Assembly: GCA_025153775.1 (NCBI GenBank)
Contig: JAOALC010000004.1
Coordinates: forward strand, 1 to 64,000
Source of the DNA: SAR92 clade bacterium H231
Lineage (GTDB): Bacteria; Pseudomonadota; Gammaproteobacteria; Pseudomonadales; Porticoccaceae
DNA: 64,000 nucleotides
Reading direction: 5' to 3'
The translations under genes and the position numbers were made by a program. This document shows, one piece after another, positions 1 through 64,000 of the stretch (position 1 is the stretch's first letter; the number at the start of each line of letters is the position of its first letter). The notes beneath the pieces were generated by a model. That model was not told the DNA's origin. It made no database searches and was given only the letters and a program-made list of their open reading frames with translations.

Positions 1-16
1 CATGGTGAGACCTCCA
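1..16 (-). promoter_or_regulatory. RBS and start codon of a leftward gene leaving the window
   Basis: On the minus strand GGAGG (positions 15-11) is followed after 7 nt by ATG at 3-1. This is a textbook translation start, so a further leftward gene probably begins at the very edge and continues outside the window. Nothing can be said about its product. It would lie downstream of the CocE-family gene in the same direction, about 140 bp away. Confidence 0.5.
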
Positions 17-145
17 TCTCGTTAGAGTAGTTGGAAATCTCATCTATGTCATGGCCCGAATCTTTGGGGAAAGGTCATCCAATATCTATTTTCGTCAGGT
101 TTTTCGCACACAGTGAATTTTGCAAAAATTGAAAAACTTCCGATT

Positions 146-1927
146 TCACAGATTAAGTGTTACCACAGGGATAATTAGATGTGATGCCCGCATAGCATCA
201 TGAAACACCGCTTGCCTTGCTATACGCTGCTCGGTATCCGTTGCCACAACATTCCCAGTATTGGTGTTTGGATCGCAGGCTGGAAAGTTGGCACTGAATA
301 TACTCAGACGAATGCAGTGCCCCGCTGCAATTTGGTGTCCCGCAGGCCCAAGCGACAATCGGAACTCTGTCGCTTCATTCGGCTTTAAAAAAACTTCTCG
401 GTCAAAGCCCTCCCTATAACGACTGCGCAGCGCTGGCAATGTGCCATGAAAAGCAACCGATTTTCCGTCGGGATACACCTCCGTCATCAGGGCAAACCAG
501 TCGGTATCCGGTGCATCGCTGGCGGCGTGTAATATCAAACGTATTTCACCCAGAATCGTCAAGGGCGCGTCCATTGGCGGGCTGGTATAGGTCAGTACAT
601 CCGTGCGTATTTCAATGTCGCGCCTGTCCCTGAAGGGTTCGGCCTCGCAGGGTGTGGGCAAACCGGGGTCATAAACGTAGCTGTCGGTGGGCTCTTGGTT
701 GGGCCTGTCCCAGGAGAGTGCTCCTCCTTGTGGAAAGTTATGGGCATTACCGGTGCTGTGCAGATATAGGCATCGCTCTTTTGTTCCCGGCACTGGGAAG
801 GTAGGAAAATTGCGCCACTGATTCGCATCGGAACCCGGGGCCCCGGTGATATAAACCCGCACTCTGTCTGCCTGCACAGTCGTGTTTTTGTCCCCTTTAA
901 GATAACGGTCAAAAAAGGCGATGCGTTGAGCCAATAAATCTACAGCGCCATTGTCCGGCATCTTATGCTCACCGTGGCTATTGCTGTGCAATTGGCTGCG
1001 AAAGGTTTGTGCGTGACCCCAGGGACCAACGAGTAGATAGCGATTGGCGTTGTTTGGATCTACTTTTTCCAGTCGTTGGAAATAATCGATGGGGCCAACC
1101 GTCATATCGTACCAACCGTCCGTAATGAACATCGGTAAATCCAGTTCCGATAATTCTTCGTCGGTAAAATGGATCGGCTGCCAGTAATCATCGTCAAGGG
1201 GATGGGACATCACCTCCCGCCATGACGCGAGTTTGTCACCGGCTAGTACCGCTTCAGCCGCATCGACTAGGGGGCGTTTACGCAGAGCTTCTCCCCACAG
1301 CGGGTGTTTAAGCACGCTCATATCACCGTAAGGTGCATCGAGTTCATCCCAGCTTTCAATGTTGGCGACGGGATACCACTGCATCAAGATACCGCGCGCT
1401 GGTACGCCACCAATAAATGGAAAAGCGGACACACAATGGCCAACAAATGCCGTTGGCATAATACACTTAAGTGCCTCGGGCTTGGCTCTAGCCGCTGACA
1501 GTTGAGTACCCCCCGCGTAGGATGAGCCTTCCATGCCGACATTACCGTTGCACCAGGTTTGCTCGGCCAACCAGTTAATACTGTCGTAGCCGTCTTCCAC
1601 TTCGTCTTTCAAGAAATGAAAGGTGCCTTCGGACTGCCCCTGCCCTCGAGTCAGTTGAAAAACAAAGGCGTAACCTGCCTCTAAATAGCGATCGATCGGC
1701 CATTGGTCATGCCTTGATGGTCGATACATTGGGTACGGTGAGCGATGGAAAATAACCGGGAATTTTCCGGGGCCCTCTGGCAGAAATAGTTCCGTAAAGA
1801 GCTTCACTCCGTCACGCATAGGGGCCATTGCAATCATCGACGGTTGGCGTGGTGTTGGGTCTTGCTCTGGCGGTGGAGCATATTTTGCTTTTTGCCAGGC
1901 ATCGAGACGCACTTGATAATTTTTCAT
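146..1927 (-). CDS. CocE/NonD family hydrolase (peptidase S15-like)
   Basis: A 593-residue serine hydrolase of the X-Pro dipeptidyl-peptidase/cocaine esterase/acyl-glutaryl acylase family. The alpha/beta-hydrolase core carries GSSYAG with the nucleophile Ser near residue 136, an acid in ITDGWYD and a His in VGPWGH. The C-terminal third looks like the usual jelly-roll domain. There is no signal peptide, so it is probably cytoplasmic and cleaves a peptide or ester bond after uptake. I chose the ATG at 1927, not a TTG two codons earlier, because it forms an ATGA overlap with the symporter stop and has GGGGAGG at good spacing. It is the last gene of the leftward degradative set. Exact substrate cannot be read from sequence: family members act on amides as well as esters. 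Confidence 0.88.
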   Translation of the reverse strand: MKNYQVRLDAWQKAKYAPPPEQDPTPRQPSMIAMAPMRDGVKLFTELFLPEGPGKFPVIFHRSPYPMYRPSRHDQWPIDRYLEAGYAFVFQLTRGQGQSEGTFHFLKDEVEDGYDSINWLAEQTWCNGNVGMEGSSYAGGTQLSAARAKPEALKCIMPTAFVGHCVSAFPFIGGVPARGILMQWYPVANIESWDELDAPYGDMSVLKHPLWGEALRKRPLVDAAEAVLAGDKLASWREVMSHPLDDDYWQPIHFTDEELSELDLPMFITDGWYDMTVGPIDYFQRLEKVDPNNANRYLLVGPWGHAQTFRSQLHSNSHGEHKMPDNGAVDLLAQRIAFFDRYLKGDKNTTVQADRVRVYITGAPGSDANQWRNFPTFPVPGTKERCLYLHSTGNAHNFPQGGALSWDRPNQEPTDSYVYDPGLPTPCEAEPFRDRRDIEIRTDVLTYTSPPMDAPLTILGEIRLILHAASDAPDTDWFALMTEVYPDGKSVAFHGTLPALRSRYREGFDREVFLKPNEATEFRLSLGPAGHQIAAGHCIRLSIFSANFPACDPNTNTGNVVATDTEQRIARQAVFHDAMRASHLIIPVVTLNL

Positions 1928-3321
1928 TGACAAACCTCCCCATCAAGACAAATCGACCTACTTGCAATCCGACGACGGATCGCATGGTGACGTTGCTTTG
2001 AGATAGGCGAGAACAGGACCAGTATCAATGCGATTGAAAGGAAGATAAGCGGTATGATCATAAACCCTAAATAAAGTCCTAAAACCGCTGATTGACTCTG
2101 CGCGGTTGTCGTCGCGTCGTAGCCAAAGTAGCCGACCATACCTAAAGAAATGCCAGAACCAAGACCTAAAGTGATTTTATAAAATAGGGTGAATAAAGCG
2201 AAATAGGTTGCCGTTCGATTTTCTTTGAATTTAAAAATACCGTAATCAGCAATATCGCCCAACATTGAAGGGTAAAGTACCGTTAAACCTGAGGCGGCAA
2301 TAAATGGGCCTCCAGCGAACAGTAATGCTACTGGCCATGCAACACCTGGTTTTAGGAACAGACAACCGGCTAGGCAAAGCATGAACAATAACAAACCAAA
2401 TGCAAAAGATTGCGCTTTATTGGTCTTATGAACCAGTCTCAACCATAGCGGAATAGAACACAAAGCGGCCACATTACCCAAAAGGAAAATTGTCGCGATA
2501 GATTCACCCAGGTCTAAATAGCTGTCCAAATAGATAAATAGGAGCCCCGTCCACATACCAAACCCCGTGCCCGCAAAGGAAAAAAACAGCATAAAGAGCA
2601 GCAAAGGCTTGTTTTGAACCACTGTTTCAATCAGAGATCGCAGCGTTTCTCTATTTTTGGTTTTTATCGAATATCCCGCAGGGGCGGCAAGGTACATAAT
2701 GCACAGGGAAATCAGCATTAATACAGCACCAAAATAAAAAGCCGCATTCAGGGTTTCAGGAGTGTATTCAGACGTAGCGAAGATCGGCAAAAACGGAAAC
2801 AGGAAAAAGCTTATTTGCCCGATATAGAAAAAGGTCGTGCGATAGCCAAAAACCCGAGCGCGTTCAGTGTAGTCGCTCGCCAGTTCAACACCCCAAGCAC
2901 TACAGGGAATTTCATAGACCGTCAGCGCTAGAAAAAATCCAAAAAGACTGAAAAGTAGATAGTAACGAGATATGACATCAGGTGGTACAAACAGAAAATA
3001 GGAAGCGATCAATACCAGTATGCCTCCGACCAATACCCATGACTTACGCTCACCACCTGCTACACGATGGCGGTCAGAGAGGTAACCCACCATCGGGTCA
3101 GTAAACCCATCAAACATGCGAGACAGCAATATAACCGCTGCAATGGTCGTTAACTCCAGATCAAAATATTTTGCATAGACGCCAGGCAATACACTCCATA
3201 TGGGGTTTGCTAAAAAATAAGCCGCCGTCATGGGCGCTGCAAAGGAGACCAAACCCAAAAAACCGGGTTTATCTTTTGCGCCACTGTTGGTGTTTGGAAT
3301 CCCTTGCGGAGAATCATCCAT
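1924..3321 (-). CDS. MFS transporter, GPH (glycoside-pentoside-hexuronide) type symporter
   Basis: A 465-residue inner-membrane protein with about 12 hydrophobic segments. The motif SRMFDGFTDPMVGYLSDRH near residues 67-85 matches the GPH signature (DxxxDPxxGxxxDR). Members usually carry sugars, glucuronides or related solutes with H+ or Na+. In this setting it would move the product released in the periplasm, or the intact ligand, into the cytoplasm. It overlaps the upstream aldehyde dehydrogenase by 8 nt and the downstream CocE-family gene by 4 nt, implying translational coupling. The family is confident; the solute is not determined, and the peptidase context would be unusual for a sugar carrier. 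Confidence 0.88.
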   Translation of the reverse strand: MDDSPQGIPNTNSGAKDKPGFLGLVSFAAPMTAAYFLANPIWSVLPGVYAKYFDLELTTIAAVILLSRMFDGFTDPMVGYLSDRHRVAGGERKSWVLVGGILVLIASYFLFVPPDVISRYYLLFSLFGFFLALTVYEIPCSAWGVELASDYTERARVFGYRTTFFYIGQISFFLFPFLPIFATSEYTPETLNAAFYFGAVLMLISLCIMYLAAPAGYSIKTKNRETLRSLIETVVQNKPLLLFMLFFSFAGTGFGMWTGLLFIYLDSYLDLGESIATIFLLGNVAALCSIPLWLRLVHKTNKAQSFAFGLLLFMLCLAGCLFLKPGVAWPVALLFAGGPFIAASGLTVLYPSMLGDIADYGIFKFKENRTATYFALFTLFYKITLGLGSGISLGMVGYFGYDATTTAQSQSAVLGLYLGFMIIPLIFLSIALILVLFSPISKQRHHAIRRRIASRSICLDGEVCQ

Positions 3322-4819
3322 GATTAATGCCTACAAGCTGACGCCGCATATAGCTTTCCATTCCAGCAAGGCCACCTTCAGTACCCAGGCCGGATTGACC
3401 CGCAGGTTCCGAGGAAAGCGCATGTCCCGCGCCCTCGCCTGCCATGGCGCAGGCATTAATAAACACCGAGGAACGTATGCCCTTAGCCATTTTCATGCTG
3501 GTCGCAAGGCTTGCGGTCCAGACGTAGGATGCCAGCCCATATTGGGTGCTGTTGGCTAGCTGTATGGCTTCCTCCGTATCTTTAAAACTTGTGACCGATA
3601 ACACTGGGCCAAAAATTTCTTCCTGCGCAATCCCTGCGGTCGGTGACACATTGCGGAACACCGTAGGTGCAACAAAGTAGCCACCAGTTTCGGTTAATAA
3701 GCGACCGCCGCCCATCACAAGTTCTGCTCCCTGCTCCGGTGCTGTGTCGATATACTGCATAACCTTGGCACATTGTTTAGCAGTGACCAGCGGTCCAAAC
3801 GTAGTTTTAGGATCCAGTGCATCTCCGGGCACAATGTTATGAAGCCGGCTTGACACTTTTTCGATCAGTGTTGCTTCGATGTCATGCTGTACTAACAACC
3901 GAGTGCCAATACTGCACACCTGCCCTTGATTCAGCAGAAGTAGTTGCGCAATACCGTCTGCCGCCGCGTCGAGATCAACACCGTCAGCAAACACAATATG
4001 GGGGGATTTTCCGCCGCACTCCGCCGTGACGACTTTCATATTGGATTGACCGGCGTACTGCAACATCAGTTTTCCGACCATTGAAGAGCCGGTAAACGCC
4101 AACATATCCACGTCGTGATGCAAGCCCAGCGCCTGGCCGACAGTTTCGCCTAATCCCGGCACCACATTAAACACGCCTTGAGGCAAGCCCGCCTCCAATG
4201 CTAATTGCGCTATGCGAAGCCCCGAGCGCGATGACAGTTCGGAGGGTTTAAGCACGACACAGTTACCCGCCGCCAATGCGGGCGCCACTTTGAGTACGGT
4301 ATTGAAGCTGGGAAAATTCCACGGCACAATTGCCGCAACAACGCCATGGGGAACTCTTCTTTGGGTCACAAAGTTTGTCAGGTCGCTGGTAAACAGATCG
4401 CCGCTAAGCTTGTCGATCGCTTCGGCATAGAAGTGCACTAAGCTGGCTGCCGCTGCGGCATTACAAAAACCCAGACTGATGGGTTTACCCATTTCTTCAG
4501 CATCCAGTGCATCAAGTGATGGGGCTTCTGCCGCAATCAGATCGGCAAAACGATGTAGGGTTTTCTTTTTAAACGAAGGCGGCGCATCACACCAGCGACC
4601 GTCATCGAAGGCGGTGCGGGCCGAGGCCACGGCGCGATCAACATCCTGCTGGCTACCCGTCGGAATGGATAGCAGGTATTCGCCTGTCGACGGTGAGACG
4701 ACCTCGAACAAATCCTCACTGGTGGAGTCCCTGAGGTCACCCTCAATCAGTGGTCTCACTTCTAAAGCGGCCTCCGAAATACTTGCTGTAGGTGCGCTAC
4801 CGTTACTAGCTGTTTGCAT
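3314..4819 (-). CDS. NAD(P)-dependent aldehyde dehydrogenase
   Basis: A 501-residue member of the aldehyde dehydrogenase superfamily. The Rossmann part has PWNFP and FTGSSMVG; the general base is in AECGGKSP and the catalytic Cys in NQGQVCS. A late EIFGPV motif is also present. Length and motifs are complete, so it should be active, oxidising an aldehyde made during breakdown of the cluster's substrate to a carboxylate. The start at 4819 has GGAGT upstream. It lies between the enolase-superfamily gene (26 nt gap) and the symporter (8 nt overlap). Paralogue of the ALDH at 55577, but of a different subgroup. Confidence 0.9.
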   Translation of the reverse strand: MQTASNGSAPTASISEAALEVRPLIEGDLRDSTSEDLFEVVSPSTGEYLLSIPTGSQQDVDRAVASARTAFDDGRWCDAPPSFKKKTLHRFADLIAAEAPSLDALDAEEMGKPISLGFCNAAAAASLVHFYAEAIDKLSGDLFTSDLTNFVTQRRVPHGVVAAIVPWNFPSFNTVLKVAPALAAGNCVVLKPSELSSRSGLRIAQLALEAGLPQGVFNVVPGLGETVGQALGLHHDVDMLAFTGSSMVGKLMLQYAGQSNMKVVTAECGGKSPHIVFADGVDLDAAADGIAQLLLLNQGQVCSIGTRLLVQHDIEATLIEKVSSRLHNIVPGDALDPKTTFGPLVTAKQCAKVMQYIDTAPEQGAELVMGGGRLLTETGGYFVAPTVFRNVSPTAGIAQEEIFGPVLSVTSFKDTEEAIQLANSTQYGLASYVWTASLATSMKMAKGIRSSVFINACAMAGEGAGHALSSEPAGQSGLGTEGGLAGMESYMRRQLVGINHG

Positions 4820-4845
4820 AATTTACTCCGTGTTCTATCGCCCAC

Positions 4846-5979
4846 TTACATAGACGCGGCAATGGTGATTTTTTCTTCCAAGCAATGCTCTTTAAATATG
4901 GCTCCATGACCCGGCGTTTCAGCCAAGTGAATTAATCCGCCAATTTTTTTGTCGTAACTCATCCCTCCAATCACGGGATCGCCTTTAAAACCAAACGCAG
5001 AATCTAAATCAATAAAATGAATATTGGGCCTCGCCACGGCTAAATGAGCGGCGGCACTCAGGGCCAGGCGAGATTCCGCAAAGCAGCCAATCATGCACTT
5101 GCTGTTGGCAGCTTCCGCGATGGCATTAATTTTTAAAGCGGTGTGAATGCCACCCGCCTTTCCGAGTTTGATATTGAGGTAATCTACCGCGCCGTTTTTC
5201 ACAAGCTTCAGTGCGTCTTTATCATCAAATACCGATTCATCAGCACAGATCGGCAAAGCCACCTTCTGTCGTAGCTTCTGGAAATTATCAATATCCCAAG
5301 CGGCCAATGGTTGTTCTGCGTATTGAAGATGGAATGGCTCCATCGCCTGAATATTGGCTACGGCGGTCGGGTAGTCCCAACCCTGATTGGCATCAATTTT
5401 GATCGCCACATGCGGGCCAAGTTGCTCCCGAATTGCTTTCACATGAGCCACATCTTCAAGCCCTGGCCGCCCTACTTTAAGTTTGATGGCGTTAAAACCT
5501 TGCTCAATAACCGAGGTGGCACGTGAGACGGTTTGCTCAACGGTGTCTTGGATACCGATGGTCAGGTCTGTACGGATTTCTCTTGTTCGATCGTTGTTTG
5601 AAACCTCACCACCGAGCAATGCGTAGAGCGGTAACCCTGCCGCCTTTGCTAACAAGTCATATAGGGCCATGTCGAAAGCGGAACGAATAGAAGGCTCGGA
5701 GATCGTAAACGCATTGATCTCGGCCATCCGGGATTCAATGGCCAGTGGGTCTTTACCAACGATCAAGCGTGCTAATTGCTGGGCGGTTGAGTAATTGCTT
5801 TCCTGTGAGTCACCGGTAATGGGGGCAAAGGGACTGGCCTCGCCCCACCCAAACAAGTCGTTGTCGGTGGAGATCTTTACCGCGACATTGCGCGCGCAAT
5901 CCAATTGTCCAATGGGGGTTTTGATCGGATGAGTGAATTCCACATTGAGTTTATATATCTCTACGCATTTGATTTTCAC
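4846..5979 (-). CDS. Enolase-superfamily protein, dipeptide epimerase-like
   Basis: A 377-residue mandelate racemase/muconate lactonizing enzyme family protein. Visible features are the KLK pair (K166, K168), metal ligands D196 (KIDANQ), E222 (YAEQP) and D247 (ADES), the opposite-face Lys in NIKLGKAGG, and a DLD motif at 324-326. In L-Ala-D/L-Glu epimerases this late DxD holds the substrate amino group, which favours dipeptide epimerisation over muconate cyclisation. I placed the start at GTG 5979, one base after the stop of the prolyl oligopeptidase gene and behind GGAAT; a longer in-frame form starting at 6069 would overlap that gene. Family is sure; dipeptide specificity is inferred from the DxD and from the peptidase neighbours. 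Confidence 0.85.
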   Translation of the reverse strand: MKIKCVEIYKLNVEFTHPIKTPIGQLDCARNVAVKISTDNDLFGWGEASPFAPITGDSQESNYSTAQQLARLIVGKDPLAIESRMAEINAFTISEPSIRSAFDMALYDLLAKAAGLPLYALLGGEVSNNDRTREIRTDLTIGIQDTVEQTVSRATSVIEQGFNAIKLKVGRPGLEDVAHVKAIREQLGPHVAIKIDANQGWDYPTAVANIQAMEPFHLQYAEQPLAAWDIDNFQKLRQKVALPICADESVFDDKDALKLVKNGAVDYLNIKLGKAGGIHTALKINAIAEAANSKCMIGCFAESRLALSAAAHLAVARPNIHFIDLDSAFGFKGDPVIGGMSYDKKIGGLIHLAETPGHGAIFKEHCLEEKITIAASM

Positions 5980-5980
5980 G

Positions 5981-8095
5981 TTAAGATTCCATCGGTATTT
6001 TTGGGGCCGTAGCTTTACCATCATCAACGCACCGCGCCGACACCTCCATGCCAAGTTGCCGCATGACAAACGCCAACCAATGGGTATACTGAGTCACCAA
6101 ACTATCTCGCCCAGTGGCCTGGCCATGGCCTGAGTTTTCCCAAACGCGGAGCAGTATCGGGGACTTGCTTTTATTCGCAGCTTGTAAGCGCGCAGCAAAT
6201 TTTTGTGCGTGCCAGGCTGGGCAACGTGGATCTGTATCACCAGCCGTCAAATAGGTCGCTGGATATTCGCCGTCATGTGAGAGCAGGTGATAGGCAGAAT
6301 AGGCTGCCATCGTTTGAAGATCATCCGAACTATTTGGGTCCGCAAGTTCAATCTCGACACAGTAACGCCCGTAACCATGATGCAGCGCGCCGATCAGGTC
6401 GAGAAACGGCACTTGCGGCACAATTGCCTGCCATAAATCTGGTCGCTGTATCATAGCCACGGCAGCCATTAACCCGCCATTAGAGGCACCAGTAAGCGCG
6501 AGCTTCTTGGGGTCTGTACGATTATTCGCAATCAAATCTTCCGCGATGGCGTACAGATCCTTGTAGCCATTTTGCTTATTTTGTCTGCGACCACCCTGCC
6601 ACCAGACCTTACCAAACTCAGAACCACCTCGCAGATTACCAAGAATATAAACGCCACCCATTTTAACAAACGCCGCGATGGCACCCGGATATTCCGGCGG
6701 TCGAGCCGAATTATAACCGCCATAGGCGTAGATTAAGGTAGGCTGCGGCTTGCTTGTGTCCGTTTTTGCGAGACGAAGGCTGTGGTAAGGAATACGCGTG
6801 CCGTCTTCAGAAATAGCCCAATGATCTTCTACGACGACATTATCTAAGGTGATCCGAGGTACCTGTAAAACTTCAAGACGATCAGAAGCCAGACGGTGAC
6901 GATACACCCCCCAAGATTCGCACAGCGTTGAAAAACCAAATATATATTCCTGTTGGGGTTCACTTGACGCTAGGTTTTGAATGGAAAAGAATACTTCATC
7001 GGCAATACCACCTTTACCTGGCAGAGGAACTTCACCCACTAACCGACCGCGAATATCAAAAATTCGAACACGTGAATAAGTGTCAACGAATTCAGAAATA
7101 TAGAGCAAGTCATCCACAGGCGTTATCGAACGAATAACCGAGCTTGATTCAGGAATCAAATCTATCCATGTCTTCGGGTCACTTCGTGTTTCTGTTTCCA
7201 GAGAAATGGCAACGACCCGCCCTCTAGGCGCGTTCAAGTTTGTGATCGCAATTAACTGATTGCCAATGACATGACCTGTTACTGAACATTGTTCTGAAAC
7301 AAAGGTTTGCCATTGAGAACCCGCTTGCTCTGTGTCCCGAAACGCAATAGGACGTGCCTCCAGCAAGCCCTGATAAGCGAGATGAAACCTCCCGTCAGGA
7401 GAGACCATCATTAGAATATAGTCGTGCCCTTCTGGGTCCTGCTGAGGTAATTGAATTTGTGTTTGACTTCCATCCGCAATGGAATGAAACAGTATCTGCT
7501 GTTGGAATTTTTCTGGTTCGCCTACCAATGCCTGAAAATAAAAGCCACTGTTATCAGGTAGCCAACGGGCGCCTCCCATCCAACCGTCCATTAAGGTCTG
7601 CGCAGGAGGCTGTGGCAAACTTTTACCGGTCTCTACATTGATTAACCGTATGGTATTGTTTTCACTGCCATCTTTACATATTCCAACGGCCAGCAACTGG
7701 CCATCCGGAGAAGGCGAAAACCAGGGAATGCTAGCGGGTGTGTCGATAATCTCACGTTCAATACTATACACCAACCTGCCTGCGCCATAGGGCGTGTCCG
7801 ATATGATAATACCGGATCTATTTTGGATGCTACCTAAGCGGAACCACCGTTCGCCAGCACAACGTGGAACCGCATTGGTCCGACCCGCCAAGTAATTTGA
7901 TACGCTCGTTTTTAGTCTTCCATAGTTCGGCCATGACTGCACATACTCATCGGCCAGACAGTTTTGTGCGGCCTGCCATTGCAACACTTCTTGTGTATTT
8001 GACTCCAACCACTGATAGGGATCTGGAAATTCTATGCCAGCTACCCTGCACTGGGTTTGATCAGTGCGTGTCATTGGATAATTTAATTCGGTCAT
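5981..8095 (-). CDS. Prolyl oligopeptidase (S9A family)
   Basis: A 704-residue serine peptidase with the N-terminal DPYQWLE hallmark of S9A enzymes, a central beta-propeller, and a C-terminal alpha/beta hydrolase domain. The catalytic triad reads as S538 (GASNGG), D622 (TDPR) and H657 (SGHG). No signal peptide is seen, so it should act in the cytoplasm on short proline-containing peptides. It lies 54 bp downstream of the amidohydrolase gene and is nearly contiguous with the epimerase-like gene. Lasso-peptide isopeptidases are relatives found next to FecI/FecR/TonB receptors, but those are exported and no lasso precursor or cyclase is visible here. Confidence 0.9.
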   Translation of the reverse strand: MTELNYPMTRTDQTQCRVAGIEFPDPYQWLESNTQEVLQWQAAQNCLADEYVQSWPNYGRLKTSVSNYLAGRTNAVPRCAGERWFRLGSIQNRSGIIISDTPYGAGRLVYSIEREIIDTPASIPWFSPSPDGQLLAVGICKDGSENNTIRLINVETGKSLPQPPAQTLMDGWMGGARWLPDNSGFYFQALVGEPEKFQQQILFHSIADGSQTQIQLPQQDPEGHDYILMMVSPDGRFHLAYQGLLEARPIAFRDTEQAGSQWQTFVSEQCSVTGHVIGNQLIAITNLNAPRGRVVAISLETETRSDPKTWIDLIPESSSVIRSITPVDDLLYISEFVDTYSRVRIFDIRGRLVGEVPLPGKGGIADEVFFSIQNLASSEPQQEYIFGFSTLCESWGVYRHRLASDRLEVLQVPRITLDNVVVEDHWAISEDGTRIPYHSLRLAKTDTSKPQPTLIYAYGGYNSARPPEYPGAIAAFVKMGGVYILGNLRGGSEFGKVWWQGGRRQNKQNGYKDLYAIAEDLIANNRTDPKKLALTGASNGGLMAAVAMIQRPDLWQAIVPQVPFLDLIGALHHGYGRYCVEIELADPNSSDDLQTMAAYSAYHLLSHDGEYPATYLTAGDTDPRCPAWHAQKFAARLQAANKSKSPILLRVWENSGHGQATGRDSLVTQYTHWLAFVMRQLGMEVSARCVDDGKATAPKIPMES

Positions 8096-8149
8096 TGATA
8101 TGTAATCCTAGAACATTTGTAAATCAAAACAAAAAGCCTGCAACTACCG

Positions 8150-9382
8150 TTACGCAAGATCATTTTTAATGCACTGGCCCCCACGGAGAATCAGCGGAAT
8201 ATTCTGTTGTGCATTTTCGAAACCTGACAAGTCCTTAAGCGGGTCGAAATTAAGAACGATCACGTCAGCGAGGGCCCCTGGAGCGATACAACCCAAGTCT
8301 CCAGTTCTCTGTAAAATCTCGGCATTAATCGAAGTAGCTGAGCGCAGCACGTCAATCGGTTTACTCACTGCCCCGCGATGCCGAAATTCACTTCCCTGCA
8401 ACGGGTGATAATTAACATCGAGCAAATCAGATCCCAGACCCAACTTAACGCCAGCTCGCTGACAGTTTTCTATAGATATTAAGGTGCGTTCGTAAACGCC
8501 CTGTATTTTATCTAGGCTTGCGGACGGCAGACCCAAAGCTTCACCTTGAGTACTAATCACATGCATGGTCGATAGTGTTGGGACGACGTAGACGCCTTTT
8601 TCAGCGAGTAATTCAGCGGTATCGCGGTGAATTTCAGTCCCATGCTCAATGGTTCTCACGCCAAATTCCGCACAACGTCTGGCGCCGTCATCGGTATGGC
8701 AGTGAGCCATCACATAGGTGCGGTGAGTTGAGGCCTCGTAAACCGCCGCACGAATCTCTTCTTCAGTATACTGAGGCATCCAGATAGGATCTGTTGGTGA
8801 AGAGACTCCACCGGATACGAATATTTTGATTTGATGGGCGCCCTTTCGCAGCTCTTCGCGGACCGCCTTACGGACTTCATCTACCCCATCGGCTACTCTA
8901 GAGATAGAACCTGCATAATGGCCGCAATTACAGGGTTCACTTACATCTCCAGGCCGCATATCACCATGGCCACCGGTTTGTGAAATGGCTTTGCCTGCAT
9001 AGAAAAAACGTGGCCCTTGAATAAGGCCGTCTTCGATAGACTGCCATAGCCCCCGATCGCCTCCACCGGCATCACGCACGGTGGTGAATCCACGTTGCAA
9101 CATGCCTTCTAAAATACCGGCAGCATGGTTGGCCAGTAACGAAGGCGGCATACGATCATTGGTATAGAAGCTGTAAGTGGGTGTGTTGGCGTGCACGTGG
9201 GCGTCAATGAGGCCCGGCATTAACAAACGACCGGCACAATCTATGTATTTGGCATCTTTAAGTTTTACAGATTCTCTAGTGATTTCTTTTATACGGTCAG
9301 ACTTGATTACAACCGAAGCGCCATCAATCAGCTGCTCGTTGACACCATCAAAAACACGGCAATTTTCAAACACTGTAATCAT
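8150..9382 (-). CDS. Metal-dependent amidohydrolase, imidazolonepropionase/prolidase-like
   Basis: A 410-residue amidohydrolase-superfamily enzyme. Metal ligands are seen as DAHVHA, a Lys in IKIFVSGG, His residues in MAHCHTD and IEHGTE, and the late Asp in GSDLLD. This pattern is typical of the imidazolonepropionase-like group, which includes cytoplasmic Xaa-Pro and Xaa-Arg/Lys dipeptidases. The start at 9382 (MITVFENCRVFDG) was chosen over an upstream extension to 9433 because the family begins exactly there. It is the first gene after the receptor gene and fits a last peptide-cleaving step. Substrate not proven. Confidence 0.83.
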   Translation of the reverse strand: MITVFENCRVFDGVNEQLIDGASVVIKSDRIKEITRESVKLKDAKYIDCAGRLLMPGLIDAHVHANTPTYSFYTNDRMPPSLLANHAAGILEGMLQRGFTTVRDAGGGDRGLWQSIEDGLIQGPRFFYAGKAISQTGGHGDMRPGDVSEPCNCGHYAGSISRVADGVDEVRKAVREELRKGAHQIKIFVSGGVSSPTDPIWMPQYTEEEIRAAVYEASTHRTYVMAHCHTDDGARRCAEFGVRTIEHGTEIHRDTAELLAEKGVYVVPTLSTMHVISTQGEALGLPSASLDKIQGVYERTLISIENCQRAGVKLGLGSDLLDVNYHPLQGSEFRHRGAVSKPIDVLRSATSINAEILQRTGDLGCIAPGALADVIVLNFDPLKDLSGFENAQQNIPLILRGGQCIKNDLA

Positions 9383-9506
9383 ACTAGCACCACTGAAACT
9401 CGAAAAATATGATTCCAAAATTCGACTCCCCAAGACACAGAGAATTCAACCCAATATAAATTATTGAATAATTTGGAACCGATAATTAGTGATTTTTGGT
9501 CAACTA

Positions 9507-9547
9507 AATCGCTCCCGAAAGACGATCATTGATTAACGGGAGCGATT
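9507..9547 (-). terminator. Hairpin downstream of the TonB receptor gene
   Basis: An 11-bp perfect inverted repeat (AATCGCTCCCG at 9507-9517 and CGGGAGCGATT at 9537-9547) with a 19-nt loop lies 8 bp past the receptor stop. There is only a short T-rich stretch after it, so it may be a weak or partial terminator, or a processing site, allowing some read-through into the catabolic genes. Confidence 0.55.
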
Positions 9548-9555
9548 ACTGCGTA

Positions 9556-12222
9556 TCAGTAGTTGTATATTAATTGAGCGCCATAAGTGCGAGGTCTTAA
9601 ACGAACCGTACCATCAAAGACCGCCTCATATGGATCGACTTTGCCATCTTCATTGGTGAAATTTTCGACGAAGAGCGACAAACCCCATTGATTATCCTGA
9701 GATTCAATACCAAAACTTAAACGGGCATTAAATATCTCATCCGATGCAAAACCCGTATCCTGTTGAAGCAATTCCGAATAGTAATTTCCGCTCGTAGCGA
9801 TTCTTGCTTGCATTGCATTTTCCAAAGGGAAAATATACTCGACACTAAATCCTGCGGTATATTCTGCGGATAAATTAGTACGGTCCCCCTCATTAAACAG
9901 CACGCTGCCTGCTGAAATTACATCATCATCAAATGTCAGATCATTCCAACCAACATTTAACCCCAGAGTCAGTCCATCAGTGGGTTGCATTGAAATATTT
10001 GCGTCTAAGCCAATACCGCTAACAGATTCAGAGTTGACGGTCTGAGCAAAACCGCCGCCAGCATCGACTGTTTGAGCTGCGTCTTGCCAATCAGTGTAAT
10101 AGATAGCCGTTTCATAGGTTAAGCGATGATTAAGCAAAAATCCCTTTACACCAAACTCATAAGATAAGAGGGCATCAGGTTCAACTGGCTCCGCATTGGG
10201 GACTAAAATTGAAGGAGGCTGGTTAAATCCGCTACGGAAACCACGGGCAACAGAACCATAAACAGTCAAATCATCACTGGGGTAGTAGGTTAAAACAATG
10301 CGACCAGATAAGTCATCAAAGTCATTCTCCAAGCCCAAGTTCTCAGGCCCTGTAAAGTTGCTCACTTTTAACGTATCCACTGTATCTTCAAAGTAGCGAG
10401 CCCCGATCGTGATATCCAGTTTGTTATCGAGCAAGCTACGAGTTATTTCGCCAAATACCGCGTAGGATTTCGACTCATCAACAACATGAAAGTTATCAGC
10501 GAAAAACGCTGACAAAGATTGAACGATAAGTTGATCAAGCGTTCGATAGAAAACACCAGCAGACCACTGCCAAGGCCCGTCGATCGCCGATGCGGCACGA
10601 ACTTCCTGACTAAATATTTCAGCGTCCAATTGTTGCCCAACAATCACTGGAGCACCGAACGATGCTGCAATTTCAGAATTGGTTGTATAGTCCATCTGAC
10701 TTGTAGCACTCAGTACAGAAAATGATGGAAAATCATATTCCATCTCTAGAGTTAAGACATCATAATCCCTGATGTCTGGCTGATCGAGATCAAAGATTGT
10801 TGTATAGTCATCAGCGCCTCTTGATGGGGCACTGTTTTCAATTCGCGAAGCTGACGCACCGAATTCTATTGCTAGTTCATCTGTTGGCTGAGCGTTTACT
10901 TTAATCCTATAAGCACCAATTTCACTGTCATTTACATCTTCACTGCTTGGTGCGTCAATAAATCCTCCTAAATCGCTATAGCTCGCTACGGCACGGATCG
11001 CTAGTTTGCCTGGTATCAGCGGCATATTAGCGGCAACATCACCACTGTAACTGCCATCGCCATCTTCAGTTGATTCAAACCGAGCACGTGTTTTAACTTC
11101 AAATTTTTCTAAGTCTGCATCATGAGTTAGCACTCGGACAACACCACTTAACGCACTAGCCCCAAAAAGGGTACCTTGGGGACCACGCAAAACCTCGACA
11201 CGCTCTACGTCAAATGCACCGACATCGGGGACAAAATTAAAGTTAACAAAAGAAAACGGTAGCTCGTCAAGATAATATCCTACCGTCGTGGACGCAAAAA
11301 ATGGCGCAGCTGAGCCTCGAATTGAGATCACGTTTTGGCCCGGCTGGGTTTCAACAAGATTGACGCCCCCCACACCATTCAACACATCAGAGATGCTTCT
11401 TGCACCTGCATTATCAAGGTCAGAACCCTGAAGCACTGCTATTGATATCGGCGTCTCTACAAGAGTTTGCTCGCCCCGCTTTTGCGCCGTCACAATAATC
11501 TCATCAATCCTACCCTGAGCCGTGGCAGCCTCATCGCCCTGCGCCATAGCTGAGCTGGCTCCACCTGCGGCGGCAAATAGCCCTACCATGGTGGCGAGCA
11601 ATGTTTTCTTTGTATTCATTTTACTGTTCATATTTATCCTCTCCCTTTGATTATGCTGCGCCACTTTTTCACTGTCTGAAATGGTGATCGCACCTTTGCT
11701 GGAAAGGCTAACTTCAAGTCCTGAACCCTCGAGTAGCAGTGTTAATGCGTCCATCACTGCGTACTGCCCTACTACTGGGCGGGCTTTGCGTGTGAAGACC
11801 TGTTCGTAGGAGTAGAGCATTTGTATGCCGGTTTGTTTGGCGAAGCGGTTTAGGGCTTCGGCGGCATTTAGCGGTGGGATGCTAATAAATATTTCCCGGG
11901 CTAAGTCCACATGATGTTGCTGGTCTTTGGCCTGGGTTGTGGCTGTTAAGCCATAGCTACCGCTGTTGCTGTGTTGCTGGGTTAGGCTGTTACTCTGTGC
12001 GTTAACAGCGCCTAGCAATAAACAAACAATGCTTAATGTTCCTACAAGACTTCTTACTGGGTTGTAACCTGATGTTGCCTTGCAGTGCTTGTAATGCGCT
12101 GGAAGGAAAAACCCGCTATGGATAATTGGTTTTTTTTCATCAGGGGGAGATTGGTGGGCCACAGATGCCATGGGGAGAGCTGCGGCTGTTGGGCTAACTA
12201 TGGCCTCTGGCGGGCTTGGCAT
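9556..12222 (-). CDS. TonB-dependent receptor with N-terminal STN signalling domain (apparent fusion)
   Basis: One 888-residue ORF. Residues ~57-76 form a hydrophobic export signal ending NAQ; ~108-185 are a secretin/TonB short N-terminal (STN) domain that talks to a FecR protein. Residues 203-228 are a second complete signal peptide (MNTKK...SAMAQ), followed by a TonB box (DEIIVTAQ, 240-247), plug and beta-barrel ending in an aromatic residue. At the internal ATG 11631 there is a strong Shine-Dalgarno site, read in frame as QRERI. So either an 888-residue transducer is made, or also a 691-residue receptor without STN. Upstream FecR and sigma genes support a surface-signalling receptor that senses and imports the substrate of the downstream enzymes. 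GC-rich sequence stops close to the junction. Confidence 0.87.
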   Translation of the reverse strand: MPSPPEAIVSPTAAALPMASVAHQSPPDEKKPIIHSGFFLPAHYKHCKATSGYNPVRSLVGTLSIVCLLLGAVNAQSNSLTQQHSNSGSYGLTATTQAKDQQHHVDLAREIFISIPPLNAAEALNRFAKQTGIQMLYSYEQVFTRKARPVVGQYAVMDALTLLLEGSGLEVSLSSKGAITISDSEKVAQHNQRERINMNSKMNTKKTLLATMVGLFAAAGGASSAMAQGDEAATAQGRIDEIIVTAQKRGEQTLVETPISIAVLQGSDLDNAGARSISDVLNGVGGVNLVETQPGQNVISIRGSAAPFFASTTVGYYLDELPFSFVNFNFVPDVGAFDVERVEVLRGPQGTLFGASALSGVVRVLTHDADLEKFEVKTRARFESTEDGDGSYSGDVAANMPLIPGKLAIRAVASYSDLGGFIDAPSSEDVNDSEIGAYRIKVNAQPTDELAIEFGASASRIENSAPSRGADDYTTIFDLDQPDIRDYDVLTLEMEYDFPSFSVLSATSQMDYTTNSEIAASFGAPVIVGQQLDAEIFSQEVRAASAIDGPWQWSAGVFYRTLDQLIVQSLSAFFADNFHVVDESKSYAVFGEITRSLLDNKLDITIGARYFEDTVDTLKVSNFTGPENLGLENDFDDLSGRIVLTYYPSDDLTVYGSVARGFRSGFNQPPSILVPNAEPVEPDALLSYEFGVKGFLLNHRLTYETAIYYTDWQDAAQTVDAGGGFAQTVNSESVSGIGLDANISMQPTDGLTLGLNVGWNDLTFDDDVISAGSVLFNEGDRTNLSAEYTAGFSVEYIFPLENAMQARIATSGNYYSELLQQDTGFASDEIFNARLSFGIESQDNQWGLSLFVENFTNEDGKVDPYEAVFDGTVRLRPRTYGAQLIYNY
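11629..11647 (-). promoter_or_regulatory. Internal ribosome binding site and start inside the receptor ORF
   Basis: On the minus strand AGGGAGAGGA (11646-11637) precedes ATG at 11631 with 5 nt spacing. The codons after it encode a canonical signal peptide. This is the normal start architecture of a stand-alone TonB receptor, now buried 197 codons into a longer frame. Confidence 0.7.
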
Positions 12223-12227
12223 GGGGT

Positions 12228-13343
12228 TCAGGATGAGGGGCCGGATGAGAGTGTTACCTGGCCGTTGGCCAGGTGATCTACCTGTATATTAAAGTTGCTC
12301 TCGAGCACGTCGAACATGGCGTTGGTTTCGCCAATGCGAAACTGGCCGCCAATTTTGAGGGTTTTGAGGCTGGGGTCGGTGATGCGGATATTCAGCTCGG
12401 AGTAGCGGCTGATTTCGTGCACTACCTGCTCTAGGCTTTCGCCGGCAAACATTACTAGGCCTGTGTGCCAGGCGAGCTGCCTGTCGAGCTCTTGCTGGTC
12501 GATGGACTCTAGGGTCTGCAAAAAGCTGGCTCTGTTGGTGGGCGGCTGGTTGCTGCCCCTGTGGCTGCTGTCTACCCGCTCTAAGGTGCCTATCTGCCCT
12601 GCTTTGAGGGTTGCTAGGTCAATGCGCGGGTTTGTCTGCTGCTGGCTGTTTAGTGGTTCGCCCATAACCTTTACTTTACCTTCGGTCACTGTGACCTTGA
12701 CCACTTCGCCCTGCTGCAGATACACGCTAAAGGCGGTGCCCACTGCTTGCACTAGGCCATCGCCGGCATATACCTGAAATGGTATTTTTTTGTTGGGGGC
12801 TACATCGAAATGGGCTTCACCCTGTAGCAGGTAGATCTTGCGGCTGTGCTCGCTGTACTCCACCCGCACCTTGCTGTTGGTGTTGAGCAATATGCTGGAG
12901 TTGTCGCTGAGGCGGGTGGTGCTCTGCTGGCCTATGGCGGTTTGATAGAGGCCGTTGCTGGCGCTGGGGCTGGTGGGCTGCAGGTATATTGATAGCACCA
13001 CCAGAGCTAAGCCGAGCAGGCACAGGGCACTGACCCCGCGCACTGAGACTGCTGTATGTAGCAGCCCTGCCCACTGGGCTTGCAGCCCCTGTACTAGGCG
13101 TTGGCTGAGGCTAATATGCTGTTTTTCTAGGGGCACAGCCAGGACGGTGAGTACATTGAGCAGCCCCCAGAGCTCGGCCAGGCGCTCAAGTTCGTCCCGA
13201 TGAGCTGGACTGTTGGCCATCCAGCGTTGCAGCTCGTCCTGTTCGGCAGGGCTCAGGGGCTGGTCGCCATCTAGCTTGACCATCCAGCTGGCTGCTTCAC
13301 GCTCAATGGCGCTACTGTCGGGGAATTCTAATACATTGTCCAT
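12228..13343 (-). CDS. FecR-family anti-sigma factor/periplasmic signal transducer
   Basis: A 371-residue protein. The N-terminal cytoplasmic part has the DUF4880-type pattern (AASWMVKLDG...LQRWMANSPAHRDEL) that binds the sigma factor; a single membrane span lies at about 103-121; the FecR domain follows at about 133-240; the C-terminal STN-like segment (FAGESLEQVVHEISRY...) contacts the receptor. The start at 13343 was chosen because it sits one base after the sigma-factor stop; an ORF extension to 13409 overlaps the sigma gene. Stop lies 5 nt before the receptor start, so sigma, FecR and receptor form one transcription unit. It relays ligand binding at the outer membrane to the sigma factor. 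Confidence 0.88.
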   Translation of the reverse strand: MDNVLEFPDSSAIEREAASWMVKLDGDQPLSPAEQDELQRWMANSPAHRDELERLAELWGLLNVLTVLAVPLEKQHISLSQRLVQGLQAQWAGLLHTAVSVRGVSALCLLGLALVVLSIYLQPTSPSASNGLYQTAIGQQSTTRLSDNSSILLNTNSKVRVEYSEHSRKIYLLQGEAHFDVAPNKKIPFQVYAGDGLVQAVGTAFSVYLQQGEVVKVTVTEGKVKVMGEPLNSQQQTNPRIDLATLKAGQIGTLERVDSSHRGSNQPPTNRASFLQTLESIDQQELDRQLAWHTGLVMFAGESLEQVVHEISRYSELNIRITDPSLKTLKIGGQFRIGETNAMFDVLESNFNIQVDHLANGQVTLSSGPSS

Positions 13344-13344
13344 G

Positions 13345-13950
13345 CTATGCCTCCTCCCCTTTGTTAATAGCTGCCTCTGTGGCTCTGCGAGCGTCGCGCT
13401 GCTCGTCAAAGTCGCTGTGTTCGCGCATATAGGCGCTGGTTTGTAACATGCCGTTGCGCATATGCTTTTCTGCTGTGCTCATGGAGATACCCAGTCGTTC
13501 GGTGATCTCTTTGTAGCTAAAGCCATACACCTTGCGCATAAGGAACACCCGCCGGCATTTTGGCGTTAGCAGCGCTGCGGCTTCGCAAAATGCGCCTAGA
13601 TATTCTTGGGTTTCCATATGTGCCTCAACGCTGCTTTCAACACCTGTAATGGAGTTCTCGTCAAAATCCACTATATGGTCGGCGATCTGGCTACTTTTTT
13701 TGCGAAGTCCTTCAAGGGCTACGTTGCGGGCAATTTGAAAAAGGTAGGCTTTGGGGTGCTCTATATCCCGTTCAAGCTCCACGTTATAAGCTTTGAGGAA
13801 GGCCTCCTGGGTAACGTCGTCTATATCTTGCTGACGGTATAAAAACCGCGACACAAAGCGCTTAATGCCGTCTTGGTTGGTCAAAAATGCTTGGGTCACC
13901 GCGGACAGTTGCTGCAACCCGGCGCGGTTGTTTGGTTTGTCATTGGCCAT
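13345..13950 (-). CDS. ECF RNA polymerase sigma factor, FecI-like
   Basis: A 201-residue sigma-70 family protein. Region 2 is at roughly 28-75 (DIDDVTQEAFLKAY, then PKAYLFQIARN) and region 4 at roughly 125-170 (CRRVFLMRKVYGFSYKEI, ERLGISMSTAEKHM, a helix-turn-helix). It is followed at once by the FecR gene. By analogy with FecI, it should be held by FecR and released when the receptor binds ligand, then transcribe the receptor and probably the enzymes downstream. Base use of this gene, fecR and the STN segment is visibly richer in G/C than the receptor barrel and enzymes. Confidence 0.9.
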   Translation of the reverse strand: MANDKPNNRAGLQQLSAVTQAFLTNQDGIKRFVSRFLYRQQDIDDVTQEAFLKAYNVELERDIEHPKAYLFQIARNVALEGLRKKSSQIADHIVDFDENSITGVESSVEAHMETQEYLGAFCEAAALLTPKCRRVFLMRKVYGFSYKEITERLGISMSTAEKHMRNGMLQTSAYMREHSDFDEQRDARRATEAAINKGEEA

Positions 13951-14134
13951 CGAATAGTCACAACCCAGTAGTGCTTTGTAAATCCGTTTAGCGGCTCGAT
14001 TAAAAGCTACCCCTCGGGTTTAAGTGTAGACAAGATTTTGGGGTTGGTAGGCTGAGGTGGAGGATGAGACTTTTGACATAAACCGGGAAGACGACGCCAC
14101 ATCGCCTTGAACCTCCCGGAAATAGGGGCCTTAA

Positions 14135-14371
14135 TTAGAATTGTTTTTGCGCCGAGTCGCTTAAATCCTCTATGTAGTCAGTTATCATTTTTGATTTTTT
14201 GGTGAGTTCTTGCAGGGCGATGTTTTTGGCAATCTGAAATAAAAACGATTTGGGCGAGCGAATTTCCTGGGTTTTTTCTGCCTTGTAAGCCTTTAAAAAC
14301 GCTTCTTGGGCCGCGTCGTCAACATCTTGCGAGCGATGCAAAAACCGCGCGAGGAATTTTTTAAGAAATAA
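14135..14371 (-). pseudogene. Relic of a second FecI-like ECF sigma factor gene
   Basis: In one minus-strand frame, with no ATG, the translation reads LKKFLARFLHRSQDVDDAAQ followed by EAFLKAY and PKSFLFQIAKNIA. This aligns with residues ~30-85 of the intact sigma factor next door (IKRFVSRFLYRQQDIDDVTQ, EAFLKAY, PKAYLFQIARNVA). A stop precedes it at 14372-14374 and the frame ends shortly after region 2, so the N-terminus and all of region 4 are gone. It is a truncated paralogue, probably from a duplication or a lost sigma/FecR system. Confidence 0.75.
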
Positions 14372-14404
14372 CTAATGAAGATAAGCCGACAATTTTGTTA
14401 ATAC

Positions 14405-15046
14405 TCATACCGCTGCTACCTCGTTATCTTGGCGTATCAGGTATAAATAATAGTAAAAAACTCCACCAGCTATAGCAGCCACAATCAGGGTCTTAAGCAC
14501 AAATCGTAGAGACAGCTCACCAGAGAGAAAGGTATAGAGCAACGTGATCATATCTCCTACCAAAATACAGACCACAATGCCCAGCGTGAGATAGGTAAGC
14601 CATTGCCGCACCGGTGAGGCTCGTAACGCTGGCTCCTGCTTAATATGGTTAGCAATCTTGGCACAGATAAAAAGAAATACAGGTACCGCAATGATCAGCG
14701 CAGAAGTAGAAAAGCGAATCGCCCTGCGCACTGTATCCTCATTCCGGGTGTAATTAGCATCAGGCAAACCCAGATGAATAAACTGGAACAACAGGTTGCC
14801 AAGATTCCACGCACTGATATAAAGCATGGTAAACATGGTTAAATATAAAAATGTGTCTCTAGCCATAAACTGCGGTGTTGGCTTTGGAATAGGGACAACA
14901 AAATCCACCGTAGAGAACTCGCCAAGAGCATTTTTGATCTGGGTGTTGGCCCAACCCGCCTGCTTTAAATGCTCTTGAATGCTGGCACGCGATGCGCCTG
15001 AGGCCAGTGCCTCTTTAACAAAAACTGATAGTGCTGGCTCTGCCAT
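14405..15046 (-). CDS. DUF5671-type integral membrane protein
   Basis: A 213-residue protein with a short soluble N-terminal helix region (to ~60; a pattern like SGASRASIQEHLKQAGW resembles small helical adaptor segments), then four hydrophobic spans at about 70-92, 112-135, 148-170 and 180-203. The segment DTFLYLTMFTMLYISAWNL fits the DUF5671 pattern as I know it. The start at 15046 is backed by GGGAGAG just upstream; a longer frame from 15139 has no such support. No known activity. It stands alone, upstream of the sigma relic, and points away from the toxin-antitoxin pair. Confidence 0.7.
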   Translation of the reverse strand: MAEPALSVFVKEALASGASRASIQEHLKQAGWANTQIKNALGEFSTVDFVVPIPKPTPQFMARDTFLYLTMFTMLYISAWNLGNLLFQFIHLGLPDANYTRNEDTVRRAIRFSTSALIIAVPVFLFICAKIANHIKQEPALRASPVRQWLTYLTLGIVVCILVGDMITLLYTFLSGELSLRFVLKTLIVAAIAGGVFYYYLYLIRQDNEVAAV

Positions 15047-15175
15047 ACTCTCTCCCTCTGTCTGTTGATACAAACTCCGTTGTTTTTCAGGCGCAGCCTG
15101 AGTTTGGCTCACAGTTAAGAGTAGACCATGGGCAAGCAAGTATCACAGGGTTGCGCAAGCGAAACTTGCAGAGCA

Positions 15176-15196
15176 TGTATATTATGATAATATACA
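15176..15196. promoter_or_regulatory. Perfect palindromic operator of the toxin-antitoxin pair
   Basis: TGTATATTAT and ATAATATACA form perfect 10-bp arms around a single G. The site ends 3 bp before the brnT-like start codon, leaving no room for a normal ribosome site. It probably contains the -10 region and is the binding site for the RHH antitoxin, giving the autoregulation expected for this family. Confidence 0.7.
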
Positions 15197-15199
15197 AGA

Positions 15200-15511
15200 A
15201 TGACTGATTGGACGCAGACAACTGGATTTGAATGGGATCATGGCAACTCTCGCAAAAACGAGACCAAGCATGATGTCAGCCGATCAGAGGCTGAACAGAT
15301 ATTTTTTAACCAGCCTATTTTGATGCTAGAAGACCCCAAGCACAGCCAGAAAGAAAGCCGCTATCACGCACTGGGAATAACAGACATGGCTAGGCTACTG
15401 CATATCACCTTCACCCTCCGCGGCTCTGGGAGTCTAATCAGAATTATTTCTGCGCGCGATATGCACAGAAAAGAGAGGAAATTTTATGAGCAAGCTGAAA
15501 GAGACACCTAA
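15200..15511 (+). CDS. brnT: BrnT-family toxin
   Basis: A 103-residue protein with the BrnT pattern: FEWDHGNSRKNETKHDVSRS near the N-terminus, a middle DPKHS, and a C-terminal IRIISARDMHRKERKFYEQ. BrnT proteins are RelE-fold ribonucleases that stop translation when freed from their antitoxin. The antitoxin gene starts inside its last codons (26 nt overlap), which is the usual toxin-first order. It has no visible Shine-Dalgarno site because the operator palindrome abuts the start, so the message may be leaderless or weakly translated. Confidence 0.87.
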   Translation: MTDWTQTTGFEWDHGNSRKNETKHDVSRSEAEQIFFNQPILMLEDPKHSQKESRYHALGITDMARLLHITFTLRGSGSLIRIISARDMHRKERKFYEQAERDT

Positions 15512-15761
15512 ATTTAATTCGGTAGCCGAAGAGCGCGCCTTTTGGGAGACCAACGATTCAAGCGAGTATGTCGATTGGACCAAAGCCAAAACGGCAACCT
15601 TTGCTAATTTAAAACCATCGACCAAAACCATATCTCTGCGTTTGCCGGAGGGTTTACTTGATCGCATTAAAATTGAAGCCAACAAGCGTGATATGCCCTA
15701 TCAGTCGCTGATTAAAGCTTGGCTTGCGGAAAATGTGGAGGAAAGTAGACACTACAAATAG
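15486..15761 (+). CDS. brnA: BrnA-like/CopG-type antitoxin
   Basis: A 91-residue protein. The C-terminal half has a ribbon-helix-helix pattern (TKTISLRLPEGLLDRIKIEA then PYQSLIKAWL), the N-terminal half a toxin-binding stretch including SSEYVDW. It should neutralise the upstream toxin and bind the palindrome at 15176-15196 to repress the pair. The start has GAGAGGAAATTTT upstream within the toxin gene. It could equally be called a CopG-family antitoxin; the pairing with BrnT decides the name. Confidence 0.83.
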   Translation: MSKLKETPKFNSVAEERAFWETNDSSEYVDWTKAKTATFANLKPSTKTISLRLPEGLLDRIKIEANKRDMPYQSLIKAWLAENVEESRHYK

Positions 15762-15763
15762 CG

Positions 15764-15834
15764 GCGTCACTCCAGTGAAGACTGGCGCCTGATTATTTGC
15801 GTATGGATACCAGCCTACGCTGGCATAACGGCGG
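15764..15834. repeat. Inverted pair of REP-like extragenic palindromes
   Basis: Two hairpins with 5-bp stems and 4-nt loops: CCAGT-GAAG-ACTGG (15772-15785) and CCAGC-CTAC-GCTGG (15810-15823). Flanks such as CGTCAC on one and ATAACGGCG on the other make them inverted versions of one element type, resembling the common extragenic TCATTCCCGC...GCGGGAAT family. They fill the gap between two converging genes, a typical REP/BIME position. Confidence 0.6.
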
Positions 15835-15846
15835 TTGAAGGGATAT

Positions 15847-16089
15847 CTAACCCTGCTTTGCTTCCTGCATAACCAACAGATCCTGAACCGCCAACTGCGC
15901 AATAGGCGTAAGCCCAATATCTGCCCCAGCAGCCTGTTCAGTAATCAAATTTTTCATTGGCGGTGACCAAAACTTTTCGAGGTGCTGAGCCACCTGATCG
16001 GCCACCATTTTATCAGTGCCATTGGCACTCATATTTAGAGCAATCTGATTCACCATTTTTACTAAGCGGTCGAGTTTTGATGCTGACAT
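15847..16089 (-). CDS. fdsD: NAD-dependent formate dehydrogenase delta subunit
   Basis: An 80-residue FdsD-type protein (MSASKLDRLVKMVNQIALNM; then HLEKFWSPPMKNLI, the family hallmark). FdsD is a small component needed for a fully active Fds complex. I used the ATG at 16089, 10 nt after the fdhD stop with GAGAG upstream; a longer frame from 16125 overlaps fdhD. It closes the fdsG-fdsB-fdsA-fdhD-fdsD series, the order known from Fds operons. Confidence 0.85.
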   Translation of the reverse strand: MSASKLDRLVKMVNQIALNMSANGTDKMVADQVAQHLEKFWSPPMKNLITEQAAGADIGLTPIAQLAVQDLLVMQEAKQG

Positions 16090-16099
16090 GTTGTTTCTC

Positions 16100-16888
16100 T
16101 CAGTTAATTCTTTGGCCATGGGCATAGATTACATGCCGGCCTGTTCTGCTAAAGCCTACCAGGGTTAAACCCGCTGTGTCGGCTAGTTCTATGGCCAGGG
16201 ATGTGGGGGCTGATAAGGCGGCCAATAAGGGGATATTGGCGCTGGCGGTTTTGGCTACCATTTCGTAGCTGGCTCTGCTGGTTACCAGCACAAAACCCTG
16301 GGCGGATTCCTGTTTGTTAATGGCACCTAATAATTTATCCAGGGCATTGTGACGGCCTACATCTTCGCGCACCAGGCGTATTTCGCCCTCTATGCTGCAC
16401 CAGGCGGCGCCATGGACTGCGCCAGTTTGTTGCTGTAGCTGTTGCTCACCGCCCAGTGCAGCTATGGCTCGCTGCAGCGCCTTATGACTGATGCTTAGGT
16501 CTGCGCTTATGCTGCTGGGTGCGGTGATGGCTTGTTCTAATGATTCGGCTCCGCACAGTCCACAGCCGGTGCGCCCTGCTAGGTTGCGGCGGCGTTCTTT
16601 GAGCTTGGCGAAGGGTTCAGCTGTTATGGTTAGGGCCAGCTCTATACCTTTATCAGTTTCTATCTGCTCGCAATCCAACAGCTGTTTGGCTGAGGTTAAT
16701 ATGCCTTCGCTTAGGCTAAACCCCAGGGCAAAGTCTTTTAGGTCTGCGGGGGTTGCCATCATCACTACATGGGAGATGCCGTTGTATACCAGGGCTACGG
16801 CGGTCTCAGTGGCTATATTATCTATGCCCTCAGTGAGTTCTCCGGCGTTCCATACGGTGCGAGTGACTTTGCCAGAGTTACCGCTCAT
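16100..16888 (-). CDS. fdhD: Formate dehydrogenase accessory sulfurtransferase FdhD (FdsC)
   Basis: A 262-residue FdhD-family protein. GRTGCGLCGAE (about 105-115) supplies the paired cysteines that pass sulfur from a cysteine desulfurase to the molybdenum cofactor of formate dehydrogenase. VREDVGRHNALDKL and LVTSRASYEMVAKTA are conserved family blocks. It lies 4 bp downstream of fdsA and is presumably co-translated with it. Without it the FdsA cofactor would stay unsulfurated and inactive. Confidence 0.93.
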   Translation of the reverse strand: MSGNSGKVTRTVWNAGELTEGIDNIATETAVALVYNGISHVVMMATPADLKDFALGFSLSEGILTSAKQLLDCEQIETDKGIELALTITAEPFAKLKERRRNLAGRTGCGLCGAESLEQAITAPSSISADLSISHKALQRAIAALGGEQQLQQQTGAVHGAAWCSIEGEIRLVREDVGRHNALDKLLGAINKQESAQGFVLVTSRASYEMVAKTASANIPLLAALSAPTSLAIELADTAGLTLVGFSRTGRHVIYAHGQRIN

Positions 16889-16892
16889 CAGC

Positions 16893-19754
16893 CTAGCCCT
16901 GGGCTTCCTGCAACTGGGCTTTCTCTAACAAGCCTAGCTGCTGTTTATCAAAGGATTTTTGTCGCGCCTGCCAGTTGGAGGGCTCGGTCACTTTGCTCAG
17001 CTGCACTGCAGTAACCTTGTACTCTGGGCAGTTGGTAGCCCAGTCACTGTTATCCGTAGTGATCACATTGGCACCGGATACCGGGTGATGGAAGGTGGTG
17101 TACACAACCCCAGGTTTTACTCGGTCGGTAACATTGGCGCGCAGCACTGTGTCCCCTACTCGGCTGTTTATACCTACCCAATCGCCATGGTTAATACCGC
17201 GCTCTTCAGCATCATGAGGGTGGATTTCCAGCAGGTCTTCGCCGTGCCATTCGCTGTTGTCTGTGCGTCTGGTTTGGGCGCCTACGTTGTACTGGGACAG
17301 AATACGACCAGTGGTTAGCAACAGCGGAAACTTGCGGTTGGCGCGCTCGGTGGTGGGCACATATTCGGTCATGGCAAAGAAGCCTTTACCGCGCACAAAT
17401 TCGTCGATATGCATAATCGGCGTGCCATCCGGGGTGTTGTCATTGCAGGGCCACTGGATACTGCCCAGTTGTTCTAATTTGTCGTAAGACACCCCATTAA
17501 AGGTCGGGGTTAGGCGCGCAATCTCATCCATAATCTCTGAGGGATGGTTGTAGTCCATCTCGCAGCCTAGAGCATTGGCTAAGGCCATGGTGCCTTCCCA
17601 ATCAGCTTTGCCGCTTAATGGTGGCATGGCTTTGCGCACTCGGGAGATTCTTCGCTCGGCATTGGTAAAGGTGCCATCTTTTTCTAGGAAAGAGGCACCG
17701 GGCAAAAATACATGGGCAAATTTGGCGGTTTCGTTAAGGAAGATATCCTGCACCACCAAGCATTCGATTGAGCGCAATGCGGCCTCTACATGCTGTGTAT
17801 TGGGGTCGGACTGGGCTATATCTTCGCCCTGGCAATAGAGGCCCTTAAAGTCGCCATCCAGTGCCGCATCAAACATATTGGGAATACGCAAACCAGGCTC
17901 ACTATCTAGGGTAACGCCCCACTCTCCTTCAAATAACTCGCGGGTGGCACTGTCGGAGATATGGCGATAGCCGGGCAGCTCATGGGGGAACGAACCCATA
18001 TCACAGGAGCCCTGCACATTATTTTGCCCCCGCAGCGGGTTTACGCCCACGCCGTCGCGACCAATATTGCCGGTCAGCATGGCCATGTTGGCAATACCCA
18101 TTACAGCGGTTGAGCCCTGGCTGTGCTCTGTTACACCCAGGCCATAGAAGATCGCGCCATTGCCGCCTGTGGCATAGAGCCGCGCCGCAGCACGCAGATC
18201 TGCAGCAGGTACGCCTGTGATGCTCTCGGTATTCTCTGGAGAATGACGCTCGTCACCAATAAAGGCCAACCACTTTTCAAATTCGGGTACGTCGCAACGC
18301 TCTTCAATATAGTCGCGCGCTTCCAGCCCCTCGTTTACAACAACATGGGCTAAGGCATTTAGCACAGTGACATTGGTGCCGGGGCGAACTGGCAGATGAT
18401 AGTCGGCGGTAATATGGGGGGAGCTAACCAGCTCAATTTTGCGCGGATCAATCACAATTAATTTGGCACCTTCACGGAGGCGACGCTTAAGTCGCGAACC
18501 AAATACCGGGTGGGCTTCGGTGGGGTTGGCCCCCATCACTACAACCACATCGGCATCGGCCACTGAGGCAAAGGTTTGGGTACCGGCAGATTCACCCAGG
18601 GTGGTTTTTAAACCAAAACCAGTGGGGGAATGGCAAACCCGAGCGCAGGTATCTACGTTGTTATTGCCAAAGCCAGCACGCACCATTTTTTGCACCAGAT
18701 AGACTTCTTCGTTGGTGCATCTGGACGAAGAAATAGCACCTATGCTGGTACGGCCATACTGGCTTTGAATATCTTTAAAACGTTTAGCGGTATAAGTCAC
18801 CGCCTCTTCCCAGGACACTTCTTTCCATGGGTCGTCGATACTGTCGCGAATCATGGGTACTGTAATACGGTCTTTATGAGTGGCGTAACCAAAGGCAAAG
18901 CGGCCCTTAACACAGGCGTGGCCTTCGTTGGCCTTGCCGTCTTTGTAAGGTGTCATGCGCACTACCTGGTTGCCCTTCATTTCTGCTTTAAATGAACAGC
19001 CAACACCACAGTAGGCACAGGTAGTGGTAACAGAGTGCTCAGGTTTACCAGCTTCGATAATGCTCTTTTCAGTGAGGGTTGCCGTTGGGCAGGCATTGAC
19101 ACAGGCACCACAGGAGACACATTCGGAATCCATAAAGTCTTCGGCCTGACTGGCGCTGACTTTGGATTCAAAACCGCGGCCATCAATGGTCAGGGCAAAG
19201 GTGCCCTGCACTTCTTCACAGGCGCGCACGCAGCGTGAGCAAACAATGCACTTGGATGGATCGAAAGTGAAATAGGGGTTGGACTCGTCTTTCTCAGCCA
19301 CCAGATGGTTCTCGCCTTCAAAGCCGTAGCGCACTGAGCGCAGGCCCAGTTCACCGGCGGTGTCCTGCAGTTCGCAGTCGCCATTGGTTGGGCAGGTCAG
19401 ACAGTCCAGCGGATGATCGGAGATATACAGCTCCATCACATTGCGGCGCAGCTTGGCAATTTCATCGGACTGGGTTTTGACTTCCATGCCCGCTTCTACG
19501 GTGGTAGTGCAGGAGGCGGGGAAACCGCGACGGCCTTCAATCTCAACCAGACAGACTCGGCAAGAGCCAAAGGATTTAAGCTGATCTGTGGCACAGAGGC
19601 GTGGAATTTTGACACCGCTCTCGGCGGCGGCGCGCATCACCGAGGTGCCCTCTGGCACTGTGACTTCAACGCCATCAACACTCAGGGTTACCAGCTCGGT
19701 GCTGGTGCTTTTTGGGGTACCGTAATCTGCTTGGGGTTCGTAGAATTCCAACAT
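16893..19754 (-). CDS. fdsA: NAD-dependent formate dehydrogenase catalytic alpha subunit
   Basis: A 953-residue molybdenum/tungsten-bis-PGD oxidoreductase. The N-terminal NuoG-like part has a [2Fe-2S] domain (CATDQLKSFGSCRVC), a His-Cys cluster region (CLTCPTNGDC) and two ferredoxin-like [4Fe-4S] sets (CIVCSRCVRAC; CVSCGACVNACP). The catalytic part opens with CAYCGVGCSF and carries the active-site Cys in ARVCHSP, so it is a cysteine, not a selenocysteine, enzyme. It oxidises formate to CO2. Start at 19754 has GGAGATAACTG upstream and follows the fdsB stop by one base; an in-frame extension to 19811 lies inside fdsB. Confidence 0.95.
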   Translation of the reverse strand: MLEFYEPQADYGTPKSTSTELVTLSVDGVEVTVPEGTSVMRAAAESGVKIPRLCATDQLKSFGSCRVCLVEIEGRRGFPASCTTTVEAGMEVKTQSDEIAKLRRNVMELYISDHPLDCLTCPTNGDCELQDTAGELGLRSVRYGFEGENHLVAEKDESNPYFTFDPSKCIVCSRCVRACEEVQGTFALTIDGRGFESKVSASQAEDFMDSECVSCGACVNACPTATLTEKSIIEAGKPEHSVTTTCAYCGVGCSFKAEMKGNQVVRMTPYKDGKANEGHACVKGRFAFGYATHKDRITVPMIRDSIDDPWKEVSWEEAVTYTAKRFKDIQSQYGRTSIGAISSSRCTNEEVYLVQKMVRAGFGNNNVDTCARVCHSPTGFGLKTTLGESAGTQTFASVADADVVVVMGANPTEAHPVFGSRLKRRLREGAKLIVIDPRKIELVSSPHITADYHLPVRPGTNVTVLNALAHVVVNEGLEARDYIEERCDVPEFEKWLAFIGDERHSPENTESITGVPAADLRAAARLYATGGNGAIFYGLGVTEHSQGSTAVMGIANMAMLTGNIGRDGVGVNPLRGQNNVQGSCDMGSFPHELPGYRHISDSATRELFEGEWGVTLDSEPGLRIPNMFDAALDGDFKGLYCQGEDIAQSDPNTQHVEAALRSIECLVVQDIFLNETAKFAHVFLPGASFLEKDGTFTNAERRISRVRKAMPPLSGKADWEGTMALANALGCEMDYNHPSEIMDEIARLTPTFNGVSYDKLEQLGSIQWPCNDNTPDGTPIMHIDEFVRGKGFFAMTEYVPTTERANRKFPLLLTTGRILSQYNVGAQTRRTDNSEWHGEDLLEIHPHDAEERGINHGDWVGINSRVGDTVLRANVTDRVKPGVVYTTFHHPVSGANVITTDNSDWATNCPEYKVTAVQLSKVTEPSNWQARQKSFDKQQLGLLEKAQLQEAQG

Positions 19755-19755
19755 A

Positions 19756-21306
19756 TCAGTTATCTCCTCTACCTTGGCCGGTAAAGTCACTCGGAAAATG
19801 TGCCAGTGCACTGCGCACTGGGAATGGTGTCATGCCGCCCATGGCGCAGAGAGAGCCCATTTCCATGGTGTCGCAAAGCTCATGCAACAAAATTAAATTA
19901 TTCTCGCGATTTTCATTGGCGACAATTCGGTCGATCACTTCAACGCCGCGCACCGAGCCGATTCTGCAAGGTGTGCATTTACCGCAGGATTCCACTACGC
20001 AGAACTCCATGGCAAAGCGGGCCTGGGCAGCCATATCAGCGGTGTCATCAAACACCACTATACCGCCATGACCAATCATGGCTTTTATTGCAGCAAAGGC
20101 CTCATAATCCATAGGTGTATCCCATTGGGATTCAGGCAAGAATGCCCCCAAGGGCCCGCCCACCTGAATGGCGCGAATGGGACGACCGCTGTAGGTGCCC
20201 TGCCCGTACTCTTCCACCACTTCGCGCAGTGTTACACCAAAGGCTAACTCAATTAGGCCGCCACGTTTAATATTGCCCGCCAGCTGAATGGCTAATGTGC
20301 CGCGAGAGCGACCCATGCCAAAGTTTTGATAGGTCTCTGCGCCCTGCTCCAAAATAGTTGAGATGGCTGCCAGGGTCAGTACATTGTTGACCACGGTGGG
20401 CTTGCCAAAGAGGCCTTCGATTGCAGGCAGCGGAGGCTTGGCGCGAACCATGCCACGCTTGCCCTCAAGGCTCTCTAGCAATGAGGTCTCTTCACCGCAG
20501 ATATAGGCACCGGCACCTAGGCGCACTTCCAAATGGAAGGCTTTGCCGGAACCCTGAATATTGTCGCCCAAGAAATTGGCTGCTTCCGCTCGTTCAATCG
20601 CAATATCTAACAGCTTATGGGCCACTGGATACTCTGAACGCAGATAGATATAACCCTGAGTGGCACCCACGGCCAAACCAGCGATAGCCATGCCTTCGAT
20701 CAGCTGGTAAGGATCAGATTCCATCACCAGACGGTCGGCAAAGGTGCCGGAATCGCCTTCATCTGCATTGCAGACAATGTATTTTTGACAGGGCTCTTTA
20801 TCCGCCGCAGCGCTGCCCCCAGCATCATGCACAGTCTGCCATTTGATACCGGCGGGAAAGGCTGCGCCACCGCGGCCGCGCAGGCCAGAGTCTTTTACCT
20901 GATCTACAATCTGCTGACCGGTCATGGCCAGGGCAGTTTTTAAGCCTTTAAAGCCATTAAGGGCCTGATAGTTATCGAGACAGACTGGATCACCCAGCCC
21001 GGCACGAGCATAGGTCAGGCGCTGTTGGCTGGCTAGATAGTCAATTTGCTCAACCTGACCCAGATACAGATCATGGCTGCTGGCATCGGCCTCGAGGGCA
21101 TCTAGAATGCTCGGGATATCTTTGCTGGATACCGGGCCAAAACCTATACGGCCTGCATCTGTATCCACTTCCAGCAACGGCTCCAACCAGAACATGCCGC
21201 GGGAACCATTGCGCACCGGCTCTATGCCAGCGGCCTGCAGTGCATGGGCTGCAGCTTCGGCGCCACAGGCCAGTGCAGTGGTGTCTTGGGGAATATAAAA
21301 TTTCAT
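19756..21306 (-). CDS. fdsB: NAD-dependent formate dehydrogenase beta subunit
   Basis: A 516-residue NuoF-like flavoprotein. GLRGRGGAAFPAGIKW and YLRSEYP-type blocks mark the FMN/NADH fold, CGEETSLLESLEGKRG is conserved, and ESCGKCTPCRIG holds the [4Fe-4S] cluster. A thioredoxin-like N-terminal part precedes these. It takes electrons from FdsA and reduces NAD+. It overlaps fdsG by 4 nt and is nearly contiguous with fdsA. Confidence 0.94.
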   Translation of the reverse strand: MKFYIPQDTTALACGAEAAAHALQAAGIEPVRNGSRGMFWLEPLLEVDTDAGRIGFGPVSSKDIPSILDALEADASSHDLYLGQVEQIDYLASQQRLTYARAGLGDPVCLDNYQALNGFKGLKTALAMTGQQIVDQVKDSGLRGRGGAAFPAGIKWQTVHDAGGSAAADKEPCQKYIVCNADEGDSGTFADRLVMESDPYQLIEGMAIAGLAVGATQGYIYLRSEYPVAHKLLDIAIERAEAANFLGDNIQGSGKAFHLEVRLGAGAYICGEETSLLESLEGKRGMVRAKPPLPAIEGLFGKPTVVNNVLTLAAISTILEQGAETYQNFGMGRSRGTLAIQLAGNIKRGGLIELAFGVTLREVVEEYGQGTYSGRPIRAIQVGGPLGAFLPESQWDTPMDYEAFAAIKAMIGHGGIVVFDDTADMAAQARFAMEFCVVESCGKCTPCRIGSVRGVEVIDRIVANENRENNLILLHELCDTMEMGSLCAMGGMTPFPVRSALAHFPSDFTGQGRGDN

Positions 21307-21779
21307 TGCGAGGCCCCCAGCTTAGCTACCAGCTCATCAAAGCGTGCGGCATCTACCCGCGCCACAATATCGTCATTGATTCGCACCGAGGGTGAACAGG
21401 CACAGTTGCCCAGACAGTAAACCGGCTCCAGAGTGATGCTGCCATCGGCGGTAGTCTCGTGGTAGTCGATGCCCAGGGCCTGTTTAGCATGGGCTTCAAG
21501 CTGGCGCGACCCCATAGACTGACAGGCTTCAGCACGGCAGATCTGCACTGTATTGCGGCCTACAGAATGGGTTTTAAAATCGTGGTAAAAACTGATAACG
21601 CCGTGAACTTCGGCGCGGGAGAGATTCAGGCCAGTGGCAATTGCAGGCACTGTGGACTCTGGAACATAGCCCAACTCCCCCTGAATGGCATGCAATAACG
21701 GTAAAAGTCCGCCGGGCACGGCTTGATATTGGGTCACAAGATGACTGATGTCAGCGATATTTTGAGCGCTTGTTTCCAC
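21303..21779 (-). CDS. fdsG: NAD-dependent formate dehydrogenase gamma subunit
   Basis: A 158-residue NuoE-like protein with a thioredoxin-fold [2Fe-2S] site: the four cysteines lie in ICRAEACQS and YCLGNCACSP. It opens the fdsGBA-fdhD-fdsD unit. A 146-bp gap separates it from the upstream fghA gene on the same strand and holds a 9-of-10-base direct repeat (GAGCGACTCT at 21801, AAGCGACTCT at 21891), a possible regulator site. Confidence 0.93.
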   Translation of the reverse strand: METSAQNIADISHLVTQYQAVPGGLLPLLHAIQGELGYVPESTVPAIATGLNLSRAEVHGVISFYHDFKTHSVGRNTVQICRAEACQSMGSRQLEAHAKQALGIDYHETTADGSITLEPVYCLGNCACSPSVRINDDIVARVDAARFDELVAKLGASQ

Positions 21780-21925
21780 GTCTATTTAACTCCTATTGCT
21801 GAGCGACTCTACTACCCTACCCCTAAGGACGCAAAGCCAACTCCAGTAGCGGCGCAGTCTATCACCTTAAACCCACTGATTTCGGGCCCTAAGCGACTCT
21901 TATTTATCTAATAAGGACCACTACT

Positions 21926-22789
21926 CTATGCCTTGCTAGCCCCCAGTGCGCGGGCATGAAACGCCATATGTTCCCCTATAAACGTAGCAATAAAAAAGTA
22001 ACTGTGGTCGTATTCTGGTTGCATACGAATATCCATGGGGAAGCCGGCGTGTTTTGCGGCTTCTATTAGCAGCGGGGTCTTAAGTTGCTCGTCAAGAAAG
22101 TTATCTGCCTCACCCTGGTCTACCAGCACCGGCAGATGCTCTGAGGCCTCAGCAACCAGAGCCACGGTGTCGTACTGGGCCCAGCTATCTCTGTCTGCAC
22201 CCAGATAGTTGCCCAGGGTTTTATGCCCCCAGGGGCAATTTAATGGCGAACAGATCGGCGAGAAGGCTGACACAGATTTAAACTGGCCCGGGTTTTTTAA
22301 AGCAATGCTCAGGGCCCCATGGCCTCCCATGCTGTGTCCGGAGACAGCTGCGCGCTGGCCATCCACGGGGAACTGGGCATTAATCAACGCCGGCAACTCA
22401 TCCACCACATAGGAATACATCTGATAATGCTCGGCCCAGGGCTGCTGGGTGGCATTGACATAGAACCCGGCGCCCAGACCCATATCGTAGGCAGCATCCG
22501 GGTCATCCGCCACGCCCTCACCTCTGGGGCTGGTATCTGGGCAGACTACGGCAATGCCATGCTCAGCGGCATGCTGCTGAGCACCGGCTTTTTGCACAAA
22601 GTTCTCGTCGGTGCAGGTTAGGCCAGATAGCCAGTACAGCACAGGCACTGGACCCTGGTTGGCCTGAGGTGGCAGGTAAATTGAGAATGTCATCTCGCAG
22701 TTAAGCACCGCAGACTGATGCTTATAGCGCAGCTGTTGGCCACCAAAACTCTGGTTGGCGCCTATCTGCTCTGGGGCTTGATGGGCCAT
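21926..22789 (-). CDS. fghA: S-formylglutathione hydrolase
   Basis: A 287-residue esterase D-type enzyme. SGHSMGGHGAL carries the nucleophile Ser, DQGEADNFL the acid and YDHSYFF the His; LTCTDENF supplies the family cysteine. It releases formate and glutathione from S-formylglutathione. It follows adhC by 13 bp, so both steps of glutathione-dependent formaldehyde oxidation are co-transcribed, and formate feeds the fds genes next door. Confidence 0.94.
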   Translation of the reverse strand: MAHQAPEQIGANQSFGGQQLRYKHQSAVLNCEMTFSIYLPPQANQGPVPVLYWLSGLTCTDENFVQKAGAQQHAAEHGIAVVCPDTSPRGEGVADDPDAAYDMGLGAGFYVNATQQPWAEHYQMYSYVVDELPALINAQFPVDGQRAAVSGHSMGGHGALSIALKNPGQFKSVSAFSPICSPLNCPWGHKTLGNYLGADRDSWAQYDTVALVAEASEHLPVLVDQGEADNFLDEQLKTPLLIEAAKHAGFPMDIRMQPEYDHSYFFIATFIGEHMAFHARALGASKA

Positions 22790-22802
22790 TTAAAACTCCC
22801 CC

Positions 22803-23909
22803 TTAAAATTCAACAACGGAACGAATACTCTCGCCCGCATGCATTAAATCAAAGGCCTTGTTGATATCTTCCAGGGGCATCTTATGGGTAATTAGGTCAT
22901 CAATATTGATCTTGCCATCCATATACCAGTCAACAATCTTGGGTACATCGGTGCGGCCGCGGGCGCCACCAAAGGCGGTACCGCGCCAGGAACGGCCTGT
23001 CACTAGCTGGAATGGTCTGGTGGCAATCTCTTTGCCAGCGCCGGCCACACCCACAATACAGCTCTCGCCCCAGCCTTTGTGACAGCATTCCAGTGCCTGA
23101 CGCATAACATCTACATTGCCAATGCATTCAAAGCTGTAATCCACACCGCCGCCGGTCATCTGAATAATATGGTCGACCACATTGTCCACTTCTCGCGGGT
23201 TGATAAAGTCGGTCATGCCAAACTGTTTGCCCAGAGCGGCGCGGGCTGGGTTGAGGTCGATACCAATAATGCGCGTGGCGCCCACCATTTTAGCGCCCTG
23301 AATTACATTGAGACCAATACCACCCAGACCAAATACAGCCACTGTGGAACCTGCCTCTACCTTCATGGTGAAGGCAACTGCGCCAATGCCAGTGGTTACA
23401 CCACAGCCGATATAGCAAATCTTGTCGAAGGGCGCATCTTCGCGCACCTTGGCCAGACTGATCTCTGGCAACACTGTGTAGTTGGAGAACGTGGAGCAAC
23501 CCATATAGTGCAGTATGGGCTTGCCTTCAAAAGAGAATCTGCTGGTGCCGTCGGGCATTACGCCCTGCCCCTGAGTGGCGCGAACTGCCTGACAGAGGTT
23601 GGTTTTGGGGTTGAGGCAGAAATCACATTCACGACATTCCGCTGTATACAGCGGGATTACATGGTCGCCAGGCTTCAGATTTTTAACGCCCGGCCCTACA
23701 TCGACCACTACACCTGCGCCCTCATGGCCCAGAATCGCCGGGAATGCACCCTCAGGGTCATCACCAGACAGGGTAAACGCGTCCGTATGGCAAACCCCTG
23801 TAGCTTTAATCTCTACCAAGACTTCTCCAGCTCTTGGGCCATCGAGATCGACCTCCACAATTTCTAAGGGCTTTCCTGCTCCAAATGCAACGGCGGCTCT
23901 GGTCTTCAT
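22803..23909 (-). CDS. adhC: S-(hydroxymethyl)glutathione dehydrogenase (class III alcohol dehydrogenase)
   Basis: A 368-residue zinc alcohol dehydrogenase. Catalytic zinc ligands: VCHTD and GHEGAG; structural zinc: [31 protein letters not shown] is the NAD-binding loop, and the C-terminal [20 protein letters not shown] is typical of class III. It oxidises S-hydroxymethylglutathione formed from formaldehyde. The family starts at MKTRAAV, so ATG 23909 is used; a frame extension to 24062 would overlap the divergent promoter. Confidence 0.95.
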
Positions 23910-23983
23910 ACTCTGATTCCTCTTATAAATAATATCTTGGCGATTATTGTTATGAGTTAGTTGATTGCTGGTTGCCATACTAG

Positions 23984-24004
23984 GCCAAAACAGGCTATTT
24001 TGGC
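23984..24004. promoter_or_regulatory. Inverted repeat in the divergent adhC promoter region
   Basis: GCCAAAA (23984-23990) and TTTTGGC (23998-24004) flank a 7-nt centre in the 143-bp space between adhC and the divergent amidohydrolase. The position suits an operator for one or both genes. No regulator gene lies nearby. Confidence 0.35.
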
Positions 24005-24052
24005 TATTAGAAAGCGACCTGATAATAATAACTTTAACAGCTGGTGCGCCCA

Positions 24053-25792
24053 ATGAGACCAATAATAAAACTTGCCCTTTTGTGCCTATTAGTTAGCCCC
24101 ACAGGCTGGAGCTCTGAACCCCCAGGTGCGCCAAAGGCTATTGATAAGCTGGTGATCTACACCGCGAAAAAAATTATCACCATGGAACCCGCTCTGCCCG
24201 AAGCCACCGCAGTAGCAGTCGCTGAGGGAAAAATTGTCGCTGTGGGTAGCCTTGAGTCACTGGATAGCTGGATAAAACAAACTAATAGCCGCATTGACCG
24301 TCGCTTTGAAGGCAAAGTGATTATGCCTGGGTTTATTGATCCCCATGTGCATCCCAGTCTGCCGGCTGTACTCACTCAGTTTGCCTTTATTGCGCCAGAT
24401 GACTGGTCATTGCCCACCGGTGAGTTCCCCGGAGCCAAAACCCCAGAGGCCTATATTGAGCGCCTTAAACAGCTAGCCAATCAGCATACAGATAAGACCA
24501 TCCCCTTTATTGCCTGGGGCTATCACCCTCTATGGCATGGCACCCTATTTCGCGAGGAGTTAACAGAGCTCTTTCCCGACCAGCCGGTGATGCTGTGGCA
24601 TAGATCTTTCCATGAATTAATTGCCAATGATGCAGCCCTTAATCTGCTGGGAGTTACCGAGGCTGACTTAGTGGGCCACCCACTGACCAACTGGGCCAAG
24701 GGCCATTTCTATGAAAACGGCCTGTACGCCCTGATACCGAAAATGCCCTTTCTGTTTGACCCCGCGCGTTTTGGCAAAGGTATGCAAAACTTTATTCAGA
24801 TGGTACATCAGGGTGGTGTCACCACAGCTCTGGATATGGGCACTGGCGTGTTTGGTAACCCGGATGCCGAAATTAAACTTATCCGCCATACCGTCGAGAG
24901 CACCCAAGCCCCGGCGCGAGTGATTTTGACCCCAATTATTACCGACTTTATTGCCCGCAAGCAGACTATCGAGCAGGCGTTGCAGCAGGTGGATAAATGG
25001 CGCGACGAAAGTAGTCATCGGGTGATGTTTGATCGCCGCTTTAAGTTAATGATTGATGGCGCTATTTATAGTGGGCTGGCGCAATTTAAGTTCCCCGGCT
25101 ATATCGATGGCCACGAAGGCGTATGGATGGTCCCCCATAAGGTCACCGAGAAATGGGCTCAGGCTTTCTGGGACGCAGGCTATCAGATTCATGCCCATAC
25201 CAATGGCGACGGCAGTGCCGAGGTGTTGATTAATCTGCTTAAGACATTACAAAGCAATACACCCACCGCCGATCATCGCCTCTCGCTGGAACATTTTGCC
25301 TACACCACTGAAGATCAAAACCGCCAGCTGGCAGAATTAGGCGCTGTGGTTTCCGCCAATCCTTATTACCATTTTATTCTTAGCGATATCTACAGCGACC
25401 AATGGCTTGGCGCTGACCGCGGCAATCAGATGGTGCGGCTGGGGTCATTAGAGCGACTGGGTATGCCCTTTGCCTTTCACTCCGACAGCCCAATGGCACC
25501 GCTGGAGCCTTTAACCCTGGTCTCTGCGGCGGTTAACCGCGTTACTATCAATGGCAATCTAACTGGCAAAAATGAGCGAGTGAGCCTGGAGGCTGGCCTG
25601 CGTGCTATTACCATTGATGCGGCCTGGGTGATGGGTTGGGAAGACAAAATTGGTTCGATTCGCGCTGGCAAAAACGCCGACTTCACCATATTGGAAGCGG
25701 ACCCTTATCGAGTTGCCCCCAAGCGCATTAAAGATATCAAGATCTGGGGTACGGTATTTGAAGGCACGCCTGCACCGCTGTCGACCGACTAG
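24053..25792 (+). CDS. Exported metal-dependent amidohydrolase (YtcJ/amidohydrolase 3 type)
   Basis: A 579-residue protein starting with a short signal peptide ([19 protein letters not shown]). The amidohydrolase core shows GFIDPHVHP, a central catalytic Lys stretch [28 protein letters not shown] and a late FHSDSP, then the typical C-terminal [18 protein letters not shown]. The family hydrolyses N-substituted amides of unknown nature. I prefer ATG 24053 to a GTG three codons earlier. It is divergent from adhC and its stop overlaps the converging ureohydrolase gene by 4 nt. Substrate unknown. Confidence 0.86.
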
Positions 25793-26754
25793 TTTCGACG
25801 AATACAGCCGGGCAGGCTGCAGAGCATTTCAAATAGTAGATTAGCGGCCAATAGCGAGGTATTGCCGGTGGTATCGTAGGGGGGCGACACCTCCATCAGG
25901 TCGCAGCCCACCAGGTTGAGGCCATAGCAACCACGGATAATCTCCAACCCCTGAGAGGCGCTTAAGCCACCGGGCTCTGGTGTGCCGGTACCCGGTGCCA
26001 CTGAGGGGTCCAGGCCATCAATATCAAAGGTTAAATAAGTGGGGGTATCTGGCCCTATGGTGTCGCGAATTTGGTCCATCATAGGTGCCAGTGATCTGTA
26101 CCAGCATTCCTCGGCGGTAATCACTGTGGCGCCCTGCTCTCTGGACCAATCAAAATCATCAGCCGCATAACCTGTGGCTCTGAGTCCAATCTGGAACATT
26201 TTATTAGTTTCTATTAGGCCTTCTTCTATGGCACGGCGAAACACTGTGCCATGGGCAATTTTTTCACCGAACATTTCATCATTGATATCGGCATGGGCAT
26301 CCACATGAACCAGTGCCACTGGGCCATGCACCTTGGCCAGGGACCTCAGTACCGGCAGGCTGCAGGTATGGTCGCCACCCACGGAGATGGGTTTGGCACC
26401 GGCGGCTAAGACCGCATCAACTGCAGCTTCAATAGCATCGACCGTCTTTAACAGGTTGTAGGGATTAACCGCCACATCGCCAATATCCGCCACTTGAAAG
26501 GAGTCGAATGGCGCGGCCCTGGTAGCCATGCCGTAGGGGCGCACCAGCACAGACTCTGTTCTGATCTCTCGGGGTCCAAATCTGGTGCCCGGGCGGTTGC
26601 TGGTGCCTATATCCACAGGCATGCCCAGCAGGGCAACATCCAAACCTGTGGCATCCTGCTGAATAGGCAATCTAAAGAAACTCGCCTGGCCAGCAAATCT
26701 TGGCATCTGGTTGCCGCCCAGAGGTTGATTATTAGTATTTGCTCTATCAGTCAT
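25789..26754 (-). CDS. Agmatinase/ureohydrolase family enzyme
   Basis: A 321-residue arginase-superfamily enzyme with the complete binuclear manganese site: SVGGDHT, HVDAHADI and FDIDGLDPS. The overall layout fits agmatinase, guanidinobutyrase or guanidinopropionase, which remove urea from a guanidino compound. TSNRPGTRFGP near residues 51-61 is typical for the group. No arginine decarboxylase or urease gene is in the window, so the exact substrate is open. It is transcribed away from the MAPEG gene; a 139-bp gap holds TTGTTA/TAACAA arms (26847-26874) that may bind a regulator. Confidence 0.87.
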   Translation of the reverse strand: MTDRANTNNQPLGGNQMPRFAGQASFFRLPIQQDATGLDVALLGMPVDIGTSNRPGTRFGPREIRTESVLVRPYGMATRAAPFDSFQVADIGDVAVNPYNLLKTVDAIEAAVDAVLAAGAKPISVGGDHTCSLPVLRSLAKVHGPVALVHVDAHADINDEMFGEKIAHGTVFRRAIEEGLIETNKMFQIGLRATGYAADDFDWSREQGATVITAEECWYRSLAPMMDQIRDTIGPDTPTYLTFDIDGLDPSVAPGTGTPEPGGLSASQGLEIIRGCYGLNLVGCDLMEVSPPYDTTGNTSLLAANLLFEMLCSLPGCIRRN

Positions 26755-26893
26755 GGTTATCTCTCTAAGTCCTATTTGAGCCGAAGTCTAACACTGCTAT
26801 AAATAGTTTAAAGATACGCCAAAAGGGTACGACAGAGGTAAATTTGTTGTTAAGCTAGGGCGATCCCCTAACAATAATAAAAAGGATACCCCG

Positions 26894-27259
26894 ATGAGCG
26901 ATATTATTATCTACAGCCTAGCGCTGGCACTGGCGCAAATTTGGCTGCTGCCTATGTTCCTCAACCTAAACAATACTGCCTGGTTATTATCTAACCGCGA
27001 TGACGCCGTAGATACCTCGGTTATGCACCAGCGAGCCGCCAGAGCCTCGGCCAATTTGCAAGCTAGCTTGCCAGCGTTTTTGGCCCTCTGCCTGCTGTCT
27101 ATGCAAATGGATATTGATATAACTACCAGCGCAACCTACTGGCTGGGCCTGCGTATTATCTATATTCCTCTGTATCTGTTTGGCATTAGTATGCTGCGCT
27201 CTCTCTCCTGGATGGCGTCAGTGGCTTGCATGGTCCATATGGCAATGCAGCTAGTATAG
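26894..27259 (+). CDS. MAPEG family membrane protein
   Basis: A 121-residue protein with four hydrophobic spans and the conserved MAPEG features NRDDAVDTS, RAARASANLQASLPAFLAL. MAPEG proteins (microsomal GST-like) act on lipophilic electrophiles with glutathione, or have unknown roles in bacteria. AAAAAGGATACCCCG gives a good start. A strong terminator follows directly, so it is a single-gene unit. Confidence 0.8.
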   Translation: MSDIIIYSLALALAQIWLLPMFLNLNNTAWLLSNRDDAVDTSVMHQRAARASANLQASLPAFLALCLLSMQMDIDITTSATYWLGLRIIYIPLYLFGISMLRSLSWMASVACMVHMAMQLV

Positions 27260-27283
27260 AAAACAGAAGTTACGGTTTCAGTG

Positions 27284-27307
27284 AAAGCCCTCTTCGGAGG
27301 GCTTTTT
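27284..27307 (+). terminator. Rho-independent terminator with UUCG tetraloop
   Basis: AAAGCCCTC and GAGGGCTTT form a 9-bp perfect stem around TTCG, followed by T residues. It ends the MAPEG transcript 25 bp after its stop. Confidence 0.88.
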
Positions 27308-27334
27308 GCGTTATACCTTATAAGGAAGCACTGC

Positions 27335-27640
27335 ATGAAAATGCCTCTGGCAAAGCTTAAAAAATATTTTGTGGTAGACAAGCTAATCTACCATTCGGTG
27401 GATCTAAGCCTGTATATGGTGTCTGCTGTGGTGGAGGGCGAAGAGCATTATATAGCCGATAACCGCGGTAATTTCCTAAAATCTAGCAAGTTAATCGAGC
27501 TGCAAAAGATGATGGCCCAGATCAAGGCAACAGAGACTGTGCTGCGCCATACCAGCCCCTACGATGAAATGGTAGGTGGCCCGGATAAAACCGCCTCCAA
27601 TGCCCTTGAAGTACCTCTGGGGGATAATAAGCTGTACTAG
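27335..27640 (+). CDS. Small hypothetical protein, DUF6482-like
   Basis: A 101-residue soluble protein (MKMPLAKLKKYFVVDKL at the start; then SLYMVSAVVEGEEHYIADN). It resembles small DUF6482-type proteins of marine gammaproteobacteria with a beta-rich core, but I cannot name a function. The ORF extends upstream through the terminator to 27281; the ATG at 27335 with AAGGA upstream is the sensible start. It converges with the SDR gene and overlaps its stop by 4 nt. Confidence 0.6.
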   Translation: MKMPLAKLKKYFVVDKLIYHSVDLSLYMVSAVVEGEEHYIADNRGNFLKSSKLIELQKMMAQIKATETVLRHTSPYDEMVGGPDKTASNALEVPLGDNKLY

Positions 27641-28401
27641 TGGTTCCACCAGGCCAGATCGGTAAATGATCGCAGGTCTATTTCATGGGTCCAGGTGGAC
27701 CTGTGCTGCTGGGCCAGATGCAAATAGGTCTCGGCAATTTTTTCTGGCAGCATTAAGCCATCATGCTCCAGCCCCCTGCTCTCTCGCAGCGCCTGAAACT
27801 GTTCTGGCCCCAGCATCTTACCCAGGGTATCTGGCGCATCTACGGCGCCATCGATAAGCACATGGGCTATGTGAATACCTTTGGGGCCCATCTCCGCATT
27901 TAGCGACTGGCAGAGCATTCGGCGACCTCCCATTGCTGATGCATGGGAATGTTGCCCGGAATTACCCCGCACTGCAGCGGTGGCAGAAGTTACTATAATC
28001 GAGCCATGACCCCGGGCTTCCATAAGCGGGCACACAGATGAGGCAAGGCGAAATAAACCCTGAGTGGCAATGCGCCAACCCATCTCAAAGGCTTTGTAGG
28101 AAGTGTCTGCCAGCGCCCGGTCGCCAATCTGGGCGCCGAGATTGTAGATAACTGTTTCTATTGGGCCTGTATCCCGCTCTATAGCCTCCACCAATTTCTC
28201 AATGGTGTCGGGCTGTATCGCATTGAGTAAAAACCCAGTGGCCTCGCCGCCCTCGGTCTGAATATCCGCCACTAGTTTGTCTAGCCCATACTGGTCACTG
28301 CGACGACAGAGCACAGAGTGGTAACCCTCGGCCGCAAAGCGCATACCCACATTACCGCCAATGCCTGCGCCGGCCCCAATAACTAAACAGACTGGTTTCA
28401 T
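27637..28401 (-). CDS. SDR-fold protein lacking the catalytic Tyr-Lys pair
   Basis: A 254-residue short-chain dehydrogenase/reductase fold. The cofactor loop GAGAGIGGNVG is intact, NLGA stands for the NAG motif, and the Ser of VTSATA is present. Where SDRs have YxASK, this protein reads SHASA: the catalytic Tyr is Ser and the Lys is Ala. The rest of the region (QSLNAEMGPKGIHIAHV) aligns well, so this is substitution, not a gap. It may bind NAD(P) without classical dehydrogenase chemistry or use other residues. Stand-alone gene. Relatives with Phe at the Tyr position exist, but those usually keep the Lys. Confidence 0.8.
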   Translation of the reverse strand: MKPVCLVIGAGAGIGGNVGMRFAAEGYHSVLCRRSDQYGLDKLVADIQTEGGEATGFLLNAIQPDTIEKLVEAIERDTGPIETVIYNLGAQIGDRALADTSYKAFEMGWRIATQGLFRLASSVCPLMEARGHGSIIVTSATAAVRGNSGQHSHASAMGGRRMLCQSLNAEMGPKGIHIAHVLIDGAVDAPDTLGKMLGPEQFQALRESRGLEHDGLMLPEKIAETYLHLAQQHRSTWTHEIDLRSFTDLAWWNH

Positions 28402-28489
28402 AATTCACCTTTTATTTTGACTGTATTTTAACTGTGGCTCTGGACTCTAACTCAGAATTTTAATGGGTATCAAGGCTGGAGGGAGAAAG

Positions 28490-30772
28490 CTAAAAACGAT
28501 AGCGTATTTTGGCAATAACAGACTCAACCTGAAGGCCATCCCATCCCATCTGCAACAGGTCTCGCGGACCCTGATCAGCCTCCTCGGTATCGAAGTAGGC
28601 ACCGCGACTGTAGACCAAAAATATATCGGACAGGGGCGCCAGCTGGTATCTGTAGCGAAGCTGCAGCGCGGTATCGCTCAAACTAAAGTCTGAGGCTTGA
28701 TTGTACGATGGCAGCAGACGGCCTGTATTACTAAGCTGATAACTGTTTATCTGAGTTGCATCTATACCCACCCACTGGAACTTCAACCTCACTTCCTGCT
28801 TGGCCGAGGGGTACCAATCAAAACGCATATCCAGATTAAAGTGATCGGCATCATAGGCAGCCAACTGCCCTGTAGCAAAATCCCAGATCAGCCATTCCTG
28901 GAGTTTTTTATAGCTAAATCGACCACCCAGGGTAACTGTTTCACTGAGGTATAGCTGCGGCCTAAAATTAATATTGAGAGCCAGCTTTTCAGTTTGGCTA
29001 TATTCAAGGTTAACTCTAACACTGTAAGTAAAGTCATCTCCTCTGGGACTTGAATATCTGGTCTCTAACCAATAGCGGGAAGAGTTGGCGAGCATACCAT
29101 TGCCCCTGGTAATCTGATCATCCCAGCTGGCAGCTGCGCCCCCCGCCTCCAGGGCGAGCTGGCGAGTGGATCTGAAGGTCCAGCTGTGATCTAGCTCAGC
29201 CCATAGAGAGAGACGATCACCGTCGGTAGTTTCTGTGGAGCCATATTCCAGAACGGTGGAGCTTGAGAGAAATGACGAGCTGTCAGGGAAATCTGTACGG
29301 TCATAGCTTGTGCTGCCAAAAAACTCTCTAAAATCATTGCGCTGCATGTAGCCCATATCATTCATATCAAAGTCGTCGCCATAATGGGACAGATACAGAA
29401 TGTGGTACCAGCTATCATTGGGTGCATAGGACCAGTTTACCCAGCTGGCAAAATCCTGGCTGTCGACTCTAGTCTGGGCATTCATAGGGTTGGCCAGTTG
29501 GCTGATATCCGAGTGTAGAATTTGCCCGCGCATTTCCATATTTTCGCTTTTTCGCCAGATCATATCTGCCACCTGTACTGTGGCTTCTCTGTCTAGTGCA
29601 GAGCGCTCTACATAGGTGAGGCGGTGACCCAAAGTCAGGTCACTGGTTTTATGCTGTACTCGACTGGACAAGAAGTCTCCACCCAGGCCGCCATTCGCAC
29701 TGTCTTCGCTGACGACAAATAGGCCCAGATCTGTCGACTTGCCAAAATAGGTAAGCTTGGTAGCCAAATCTATATCTACAATACTGGTGCCATAGCCTGA
29801 GGGGCCAGCACCGATGCGCCTGGTATACAGGGCCTGATCGCCATTAGGGATATTAGCGCTAAACAGTGATTGGTTTTCTGTGAAAAATGGCCGCTTTTCG
29901 GTAACAAAGGTTTCGACGGCCGAAAAGTTAACTACCAGATCGTCACTTTCCAACTGACCAAAATCTGGATTAATGGCACCAGTCAGCTGAGTATTGCTGT
30001 TGGGCCGCCAGACAAAGTCTAGGCCGCCATTAAAGTCATTATTGCTGTTGGCAGCCGCGCCATCGTAGAGGTCGCTGGCATAACTGATATAGGGAAACCA
30101 ATCCATGGTAGAGCTGGTCACCTGGTCAACTTCCAGGGGCTGCCAGTCCTCCATAAAGGTTGTGCGACTGTAGTAGGCATTGGGAAAAGCAAAGCGCAGG
30201 GACTCGTCAAATACCACCCGAGAAAACCACAGACCTATATTTTTGCGTCCATCGGCAGAGTTGGTCATAGGCGCGACCGTCCAGGGAATATGAATCTCGC
30301 TGTACCAGTAATCACCTTCTACCGAAGTCTGGGAGTACCAGATACCATCCCAGTCGGCGGAATAATCGCCGGGAGTCACTATGCCATCCTGCTGCGAATT
30401 AGCTGAACCCACAGTAAAGTCATAACCTGCCTGGGCGGTGCCATCGAAATCAATACTGACTACATTGCGATCCGCTTGAATTTCAGCATCCCTCGGGAAC
30501 TGACGGTTGACAGACCTGGTGGTTGCCGGTTGGTAATTGGTAAAACCAATAAAGATACCCTCGGCGTTGGTCAATAACCGCACCTGAGTACTGTACTTTG
30601 CGGGCTCCCCAGTCAGAGGCTCTACGGTAACAAAGTCGCTGTAGAGCTGCGCCTGCTCCCATTCTGGTTCGTCGAGCACACCATCTATACTGATGGCCCC
30701 ATAGGCCTGGGACGATAGTGATAGACAAAAAACTAGGCCTATTATTAGGGTCGTAAAATCTGTTTTTGGCAT
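28490..30772 (-). CDS. Outer-membrane protein with CBM9-like domain and DUF5916 barrel
   Basis: A 760-residue exported protein. After a signal peptide (TLIIGLVFCLSLSSQAYG) comes a carbohydrate-binding-9-like domain (IDGVLDEPEWEQAQ to about residue 190, including YDFTVGSANSQQDG and WYSEIHIPW), then a long region of alternating aromatic/hydrophobic strands ending in F (VIAKIRYRF), typical of DUF5916 beta-barrels. Function in the family is unknown; it may bind glycans or peptides at the surface. Start at 30772 is used because the longer frame to 30895 overlaps the preceding gene, whose stop is 5 bp away. Confidence 0.85.
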   Translation of the reverse strand: MPKTDFTTLIIGLVFCLSLSSQAYGAISIDGVLDEPEWEQAQLYSDFVTVEPLTGEPAKYSTQVRLLTNAEGIFIGFTNYQPATTRSVNRQFPRDAEIQADRNVVSIDFDGTAQAGYDFTVGSANSQQDGIVTPGDYSADWDGIWYSQTSVEGDYWYSEIHIPWTVAPMTNSADGRKNIGLWFSRVVFDESLRFAFPNAYYSRTTFMEDWQPLEVDQVTSSTMDWFPYISYASDLYDGAAANSNNDFNGGLDFVWRPNSNTQLTGAINPDFGQLESDDLVVNFSAVETFVTEKRPFFTENQSLFSANIPNGDQALYTRRIGAGPSGYGTSIVDIDLATKLTYFGKSTDLGLFVVSEDSANGGLGGDFLSSRVQHKTSDLTLGHRLTYVERSALDREATVQVADMIWRKSENMEMRGQILHSDISQLANPMNAQTRVDSQDFASWVNWSYAPNDSWYHILYLSHYGDDFDMNDMGYMQRNDFREFFGSTSYDRTDFPDSSSFLSSSTVLEYGSTETTDGDRLSLWAELDHSWTFRSTRQLALEAGGAAASWDDQITRGNGMLANSSRYWLETRYSSPRGDDFTYSVRVNLEYSQTEKLALNINFRPQLYLSETVTLGGRFSYKKLQEWLIWDFATGQLAAYDADHFNLDMRFDWYPSAKQEVRLKFQWVGIDATQINSYQLSNTGRLLPSYNQASDFSLSDTALQLRYRYQLAPLSDIFLVYSRGAYFDTEEADQGPRDLLQMGWDGLQVESVIAKIRYRF

Positions 30773-30776
30773 AATA

Positions 30777-31580
30777 TTATTCAAATATCGCATTGAGTCG
30801 CTCGACACTGACTTTGTGGGAATACCGCAGCCGCGCAATGTCAATCTGCAACTGTGCAATCTCTTCAGCTGCGCGATAATAGGGCGCATTATCAATTTGC
30901 AGACCCAATTCTTTAATTAGCGCCCCGTTACTTAAATCTTCATCGTGCTGAGATCGCAAATGGAAATTTAAATTTTCATGGGAGCTGTGGGTAGCAAAAA
31001 AAACTACCCCACCAAATAAAACTGTGCCTGCAGCTGTGGCCAATATGGAAATAGACAGTGAGTGGGATGCCATGCTGGGAACCACCAGTAGAATCGGAAT
31101 CAAACTTAAAACAAACAGGATACCGGCAAGAGTCACGGCCCATGAAAGCGCCTGTGCCAGCTTGCCCTCGACATCCATTTCTGACTTTTGCTGTAACACA
31201 ATGCTGTCTCTGGCCAACTCCATTGACTCTTGGGAGGGCTCGGTGTGCAGCACGCCTGGATTATTCTTTAAATTGCTGAGAGTCTCTTGCACCCAAGACA
31301 TCTCAGCTTCAATTCTTTTTATCCTGGTAGCTTGCCCAATAATAGAATCTTTTTGCTTTGCAAGCTGCTTGGTTCTGCTGTGGAGATAGACCCCTAGAGC
31401 GTGAGCATCATCAAGCTTGTTTCTCAGACCAAGACTGCGCAGCAGATCAGTATCAACATAACCCTGCTCAAACTCCTGCTCCACAGCAAGCCGCAGCGAG
31501 GAATCAAAGTCGTTATTGTATCTGCCAACAGTCCAGTGCTGGTTAAATGCATCTGCAGTTGATTGAGTTTTAGTAAGCAT
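30777..31580 (-). CDS. Uncharacterised coiled-coil membrane protein
   Basis: A 267-residue protein I do not recognise. Residues ~65-145 are charged and helical, likely coiled coil; two adjacent membrane spans lie near 148-172 and 178-200; a second helical part follows (QLQIDIARLRYSHKVSVERL). Both ends would face the same side, giving a hairpin-anchored coiled-coil protein. It lies between the GMC oxidoreductase (16 bp upstream) and the DUF5916 gene (5 bp downstream) and is presumably co-transcribed with them. Confidence 0.7.
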   Translation of the reverse strand: MLTKTQSTADAFNQHWTVGRYNNDFDSSLRLAVEQEFEQGYVDTDLLRSLGLRNKLDDAHALGVYLHSRTKQLAKQKDSIIGQATRIKRIEAEMSWVQETLSNLKNNPGVLHTEPSQESMELARDSIVLQQKSEMDVEGKLAQALSWAVTLAGILFVLSLIPILLVVPSMASHSLSISILATAAGTVLFGGVVFFATHSSHENLNFHLRSQHDEDLSNGALIKELGLQIDNAPYYRAAEEIAQLQIDIARLRYSHKVSVERLNAIFE

Positions 31581-31596
31581 AAATATTTATCAAATC

Positions 31597-33285
31597 CTAA
31601 GCTTTGCGCACAGGAGTGCCCTGTCTCTGCCTCAGCTTCCAGTCCTTATCTGTATATGTCGGTGCCGATTTGGAAAGCTTGAGGCTCTGTCCTTTGATTA
31701 AGTCTGCACCGCGCTCTGCCACCATCATAGTGGGTGCATTTAGATTGCCATTGGGCACAGAGGGGAAGACCGACGAATCAATTACCCTAAGCCCGGCAAT
31801 ACCTCTCACCCGCAGATCTGCATCCACCACTGCCATGGAATCAGAGCCTATTTTGCAAGTACCAGCCGGGTGATAGGCGCTGTCTACTGCATTGCGCACA
31901 AAGGCGTCAATCTGCTTGTCGGTCTGCACCTCAGGATCAGGTTGAATAGCCTCTCCACGATAGGGGTCCATAGCGGGCTGATTTATAATTTCTCTACTGA
32001 GCCGCACGCAGTCTCGAAAGCCCTGCCTATCTTGCTCAGTCTGCAAATAGTTGAACAAGATCTGTGGGTGCTGGTTGATATCAGCTGACCGAGCTCGCAC
32101 ATAGCCTCTGCTGGTAGGCTTATTATGCCCTACATGCACCTGAAAACCATGGCCTTTAAAAGCTACTGAACCATCATAGGTGACTGCACCGGGCAAAAAG
32201 TGATACTGAATATCTGGCGATTTTACACCGGCCCTGGAGCGTATAAATGCACAGGCTTCAAAATGATTGGTGCGGCCCAGGCCGGTCTTGAACAATAACC
32301 ATTGGGCACCTATTAGGGCTTTTTGCCATAGCCCCAGCTTGCTGTTGAGGCTGATTGGCAGCTTGCAGCTATACTGAAAATTGAATTCGAGGTGATCCTG
32401 CAGATTCTCACCCACTCCAGGTAGATGATGGACAGTTTCGATACCCGCGCTCTCTAATACCTCTGTTGGACCCACCCCAGACACCTGCAGCAAATGGGGC
32501 GAACCTATGGCCCCAGCACAGAGCACAACCTCTCGGCTGGCTCTGGCCTGTCTGATTTTGCCTCTCTTTATATACTGTATGCCCGTGGCAGTTTTGCCCT
32601 CAAACTGGATAGCGGTAACCAGAGCCCGTTTAAGAATCGTTAGATTAGACCGGTTCTTTGCGGTTTTAAGATAGGCATGGCTGGTGGATGCGCGCACTCC
32701 GGCGTCTACATTCATAAACTTCTGCCCAAAGCCTTCTTGCTTGTATCCATTGTAGTCATTGGTCTCGCCATAACCTGCCTCAACCCCAGCATCAATAAAC
32801 GCTCGATACAGAGGATTGCGCATATTATTGCCGGAGGAAATAGCCACCGGGCCCTCAGAGCCAGTATATTCGCTGCTTCTGCATTGGTGGTTTTCCAGTT
32901 TCTTAAAGTACGGCAGGCAGTTTTGATAATTCCAACCTGCGGCACCAAGCGACTCCCACTCATCGTAATCTGTGGCATTACCTCTAACGTAAACCATGCC
33001 ATTGATCGATGATGAACCTCCCATAACCTTCCCTCTCGGACAATTCATACGTCGGTTGTTGAGGTAGGGTTCCGGTGCTGACTCAAAGCCCCAGTTGTAT
33101 TTACTGCTATTCATTGGAATACCCAGAGCTGAGGGCATGCGGATAAACACACTGGCGTCAGAGCCGCCGTACTCTACTAAAAGCACGGTGCAGTCAGGGT
33201 CCTCAGACAGCCTGGAGGCCACGATAGCGCCGGCTGAACCAGCACCTATCACTATGTAGTCGTAATCTGTTGTCTGTTGAACCAC
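31597..33285 (-). CDS. GMC family FAD-dependent alcohol oxidoreductase (choline dehydrogenase-like)
   Basis: A 562-residue glucose-methanol-choline enzyme. [15 protein letters not shown] binds [22 protein letters not shown] is GMC signature 1 and [16 protein letters not shown] signature 2; the catalytic His is in [13 protein letters not shown] and the second His position reads Asn in PNGNLNAPT. It oxidises a primary alcohol to an aldehyde using FAD and passes electrons to the respiratory chain. The BCCT-like transporter gene lies 14 bp upstream, hinting at a quaternary-amine or related alcohol, but betA function is not shown. Confidence 0.89.
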
Positions 33286-33299
33286 TTAAACCACCAAAA

Positions 33300-34448
33300 T
33301 TAAGTTCGCTGACTAGGCTGAGAAAAAATTTTGCCCAGCAGCTCTCTGCGCCTGAATAGCAGAGTATAGATCACCCCGTATAAGCCAATCACCAACAGTC
33401 CCACCCATTCAATTTTTAGGGGCGTAAGCTGATAGAGCAGTACCAGAATACCCATTAACAACCAGTTGCCCAGGATATACTTGCGCCGTCCCAGTTGGTT
33501 CACCGTCATCGACAGATTATCTGTATATAGGCGTATTAATGAATCCAGTGAATTAATTACAAAGATGGTACCCAGGGCTACCATAGCGGTGCGCAGTATA
33601 CCGGCCACTTCTATCTCATTGGAGAAATAATAGTAGAGCACTGAAAACCACAGGCCTATGGCAATCGATGGTATAACCAGCAGCGCCATCATCAGCTGCC
33701 AGGTTTTTAAGCCACTGACAAATCTGGATACAAACTGGCCAATCATAATACTCCAGGCAAACCACCAGAACAGATACCAACCATGGTAGTCACTGATGGG
33801 GCTAACAAAGCGATGTAGGTTTGAAAAATAACCCGCAATATTTGCCATAGAACCCAAATACCCTTGCATAGAGGCTCCAGAGTCCAGGAGCATTGCCAGG
33901 ATCAGCATCAAAAACAGCGCACTGGAGCCCAGGCTGAGAATCTTCACATAGCGAATATCCGTGCTGGAAAACACCGCCATCAAAACAATCAGCCCCACCA
34001 GCAAATACTGCTGCAGCGCGGAAATATCCTCTATATAGCTGGGTACATAGCTTAAAAACAAAAAGGCTGTAAAGGCACAGGTGGAGATAATAATGGCATT
34101 GTTAATCCAGCGAATCACTGGCATTTCAAAGAGCTTTACTCTGGGTTCGACGATACAAAAATAGAAGGTGGTTAAGAAGTAAAAGGCCCAGACCAAAAAG
34201 CCCCAAAATCCAAACTCAATAGCCAGTGGGTTAGTAAAACTATAGGGCTCTTCAGACGCATAGACCGGAAATTCCACCAGGGGGAACATAATTAAGCCTA
34301 CATCCAAACCGGAGGTGAATAGAATAGCCGAGAAAGCGAGCAGCGGCAGTGGCGTGGGCCCTGTCACTACAAGATTTCGCCATCTTAGACAGATAAATAG
34401 CGAAGTGCCCAGAGTAATGGCAATAGCCATAGATAGTATTGTGTACAC
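33300..34448 (-). CDS. Short BCCT-like membrane transporter
   Basis: A 382-residue protein with about ten membrane spans. DYHGWYLFWWFAWSIMIGQF then VSRFVSGLKTWQL and IGLWFSVLYYY matches the betaine/choline/carnitine transporter core (W-x-W-x-W aromatic box region and the segment after it), and an N-terminal FGFWGFLVWAFYF matches an earlier BCCT segment. BCCT proteins are usually 500 residues or more, so this one is shortened, mainly by lost spans between those blocks and short termini. It has a smooth reading frame and probably works as a divergent transporter or sensor. It is coupled to the GMC oxidoreductase downstream. Confidence 0.68.
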   Translation of the reverse strand: MYTILSMAIAITLGTSLFICLRWRNLVVTGPTPLPLLAFSAILFTSGLDVGLIMFPLVEFPVYASEEPYSFTNPLAIEFGFWGFLVWAFYFLTTFYFCIVEPRVKLFEMPVIRWINNAIIISTCAFTAFLFLSYVPSYIEDISALQQYLLVGLIVLMAVFSSTDIRYVKILSLGSSALFLMLILAMLLDSGASMQGYLGSMANIAGYFSNLHRFVSPISDYHGWYLFWWFAWSIMIGQFVSRFVSGLKTWQLMMALLVIPSIAIGLWFSVLYYYFSNEIEVAGILRTAMVALGTIFVINSLDSLIRLYTDNLSMTVNQLGRRKYILGNWLLMGILVLLYQLTPLKIEWVGLLVIGLYGVIYTLLFRRRELLGKIFSQPSQRT

Positions 34449-34642
34449 CTAAATTAGCCTGTAGGTTGGTACCCTCTTATCCATTAAAAAGTGACTGGGG
34501 TACGTTTTAATTTTGGTAGCACTAAATAGTAGCATTGATACCAGTGCCGTTGACTAAAAATTGCCCTGTATAGCAGGCTGGAAGATCATTTCTCAGCGGT
34601 CAGCGCAGCGATCCAATCACAGAGAGCCGTAGTAAAGACTGT

Positions 34643-34837
34643 ATGGCCATTACCGATCGATTGTTGAAATACTTTAATCGCAAAAAATCAGAGTCTACCG
34701 ACAAAAACCATACCAGATACAGAAACGATATCTGTAACCACTGGGATCTGGACTATATGTCGCTAGATGAGATTGATAAGCGTCTCCTGGACGGTGATGT
34801 GGAGACGACTATTGTTCGCAAGAAAAAAGACAACTGA
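34643..34837 (+). CDS. Small hypothetical charged protein
   Basis: A possible 64-residue protein, rich in Lys, Arg and Asp, ending VRKKKDN. It lies 10 bp ahead of the lipoprotein gene in the same direction. No family recognised and only a weak ribosome site is visible, so it may be a small regulator or a chance frame. The 194-bp space before it (34449-34642) holds the divergent promoters; I see no other structure there. Confidence 0.4.
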   Translation: MAITDRLLKYFNRKKSESTDKNHTRYRNDICNHWDLDYMSLDEIDKRLLDGDVETTIVRKKKDN

Positions 34838-34847
34838 GAGGCTTTAC

Positions 34848-36368
34848 ATGAGATTAGCGATCGGGCTTTTACTCCTTCTATTAACGGCCTGCGGCGGTGG
34901 CGGGTCCTCTGCCCCAACAGTTCAGCCGGCTGCTATAACTGCAACACCAGAGCCCACCGCTGTGCCTGTATCTGGGCAGAACACAGTCAGTCAAACTATC
35001 GATGGCCAGCCTGTCGAGCGCAGCTACCTGATTCGCACACCAGAAAACTCGGCTGAAGACAGCTACCCTGTGGTTTTTTTCTTCCATGGGGCTGGCGGCA
35101 ATGGTGAGGCTTTCTTAAACGACAATCCGAGCATTGGCAATCTAGTGGATGCCAGGGAGTTTATTGGTGTTTTTCCCGATGGCTATGAGCAGCAGTGGAA
35201 TGTAAGTGGCGAAACCAATGCCGACGATATGGCATTTGTCTCTCTGATCATCAATAGTCTTGAGGCTGATGACAGCTTCGATCTTGATAGAGTTTACGGC
35301 GTAGGTGTCTCTAATGGTGCTGGCCTGGTCAATAAAATCGCCAAACAGGACGCCATATTTAAAGGCATAGCACCACTGATTAGTCAGCAGACAGTCTCAG
35401 TTGGGGAATCGGTGCCTCCTCAGGCTCTGTCTGTGTTTCAACTAAGTGCCGCCAGCGACCAGTTAGTACCGCTAAATGGCGGTAGCGGAGTGGCCAACAG
35501 CACCTTTATGTCTGCCCAGGGCAGCGCCGAAAACTGGGCATTGAACTTTAACTGCAATATGACCCCATCGAAGCGAAGCAGAGTTTGGGGTGAGCAGTCG
35601 GTGGAGGAATTTACCTTCACCGGCTGCCTCAATAATAAGAAGGTGCGCTATTTTATTGTTGAAGACGGCGGGCATAGCATAGAGTTTGGGGAGGACTTTA
35701 ATCTCTATCAGCTAATATGGTCGTTCTTTAAATCTACTGACCGCGACAGTGCGCTCAACCTTAAGCTGTTATCTCTGGGCGATAGCTACACCATAGGGCA
35801 AGGGGTCTGCGAGACCTGCAGCTTTCCCCAGCAGCTTAAACAAAACCTGGTGTTTGAATACTCTGACCAAGACAGCGTCGGCTTGCAAGTGATTGCCAGA
35901 ACAGGCTGGACTACCAGTAACTTGCTAACCGCGATAGAGAGCGAAGCCCCTGCCAGTGATTTTGACTTGGTAACTCTGCTGATTGGTGTGAATAACCAGT
36001 TTCAAAACAGACCTTTTGAGCTCTATGAGGCCGAGTTTGTAACTCTGGTAGACAAGGCTATTTCGCTGGTAGGTGGGGACCCTGAAAAACTGATGGTGGT
36101 GTCAATTCCCGACTATGCCTATACCCCGTTTGGCGAATTTAGAAACCCCGCGAGTATCAGTGCAGATATAGACCTCTACAACAACTTTGCTCGAGACTAT
36201 TGCGAAGACAATGGGCTAACCTATGTCTACATTACCGATATAACCAGACAGGGGCTAGACGACCCTGGCCTGGTGGCCACTGATAACCTTCATCCATCTG
36301 CTGTAGCTTACAGCCAATTTGTTGAGCGCCTTTTGCCTTGGGCATTGCAAAAGTTAGAGCCACAGTAA
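34848..36368 (+). CDS. Lipoprotein with two esterase domains (PHB depolymerase-like + SGNH hydrolase)
   Basis: A 506-residue lipoprotein: signal LLLLLLTAC with lipidated C15, then a Pro/Thr linker. Residues ~60-290 are an alpha/beta hydrolase like LpqC/feruloyl esterases (VFFFHGAGGNGEAFLN, nucleophile S155 in GVSNG, His in DGGHSIEF). Residues ~305-505 are an SGNH hydrolase: S313 in GDSYT, IGVNN for the Asn block, D479 and H482 in DNLHP. Both active sites look complete. A membrane-anchored enzyme that removes two kinds of acyl group from one polymer or lipid would fit. The start at 34848 is fixed by the signal sequence. Confidence 0.82.
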   Translation: MRLAIGLLLLLLTACGGGGSSAPTVQPAAITATPEPTAVPVSGQNTVSQTIDGQPVERSYLIRTPENSAEDSYPVVFFFHGAGGNGEAFLNDNPSIGNLVDAREFIGVFPDGYEQQWNVSGETNADDMAFVSLIINSLEADDSFDLDRVYGVGVSNGAGLVNKIAKQDAIFKGIAPLISQQTVSVGESVPPQALSVFQLSAASDQLVPLNGGSGVANSTFMSAQGSAENWALNFNCNMTPSKRSRVWGEQSVEEFTFTGCLNNKKVRYFIVEDGGHSIEFGEDFNLYQLIWSFFKSTDRDSALNLKLLSLGDSYTIGQGVCETCSFPQQLKQNLVFEYSDQDSVGLQVIARTGWTTSNLLTAIESEAPASDFDLVTLLIGVNNQFQNRPFELYEAEFVTLVDKAISLVGGDPEKLMVVSIPDYAYTPFGEFRNPASISADIDLYNNFARDYCEDNGLTYVYITDITRQGLDDPGLVATDNLHPSAVAYSQFVERLLPWALQKLEPQ

Positions 36369-36381
36369 TTGCCCTCCCGCT

Positions 36382-37914
36382 ATGAAACAACCAATCAACA
36401 TAGTTTGGTATAAACGCGACCTGAGAGTTGATGACCATGCTGCTCTGCACAGGGCTGCGGCCTCTGGTGTTGCTGTAATACCACTGTATGTAGTGGAGCC
36501 CGAATACTGGCAGCAAAATTTTTCATCGCGGCGCCATTGGCACTTTATCTATGACTGCCTAATCGACCTTAGGCAACAGACAGCTGCGCTTGGTCAGCCC
36601 CTGGTGGTTAGGGTTGGCGAGATTCAAAATATAGTTAGTGAACTGCATAAAGCCTACAGTATCAATGGGGTTTATGCCCATGAGGAGAGCGGCAATCAAT
36701 GGACTTACAGCCGAGATAAGGCGTTTATAAGCTGGTGTCGGCAGCATAAACTGCCCTTCTATGAGTACCAGAACAATGCGGTGGTTAGGCGTCTAAAAAG
36801 TCGCGACCACTGGGCTCAACTGCGGGAAGCAACAATGTCACAACCGCTGATTCCACCACCGGAACAGATTGTGCCGGTTGCGGGGCTGGCCGAGGGCAAA
36901 ATACCACTGCCAGACGATCCAATGTTCGGAGACTCTGTGCAGGGAACAGTGCAACAAGGTGGCAGGTTTGCCGCAACAGCAGCTCTGCGCAGCTTTCTAA
37001 CAGACCGCTCAGCGGGCTATGTGAAGCATATATCCAGGCCTGGCACAGCAGACCAATACTGCTCTCGCCTGTCACCCCACCTGACCTGGGGGTCTCTGTC
37101 TGTTCGCGAAGTTGTTAAAGCTACCAACAGCTTCCTGCAGTCGCCTCAGGTTAGTCTGCACCACAGCCAAAGGCGCAGTCTGTCTGCATTTAGCTCTCGC
37201 CTGTCGTGGCGTTGCCACTTTATACAAAAACTCGAAGATCAGCCGCAAATCGAATTTAAATGTATGCATAGTGCCTATGAGACTATTCGCCCTCTAGAGG
37301 GGGACCTATCCGCTTACACTGCCTGGGCAGAGGGAAACACTGGCTATCCACTGGTAGATGCCTGTATGCGCAGCCTCATCCATAGGGGATGGATAACCTT
37401 TCGTATGCGCGCCATGCTGGTGTCCTTTGCTAGTTATCATCTATGGCTAGACTGGCGACAAACCGGCTACCATTTGGCCAGACTATTTACCGACTATGAA
37501 CCTGGTATTCACTATAGTCAGCTGCAGATGCAGTCTGGAGTGACTGGTATCAATGCGGTGCGAATCTACAATCCCATTAAACAGTCCCATGAACAGGATT
37601 CAGATGGTGAGTTTATTCGTCGGTGGGTTCCCGAGCTGCGGCAGGTGCCAAATAGTTGGATTCACGAGCCATGGTTAATGAGTAAAACACTGCAAACTAA
37701 GGCACAATGCATGATTGGAACAGACTATCCAGAGCCAATCGTCGATCATGCCAGAGCTATCCGATCAGCCCGGGAAAAGCTCAGCCAAGCGCGCAAACAA
37801 CAGGATTATAAAACTGAGGCAAACCAGGTTTTTAACAAATTGGGAAGTCGAAACCGACCCCAGAGCCGCAAGCCGATGGAGAAACCCTCCACTCAGATGT
37901 CCCTTTTCCTATAG
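36382..37914 (+). CDS. Photolyase/cryptochrome family flavoprotein
   Basis: A 510-residue protein: N-terminal antenna Rossmann domain (VWYKRDLRVDDHAAL), then the helical FAD domain (SPHLTWGSLSVREV, TGYPLVDACMRSLIHRGWITFRMRAMLVSF, YNPIKQSHEQDSDGEFIRRWVPEL). It differs from classical CPD photolyases: the usual NxGWQW block before the flavin loop reads GIHYSQLQMQSG. This matches a separate bacterial photolyase-like subgroup, so DNA repair is probable but blue-light sensing cannot be excluded. The C-terminus ends QMSLFL, resembling a sliding-clamp-binding peptide. It follows the lipoprotein gene by 13 bp. Confidence 0.84.
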   Translation: MKQPINIVWYKRDLRVDDHAALHRAAASGVAVIPLYVVEPEYWQQNFSSRRHWHFIYDCLIDLRQQTAALGQPLVVRVGEIQNIVSELHKAYSINGVYAHEESGNQWTYSRDKAFISWCRQHKLPFYEYQNNAVVRRLKSRDHWAQLREATMSQPLIPPPEQIVPVAGLAEGKIPLPDDPMFGDSVQGTVQQGGRFAATAALRSFLTDRSAGYVKHISRPGTADQYCSRLSPHLTWGSLSVREVVKATNSFLQSPQVSLHHSQRRSLSAFSSRLSWRCHFIQKLEDQPQIEFKCMHSAYETIRPLEGDLSAYTAWAEGNTGYPLVDACMRSLIHRGWITFRMRAMLVSFASYHLWLDWRQTGYHLARLFTDYEPGIHYSQLQMQSGVTGINAVRIYNPIKQSHEQDSDGEFIRRWVPELRQVPNSWIHEPWLMSKTLQTKAQCMIGTDYPEPIVDHARAIRSAREKLSQARKQQDYKTEANQVFNKLGSRNRPQSRKPMEKPSTQMSLFL

Positions 37915-38011
37915 CTGATTCGCTGGTACAGACAGTAAGGCTTTAACACTAGATTGGTAGTACAGGTGCAATTTAATTTTCGCTGAGATATTCGGCACTT
38001 TAGGAGACAGC

Positions 38012-38353
38012 TTGCAAATTATTATTTCGTTAATTATATTTTTATCCATAACCGCACTGGTTTATTCCCGGGTGGGTTTTGCCAACATTAGCAACAGCTA
38101 TAGCCTTTGGTTTAAAGAGGGCTACTGGGTCAACTACAACGTTGTGGAGGCCATAGCCTGGATTGCAAAAGCCGCCGTAATTCTTCCTGGACTGGTTTGG
38201 CAAAAAGAGATTTGGCAACTGCATCTGGTCACATTGTTGACATCTGCGCTACTAATCTGGGTATCTGAGCGCAAACTGCTGCCCACTATGGTTGCTTTTA
38301 ATACATTGTGGATTGGTTTATCCACAGTGGTTATAGTGCGCAATATAATATAA
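38012..38353 (+). CDS. Small membrane protein of unknown function
   Basis: A 113-residue protein with four predicted membrane spans (about 2-18, 42-62, 68-85, 92-110) and an aromatic loop WFKEGYWVNYNVVEA. It starts at TTG 38012 behind TTAGGAGACAGC, a good ribosome site. No family recognised. It lies 27 bp before the acyltransferase gene and is probably co-transcribed. Confidence 0.6.
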   Translation: MQIIISLIIFLSITALVYSRVGFANISNSYSLWFKEGYWVNYNVVEAIAWIAKAAVILPGLVWQKEIWQLHLVTLLTSALLIWVSERKLLPTMVAFNTLWIGLSTVVIVRNII

Positions 38354-38380
38354 ACCACTCTGGCCTGACTGCTTAGGGAG

Positions 38381-38971
38381 ATGGCTGTGCGCTACACGCT
38401 TTTTTCTACACCCATACTAACTCCAATATTGCGTGTTTTATCCAAGCTAATATTAAAGATTATTCGCTGGCGAGTTATAGGCGCATTGCCCCAGGAGCAC
38501 AAAAAGTATGTGCTGATTGTGGCGCCCCATACCTCAAACTGGGATTTTATTCTGTTTGTTTTGGCTGTTTCCGTACTGCGCCTAAAACCCAGCGTACTCA
38601 TAAAAAGCACCCTATTTGTAGGCCCTCTCGGATGGTTTTTACGCTACTGTGGGGCCATCCCCGTCAATCGCAAGCAGGCGAGTTCATTGGTCAACTATAT
38701 CGCTGATATTTACGCCGAGCGCGAAGAGTTCGTTCTGATTATTACTCCAGAGGGCACTCGCAGTGCAAACCCAAACTGGAAGCTTGGATTTCATCATGTG
38801 GCTACTACAGCAGAGGTGCCCATACTAATAGTCTATGTGGACAGTGCCATAAGAACCATTGGTATAGAGGGTTTAATGGAGCCAACCAATGATGTCGACG
38901 CCGATTTGGTCAAAATCAAAACGTTTTTTGACGGCAAAAGTGGCTTAAGGCCAAGCAACTATGCATCCTAA
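38381..38971 (+). CDS. 1-acyl-glycerol-3-phosphate acyltransferase-like protein
   Basis: A 196-residue protein of the LPLAT/PlsC family. HTSNWD (H50, D55) is the catalytic HX4D motif and TPEGTRS (E124, G125) binds the phosphate of the acceptor. It is shorter than PlsC of E. coli and closer to the small glycerol acyltransferase group. An N-terminal hydrophobic stretch may dock it on the membrane. It transfers a fatty acyl chain to a lysophospholipid or similar acceptor. Confidence 0.82.
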   Translation: MAVRYTLFSTPILTPILRVLSKLILKIIRWRVIGALPQEHKKYVLIVAPHTSNWDFILFVLAVSVLRLKPSVLIKSTLFVGPLGWFLRYCGAIPVNRKQASSLVNYIADIYAEREEFVLIITPEGTRSANPNWKLGFHHVATTAEVPILIVYVDSAIRTIGIEGLMEPTNDVDADLVKIKTFFDGKSGLRPSNYAS

Positions 38972-39079
38972 AAACGGCAGATAGAAATGCTTGGGCCGCG
39001 GGCTAACAGCTCAGTGCCAGATTAGGCTAATAGTTGTAGCTAGTCACAACCAGCCGGCAAGTGGAGTCAAAAGCTCCTG

Positions 39080-39124
39080 ACCCTCATCTGGTTTGATTAA
39101 CTGGGCTATTCAGTTATGCTTAGG
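39080..39124 (+). promoter_or_regulatory. Repeated promoter module, copy 1
   Basis: TTGATT at 39093-39098 and TATGCT at 39115-39120, 16 bp apart, with the conserved spacer core GGGCTATTCAG and TTAGG after the -10. It is the most divergent of four copies. It lies 26 bp before the beta-propeller start; AAAGGATC serves as ribosome site. Confidence 0.65.
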
Positions 39125-39145
39125 TGACAAAAAAAGGATCAAGTT

Positions 39146-40330
39146 ATGGCGTCAAGAAAAGCTTTTTGGATTGGCCTAGCGACAACTGTTTTATTGGCTA
39201 TGCCATTAACAGCTCAAGCGCAGCCACCGTATATAACAACAGATACCAACACTACCTTAGTCAGTTTCAATGACGGTGAAGCTGGTGCTCTGGTTGCTGG
39301 TTCTGGCGCTGTGGTAGCAGATTCTTTGACAGTCATTAATCTCTCACCAAATTCGCCGCCTGTTATAAAAACAGTCTATGAGTCAGTTGCAACCACCTTA
39401 CTGGGAGCACCTCATGCCACAATAATCGGCCATTACGCTGTTGTTACTAACCATACACTCAGGCTTAGTGAGAACCTCAGCTTTGTAGATGTCGACAGCC
39501 CGGCTGTAGGTAAGAATCAAGTTGTAATTATGGATCTTAGGACACTCGAAGTAACAGACACTCTTCAGCTTGATACAAGCCCGTGGTTGGCAAAGCCAGT
39601 TGGCGATGGAAATAGAGCGATTATCGGGCTATCAAATGGCTGGCTTGTTATTACCGTTGATACTGAGGGAGGCATTGTCAAAAAAACCTACAGCGAATTT
39701 GACCTGACTATTATGTCATTTGATATTAGCTCGGACCAAACGAGTATTTTAGCGGGAGTTCAAGGTCACTCGGGCGAATGGTGGTTAGCTAAATACCTTT
39801 TAGCTGATGATGATACTGTTGTACTGGAAGGCAAGACCACAACCAATGAATTTTTTGTGGATGCGCCCTTCGCGCCCCGCATTGCACCCAATGGAAAAAC
39901 CGCACTTGTGCTGAATAGCGGGGGTTTCTCTGATGGCCTGTTAGATGATGTTGTGGTGGTTGACCTTACAGAAAATATAGTCGTGCACAGTGTGGGACAG
40001 GTTTCAGATGGGCTTGAGAGCGTAGCGATACATCCGTCTGGAGAATTTGCAGTGATCTCGGGTCTCAATGCCATGCCCTGGTCAGTTACCAGTCATCTTG
40101 CAGTAATCTCTCTATTATCCGACTCTGCAGAGTTACTTTACAGCCTGCCCATTGAGGCTTTACCCGAGGGTATTGAGTTTTCAAAAAGCGGTGAGCAGCT
40201 ATTTGTAGGATCGACTTTAGCAAACCATATCTCGGTATATAAAGTTGAAGGCATGATGTTAACAAGATTACCCCAGGTTTTACCCGTTGGTGAAGGACAT
40301 GTGGCTCTGGGCATTGGGTTTGGAAGATAA
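39146..40330 (+). CDS. Secreted beta-propeller protein
   Basis: A 394-residue exported protein. The signal peptide ends LTAQAQ near residue 27. The rest is a series of blade-like repeats: VVIMDLRTLEVTDTLQLD, SDQTSILAGVQG, DVVVVDLTENIVVHSVGQ, SVAIHPSGEFAVISG, EGIEFSKSGEQLFVGS. These resemble the YVTN/lactonase-type propellers. No catalytic site identified. It is controlled by repeated-module copy 1. Confidence 0.65.
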   Translation: MASRKAFWIGLATTVLLAMPLTAQAQPPYITTDTNTTLVSFNDGEAGALVAGSGAVVADSLTVINLSPNSPPVIKTVYESVATTLLGAPHATIIGHYAVVTNHTLRLSENLSFVDVDSPAVGKNQVVIMDLRTLEVTDTLQLDTSPWLAKPVGDGNRAIIGLSNGWLVITVDTEGGIVKKTYSEFDLTIMSFDISSDQTSILAGVQGHSGEWWLAKYLLADDDTVVLEGKTTTNEFFVDAPFAPRIAPNGKTALVLNSGGFSDGLLDDVVVVDLTENIVVHSVGQVSDGLESVAIHPSGEFAVISGLNAMPWSVTSHLAVISLLSDSAELLYSLPIEALPEGIEFSKSGEQLFVGSTLANHISVYKVEGMMLTRLPQVLPVGEGHVALGIGFGR

Positions 40331-40365
40331 CTAACCCTTCAACTAGGAAGTGCTAATTTTTTACA

Positions 40366-40415
40366 TTGATCTAGCCCACATTTGGCTAAACCGGCTATTC
40401 ATATATGATTAGATA
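40366..40415 (+). promoter_or_regulatory. Repeated promoter module, copy 2
   Basis: TTGGCT at 40382-40387 and TATGAT at 40404-40409, 16 bp apart; GGCTATTCA in the spacer and GATCTAGCCC just upstream of the -35, as in copies 3 and 4. It lies ahead of the GST-like gene. Confidence 0.72.
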
Positions 40416-40436
40416 GTCAATAAAGGGATGGGACCT

Positions 40437-41393
40437 ATGATTTCAGATTTGGACACTCTTTCTGCTTATTCAACGGAAAATATGCTAGCTTTGAAGCCGT
40501 TGACAGACGTCACGTGTAAAGTGGCGCCGCAAGCAGGCATCCACCTATTTCATTTTTCCCAATCGCTCTGCTCGATGAAAGTTCGCCAAGCCCTAGCAGA
40601 GAACGCTGTGCAGTGGACATCCCACCATGTGCTTCTTCCTGCTTATCAACAATATGAACCTGATTATGTTCGTATAAATCCTCGATGCGTAGTGCCTACC
40701 TTAGTTTGTGATGGAAAAGTTACGACAGATTCATTGAATATTCTAAACCTTATAATCAGTAAATTATCGAACTCTCATATCTCACAAAAGCCATCTGATC
40801 ATGAATTTGAGGCTATCGCCTCATGGCTGAACAAAGCGGACAGCCTCCCGATCGAAGCGTTCACTTATGGAGATAATCGAGGTACGAACAAGTCTTTTCT
40901 ATTTAAAAAGGCGGCAGACGGTGGCAAAGGCCATGAATTTAAAGCTAATCTTTTGAGAAAATTAGTTAAACGCCATGAAAATGAAAAGCAGTTGTATGAC
41001 GCATATAGAAGTAAGTTAAATATTGTCGAAAATACACTTAAAGTAATTCAAACGCCTTCTCGGATGCATACCTTATACGATTCTGCTGACTCCACTTTAA
41101 CAGAACTTGAGGCTCAGCTGTTGAGTGGCCCCTTCAAAAATAATGGTTGGCTAGCATCGCAGAAGTTCAGTTTGGCTGACATAGTATGGGGCGTTGTTCT
41201 TTATCGACTACAGAAACTTGGTTTAGAGCCATTACTTTGGAGTAATAAGACAATCATAGGTCAATATTGTGAAAAATTATTTGCCAGAGAATCCTTCAAA
41301 AGAGGAATTTTGGATTGGAGTAATGTTCCCAAGCATGTGATTCTCCCCATGATCAAGCATAAACTATTTCATCGGACTAAATTAAGCAGTTAG
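40437..41393 (+). CDS. Glutathione S-transferase-like protein
   Basis: A 318-residue protein. The N-terminal thioredoxin-like domain shows IHLFHFSQSLCSMKVRQAL, VPTL with its cis-Pro and TTDSLNI in place of the usual DS(H/R)xI glutathione site. The C-terminal helical domain is long (over 200 residues) with FSLADIVWGVVLYRL, a GST C-terminal motif. A Cys or Ser in the SLCS segment may be the active residue. I used the ATG at 40437 because AAAGGG lies at proper distance; the ATG at 40428 sits on that site. Substrate unknown. Confidence 0.75.
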   Translation: MISDLDTLSAYSTENMLALKPLTDVTCKVAPQAGIHLFHFSQSLCSMKVRQALAENAVQWTSHHVLLPAYQQYEPDYVRINPRCVVPTLVCDGKVTTDSLNILNLIISKLSNSHISQKPSDHEFEAIASWLNKADSLPIEAFTYGDNRGTNKSFLFKKAADGGKGHEFKANLLRKLVKRHENEKQLYDAYRSKLNIVENTLKVIQTPSRMHTLYDSADSTLTELEAQLLSGPFKNNGWLASQKFSLADIVWGVVLYRLQKLGLEPLLWSNKTIIGQYCEKLFARESFKRGILDWSNVPKHVILPMIKHKLFHRTKLSS

Positions 41394-41427
41394 ATATTTT
41401 AAGTCTGTGCAACCACAATCAGCATAC

Positions 41428-41485
41428 CTCTTATCTCGATCTAGCCCTGATTTGACTGGATGGGGTATTCAGATATGATTAGGTA
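41428..41485 (+). promoter_or_regulatory. Repeated promoter module, copy 3
   Basis: TTGACT at 41452-41457 and TATGAT at 41474-41479, 16 bp apart. Nearly identical to copy 4 from CTCGATCTAGCCCT through ATGATTAGGTA. It precedes the 119-residue unknown gene. Confidence 0.78.
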
Positions 41486-41515
41486 AAACTTATTAATGAG
41501 GAATAAAAAGCTGTA

Positions 41516-41875
41516 ATGTTAAACAAAAGCTATGAATGGAATACAGAGTATGAGTCGCATCACATAAAAGTTACCTGCTGGTATGACCTTAGAGAGGAGC
41601 CTTTTAAAGGTGGCGGTAAGGTCTTAGTGGATAATGAAATTGTCGGCAGTTGGGGGCTGGTTATCCCTGAAGCTAAAAAGCCAATTGTTAGTATAACTAG
41701 AGTAAATGACAAAATTAGATTCCTTAATATTTATGCTGCAGGTGCTTTTAAACCAAAGCTTTCTGTCGAGGTCAATGGGACGTTCATTTATCAAGATAAG
41801 CTAAACATGTTTGATCGATATTTCTTAAAAAATCCCAAGGTAGTAAAAAAGATGAAGAAGTGGACAGGAATGTAA
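41516..41875 (+). CDS. Hypothetical protein
   Basis: A 119-residue protein I do not recognise. No signal peptide. Alternating strands (IKVTCWYDL, GKVLVDNEIVGSW, KPIVSITRV, LSVEVNGTFIYQDK) suggest a beta-sandwich; the C-terminus is basic (KNPKVVKKMKKWTGM). GAGG lies 13 nt upstream of the start. It is driven by module copy 3. Confidence 0.6.
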   Translation: MLNKSYEWNTEYESHHIKVTCWYDLREEPFKGGGKVLVDNEIVGSWGLVIPEAKKPIVSITRVNDKIRFLNIYAAGAFKPKLSVEVNGTFIYQDKLNMFDRYFLKNPKVVKKMKKWTGM

Positions 41876-41909
41876 GTTAATTTCAACCCCCCTAGAGTCG
41901 AAAACAATC

Positions 41910-41975
41910 TGTATATCTCACCTCGATCTAGCCCTAATTTGACTGGATGGGCTATTCAGTTATGATTAGGTAATT
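41910..41975 (+). promoter_or_regulatory. Repeated promoter module, copy 4
   Basis: TTGACT at 41939-41944 and TATGAT at 41961-41966, 16 bp apart; spacer contains GGGCTATTCAGT. TAGCCC upstream of the -35 and GGGCTA in the spacer form an inverted repeat. It precedes a short secreted ORF. Confidence 0.78.
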
Positions 41976-41992
41976 AATAAAGGGAGTTACTC

Positions 41993-42223
41993 ATGAAACG
42001 ACTAATCTTACTTATATTACTGTTCTCTACGCACTCTTTTGCTGAAGGCCATTCGGAAAGACATTTTTTCAATGCTTTATGGAGAGTTCATTTACAGGGT
42101 CAATGTAGAGTAAAGATACAGGCGACTAAGCCTGCTCAACTGATACTGCTTTTTCTAAAACAGTTCTCTCTGCTAAAACGGTTATGTCCTTTTTTAGCGG
42201 CTCTCTTACAAACTCCGGCATAG
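41993..42223 (+). pseudogene. Truncated secreted protein ORF behind promoter copy 4
   Basis: A 76-codon frame beginning with a clean signal peptide (MKRLILLILLFSTHSFAEGHS) and a good ribosome site (AAAGGGAGTTACTC). After about 35 residues it loses protein-like character and runs into the antisense 3' end of the decayed leftward gene. It looks like a secreted-protein gene cut by a recombination breakpoint, although a genuine 76-residue peptide cannot be excluded. Confidence 0.5.
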
Positions 42224-42716
42224 GCTGCGCGCTGACCAACACCCTCTGAGATAAGTGATCTCTATCCAATATTGACGATCTATTGAGCCCTTCACTGATA
42301 ATAAGTTGTCGAGCAAAATTTATATGCAACGAAAAATAAGCCGAGAAGTCTTCAAGACTATGCCAATTATTACACCACTCAAGGTACAGCTCTCGATTAC
42401 TCAAGATTAAATCTCTAAAATACAATGGCCAAGCATAACCACCAGCGCCCTCTGATTCGCCGGCATCCAAGTCAAGTTCGACAGATTTAGCATCCACCGA
42501 CAATATCTGTTCTCACGCCGCTGGATGCACATCATAGACTTCCTATACGGCACTGAGACGCTTGGCGGTGTAGTCTGCATCCGGATAGCCTGCACTACCG
42601 GCGTTTGCCCAAATAAGTACCTCTCAGCTTTTGTCCGTTAAACTCTGGATATTGACAGGGAACATGACGACACGTTTCTCACCGGTTTTAATTTGCGAGG
42701 GAATCCCGATTAGCAC
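42126..42716 (-). pseudogene. Decayed leftward gene of unrecognised family
   Basis: One minus-strand frame reads protein-like across three stops: VLIGIPSQIKTGEKRVVMFP...SLTDKS*, EVLIWANAGSAGYPDADYTA...SAV*, EVYDVHPAA*, then an open stretch of 125 codons (from 42503) with GAGGYAWPLYFRDLILSNRE and YLEWCNNWHSLEDF. The pieces keep the same frame, so the damage is nonsense changes. I cannot name the family. It fills most of the 544-bp gap between 42224 and 42767. Confidence 0.6.
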
Positions 42717-42767
42717 TTAATTCTCCTAAATGACAAGGTTAACCAAAGTTCCATTTTAACGGCCGAA

Positions 42768-44120
42768 TCATAGATCAAACGATTGGTCCGCTAATTTGCA
42801 AGAAGGTTTAAATGCTCGCAAGTTCGGCAGCACGTACTCAATTTTCGATAAGGGTACTCCCAACCAAAGCGCAAGCTTGGCGAAGTATTGATCGTTAGAG
42901 GTAGTCGGTGCATAAACCCCATTGCCGATATTTAGTGGGTTTAGCGATGACAATTTAGGATAACGGCCATACACTTGGCCACCTCGTATGCCGCCCCCCA
43001 TTACAATTTGATGACCGCCCCAACCATGATCTGAACCAGATCCATTTGATGTAAGCGAACGACCAAATTCTGAAACAGTAGATGTTATAACAGACTCAAA
43101 TAACCCCAAGTCACTAAGCGCATTGCGAAAAGATAGGAGACCTTGACTCAAGACAGACAACATCATGGCCTGATTTTTAAGTAACTGGTGATGATGGTCC
43201 CACCCACTAAAACTCACATAAAAAATTTGCCGAACTGGTTTTGTAGGATCTTGCTCTGAAATGATATGTGCCACCCTTGAAAGCTGCTGAGAAAGATAAT
43301 CTTGCCCGGATTCTAGCCGTGAATCTGAATACTTTTCTCGCTCGACATAGGCTCCAAAACCGGTTTTTGTATCTATATTTAACTCAGTCTCTGGCCAGCT
43401 CGACGAAGCGCCATGGGCAGTGCAATACCCCTCCTTGGCTAACTGGCTAATGACATAATCGAAATCAACACCAACAGAATGCCCTGAGATCGATGAATGC
43501 ATATTTGAGAATTGGCAGATGTACGGCAGAGTCTTGGTACCCAGCTGAAATAGGTTAGCACCAGACATTGACACACTTATTGGACTATCGGTACTTGGGA
43601 AAAAATGCTGTAATAAATCGGCAGCACGACCACCCCAACCTGATGATGATTGCAGATGTGATGAGCCTGCTTGCCAGCCATATATCTGGCCATTATGTGA
43701 CAATAACTGTTCAGGTCCGATATTGAGACTCGACTTAAGCTCGGCGCGACTAAGAGGTCTATCGAGAGCACCAACATTTGCTAAAAAGGCAACATCGCCT
43801 TTATCATAAAGCTCTTGAATCTCAGGCATGCCTGAATGGACGCTAAAGGAACTGGCGGTGACACCTCGGTTAGTCAAGTCAATTAAATTGCTCCGATCTA
43901 ATGCCAGATTGCCTCGAGCATTAGCGTAAGCTGCATACTGAACCTCATCACTTGGAACCAGCATATTGAACGAATCGTTACCACCAGCCAAGTTAATACA
44001 GACTAAGGCACGATAACCAGAGTCCTCAGACAACAACCTATCTCCTGCAGTCAGAGGAGATGCCAGTAGCGATGCACCGATTGCACCACCGTTAATCATA
44101 AATTGACGCCTTGTCAGCAT
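42768..44120 (-). CDS. DUF1501 family protein with Tat-type signal
   Basis: A 450-residue exported protein. TRRQFMINGGAIGASLLA is a twin-arginine-like signal. Then LVCINLAGGNDSFNMLVP, near residues 40-57, is the DUF1501 hallmark; later blocks VSFSGWDHHHQLLKNQAMML and EFGRSLTSNGSGSDHGWGGHQIVMGGGIRGG fit the sulfatase-related (alkaline phosphatase-like) fold of this group. Activity in the family is unproven. It lies 110 bp downstream of a SnoaL protein gene, same strand as the sulfatase. Confidence 0.87.
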   Translation of the reverse strand: MLTRRQFMINGGAIGASLLASPLTAGDRLLSEDSGYRALVCINLAGGNDSFNMLVPSDEVQYAAYANARGNLALDRSNLIDLTNRGVTASSFSVHSGMPEIQELYDKGDVAFLANVGALDRPLSRAELKSSLNIGPEQLLSHNGQIYGWQAGSSHLQSSSGWGGRAADLLQHFFPSTDSPISVSMSGANLFQLGTKTLPYICQFSNMHSSISGHSVGVDFDYVISQLAKEGYCTAHGASSSWPETELNIDTKTGFGAYVEREKYSDSRLESGQDYLSQQLSRVAHIISEQDPTKPVRQIFYVSFSGWDHHHQLLKNQAMMLSVLSQGLLSFRNALSDLGLFESVITSTVSEFGRSLTSNGSGSDHGWGGHQIVMGGGIRGGQVYGRYPKLSSLNPLNIGNGVYAPTTSNDQYFAKLALWLGVPLSKIEYVLPNLRAFKPSCKLADQSFDL

Positions 44121-44230
44121 CTAATTGTCCTTTTTAATGGCCGCTTATCTAATTTATTGTCTTTCCTTGAATGCTGCCTGATCTTTGGTACTGTTAATTT
44201 GCAGTCATTTAAATCACGTCTAAATTTTTA

Positions 44231-45340
44231 CTAGAATTTACGAGCGCTTAATTTGCTGGCACTGGGATCAAAACCGTTAACTGGGAGATCCCACCAATTA
44301 ATACCCCGTTTTCTGAGTTCATGCTGACGATGCATGCGATCAAACAGATCGATATCCATCTGCATAAACAGATCGATCAAATCAATAGGTATCCAATTCT
44401 GTATCAAATAGTCTCCTTCGCGCCGATACCAATCGAAGTCACGGAGTGTCATCATTTTTTGGGTGCCGGCAACACCTTGGTATTCTCCATGATGCAAAGA
44501 AAACTTTGAATCCCAGATGCCAAGTGCGCCGAAGTGTCCCTCTGCATAATAGCCCATAAAGCGTCCACCAGGCTTTTCATCAATTTCTCGGTCACCAAAT
44601 CCAAGCACCCATGGCCTTTGGTGGAAGTCCTTAAATTCCTCAATGGTATGGGTAGAGCCGATACCAGTCGGCCCCATCCAATGAAAGTCAGGATGCCAAA
44701 AATAATGATGCTGCATCGTATCCATGTTTTCCATATCACGACTTCTATTGTACCAGCCCATGCTATTGGCCATTGCATCAACTAACTGAAGTGTTTTACG
44801 GCTCTCTAGTTCATCTTGCTCGGTTAGAAGAATCCCGTTCGTACCAGGCTTTACAACCTTCCCTCCCTCTTGGCCAAGCGCAGGTGGCAATACCTGAAAT
44901 CCCGCCTGTTTCATCACACCAAGAATATCGAAAATCACATAGCTCTCAACTATTTTTTCGTCACGCATAACAAAAAATTGACCAAAGTTAATCTGAGTTT
45001 TCTTGCCAGTTGCGGGAATGCCGAGCCAATCATGAACAAAAGTTCCTGTCAAATAGCCATAGCCAGATACCCATTCTTCACCATCAGACAAGCCACCCAA
45101 AAGAATATGAGGGACCCGTTCAATATCGGGGAATGAATTCAGTAATGGCTCCCAAAAAATTGTAACTAGATCATCGATTCCGCGGATGTGATTGAAAGGT
45201 TGCGATCCATTCCAGTTAATATTTCGATCGAATGCTTTCTTGCAGATACCTTTGACCTCATGAGGTTTAGCGCTATTCATTCGTTGCCAATAATTCCATA
45301 CAACGGCCTTATTCTTTTGATTTTTAACTTTCCAATCCAT
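44231..45340 (-). CDS. Two-domain SnoaL-like (NTF2-fold) protein A
   Basis: A 369-residue protein built from two NTF2/SnoaL-like halves: residues ~10-150 (AFDRNINWNG, GIDDLVTIFWEPLLNSFPDIER, GTFVHDWLGIPATGKKTQI typical of SnoaL ester cyclases) and ~190-330 (HPDFHWMGPTGIGSTHTIEEF, GRFMGYYAEGHFG). Single-domain relatives bind small polyketide- or terpene-like molecules as cyclases, hydrolases or isomerases. No signal peptide. It lies 48 bp downstream of the sulfatase gene and has a related gene at 58892 and a relic at about 50771. Confidence 0.8.
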   Translation of the reverse strand: MDWKVKNQKNKAVVWNYWQRMNSAKPHEVKGICKKAFDRNINWNGSQPFNHIRGIDDLVTIFWEPLLNSFPDIERVPHILLGGLSDGEEWVSGYGYLTGTFVHDWLGIPATGKKTQINFGQFFVMRDEKIVESYVIFDILGVMKQAGFQVLPPALGQEGGKVVKPGTNGILLTEQDELESRKTLQLVDAMANSMGWYNRSRDMENMDTMQHHYFWHPDFHWMGPTGIGSTHTIEEFKDFHQRPWVLGFGDREIDEKPGGRFMGYYAEGHFGALGIWDSKFSLHHGEYQGVAGTQKMMTLRDFDWYRREGDYLIQNWIPIDLIDLFMQMDIDLFDRMHRQHELRKRGINWWDLPVNGFDPSASKLSARKF

Positions 45341-45388
45341 AATTTATCCTCGAGATCTTATAAGTTCATATAGCGGCTATGTGTTTGA

Positions 45389-47650
45389 TCAGCTAGTCTC
45401 AACGTCAACAATGACACGCTTTAACGTTTGATTGAATACGAATGGTGATGTGTACGCGCGACTAATCGGAGCATGGCGGTTTTCACCACAGCGAATACCA
45501 GAATTGGGCGTATAGATCGGCCAAAGTTTTGGCAACAACATCACACCCAAACTCTGATCGTCTAAAGCTACTTTGGCAACCCTAGAATCAAGGTCGGCTT
45601 TACTGATCTCGACTGTTAATTTGTGCTCGCCTATGGGTATTCTTCGACGTGATTTGAAAGTATAAACAGCATCTCTGGTGTAGACATACACGATGTGAAG
45701 ATAGCCTTTTTGCATAAATAATTCGTAACCACTGCTACTATCTCCTGAAGCAAGGATCACTCCGTTTATATCTCGAGTGCGTACCGTCATTTCGGCGGTT
45801 ATCAGCGAATTATAGTTATATATATCTGGAGCACTCAGCCGGTCCAGGCGGGTCATACCAGGGTAGAAGACGTGGGTAGAGCGAGGCTGTGGCACAGATG
45901 CCTTATAGAGCTTTAAAGTATCATCTTCTAGGGGTAAAACATCATACCGCTGCGCATCAGCATGCCAGAAGGCGATAAGTTCGCTTAGGCGCTGGGGCTC
46001 GGCGTCAGCAAGATTTCTCGTTTCAGAGTAATCTTCTGCGGTATTGTATAGCTCCCAAACATCCTTATTGAAATCCTGACCTTTGACGTGTCTGGTAACT
46101 GCCTTCCAGCCATCTTTCCACATCGCCCTGTCACCCAGAGTTTCGTAGTATTGGGGACCTTTTCGGGTCGCTACATTCGGATTATCGAAAGTGTAGGCAA
46201 AACTGGTGCCATGAAGCTCTAAAGATCGATGGCCTTTGTGTGTAGTGGGCACCTCGAGATTGGCCATATTGAGTAGCGTGGGCAATAGGTCAATCGCATG
46301 ATGGTACTGAGAATTAATCTGTCCTTTGGGCAAATTGCCGTTTGGCCAGGTAATTAAAAGCGGCGATCTAATGCCCCCTTCATAGGTATCACTCTTGTAC
46401 CATTTTAAGGGAGTATTGCTAGCCTGTGCCCAGCCTCCTACATTGGCTGGTTGGGACAATTCGCTTCCGAGCAAATCAATATTTGCCAGTCTCTCTGCCC
46501 AGGGTTCTCCAAGGTAGCTGCCCCGTCGAACGTCATGCATCCCATTGCGGCCAGCACTTGCTGTTGCCCCGTTGTCAGAGGTAAATATAACAATGGTGTC
46601 GTCATACACATTCTCATCTTTTAGGGCTTGAATAAGACGCTGCATCTGTGCGTCAGTATGTTCTAAAAATGCCGCATAGATTTCTTGTGTGCGTGCGGCA
46701 TAGCGGCGTTCATCAGCACTGAGATCATCCCATTTAATATGACTGCCATTGGCTTCTGGAAGGCTCGCCTCCTCAGGCACGATACCCAGTATTTTTTGCC
46801 GCTCGAAACGTTTTTTCCGAGCAAGATCATAGCCCTGATCAAATTTACCTCTCTGCCGTTCAATATCTTCTGCGGGTACATGTAATGGAAAGTGACAGGC
46901 GCCAAAACCTATATAATGAAAGAAAGGCTTTTCGGGAGCTGCAGCAAGATGATTTTGGATATAGCTAATTGACTTGTCCACTAGATCGACACTGAGATGA
47001 TAGTCTTTACCCTTGTCGGGATAGGTCGGTGATACATTCTCAAATAATTCTGGATGCCAGTGGTCGACTGCAGAACCGTGAAAGCCGTACCAATGATCAA
47101 ATCCCCGACCCGTTGGCCAGTGGTCAAAAGGGCCAGTCCCATTTTGGTCTTCCAGTGGCGTCATATGCCATTTTCCACAGGCACTTGTGTAGTAACCCTG
47201 CTGAGCAAATATTTCCGCCATAGTTGCCGCATCTTGTCTGATCCAGCCATTGTAGCCTGGTTGATCTTTTTGAGCCCACTCAGCAATATTACCAACGCCT
47301 ACAGAGTGCGCGTTTCTGCCAGTAAATAGGCAGGCTCTTGTGGGCGCACAAACTGCCGTAACATGGAAGTTATTGAATCTCGTTCCATTTTTTGCCATGG
47401 ATTCGGAAAATGGCATCTCATAATCGGATCCAAAACAACTTAAATCAGCGAAACCTACGTCGTCTAGAACGGCAATCACAATATTGGGCTGGCGAATATT
47501 AACTCTTGGAGTCCAGCCTTTATCGGCAATGCTATTTTGATTCAGTTGACTTGAAGGAGTAGGCTCTTTGTATAAAGATTTGGCGTTTACTACTCCGCTG
47601 GCACCTGAGGCCGCAATCACCTCGAGAAATCTTCTTCTAGATAATTGCAT
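45389..47650 (-). CDS. Type I sulfatase, exported
   Basis: A 753-residue arylsulfatase-family enzyme. SRRRFLEVIAASGASG is a Tat-type signal. Metal ligands include D63/D64 in VLDDVGFADL; CAPTRACLFTGR begins at C101, the residue converted to formylglycine (C-x-P-x-R rule). KWHMTP and TSDNGA complete the core. The last ~150 residues form an extra beta domain. It removes sulfate from an organic sulfate ester, probably in the periplasm; a formylglycine-generating enzyme gene is not in the window. Driven by the symmetric palindromic promoter at 47740-47781. Confidence 0.92.
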   Translation of the reverse strand: MQLSRRRFLEVIAASGASGVVNAKSLYKEPTPSSQLNQNSIADKGWTPRVNIRQPNIVIAVLDDVGFADLSCFGSDYEMPFSESMAKNGTRFNNFHVTAVCAPTRACLFTGRNAHSVGVGNIAEWAQKDQPGYNGWIRQDAATMAEIFAQQGYYTSACGKWHMTPLEDQNGTGPFDHWPTGRGFDHWYGFHGSAVDHWHPELFENVSPTYPDKGKDYHLSVDLVDKSISYIQNHLAAAPEKPFFHYIGFGACHFPLHVPAEDIERQRGKFDQGYDLARKKRFERQKILGIVPEEASLPEANGSHIKWDDLSADERRYAARTQEIYAAFLEHTDAQMQRLIQALKDENVYDDTIVIFTSDNGATASAGRNGMHDVRRGSYLGEPWAERLANIDLLGSELSQPANVGGWAQASNTPLKWYKSDTYEGGIRSPLLITWPNGNLPKGQINSQYHHAIDLLPTLLNMANLEVPTTHKGHRSLELHGTSFAYTFDNPNVATRKGPQYYETLGDRAMWKDGWKAVTRHVKGQDFNKDVWELYNTAEDYSETRNLADAEPQRLSELIAFWHADAQRYDVLPLEDDTLKLYKASVPQPRSTHVFYPGMTRLDRLSAPDIYNYNSLITAEMTVRTRDINGVILASGDSSSGYELFMQKGYLHIVYVYTRDAVYTFKSRRRIPIGEHKLTVEISKADLDSRVAKVALDDQSLGVMLLPKLWPIYTPNSGIRCGENRHAPISRAYTSPFVFNQTLKRVIVDVETS

Positions 47651-47739
47651 AGCTCGTCTCCAAATTATGGTCCAATAAATAGTATTTGTGATTGCTCTTT
47701 TTTAAGTCCCGGACATGGTTTTGTCTCTGCTTCAAAACA

Positions 47740-47781
47740 ATACTATTAATAATTGACTTCGAAGTCAATTATTAATAGTAT
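47740..47781. promoter_or_regulatory. 42-bp perfect palindrome forming two divergent promoters
   Basis: The arms are 21 bp each, perfect, with no loop, centred between 47760 and 47761 on TTGACTTCGAAGTCAA. Rightward: TTGACT 47753-47758, 17 bp, TAGTAT 47776-47781. Leftward, by symmetry: TTGACT 47768-47763, 17 bp, TAGTAT 47745-47740. It serves the sulfatase set (left) and the HisD-family set (right). The centre TTCGAA is shared with other operators of this island. Confidence 0.82.
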
Positions 47782-47826
47782 CACCGTCATTGATCAACCT
47801 ACATTACTAAGGAGTAAAAACTCGCG

Positions 47827-49107
47827 ATGATAACAGTGTTAAAAAAAGGTATCTCAGACGAGAAGAGCCGCGAGGCGAGCAAGCAGGTTCAGGAGATTGT
47901 GGAAGGGATATTGCAAGGCATTACCGACCAGGGTGATGCTCATGTGCGTGAGTTATCAGAAAAATTTGATAATTGGTCGCCCACCAGCTTCCGTCTGTCT
48001 GACGAGGAAATACAGGCATGCATTGATAGTCTGCCGGAGAACACTTTGCGAGACATTAAATTTGCCCAGGAACAGGTGAAAAACTTTGCTCGCATTCAAC
48101 TCGACTCCATGAAGAATGTAGAGGTGGAAACACGTCCTGGTGTCATCTTAGGGCACAAACATCTACCTATGAATAGCGTTGGCTGTTACATTCCGGGGGG
48201 CAAGTATCCTTTGGTAGCCTCAGCTCATATGAGTGTAGCTACAGCCAAGGTGGCCGGCGTAAAGCGAGTGATAGCATGCGCACCACCGTTTAATGGAAAA
48301 CCTATGCCTGCAATTGTTGCCACCATGGCCTTGGCCGGAGCGGATGAAATATATTGCTTTGGCGGTGTTCAGGCCGTTGGCGCCATGGCATTGGGGACAG
48401 AAACGATCCTGCCAGTTGATATGATTGTAGGTCCTGGTAATGCCTACGTAGCAGAGGCAAAACGGCAACTTTTTGGTCGGGTAGGTATTGATTTGCTTGC
48501 CGGTCCAACCGAAACACTTATTATTGCCGATGAGATTGGTTGTGACCCTGAAATGGCTGCAACAGATCTTTTAGGTCAGGCGGAACATGGCGTTAATTCA
48601 CCCGCGATATTGCTAACCAATAGTAAAGACTTTGCCAATGCGACTGTTAAAGAGGTTGAGCGGCAGTTAGAAACTCTTGAGACGGCGAAAATTGCTGGGC
48701 AAGCCTGGTGTGATTATGGGCAAGTGATTGTCTGCGATACCTATGAAGAGATGGTTCAGGTTGCCGATGATTTAGCTTTTGAGCATGTCCAGGTGATGAC
48801 CCAAGACCCAAATTATTTCCTCGAAAATATGACCAATTTCGGCGCGCTATTTCTTGGGCCTGAAACCAATGTCTCCTATGGTGATAAGGTGATTGGCACT
48901 AACCACACCCTACCAACCAATAAGGCTGCAAGATACACCGGTGGCCTCTGGGTGGGTAAGTTTATTAAAACATGCACCTATCAGCGAGTAACACCGGAAG
49001 CGACAGTAGAAATTGGTGAATATTGCTCGCGCCTTTGCGCTCTGGAAGGATTTGCAGGCCATAAAGCGCAGGCGGATCTTCGTGTAAAAAGATACCAGAA
49101 AACTTGA
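47827..49107 (+). CDS. Histidinol dehydrogenase-family NAD-dependent alcohol dehydrogenase (HpsN-like)
   Basis: A 426-residue HisD-fold enzyme. Conserved blocks: [55 protein letters not shown] with its zinc-binding Gln/His, and [20 protein letters not shown]. The IPGGKYP and [15 protein letters not shown] forms look closer to the catabolic HisD branch, which includes sulfopropanediol dehydrogenase HpsN, than to biosynthetic HisD. No his genes lie nearby; instead a sulfatase is divergent to it. So oxidation of a catabolic alcohol to an acid is likely, substrate unproven. Confidence 0.85.
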
Positions 49108-49153
49108 GCTTTATTAGGTTACGATAGATAGAAATTGTTTTGAGAATTCCAAA

Positions 49154-49900
49154 ATGACAAATTTAGCTGGCAAGGTTGTTTTAATCACAGGAGCTGCAGG
49201 CGGTATTGGCTCGGCGATCTCTTTGGCTTATGCAGCTGTTGGAATAAAAGTTATTGTTGGGTACAACAGTAACTTTGAAAAAGCACAGAAGCTTTGTGAG
49301 TCTCTGCCCGGTGATGGCCATGTGACTAAACATGTTCCTGTTCTGGATAGTGCAGCATTGAGTTCTCTGGCTGATGAGATTAAACAAGACATGGGCCGCT
49401 TAGATATTCTTGTCAACAATGCAGGGGTAACCAAGGTTGTGCCACACCAGGATCTTGACGGTCTGCAAGACGAGGATATCGACAGGATTTTAGCAACGAA
49501 TTTTCGAGGGTCTTTTGCCTGTGTCCGTGCTTTTCAGGATTTACTGGCTAAAAGTGGGGAAGGATTGGTCGTCAACATATCGTCTATCGCTGGCACTACA
49601 GCTGTTGGGAGTAGTGTCGCCTATTGCGCATCCAAAGCGGCTATCAATTCTATGACCATGTCATTAGGTCGCGCCCTAGCCCCTAATATTCGTGTTGTGG
49701 CGGTTGCTCCGGGTTGGGTGGCTGGCGAATATGCTAGCCGCGTAGATCCAGCCTATATGCAAGAACAGATAGATAAAACTCCCCTAGGCCGTATCGCAAA
49801 CGCATCAGATGTAGCGAACACTGTTGTGGCATTGTCAACGACAGTTACATTTAATACTGGCTGTATTATCCCTGTAGATGGTGGCCGGCCACTAACCTAA
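49154..49900 (+). CDS. SDR family NAD(P)-dependent oxidoreductase
   Basis: A 248-residue short-chain dehydrogenase with TGAAGGIGSAISLA cofactor loop, NNAG, catalytic Ser in NISSIAG and YCASK for Tyr/Lys. The end TGCIIPVDGGRPL is standard. It is 46 bp downstream of the HisD-family gene and probably acts on the same pathway, reducing or oxidising a keto/hydroxy intermediate. Compare the SDR at 27637, which has lost Tyr and Lys. Confidence 0.88.
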   Translation: MTNLAGKVVLITGAAGGIGSAISLAYAAVGIKVIVGYNSNFEKAQKLCESLPGDGHVTKHVPVLDSAALSSLADEIKQDMGRLDILVNNAGVTKVVPHQDLDGLQDEDIDRILATNFRGSFACVRAFQDLLAKSGEGLVVNISSIAGTTAVGSSVAYCASKAAINSMTMSLGRALAPNIRVVAVAPGWVAGEYASRVDPAYMQEQIDKTPLGRIANASDVANTVVALSTTVTFNTGCIIPVDGGRPLT

Positions 49901-49907
49901 GTTTCAT

Positions 49908-49927
49908 GACGGCACTCAGGTGTCGTC
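49908..49927 (+). terminator. Hairpin after the SDR gene
   Basis: GACGGCAC and GTGTCGTC pair over 8 bp (one G-U) with a TCAG loop, 8 bp past the SDR stop. No T-tract follows, so it may only slow transcription or protect the 3' end before the next gene. Confidence 0.3.
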
Positions 49928-50051
49928 CCGATGGGCAACAAAGGACTACGTAGAGACTATTAATGTCTCAATCTCCCCCCTTAGAGCGTATTCGCACAAA
50001 AAGCCCGTCTATAAATTCACAGAAAATCAGATAAGACTATTAAAGGCAATC

Positions 50052-50684
50052 ATGCCAGAACAAATTATTATCCAATTTCTCGGACTACTCAATATATTGG
50101 GTCTCGTAGTTTTTGCCATTTCCGGGACTCTTTTTGCCGCGGAAAAGAATATGGATATTCTTGGTGTGATGCTGATTGGTACAGCGACGGGTATAGGTGG
50201 TGGAACTTTGCGAGATCTACTTTTAGGCATCTCGCCCGTATCTTGGATCCAGGAACCTCTCGCAATCTACATTTGTCTAGCTGCTTGCATCATTACTTAC
50301 TTTACAGCAGATTTGCATAGAAGAAGATTGAAGCTAATTTTGTGGATGGATGCAATTGGGCTGTCGGCGTTTGCTGTTCTGGGTACTGAAATTGCTTTAC
50401 AGCAGCAGGAAAATCTTTTGATTGCTATTGTTATGGGAGTGATGAGTGCCACCTTCGGAGGTATTTTGCGGGACGTACTTTGCGCCAAAACATTAACTCT
50501 TATGCGTCCTGAGCTATATATAACTTGTGCCTTACTTGCATCACTTATCTATGTTGTAATGGATGCGTGGGGATTTAATCAAAGTGTGATTCAGAGCTGT
50601 TCCTTTGTGGCGGGTTTTGGCTTGCGTGCATTGGCTATCTCATACCGATTGGAAATACCGAAATTGAGCCATGCTCAAGATTGA
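50052..50684 (+). CDS. UPF0126/TRIC-type membrane protein (YicG-like)
   Basis: A 210-residue membrane protein with an internal repeat: GTATGIGGGTLRDLLLG and GVMSATFGGILRDVLCA are the paired G-G-x-x-R-D motifs of the UPF0126 family. About seven spans. Relatives are described as trimeric intracellular cation channel-like proteins or glycine-transport proteins. The start at 50052 is chosen because the upstream extension to 49920 is not membrane-like. Third gene of the rightward unit. Confidence 0.85.
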   Translation: MPEQIIIQFLGLLNILGLVVFAISGTLFAAEKNMDILGVMLIGTATGIGGGTLRDLLLGISPVSWIQEPLAIYICLAACIITYFTADLHRRRLKLILWMDAIGLSAFAVLGTEIALQQQENLLIAIVMGVMSATFGGILRDVLCAKTLTLMRPELYITCALLASLIYVVMDAWGFNQSVIQSCSFVAGFGLRALAISYRLEIPKLSHAQD

Positions 50685-50770
50685 AAAAACAGGTTACGGA
50701 TAAGTGGGAGCGATTTTGATAGGGTTCAATAGCGTAACGATAAATCAAACCTGCACCTTTTAGCCCAAAT

Positions 50771-50850
50771 ATCTGAGTTTGATTTTTTAATTCTCCAATC
50801 TGTGATTTATCCTCGTTAAGTTAAAACTTCGTATAGCAACCAGGCTACTT
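50771..50850 (-). pseudogene. Relic of a SnoaL-like gene start
   Basis: The minus strand here matches the start and leader of the SnoaL gene at 44231-45340: leader CGAGGATAAAT, then the start codon changed from ATG to ACA, then DWRIK (compare DWKVK), followed by decay. The likeness continues upstream in the leader. It shows a former copy at this spot. The remainder of the 288-bp gap (50685-50972) shows nothing else. Confidence 0.55.
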
Positions 50851-50972
50851 CGGATCACAGGTCTTATCTAAGCAACCTCTCTCATAATCGGCTCCGTAAG
50901 ATGTATAAATCTAATGTATTTGGTTTTTTGGCAGTCTAATCATTAACGATCAGTTTCACTAGAGCGGCACTT

Positions 50973-52421
50973 CTAATCCTGCCGCCCGCTAAATAGCGCA
51001 ATATCCCGAGCTAACATTGCAGGTCGGCCGTCAACTGTACCAGCGGGCGAAAACCAGTCCTGTGGACTAACTGCAAGTCGATGATTAGTACCCGGATAAA
51101 CAAAGTCACTCACCCTGCCGCCAGCGGCATTTACGCGCTTTTTCAGATCGGCATTCCACTCTGGCAGCGAATAAAAATCTCTATCGGAATGGTGGAGATT
51201 GATCGGCTCGGAGAGATATTGTGCTGCATGATAACCGCCAAGTCGCTCAAGTTGCTCCACCAAACCAGGTGTATGGAGGATCCTAATCAAGCCCTGTTCA
51301 TCCCGCTCTAGGGTGTATTGAATATCCTTTAGATCGACAATCCCGGCTCTTAAGTGCGCATACATCGCAGAATAGGTTTTACGCAGTGATGCCTCTACCG
51401 TGGGCAACTGCCAACTTTTTGTTTGCCATGTCCAATCGGCTGGTGACGGGTTGACGATCCAGTCGCCTGGGTATGGAAATACAAAATCCATATTGCGTTT
51501 GCCATTGTCAGCCCTATCACTGCCATTCCAGCGACCATCGCCCGCAGTAAAGGCCATTGCAGTATCTTGCATCGGCCCATAAACGGCCGCCTGTTCTAAG
51601 CGCGAGGCGAAGCATCCAGCCCAGATCGACGCAGCATGAATCGATGTCTTCAAAGTACTATTTTCACCAGCGATCGCCAACGCTGTTAGCGCCACATCGC
51701 CACCCTGAGAATAGCCCATGATATTAATTCGTGTACGATCGAGGCGCGGTTCAGGACCCCATGCCTGCCAGTCGATACGCCCAAGAGACTCGAGGCCAGC
51801 TACTAGATTGAGTACATCGATGGCATAAAATATAGGTGATAGATAACTGCGATTATCCCAGGCTCTTAAGAACTCCAATCCGTCGGCAGCGCGACCAGAT
51901 ACAGTTCCATGGCCGCGCAGTCCAGGCGTCAAAACCACGAAGCCTGCTTCTAGGTAAGCTTTTATAATAGGGGCGCCCGCAGAGGCCTCATTGAGTTCAA
52001 AATTATATGCCGGCGCCGCTTGCTCGCCGACCCATCCATGCACAAATATCACCACTGGATAACCCCCAACCGGGGCCGCTGTCGATGGCACGTCGACTCG
52101 AACGTAATTCTGTAACCCATCAGAAAGATAACTACCAAAGTAGTACTGATGATCGCCAGCAGCACTTGCAAACGTGCGAGATTGCTGCACTTTAATCTCA
52201 GCAGCATAGGTGCGCTGGCGCAGGGTCTCGATGGATAGAGCATCCAACGAGTCTAGAACTGGGGCAGACCAGCGCGTAAAGGTATGTTTAACCGCAGTAT
52301 CACCAGCCTCAACACTGACATCAGTCCTAGCTTGCCCTTTACAGCCATTAACTAACGCCAAACTGGTCAGCAACAGGCCCATACTCAAATATCCATGTAG
52401 CGATCGCAGTCCAGCCGTCAT
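50973..52421 (-). CDS. Lipoprotein alpha/beta hydrolase
   Basis: A 482-residue protein with lipobox LVNGC near residue 27, then an alpha/beta hydrolase: oxyanion region VVIFVHGWVG, nucleophile in GYSQGGD, and a late His in PGTNHRL with Asp in HHSDRDF. A long insert lies between nucleophile and acid. It would hydrolyse an ester at the cell envelope. Start at 52421 has GGTGGAG directly upstream; the frame extends to 52445 without support. Last gene of the leftward series, 133 bp after the MetE-like gene. Confidence 0.83.
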   Translation of the reverse strand: MTAGLRSLHGYLSMGLLLTSLALVNGCKGQARTDVSVEAGDTAVKHTFTRWSAPVLDSLDALSIETLRQRTYAAEIKVQQSRTFASAAGDHQYYFGSYLSDGLQNYVRVDVPSTAAPVGGYPVVIFVHGWVGEQAAPAYNFELNEASAGAPIIKAYLEAGFVVLTPGLRGHGTVSGRAADGLEFLRAWDNRSYLSPIFYAIDVLNLVAGLESLGRIDWQAWGPEPRLDRTRINIMGYSQGGDVALTALAIAGENSTLKTSIHAASIWAGCFASRLEQAAVYGPMQDTAMAFTAGDGRWNGSDRADNGKRNMDFVFPYPGDWIVNPSPADWTWQTKSWQLPTVEASLRKTYSAMYAHLRAGIVDLKDIQYTLERDEQGLIRILHTPGLVEQLERLGGYHAAQYLSEPINLHHSDRDFYSLPEWNADLKKRVNAAGGRVSDFVYPGTNHRLAVSPQDWFSPAGTVDGRPAMLARDIALFSGRQD

Positions 52422-52554
52422 AATCTCCACCCTAGGGTCGGTCACTATTTTGAATACGAACCTAGCACTTTACAGCACCGCCGGGGCGACATGCTCAATC
52501 GCTCCTCTTGGATTCAATAAAACCTTCAGCACCTGATAGCTCAATGTGTCATTA

Positions 52555-53706
52555 TCAAACGTTGGCACGACCAAAGGCTTTATCACTAACAATTGCGGCG
52601 CCCTCAGATAGTGCCTTTAATTTGGCGAATGCGATATCTGGATCTACTGCACCAAATCCAGCAAAAGTGCCAAACCCACAGTCAGAACCGGCTATCACCC
52701 TTTCAGGGCCCACAATGTTAACAAATCTCTGAATACGCTCCGCAACCAATAAGGGGTGCTCTACAAAATTGGTTGTAGTATCCACCACACCGGGGACCAG
52801 GATCTTATTATCTGGTATTCCAGTTTTTCGATCTCGGAAGACTGTCCATTCATGGGCATGGCGTGGGTTCGACGTCTCAAATAGAATATATTGCGCTTTG
52901 GTTTTCATTAAAGTAGTAAAAACCTTATCCATATCAATATCACAACAGTGGGGACCTTCATAGTTTCCCCAACAAATATGGATTCTGACCTTTTCCTCAG
53001 GTACGTTTTTTAGCGCATGATTGAGCGCTTCCACATGTGATTCCGCAATCTTTATAAATTCTGCATCTGACAAGTGATTAAATAGCATGTGACGCGACAG
53101 AGCTAGGTCAGGACAGTCCAGTTGCAAGTCTAATCCTGATGCCACAATAGTCTCGTATTCATCACGCATCGCATCAGCTAGAGCTGCCAGATAAGCGTCT
53201 CGTGTTGCGTAGTGGTTATTTTGCAAGAACAGCGAAATAACACCAGGTGACGCGGCATTCATAAAGCCTCTTTCTATCCCGTTTGCTGCCATAGCTGCCT
53301 TTAGGTTAGAGATATCTTTTTGCAGTTCACCCTGACCTTTTGATTTAACTTCGCCAGTGCACATTGGCCTCGCATATTGTGGAGTCCCACCTTCATCTGC
53401 GAGTCTTTTTAGAAACCCCGGGAAAAGTGTCAAATCTTTGGGGGGATTGCGAGGACTGTCACCTGAAAATCCAGTATATCTATCTTTGACATATGTCGCA
53501 TACGATATTTTTGAGGTTTCGCCATCACTGACAATATCTATACCTGCACGTTTTTGCTTCACTACCGTCTCGAGAACATTTCTCGTCATACAGTCATCGA
53601 ACTTACTCTCATCATAGTGCTGTTGATTTTCTCGTGAAAAAATATAATCGACAACTTCCTGAGCTCTAGGTAATGAGCCTACATGGCTTGTTAGTATTCT
53701 TGTCAT
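52555..53706 (-). CDS. MetE-like zinc thiol/alkyl-transfer family protein
   Basis: A 383-residue single-domain homologue of the C-terminal half of cobalamin-independent methionine synthase. TSHVGSLPR opens it; RIHICWGNYEGPH carries the zinc His and Cys, FETSNPRHAHEW a Glu, and GSDCGFGTF the second Cys. Single-domain members include epoxyalkane:coenzyme M transferase and uncharacterised enzymes, so a thiol-dependent transfer on a small carbon compound is as likely as methionine synthesis. It follows prpE by 9 bp. Confidence 0.83.
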   Translation of the reverse strand: MTRILTSHVGSLPRAQEVVDYIFSRENQQHYDESKFDDCMTRNVLETVVKQKRAGIDIVSDGETSKISYATYVKDRYTGFSGDSPRNPPKDLTLFPGFLKRLADEGGTPQYARPMCTGEVKSKGQGELQKDISNLKAAMAANGIERGFMNAASPGVISLFLQNNHYATRDAYLAALADAMRDEYETIVASGLDLQLDCPDLALSRHMLFNHLSDAEFIKIAESHVEALNHALKNVPEEKVRIHICWGNYEGPHCCDIDMDKVFTTLMKTKAQYILFETSNPRHAHEWTVFRDRKTGIPDNKILVPGVVDTTTNFVEHPLLVAERIQRFVNIVGPERVIAGSDCGFGTFAGFGAVDPDIAFAKLKALSEGAAIVSDKAFGRANV

Positions 53707-53715
53707 ATATAGCTC

Positions 53716-55563
53716 CTAAGTAATATTCTTTATTGACGCCTCTATTTCATCGAGAATTGCGGCATCATCGATTGTTGCGGGTATTACCCAGGGCTTTCCC
53801 TCTGCAATCTTTTTTATGGTAGCCCGCAAAATCTTTCCTGACCTTGTTTTAGGTAGGCGATTCACGACCATACAAAATTTGAAAGCTGCAATCGGCCCAA
53901 TAGCATCCCGCACAAGTTGGATGGCTTCAACTTCAATTTCCTTGTGTGGTTTTAAAACCCCTGCATTTAATACAAGCAAGCCCAGTGGCAATTGGCCTTT
54001 TAACGCGTCATCTATACCCACTACAGCACACTCAGCAACATCTGGATGTGTGGCAAGCACTTCCTCAAACGCTCCTGTCGATAAACGATGGCCGGCAACA
54101 TTAATCACATCATCGGTACGCGACATTACAAACACATTGCCATTATCGTCTATATAACCCGCATCACCAGTTTCATAATAACCGGGAAAGCGGCCAAAAT
54201 AAGCCTCGCAGTAACGGGCATCTGCTTGCCATAAAGTAGTAAATGTACCCGGAGGCAGGGGCAGCTTAACTACCAGCGAGCCAATTTCACCTTCTTTTAC
54301 CTTGCCCCCATGATCAGACAGTACCTGAACCTGATAGCCAGGAACTGGCTTGCCCGGAGAACCCACCACGATATTGGGCGTTTCCAGTCCCAAACAGTTT
54401 GCACAAATTGACCAGCCAGTTTCGGTTTGCCACCAATGATCTATCACCGGAATCTGTAACTTTTCTGTTGCCCATTCGAGAGTGCTGGGATCGCAACGCT
54501 CACCCGCCAAAAATAGAGACTGAAGGCAAGTTAAGTCGTAACTCTGTAAATATTCCCCGGTGGGGTCTTCCTTCTTTATTGCCCGAAAAGCAGTGGGTGC
54601 AGTGAACAACACCTTTACCTGATACTCTGAAACAACCCGCCAAAAGGCTCCTGGGTCAGGAGTCCCAACAGGCTTGCCCTCATAAATAACTGTTGTATTG
54701 CCGTTAAATAAGGGTCCGTAAACAATATAAGAATGACCAACTACCCAACCTACATCAGATGCAGCCCAATAGACATCGCCCGGCTTAACGTTGTAAATAT
54801 TAGCCATACTCCATTTGAGCGAAACAATAGTGCCCCCTGTATCTCTAACAACACCTTTGGGCTGCCCTGTGGTCCCAGAGGTATAGAGAATATACAGAGG
54901 ATCGTTGGCATTGACTGGCACGCAGTCCACTGGCCTGGCTGAGGCTATGGTTTCATTCCAATCAAAATCCCTGTTCTCGTTGAGATCAGCCTGCATTTCA
55001 GCACGCTGCAGGATAATGCAGGCCTGAGGTTTATAAGAAGCCAGCTCTATCGCCTCATCCAGTAATGGCTTGTACTCTACAATCCGTGCAGGCTCCAATC
55101 CGCAGGATGCAGAAATAATCAGCTTGGGCTTGGCATCGTCAATGCGCTTCGCCAATTCATTACTAGCGAAGCCCCCAAAAACGACAGAGTGGATTGCCCC
55201 TATGCGAGCACAGGCCAGCATGGCGATCAACGCCTCAGGGACCATAGGCATATAGATAATGACGCGATCTCCCTTAGTGACACCACGCCTTGCAAAAGCA
55301 CCCGCAGCCTTTGCCACTAACTCTTGTAAATCAGCGTACGTAAGCTGACTTTTAACGTCGGTGACAGGGCTGTCAAAGATAACCGCCAATTGCTCACCGC
55401 GCCCTTGCTCAACATGAATATCTACAGCGTTGTAACAGGCATTAGTCACGCCATCTGGGAACCAGCGGGAAAAAGGTGGATTACTATCATCAAGCACAAT
55501 ATCTGGTGCTTTGTACCAAGCAATATTCTCCGCCGCAGATTTCCAGCGTTCAATATTATCCAT
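53716..55563 (-). CDS. prpE: Propionyl-CoA synthetase (acyl-CoA ligase)
   Basis: A 615-residue ANL-family ligase. YTSGTTGQPKGVV binds ATP phosphate, DVGWVVGHSY and WWQTETGW are core blocks, YYETGDAGY the hinge region, and KTRSGKILR holds the catalytic Lys. The start region with WF..G..N.CYN and the RDTGG after the P-loop fit PrpE rather than Acs. It makes propionyl-CoA or the CoA ester of another short acid, here likely the acid produced by the adjacent aldehyde dehydrogenase (13 bp upstream). Confidence 0.88.
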   Translation of the reverse strand: MDNIERWKSAAENIAWYKAPDIVLDDSNPPFSRWFPDGVTNACYNAVDIHVEQGRGEQLAVIFDSPVTDVKSQLTYADLQELVAKAAGAFARRGVTKGDRVIIYMPMVPEALIAMLACARIGAIHSVVFGGFASNELAKRIDDAKPKLIISASCGLEPARIVEYKPLLDEAIELASYKPQACIILQRAEMQADLNENRDFDWNETIASARPVDCVPVNANDPLYILYTSGTTGQPKGVVRDTGGTIVSLKWSMANIYNVKPGDVYWAASDVGWVVGHSYIVYGPLFNGNTTVIYEGKPVGTPDPGAFWRVVSEYQVKVLFTAPTAFRAIKKEDPTGEYLQSYDLTCLQSLFLAGERCDPSTLEWATEKLQIPVIDHWWQTETGWSICANCLGLETPNIVVGSPGKPVPGYQVQVLSDHGGKVKEGEIGSLVVKLPLPPGTFTTLWQADARYCEAYFGRFPGYYETGDAGYIDDNGNVFVMSRTDDVINVAGHRLSTGAFEEVLATHPDVAECAVVGIDDALKGQLPLGLLVLNAGVLKPHKEIEVEAIQLVRDAIGPIAAFKFCMVVNRLPKTRSGKILRATIKKIAEGKPWVIPATIDDAAILDEIEASIKNIT

Positions 55564-55576
55564 TGCTCAATAACCG

Positions 55577-57097
55577 CTAAAAGAAGCCAAGCGGGTTGAT
55601 GTCATAACTCACCAATAGGTTTTTGGTTTGCTGGTAATGCTCTAATGCTAGCTTGTGTGTCTCGCGACCTATACCAGACTTTTTATAACCACCAAATGCC
55701 GCATGAGCAGGATACGCATGGTAACAATTTGTCCATACACGGCCAGCTTGTATACCCCGCCCCATACGAAATGCTCGATTTATATCTCTGGTCCATACAC
55801 CTGCCCCTAGACCATATTCAGTATGATTGGCAATCGCGAGTGCCTCCTCTTCATCCTTAAACGTAGTAATTCCTAACGTCGGGCCAAAAATCTCTTCCTG
55901 GAAAACACGCATGTCGTTAGTCCCTTTCAGTAACGTCGGCTCAACATAGTAACCAGTGCCTAGATCGCCATCGATATTGGCTCTTTTACCCCCCAGAAGG
56001 AACTCGGCACCCTCCTCGCGAGCGATGTCCATATAGCTCAGTATTTTATCCATTTGCTGTTGAGAGGCCTGTGCACCCACCATGGTATCTGTGTCTAGGG
56101 GATTGCCCTGTTTAATATTTCGCGCACGCTCTAAAACCAGCTCAATAAAGTCATCATAAATACTCTCTTGAACCAGAGCCCGTGACGGACAGGTGCATAC
56201 CTCACCCTGATTGAAAAACCCTAACAATAACCCTTCAACGCACTTGCTTACATATTCATCTTCCTGAGACAGAATATCCTCGAAATAGATATTGGGGGAC
56301 TTACCACCCAGCTCTACGGTTGAAGGAATCAGACTACGCGCCGCATTTTCCAGTACAAGCTGACCTACAGCCGTTGAGCCTGTAAAAGCAATTTTTGCAA
56401 TACGCGAACTACAAGCCAGAGCATTACCAATTTCAGCACCGTAGCCATTCAGTATATTTAATACTCCTGGCGGTATCAGGTCAGCAATCAGCTCCATCAT
56501 CACCAATATTGACGTTGGCGTCTGCTCTGCTGGCTTTAGAATAATGCAGTTACCTGCGGCAAGCGCAGGCGCCAACTTCCAGGCAGCCATCAACAGAGGG
56601 AAGTTCCAGGGAATAATTTGTCCAACCACACCCAGTGGCTCATTGAAGTGATAGGCTACTGTTGCCGCATCAATATCAGCAGCGCTGCCTTCTTGAGCTC
56701 TAATACAGCCCGCAAAATAGCGAAAATGATCCACTACCAGTGGCAAGTCTGCGTTCAAAGTTTCACGGATACTTTTACCGTTATCCCAAGTTTCTACGTA
56801 GGCCAAGGCCTCTAAATTTGCCTCAATACGGTCAGCAATCTTAAGCAGCATGTTAGAGCGCTCAGTTGCTGAACTTTTACCCCAGCTAACAAAGGCATCA
56901 TGGGCAGCGTCTAAAGCTTTCTCAAGATCAGCCTCTGATGACCGGGCCACCTCGCAAAAGGGTTCCCCATTGACAGGGGACGGATTAGAGAAATACTCTC
57001 CTTTTGTCGGCGCAATCCATTCCCCTCCTATAAAATTTTCATAACGATTTTTAAAAGAAAATATGGACTCGTGGTTCCCAGGTGCTACATATATCAT
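55577..57097 (-). CDS. NAD-dependent aldehyde dehydrogenase (acetaldehyde DH, ExaC/AldB-like)
   Basis: A 506-residue aldehyde dehydrogenase. The N-terminal [12 protein letters not shown], active-site [27 protein letters not shown], and the C-terminal [14 protein letters not shown] end are characteristic of the ExaC/AldB acetaldehyde dehydrogenases. It should convert a short-chain aldehyde to the acid that PrpE activates. It begins the ALDH-prpE-metE-like unit; a 154-bp gap separates it from the SSS symporter gene. Confidence 0.9.
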
Positions 57098-57251
57098 GTT
57101 ATACCCCCAACAGGTTTGGTTAGTATTATTTTGTTGTTGTTTTAAAACTCATTCTATAAATGCTGAAAAAAATATGATCGCCTAGATCACCATCTGCAAA
57201 GGCCCCAAACCTACAGCAACTTAGAACGCTGTCTTAGATTTAGTGCTATTG

Positions 57252-58865
57252 CTAAATCAACTGATTAAATAAATACAAAGCGACAACTGTCCCGACAAAA
57301 TACACAAGCAACCAATAGGTTTGCTTGTCAATGCGACCAGGCACTAGGTACCAACCATTTTCCTTTTCAGGAAGGCGGTTCTCGGAAAAATATTGCTTTT
57401 GACCCTGAACACTGTATCTGGAGTATTCAGCTTGTCGGCCATCAATTATTAAGCTGGCACCAATCGAGACGCTTATATTGACAATACCGCCTATTGCGCA
57501 ATACCAGGGCCAGGCGATATCTGTATTCGACGCGACCCACCAGAGTACACCAAAGCCAGCGATCACTCCGGTTATTAGACCTTTCTCAGTTGTGTGTTTT
57601 GAGAAAAATCCTAGACCAAACATAGCCAGTTTAGCGCCCACAAAATAGGACCCGACTTTACTAAGAGTCTCTAAAACCGAGCCGTTACTTTTCGTATACA
57701 TAAAGGCTGGAATGATAATCGCTAGCGCCCAGAAAATAGTAAATAGCCGTGACGCCGCAAGATAATGCGCCGAAGTGGAATCAGCTTTGACATATTTCTG
57801 GTAAAAATCGATGGTGGTTACTGTCGACATTGAATTAAATGCAGAGTCAAGACTAGACATGGACGCTGCTATCACTGCGGCGGCAATAATCCCCATTAGT
57901 CCTGGAATCGCCAGAGAAGAGGCAAAGTCCAGGATAATAGTATTGCCATTGTCGAAATCGCGGCCACCGTAGTAGCTGTAAAATAGTATACCGAGCAAGA
58001 AAAATAGAAAGTATATGAAGATGGCAAGGTAGCCCATCATTAAAAAGGACTTTTTTGCATCCCCAATATTCTTAGATGCTAGAGTGCGTTGCACCATCAT
58101 CTGATTAGCACCGTAGACGGTTATATGAAAAAGCGTCATAGCGATAACACCGGTCCATACGGTGCTGACCTGTGTTGTATCGAAACTAAAATTTAGGGGA
58201 TTCGTTTTACCCTCAGTCTTCAAGATCTCCAGGGTTTCACCCAGAGGTAGGCTTAGGTTATTGATTAGGGATACCGTGATGATGAGCGCACCGATCAATA
58301 ATATAAACGCCTGTATAACGTCTGTCCAAATTACTGCTGCCAGACCACCCATAATGGTATAAACAAGCGCTATAAGCGTGATAATAATAATGGCATAAAC
58401 GACAGGCATTCCTGTAATGAACTCGAGAACCAGTGCTGTGGCATACAGAACGGCTGCCGAGGTAAGCGTTTGGGATACCAGAAAAATAGCAGCAATGAGG
58501 CTTCGTGACGTGGGACCAAAACGCTTCTCTAGATATTCGTATATAGAGGCAACACCACTATTGAAAAAGAATGGGAGAAAAACCGCAATAACAATGAAAA
58601 TAACCAGTGGGTAGTTGAGGTGAATGGCAATAACACTCAGCCCCTCGGTGTAGGCCCAGGCAGGCCCACCAAGAAATGACAGCGCGCTTACATAGGTAGC
58701 GACAACTGAAATACCGATAGCCCACCAAGGAATATTTCGCTGCCCGACAAAAAAATCATCTGCAGTTGTGACTTTTTTACTAAGTACAAATCCAAGAACG
58801 ACATTTGCACAAAGATAGGCTCCCAAGACCAGCCAATTTATTAAACCAAATGCTTGTAGTTCCAT
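57252..58865 (-). CDS. Sodium:solute symporter (SSS family)
   Basis: A 537-residue protein with about 13 spans. VVATYVSALSFLGGPAWAYTEG and the YEYLEKRFG motif are typical of the SSS family; AAVIAASMSSLDSAFNSMST carries the sodium-site Ser/Thr residues. It imports an organic solute with Na+. It sits between the second SnoaL gene (26 bp upstream) and the ALDH gene, so it likely carries the island's substrate or its breakdown product. Confidence 0.9.
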   Translation of the reverse strand: MELQAFGLINWLVLGAYLCANVVLGFVLSKKVTTADDFFVGQRNIPWWAIGISVVATYVSALSFLGGPAWAYTEGLSVIAIHLNYPLVIFIVIAVFLPFFFNSGVASIYEYLEKRFGPTSRSLIAAIFLVSQTLTSAAVLYATALVLEFITGMPVVYAIIIITLIALVYTIMGGLAAVIWTDVIQAFILLIGALIITVSLINNLSLPLGETLEILKTEGKTNPLNFSFDTTQVSTVWTGVIAMTLFHITVYGANQMMVQRTLASKNIGDAKKSFLMMGYLAIFIYFLFFLLGILFYSYYGGRDFDNGNTIILDFASSLAIPGLMGIIAAAVIAASMSSLDSAFNSMSTVTTIDFYQKYVKADSTSAHYLAASRLFTIFWALAIIIPAFMYTKSNGSVLETLSKVGSYFVGAKLAMFGLGFFSKHTTEKGLITGVIAGFGVLWWVASNTDIAWPWYCAIGGIVNISVSIGASLIIDGRQAEYSRYSVQGQKQYFSENRLPEKENGWYLVPGRIDKQTYWLLVYFVGTVVALYLFNQLI

Positions 58866-58891
58866 ATTTTTTCTTCTTTTTTTATAGGTTT

Positions 58892-59956
58892 TTAATCCGC
58901 GATGTTTAACCTGGCGCGATAAATTTGAACTAGGATAGACAGCTCATCAAAGATAGTCCATTCCTCAGCAATGAGCCCATCGATGATCCTGAATTGGCTC
59001 TCTCCCAAAATGAGTAGAGGAGCTCCTGCTGGCTCACCATAAAGACCGGCACCCCCATGATTCCCCGTTATAGTCCAACGAACCGCGACATCTTGGCCAC
59101 CATTATCATTCGGTCTAGAGCAGCAATAATCATGGGAGAATTTAAGTTGCGTGACAGTGCCTATTATTTGAGCATAAAAGGCTGCAATTTCTTCGCGTCC
59201 TTTCAATGTTTGGTTTCTTGAGCAGTGCAATAAAGCATCGTTTGAATAGCTTTGAAAAACATCACCGAGCAATCTAGCATTCCAGATGTTTTGCAATAAG
59301 GCTTCGATAAAACCTTCGGAATCATCGGAGCTGCACCCTAAAAATGGCTGACGTTCATGGGTAACACTTTGTTGCACTCGATTGAGCTCAGATTGATTCC
59401 AATCTTTGAGTCGCTGCTGTATTGGTATCGCCGCTTTTTCCCTAGCGACCTGATGGACATCGAAGCCAAGCTCCTCTGCAAGGGCATAGTTATCACGAAC
59501 CAGCCATTCTTCGATTATTTTATTATCTTTGACAATACAATGAGCAATCACCAAAAAAGTCGTTTCCATATTGGTTGCGGGGCCCATGTCGCTGCCACCG
59601 AGGTTGGTCATCGATGTTTTGATCAGATGGGACGTATGGTACCCATCAATATCGTTACCACCCCAGACCACATTCTCAGCCTGAAGGGTTCTATCAGGAA
59701 AACTTGCTAAGGTAGAGAGTGTATTTTGCGTTACTTCTTCGGCACCAATGGTAATACCAGACATTGTGTAGACTGGACAGTCATCGGAGTAATAGTCATA
59801 GCAAAGCCCTATTTGCTTACCTTCCCAGATTCGGTAGGTAATGCGCAGGATATAGTCAACGATATCGGTGAATTCATCGTCAAAACCAGCCATAGGAGAT
59901 TTATGCGATTTAACCTTACTTGGAGCGCTATCGAAGTGATGTTGCATTCTATCCAT
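58892..59956 (-). CDS. Two-domain SnoaL-like (NTF2-fold) protein B
   Basis: A 354-residue protein with two NTF2/SnoaL-like halves. The first (to ~165) shows WEGKQIGLCYDYYSDDCPVY and EEWLVRDNYALAEELGFDVH; the second (~205-350) shows WNARLLGDVFQSYSNDALLH, GREEIAAFYAQIIG and IAEEWTIFDELSILVQIYR. Same architecture as the protein at 44231 but clearly diverged. Role unknown; probably handles an intermediate of the same pathway. It is 42 bp after the bicupin gene. Confidence 0.76.
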   Translation of the reverse strand: MDRMQHHFDSAPSKVKSHKSPMAGFDDEFTDIVDYILRITYRIWEGKQIGLCYDYYSDDCPVYTMSGITIGAEEVTQNTLSTLASFPDRTLQAENVVWGGNDIDGYHTSHLIKTSMTNLGGSDMGPATNMETTFLVIAHCIVKDNKIIEEWLVRDNYALAEELGFDVHQVAREKAAIPIQQRLKDWNQSELNRVQQSVTHERQPFLGCSSDDSEGFIEALLQNIWNARLLGDVFQSYSNDALLHCSRNQTLKGREEIAAFYAQIIGTVTQLKFSHDYCCSRPNDNGGQDVAVRWTITGNHGGAGLYGEPAGAPLLILGESQFRIIDGLIAEEWTIFDELSILVQIYRARLNIAD

Positions 59957-59998
59957 AATTATTTGTCTCTAAAATCCTAGTGCAGGTAAACCGCATTT

Positions 59999-61027
59999 TC
60001 AGAAAAAATTTGCGGCGCTTGGCTGATCTCCGCCCCGCAGAACTATTATGTCGGCTGCTTCATTGCCCTCATTGGTAAAGCCTCTAACTAAGTCAATTGG
60101 GCAGGTGAATAAATCGCCAGCACCTAGCGTGAAGGAACCCTCTTCCGTGCTGACCTTAAGGCTGCCACGATGGACAAATAAAACCTCTGGCTCCTGTCGA
60201 CTATGCTTGCCAATGGTTGCGCCAGGATCAAGCATTAATCGGCGCAGTTGAAAGTTATGTGGTCGACTGATCTTGCCGGCGGGCATACCCTCACTATGGG
60301 AGTAGCCGCCAATAACAGCAAACTCTCTTACTCCACTGTCATTGGTAAGACCTCCAGCACCATGGCTGCGAAGGTCGATATGGCGACTGACATTTTTGGC
60401 CATATCTTCCATGGTCAACGTTTTGAATGCCTTAAGCTCTTCGCCGCTGACAGGTTCGTGCAGTGGTTGATCGTCAGGGACAGATTGCCCTGCAAGAGTA
60501 TCGATTAGCCGACCATCATGCAGCAAGACTAACCCATGTTTGCTTGCTTCTTCAAACACATAAGGTGCCCAGGTGACTCTGCCCGATGTGCCGTTTGGTA
60601 GATGGCCCAATACGCTGAATAAAAAGCCGTTATCATCGCCCACATTTTCAAAACCGCGAAACAATTGCATAGGAATAGAAATTGTATCACCACTGTTTAG
60701 CACGACCTCTCCATCACCCCCGTCCTCGCCCCAGGTAAACTTCCATTGCCCCCTATGAACAACAAACACCTCCTCTGTGTCGTGACTATGATGAGAGTTT
60801 TTGCAGCCTGTTGGCTGGCGTGCTGCGCCAACATCAAAGCCATGAGGGGTGCTTATATGCACTACTTGCGATGGGTTTTCTGCTACGCCACTACCAATCA
60901 GACAGAAATTTTCTTTCTGGTCGCTTCCGGGCGAGCGAGCATCGATGAAGGCAGTCTTACAGGGTACGAGTTCACTGCCTCGCAAAATAAAAGATTTAAG
61001 GCTGTCAATTTCAGAAATTTGAGTCAT
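59999..61027 (-). CDS. Bicupin protein
   Basis: A 342-residue protein with two cupin barrels. Cupin 1 (~75-150): HHSHDTEEVFVVHRGQWKF, with metal-binding His/His/Glu, and GDTISIPMQLFRGFEN. Cupin 2 (~255-335): GKHSRQEPEVLFVHRGSLKV and GDLFTCPIDLVRGFTN. The layout resembles gentisate dioxygenase-type bicupins, so it could be a ring-cleaving or related oxygenase, but a sensing or isomerase role is possible. ATG 61027 is used; an in-frame TTG lies 4 codons upstream. First gene of the leftward unit, behind a TTCGAA operator. Confidence 0.8.
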   Translation of the reverse strand: MTQISEIDSLKSFILRGSELVPCKTAFIDARSPGSDQKENFCLIGSGVAENPSQVVHISTPHGFDVGAARQPTGCKNSHHSHDTEEVFVVHRGQWKFTWGEDGGDGEVVLNSGDTISIPMQLFRGFENVGDDNGFLFSVLGHLPNGTSGRVTWAPYVFEEASKHGLVLLHDGRLIDTLAGQSVPDDQPLHEPVSGEELKAFKTLTMEDMAKNVSRHIDLRSHGAGGLTNDSGVREFAVIGGYSHSEGMPAGKISRPHNFQLRRLMLDPGATIGKHSRQEPEVLFVHRGSLKVSTEEGSFTLGAGDLFTCPIDLVRGFTNEGNEAADIIVLRGGDQPSAANFF

Positions 61028-61066
61028 TAGAATATGCAAACCATAAGTTTCAAAAGGTATGTGGTG

Positions 61067-61095
61067 ATGGTATTGTACTTCGAATGCAAAAGCAA
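61067..61095 (-). promoter_or_regulatory. Bicupin promoter with TTCGAA operator filling the spacer
   Basis: Minus strand: -35 TTGCTT (61095-61090), a 17-bp spacer that is exactly TTGCATTCGAAGTACAA (61089-61073), and -10 TACCAT (61072-61067). The spacer is identical, base for base, to a site ahead of the TonB receptor gene at 62365-62381. Confidence 0.68.
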
Positions 61096-61251
61096 CATCT
61101 GATCTAGGCTTTGCGTAGCTTGCAGAAATTGGCTCATTTGTTTAGCTCAATCGTGATCATAGCCCATATACCTCCGGCTTTGGGAGCACCACCCTTAGGG
61201 GGTTGGCATGGATTGATAAACGCATATTTTTTACACCGAATCCAGCATTGA

Positions 61252-62187
61252 CTAATCTTGCGGCCTGTCTTGGGACCTCATAACACGCCGGAATAATTCA
61301 ATATCTCTTCTTATTGCCCGCTGCAAATTGTCGCCCGTAAAAAGGTGGTTTGTACTCTGATATAGATATAGCGTGCTAGGATTTTCTAACTGCTCGAGTT
61401 GCCGAGCGATTAGCACAGAACCTTCGTATGCTGTTGCTGGGTCACCCTCAGCGTGATGAATGTTCATGGGGCTATAGATCTGCTCGAGCTGAAGTTGGAG
61501 CTGGCCGAACGGGTCTGACTTACTCTGTCGCGCTCCGGCAATGACCGCTGCCGGAACATAGGTAGACCAAATACTGGCTCCTTTCAGTCTATCTCCTAGG
61601 GCTGCAGCAGCGAGGAGCGTTACCTGCCCTCCCATAGAGTGGCCAAGCATAAATAATTCCTGCATATTGCCGAGGTCCGTGCCTTCAAGGGCGGCTATCA
61701 CTCCCAACACATCTCGGGCATACCAGTTAGGAGAGTCTTCTCGGAGTGTAAATTCAGCGCCTGCAGAATCATTGTGGCCACGGTAATCAGGAGCGATGAC
61801 TAAAAACCCTTGACGCGCCAAAGCCTGAGGTATCTCGCGATAATAATCACCAGGGCGGTCATTAGCGCCGTCTTCGCTGCGCCGACCATTCATGAAGGGC
61901 TCAGGATGAAAGCCATGATTAAATATAATCACTGGCCAGCCGGCCGCTGGCATTCCATCCTCGGGCTGCAATATAAGAGTGTATTGAATTAAGCCGTCAA
62001 CACTGAACTTTCCCACGAGAGCAGAAAGCCCTTGCAAAGATCTTGCTAAGGGATTCTTCTTTATAGATATAAACTCAGTTTTGGCAATTGGTGGTAACTT
62101 AGTTATGTACTCAGATTGAGCCATACTGCTCAAAAGCATAACACTAAAAAATAGGGAATTAGCGACCAACGTCCGTAGTAAGACCAT
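61252..62187 (-). CDS. Secreted alpha/beta hydrolase
   Basis: A 311-residue exported enzyme. The signal peptide is TLVANSLFFSVMLLSSMAQS. Core motifs: VIIFNHGFHPEP (oxyanion), DYRGHNDSAG, nucleophile Ser in GHSMGGQVT, acid in HHAEGDPATAYE and final His in STNHLF. It hydrolyses an ester or lactone outside the cytoplasm. I chose ATG 62187 with GGAGGG upstream; a frame extension to 62247 lacks support and would bury the signal. It is divergent from the TonB receptor. The 224-bp gap between this gene and the bicupin (61028-61251) holds only the bicupin promoter. Confidence 0.84.
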   Translation of the reverse strand: MVLLRTLVANSLFFSVMLLSSMAQSEYITKLPPIAKTEFISIKKNPLARSLQGLSALVGKFSVDGLIQYTLILQPEDGMPAAGWPVIIFNHGFHPEPFMNGRRSEDGANDRPGDYYREIPQALARQGFLVIAPDYRGHNDSAGAEFTLREDSPNWYARDVLGVIAALEGTDLGNMQELFMLGHSMGGQVTLLAAAALGDRLKGASIWSTYVPAAVIAGARQSKSDPFGQLQLQLEQIYSPMNIHHAEGDPATAYEGSVLIARQLEQLENPSTLYLYQSTNHLFTGDNLQRAIRRDIELFRRVMRSQDRPQD

Positions 62188-62228
62188 GAACACAGCCCTC
62201 CAAATTCGATATGCAGCAAAGTATGCTA

Positions 62229-62241
62229 GCTTCGAAGTCAA
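62229..62241. promoter_or_regulatory. TTCGAA-type site upstream of the secreted hydrolase
   Basis: GCTTCGAAGTCAA at 62229-62241, with TTCGAA at 62231-62236, 44 bp before the hydrolase start. It shares TTCGAAGTCAA with the right half of the 47740 palindrome, including the TTGACT on the minus strand. It is one of two such sites in the 308-bp hydrolase/receptor gap (62188-62495). Confidence 0.5.
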
Positions 62242-62353
62242 AAACATTCAAGAACCCTGCCTTTTCAACCCAAGAAAAAATGCATTACCGGCAAAAAATC
62301 AAAGAAACCACAAAATCAATAGCTAAAATTAGGGAAAAACCGACCAAATTATC

Positions 62354-62382
62354 TTGACTCAGGCTTGCATTCGAAGTACAAA
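62354..62382 (+). promoter_or_regulatory. TonB receptor promoter with TTCGAA operator
   Basis: TTGACT at 62354-62359 and TACAAA at 62377-62382, 17 bp apart; the operator TTGCATTCGAAGTACAA (62365-62381) overlaps spacer and -10. A leader of roughly 100 nt would precede the receptor start. Confidence 0.55.
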
Positions 62383-62495
62383 GCAGATAGTCCTGAAGAG
62401 GTTTTTAAGCTTCTTGGGCGGTTTGGGGGAGCCGATAGAACGCAATCCCGACTTTTGACACTCAAAATATTGATAAAACAATTTGGGAGAGCAAC

Positions 62496-64000
62496 ATGAT
62501 AAAAACAACACAACGAGAAGTATTGGCCTTGGCAGTAGCGATGGCCACTTTTGCAGGATCCAGCGCATTTGCAGAGGGCACCTCAAGTCTGATGGAGGAG
62601 GTCCTTGTTACTGCGGAGAAGCGATCTGAGAGCGTTCAGGACGTTTCTGCTTCGATCACCGCACTAAGCCCCGAAATGATGGCTCGCTCTGGCATCGACG
62701 ATGTTACCCGCCTCGAGCACGTAGTTCCGGGGATGAGAATGGGTATGTCAGGTAACGAAGCGCGAATTGCGATACGCGGGACTCGATCAAATAATGTAGG
62801 CACGGAAGGCGAGCAGACAGTTGGCATCTTTCAAGATGGTGTTTATGTAGCGACTTCGACTCAGGCTCTTGGGTCTTATGTCGATCTTGAAAGAATCGAG
62901 GTTCTTCGCGGCCCTCAGGGTACTCTGTATGGCCGTAATACCTTCGGTGGGGCAATCAACGTAATCAGTAAAGCCCCAGACTTCGATGCTACTAGCGGTT
63001 CGGTAATGACGTTAATTGGAGATAAAAATCGCCGGAAAATGCAGGGTGTTCTAAATCTTCCTCTTAGCGACACTTTCGCGGTCCGACTAGTAGGTATGAC
63101 CGATGAGCATGATGGTTACATCACTAATAGTTTTGCAGCTGGAACAGATGATGATCTCGACAACCAAGACACTACCTACATTCGAATGACTGCAGCTTGG
63201 CAGCCTACTGATGAATTTCAGGCCACCCTTCGTTATTCTGAGTCATCAAAAGATACCAATTCCACTGCTATCTGGGGTTACCAACAGGTTGGTGGATATG
63301 TTGACGGTGACTATCAGGACGGGCACGTCTATCAATTTGAAGGAGCAACGCAGGATGCTGGTCCATGGAATGTTTCGCGAAATGAAAGCTCGGCTGCGGT
63401 TTTGGATGACGAATCCCTTACACTTGAACTCAGCTATGATCTTTCCTTTGCAACGGCTAAATTAACTATTAATCAGACTGACTTTGAAGGCGTGCAGTTC
63501 TACGATTCTGATTACAGTGACGCTGGCTCTGTTTCAGAGCAGCCGGGGAAATTCATCGGTTGGAATTCTAGCCAGGAAGATAGTTCATCGGAATTACAGC
63601 TGACTTCTAATAGCGATGGCGCGCTGCAATGGACACTCGGATACTACCAGTTTAAACAGGAATCAGATTGGGGTTGGATTGGTTCCGATTACGATGGCAA
63701 TGGCACTAATGTCAAGTATATATGGGGTCATAATATGTACGAGTCTGAGTCTACTGCAATTTATGGAAACGCGACTTACTCCATGACTGATAGTGTTCGT
63801 CTAATTGCCGGTATTCGCAGCAATGAAGACAAAAAAGGTCGCGTAGGATCAATTAATACATGGGATGACACTCTTTGGAAGGCCGCTATTGAAGTTGATC
63901 TCAGCGAAGACACGATGGTCTATGGGTCAGTCTCGACAGGCTTCCGAGCCGGTGGTGCCAATGGGGCCGCTATTGTCGCAACCCTTGCAGCAGAAGGTAT
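62496..64000 (+). CDS. TonB-dependent receptor, 3' end outside the window
   Basis: The frame starts at ATG 62496 behind GGGAGAG and stays open to the window end (501 codons seen). It has a signal peptide ending SSAFA, a TonB box (MEEVLVTAEKR), a plug domain (VTRLEHVVPGM, AIRGTRSNN, VDLERIEVLRGPQGTLYGRN, FGGAINVISK) and the first barrel strands (YGSVSTGFRAGGANG). There is no STN domain, so it transports without surface signalling. It is divergent from the secreted hydrolase and shares the TTCGAA operator, so it is the probable outer-membrane importer for the island's substrate. Confidence 0.92.
   Translation, partial: MIKTTQREVLALAVAMATFAGSSAFAEGTSSLMEEVLVTAEKRSESVQDVSASITALSPEMMARSGIDDVTRLEHVVPGMRMGMSGNEARIAIRGTRSNNVGTEGEQTVGIFQDGVYVATSTQALGSYVDLERIEVLRGPQGTLYGRNTFGGAINVISKAPDFDATSGSVMTLIGDKNRRKMQGVLNLPLSDTFAVRLVGMTDEHDGYITNSFAAGTDDDLDNQDTTYIRMTAAWQPTDEFQATLRYSESSKDTNSTAIWGYQQVGGYVDGDYQDGHVYQFEGATQDAGPWNVSRNESSAAVLDDESLTLELSYDLSFATAKLTINQTDFEGVQFYDSDYSDAGSVSEQPGKFIGWNSSQEDSSSELQLTSNSDGALQWTLGYYQFKQESDWGWIGSDYDGNGTNVKYIWGHNMYESESTAIYGNATYSMTDSVRLIAGIRSNEDKKGRVGSINTWDDTLWKAAIEVDLSEDTMVYGSVSTGFRAGGANGAAIVATLAAEG

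Follow-up and report, generated by a model that had tools for sequence, protein, structure and literature searches.

A perfect 42-bp palindrome as a putative shared control region of two divergent catabolic units in a SAR92 clade bacterium

Overlapping divergent promoters under the control of one repressor are found in the tetR/tetA system. To our knowledge, neither the tetR/tetA promoters nor those of the pLS20 conjugation genes are exact mirror images of each other. One divergent unit of such a system is often the regulator gene itself. Bidirectional promoters of another kind share a −10 box, and their symmetry loads RNA polymerase in either direction with mutually exclusive binding (Warman et al. 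2021; Warman et al. 2026, PMC12825309). In local regulons of the LacI family, the regulator is linked to a catabolic gene cluster, and several operators, as a rule even palindromes with a central CG, lie before the catabolic genes (PMC4052901).

Here we compare with these systems a 42-bp perfect palindrome from SAR92 clade bacterium H231, found in a 64-kb stretch of DNA (the window) between the start of a sulfatase gene and that of a HisD-family gene. We consider it probable (about 0.85) that the palindrome serves as a control region shared by both sides, comprising overlapping mirror promoters and one LacI-family operator for two divergent catabolic units. The arrangement resembles the LacI-family regulons (PMC4052901) in its even central-CG palindrome, cluster-linked regulator and multiple operators, but differs from them in that the operator is fully symmetric, its two half-sites are seemingly the −35 boxes of opposite promoters, and the arms lengthen the symmetry to 42 bp. 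Like the bidirectional promoters of Warman et al. it would load polymerase either way, one binding event excluding the other. However, its promoters overlap back to back at the −35 region and have separate −10 boxes, 30 bp apart, so that opposite starts around one shared −10 box are not found here. In addition, its symmetry is perfect and coupled to an operator. It resembles tetR/tetA and the pLS20 conjugation genes, as outlined in PMC4207663, in that two divergent promoters overlap within a single control region, but both of its units are catabolic.

The palindrome and its putative promoters

An earlier note on this DNA had described a loop-free perfect palindrome with arms hard to keep by chance. 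The palindrome is confirmed and goes far beyond chance. The arms, ATACTATTAATAATTGACTTC and GAAGTCAATTATTAATAGTAT, are 21 nt long, 100% complementary and directly adjoining. They are the longest perfect arms in the window, where 100 dinucleotide-preserving shuffles gave at most 12 nt, and form its sole perfect inverted repeat of at least 14 nt with a short spacer. The motif that the note had read on both strands, TTGACT, 17 bp, TAGTAT, is likewise present, at 47753-47781 (+) and 47768-47740 (−). Each −10 box matches only four of the six consensus positions. The two core promoters overlap by 16 bp on opposite strands, and mutual exclusion of polymerases would therefore follow from the geometry. 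Table 1 lists the features. The nearest solved relatives of the HisD-family protein are sulfopropanediol 3-dehydrogenases (388 bits, versus 283 for histidinol dehydrogenases).

Table 1. Features of the palindrome, its flanking genes and further operator sites
Feature	Positions	Strand	Evidence
42-bp perfect palindrome, putative symmetric divergent promoter with embedded operator	47740..47781	.	arm search, shuffles
Operator core TTGACTTCGAAGTCAA, central CG, predicted LacI-family site	47753..47768	.	genome-unique; conserved upstream of hisD in relatives
−35 box TTGACT of hisD promoter, left operator half-site	47753..47758	+	17-bp distance to TANNNT in 18/19 genomes
−10 box TAGTAT of hisD promoter; predicted start ~47788	47776..47781	+	promoter match, relatives' footprint
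−35 box TTGACT of putative sulfatase promoter, right operator half-site	47763..47768	−	promoter match
−10 box TAGTAT of putative sulfatase promoter; predicted start ~47733	47740..47745	−	mirrored −10 intact only with divergent sulfatase
Sulfatase (PF00884), twin-arginine-like N-terminus, left-hand target gene	45389..47650	−	domain match
HisD-family dehydrogenase, right-hand target gene	47827..49107	+	domain match, solved relatives
SDR dehydrogenase, probably within hisD transcription unit	49154..49900	+	domain match
Second operator type (TTGCATTCGAAGTACA read on −), upstream of cupin gene	61074..61089	−	operator search
Second operator type facing TonB-dependent receptor gene; TACAAA possible −10, TTGACT 17 bp upstream	62365..62380	+	
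Weaker operator-like site (3 mismatches), alpha/beta hydrolase gene start	62226..62241	.	

The proposed mechanism is as follows. A dimer of a LacI-family protein would occupy 16-20 bp in the middle of the palindrome, centred on the CG. Each half-site TTGACT would double as the −35 box for one direction, the outer arms supplying the two −10 boxes, and a single bound dimer would therefore block both −35 boxes and silence both genes. An inducer, presumably one of the cluster's substrates or intermediates, would release the dimer, leaving DNA on which RNA polymerase could load in either orientation, probably one molecule at a time. The expected outcome is roughly matched transcription of the hisD-SDR unit and the sulfatase gene.

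Conservation and origin of the mirror form

The hisD gene occurs in 12 of the 112 genomes of the family, and the exact 16-mer TTGACTTCGAAGTCAA in six, one copy each and every time upstream of hisD. A scan of the whole collection for the 20-mer matched six contigs, with about 0.2 matches expected by chance in 257 Gb. Five carry this hisD gene; the other, an Actinomycetes contig (L005), was set aside as a chance match, having no hisD and no symmetry outside the searched motif. In 18 of 19 genomes, TANNNT followed the left half-site hexamer (TTGACT/TTGCAT) of the operator nearest hisD at a spacing of exactly 17 bp; no other spacing between 10 and 24 bp gave it in more than two. This footprint is strong evidence that the hisD promoter carries its −35 box inside the operator, and it favours the divergent-promoter reading of the earlier note on the hisD side.

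Conservation of the symmetry, which that note had proposed to check in relatives, is partial: the full mirror recurs in two other genomes (G014 and G038), but most relatives are asymmetric and one-way. Most members of the window's clade have the core TTGACT...AGTCAA. Other lineages have an asymmetric hisD operator (TTGCATTCGAAGTCAA, or a form in ...CAT, TTGCAT...), which makes the promoter one-way. In G135 the exact 16-mer stands 228 bp away from hisD and lacks a −10 box at 17 bp, while a nearer asymmetric site has one; the core thus appears usable in other ways.

A complete mirrored −10 box was found only where the sulfatase gene is divergent, that is in the window genome (G000), G014 and G038. 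In each it is the same as the species' own hisD −10 box (TAGTAT, TAATAT and TAGCAT, respectively). It is absent in G111, G108, G015 and G022. The sulfatase side of the divergent-promoter reading thus draws support from three independent loci, several of the relatives being fragmentary metagenome assemblies; G018 (= L001) is mirrored too but was left out of the counts, as its contig stops at the palindrome.

The same comparison bears on the rather unlikely alternative that only the hisD promoter works, the sulfatase promoter lying elsewhere and the mirrored arm being a side effect of either template-switch correction or the symmetry of the operator. The one-way hisD promoter of most relatives would fit, as would a further weak promoter-like match on the minus strand at 47692-47664, but confinement of the full mirrored −10 box to divergent-sulfatase loci would not. 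G099 speaks on both sides. It has no sulfatase gene, its next gene is 500 bp off and no gene starts close on the left, and still its arms are symmetric across 19 nt; yet the symmetry fails exactly within the −10 box, which is broken (TAACCC).

In a tree of HisD proteins the sequences of G000, G038, G014 and G018 group together (support 92/88), with asymmetric G022 as sister (90/87), and the full mirror form therefore looks derived, with moderate support. Across the three divergent-sulfatase loci six columns vary, and in three of them (11, 18 and 19, counted from the centre) both arms show the same change (P about 5e-4 by column shuffling, on these three loci). Of these three, 18 and 19 correspond to −10 box positions three and four, which are commonly less constrained and lie beyond the 16-22 bp that LacI-family sites typically span. 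Palindromes are known to be made perfect by template switching between their arms (PMC8794818), as is also outlined in PMC7202029. The three loci are suggestive of arms that change together between species through template-switch copying; shared selection on both promoters is an alternative explanation.

More tentatively, the second promoter may have been born by palindromisation: a template switch across the LacI operator would have mirrored the hisD −35 and −10 boxes onto the opposite strand, and repeated correction would keep the copies identical. We regard this as possible but doubtful. If true, matched divergent promoters under one repressor could arise in a single step, by palindromisation; the sulfatase neighbour would have gained a mirror-image promoter, and both promoters would evolve in concert.

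The candidate regulator and its cluster

A LacI-family gene, whose product has the domains PF00356 and Peripla_BP, lies outside the window at contig 68826-69899 (L026:4826-5899), about 20 kb past hisD and 21 kb from the palindrome. Linkage of a LacI-family gene to hisD on the same contig, at about 0-21 kb, is seen in G000, G014, G022 (partial, at the contig end), G099, G111 and G135. It is also seen in G649, G622, G158, G358, G120, G153, G189, G217, G216, G345 and G187, the last nine being further clusters within the order, for a total of 17 clusters. In G108 the gene is present on a separate contig. Several relatives have it directly 3′ of hisD, where it would come under the hisD operator. 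No LacI gene turned up in G018; in the fragmentary G038 and G015 none was recovered at the search thresholds. A second copy in G023 (C84:2113-3162, L033), 91% identical and with one in-frame TGA, may be decayed or may come from a mixture of strains. Nine orthologues share the recognition helix GVSQSAVSR unchanged, and three paralogues in the window genome have a different one; a published LacI recognition code gave no readable rule for the Gln-Ser pair of this helix. No other regulator gene was recognised in the catabolic cluster.

A second operator type, TGTACTTCGAATGCAA, has three copies in the window genome with at most one mismatch (contig 61074, 62365 and 68528). All nine LacI-bearing genomes that were searched contain it, either exactly or one mismatch away, and none of seven same-genus genomes without a LacI match has it with at most one mismatch. 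Operators of like design recur throughout the catabolic cluster in relatives. Read toward the downstream gene, most of the asymmetric operators end in TACANN, and about ten of 26 sites have TTGACT or a close match 16-18 bp upstream; asymmetric operators thus also seem to carry promoter elements. At the level of the order, one-mismatch matches near the LacI cluster were found only in G000, G014, G135, G158 and G358, and most of the order-level one-mismatch matches look like chance. The LacI start lies 283 bp from the copy at contig 68528, which faces a SnoaL-type gene, and we do not claim LacI autoregulation in the window genome.

The core TTGACTTCGAAGTCAA is an even palindrome with a central CG, within the 16-22 bp of LacI operators. 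The linked regulator has the HTH and periplasmic-binding-like parts of its family, and sites precede several cluster genes and are confined, among the genomes searched, to those bearing the regulator. From this linkage, co-occurrence, shared operator design and central-CG symmetry, the core is best read as the operator of the linked LacI-family protein, which is a strong candidate for the dimeric regulator that the earlier note had postulated. Some other dimeric regulator could instead bind the palindrome, and the 21 kb that separate the LacI gene from it, as well as the failure to find the gene in G018, are in keeping with that. We think this improbable given the co-occurrence over 17 clusters, the invariant recognition helix and an operator design common to the cluster and typical of the family (PMC4052901).

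The cluster (window 42126-62247 and L026:1-7442) is large and patchy; its marker, hisD, is in 12 of 112 family genomes. It contains repeated SnoaL-type proteins, a cupin, a MetE-like protein, a propionate-CoA-ligase-like enzyme, an aldehyde dehydrogenase, a sodium symporter, a TonB-dependent receptor and an HpcH-type aldolase. An integrase-like gene, read from the sequence, lies just past the cluster's LacI/aldolase end (L026:8207-9544, contig 72207-73544). The cluster may be a genomic island. One contig titled Flavobacteriaceae TMED48 (L002, the same as G111:C100) bears the gammaproteobacterial cluster, falls with this family and is probably from a mislabelled bin.

Remaining explanations and meaning

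A perfect inverted repeat could also suggest a terminator, a REP-like element or a mobile-element remnant, and the earlier note had named a terminator-like or mobile remnant as what would refute its reading. Such an origin is very unlikely here. The palindrome gives no terminator-like match and has no G+C-rich stem-loop followed by a U tract, and the site lies between two gene starts. A dispersed repeat or mobile element end would have more than one genomic copy, whereas the 16-bp core is single in the 2.93-Mb genome even with two mismatches allowed, and holds an orthologous position in relatives. An assembly fold-back, as is likely at the contig end of G018 (L001/L058), where the exact mirror runs suspiciously to 34 bp past the palindrome centre, can be dismissed with similar assurance for the window copy, since its flanks are asymmetric beyond the 21-nt arms, it lies within a 604-kb contig, and G014 and G038 have independent, different symmetric arms.

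The palindrome, read as a shared control region, is a concrete case in which operator half-sites are seemingly −35 boxes in both directions, such that one dimer could silence two promoters and their outputs could be tied. Relatives show one-way, full mirror and broken mirror forms, so that direct tests can be made of how a divergent promoter is born and decays, and of whether template switching maintains the match of its halves. From this reading one would also expect the genes of an uncharacterised marine-bacterial catabolic cluster, among them an HpsN-like dehydrogenase and a sulfatase, to form a LacI-controlled regulon.
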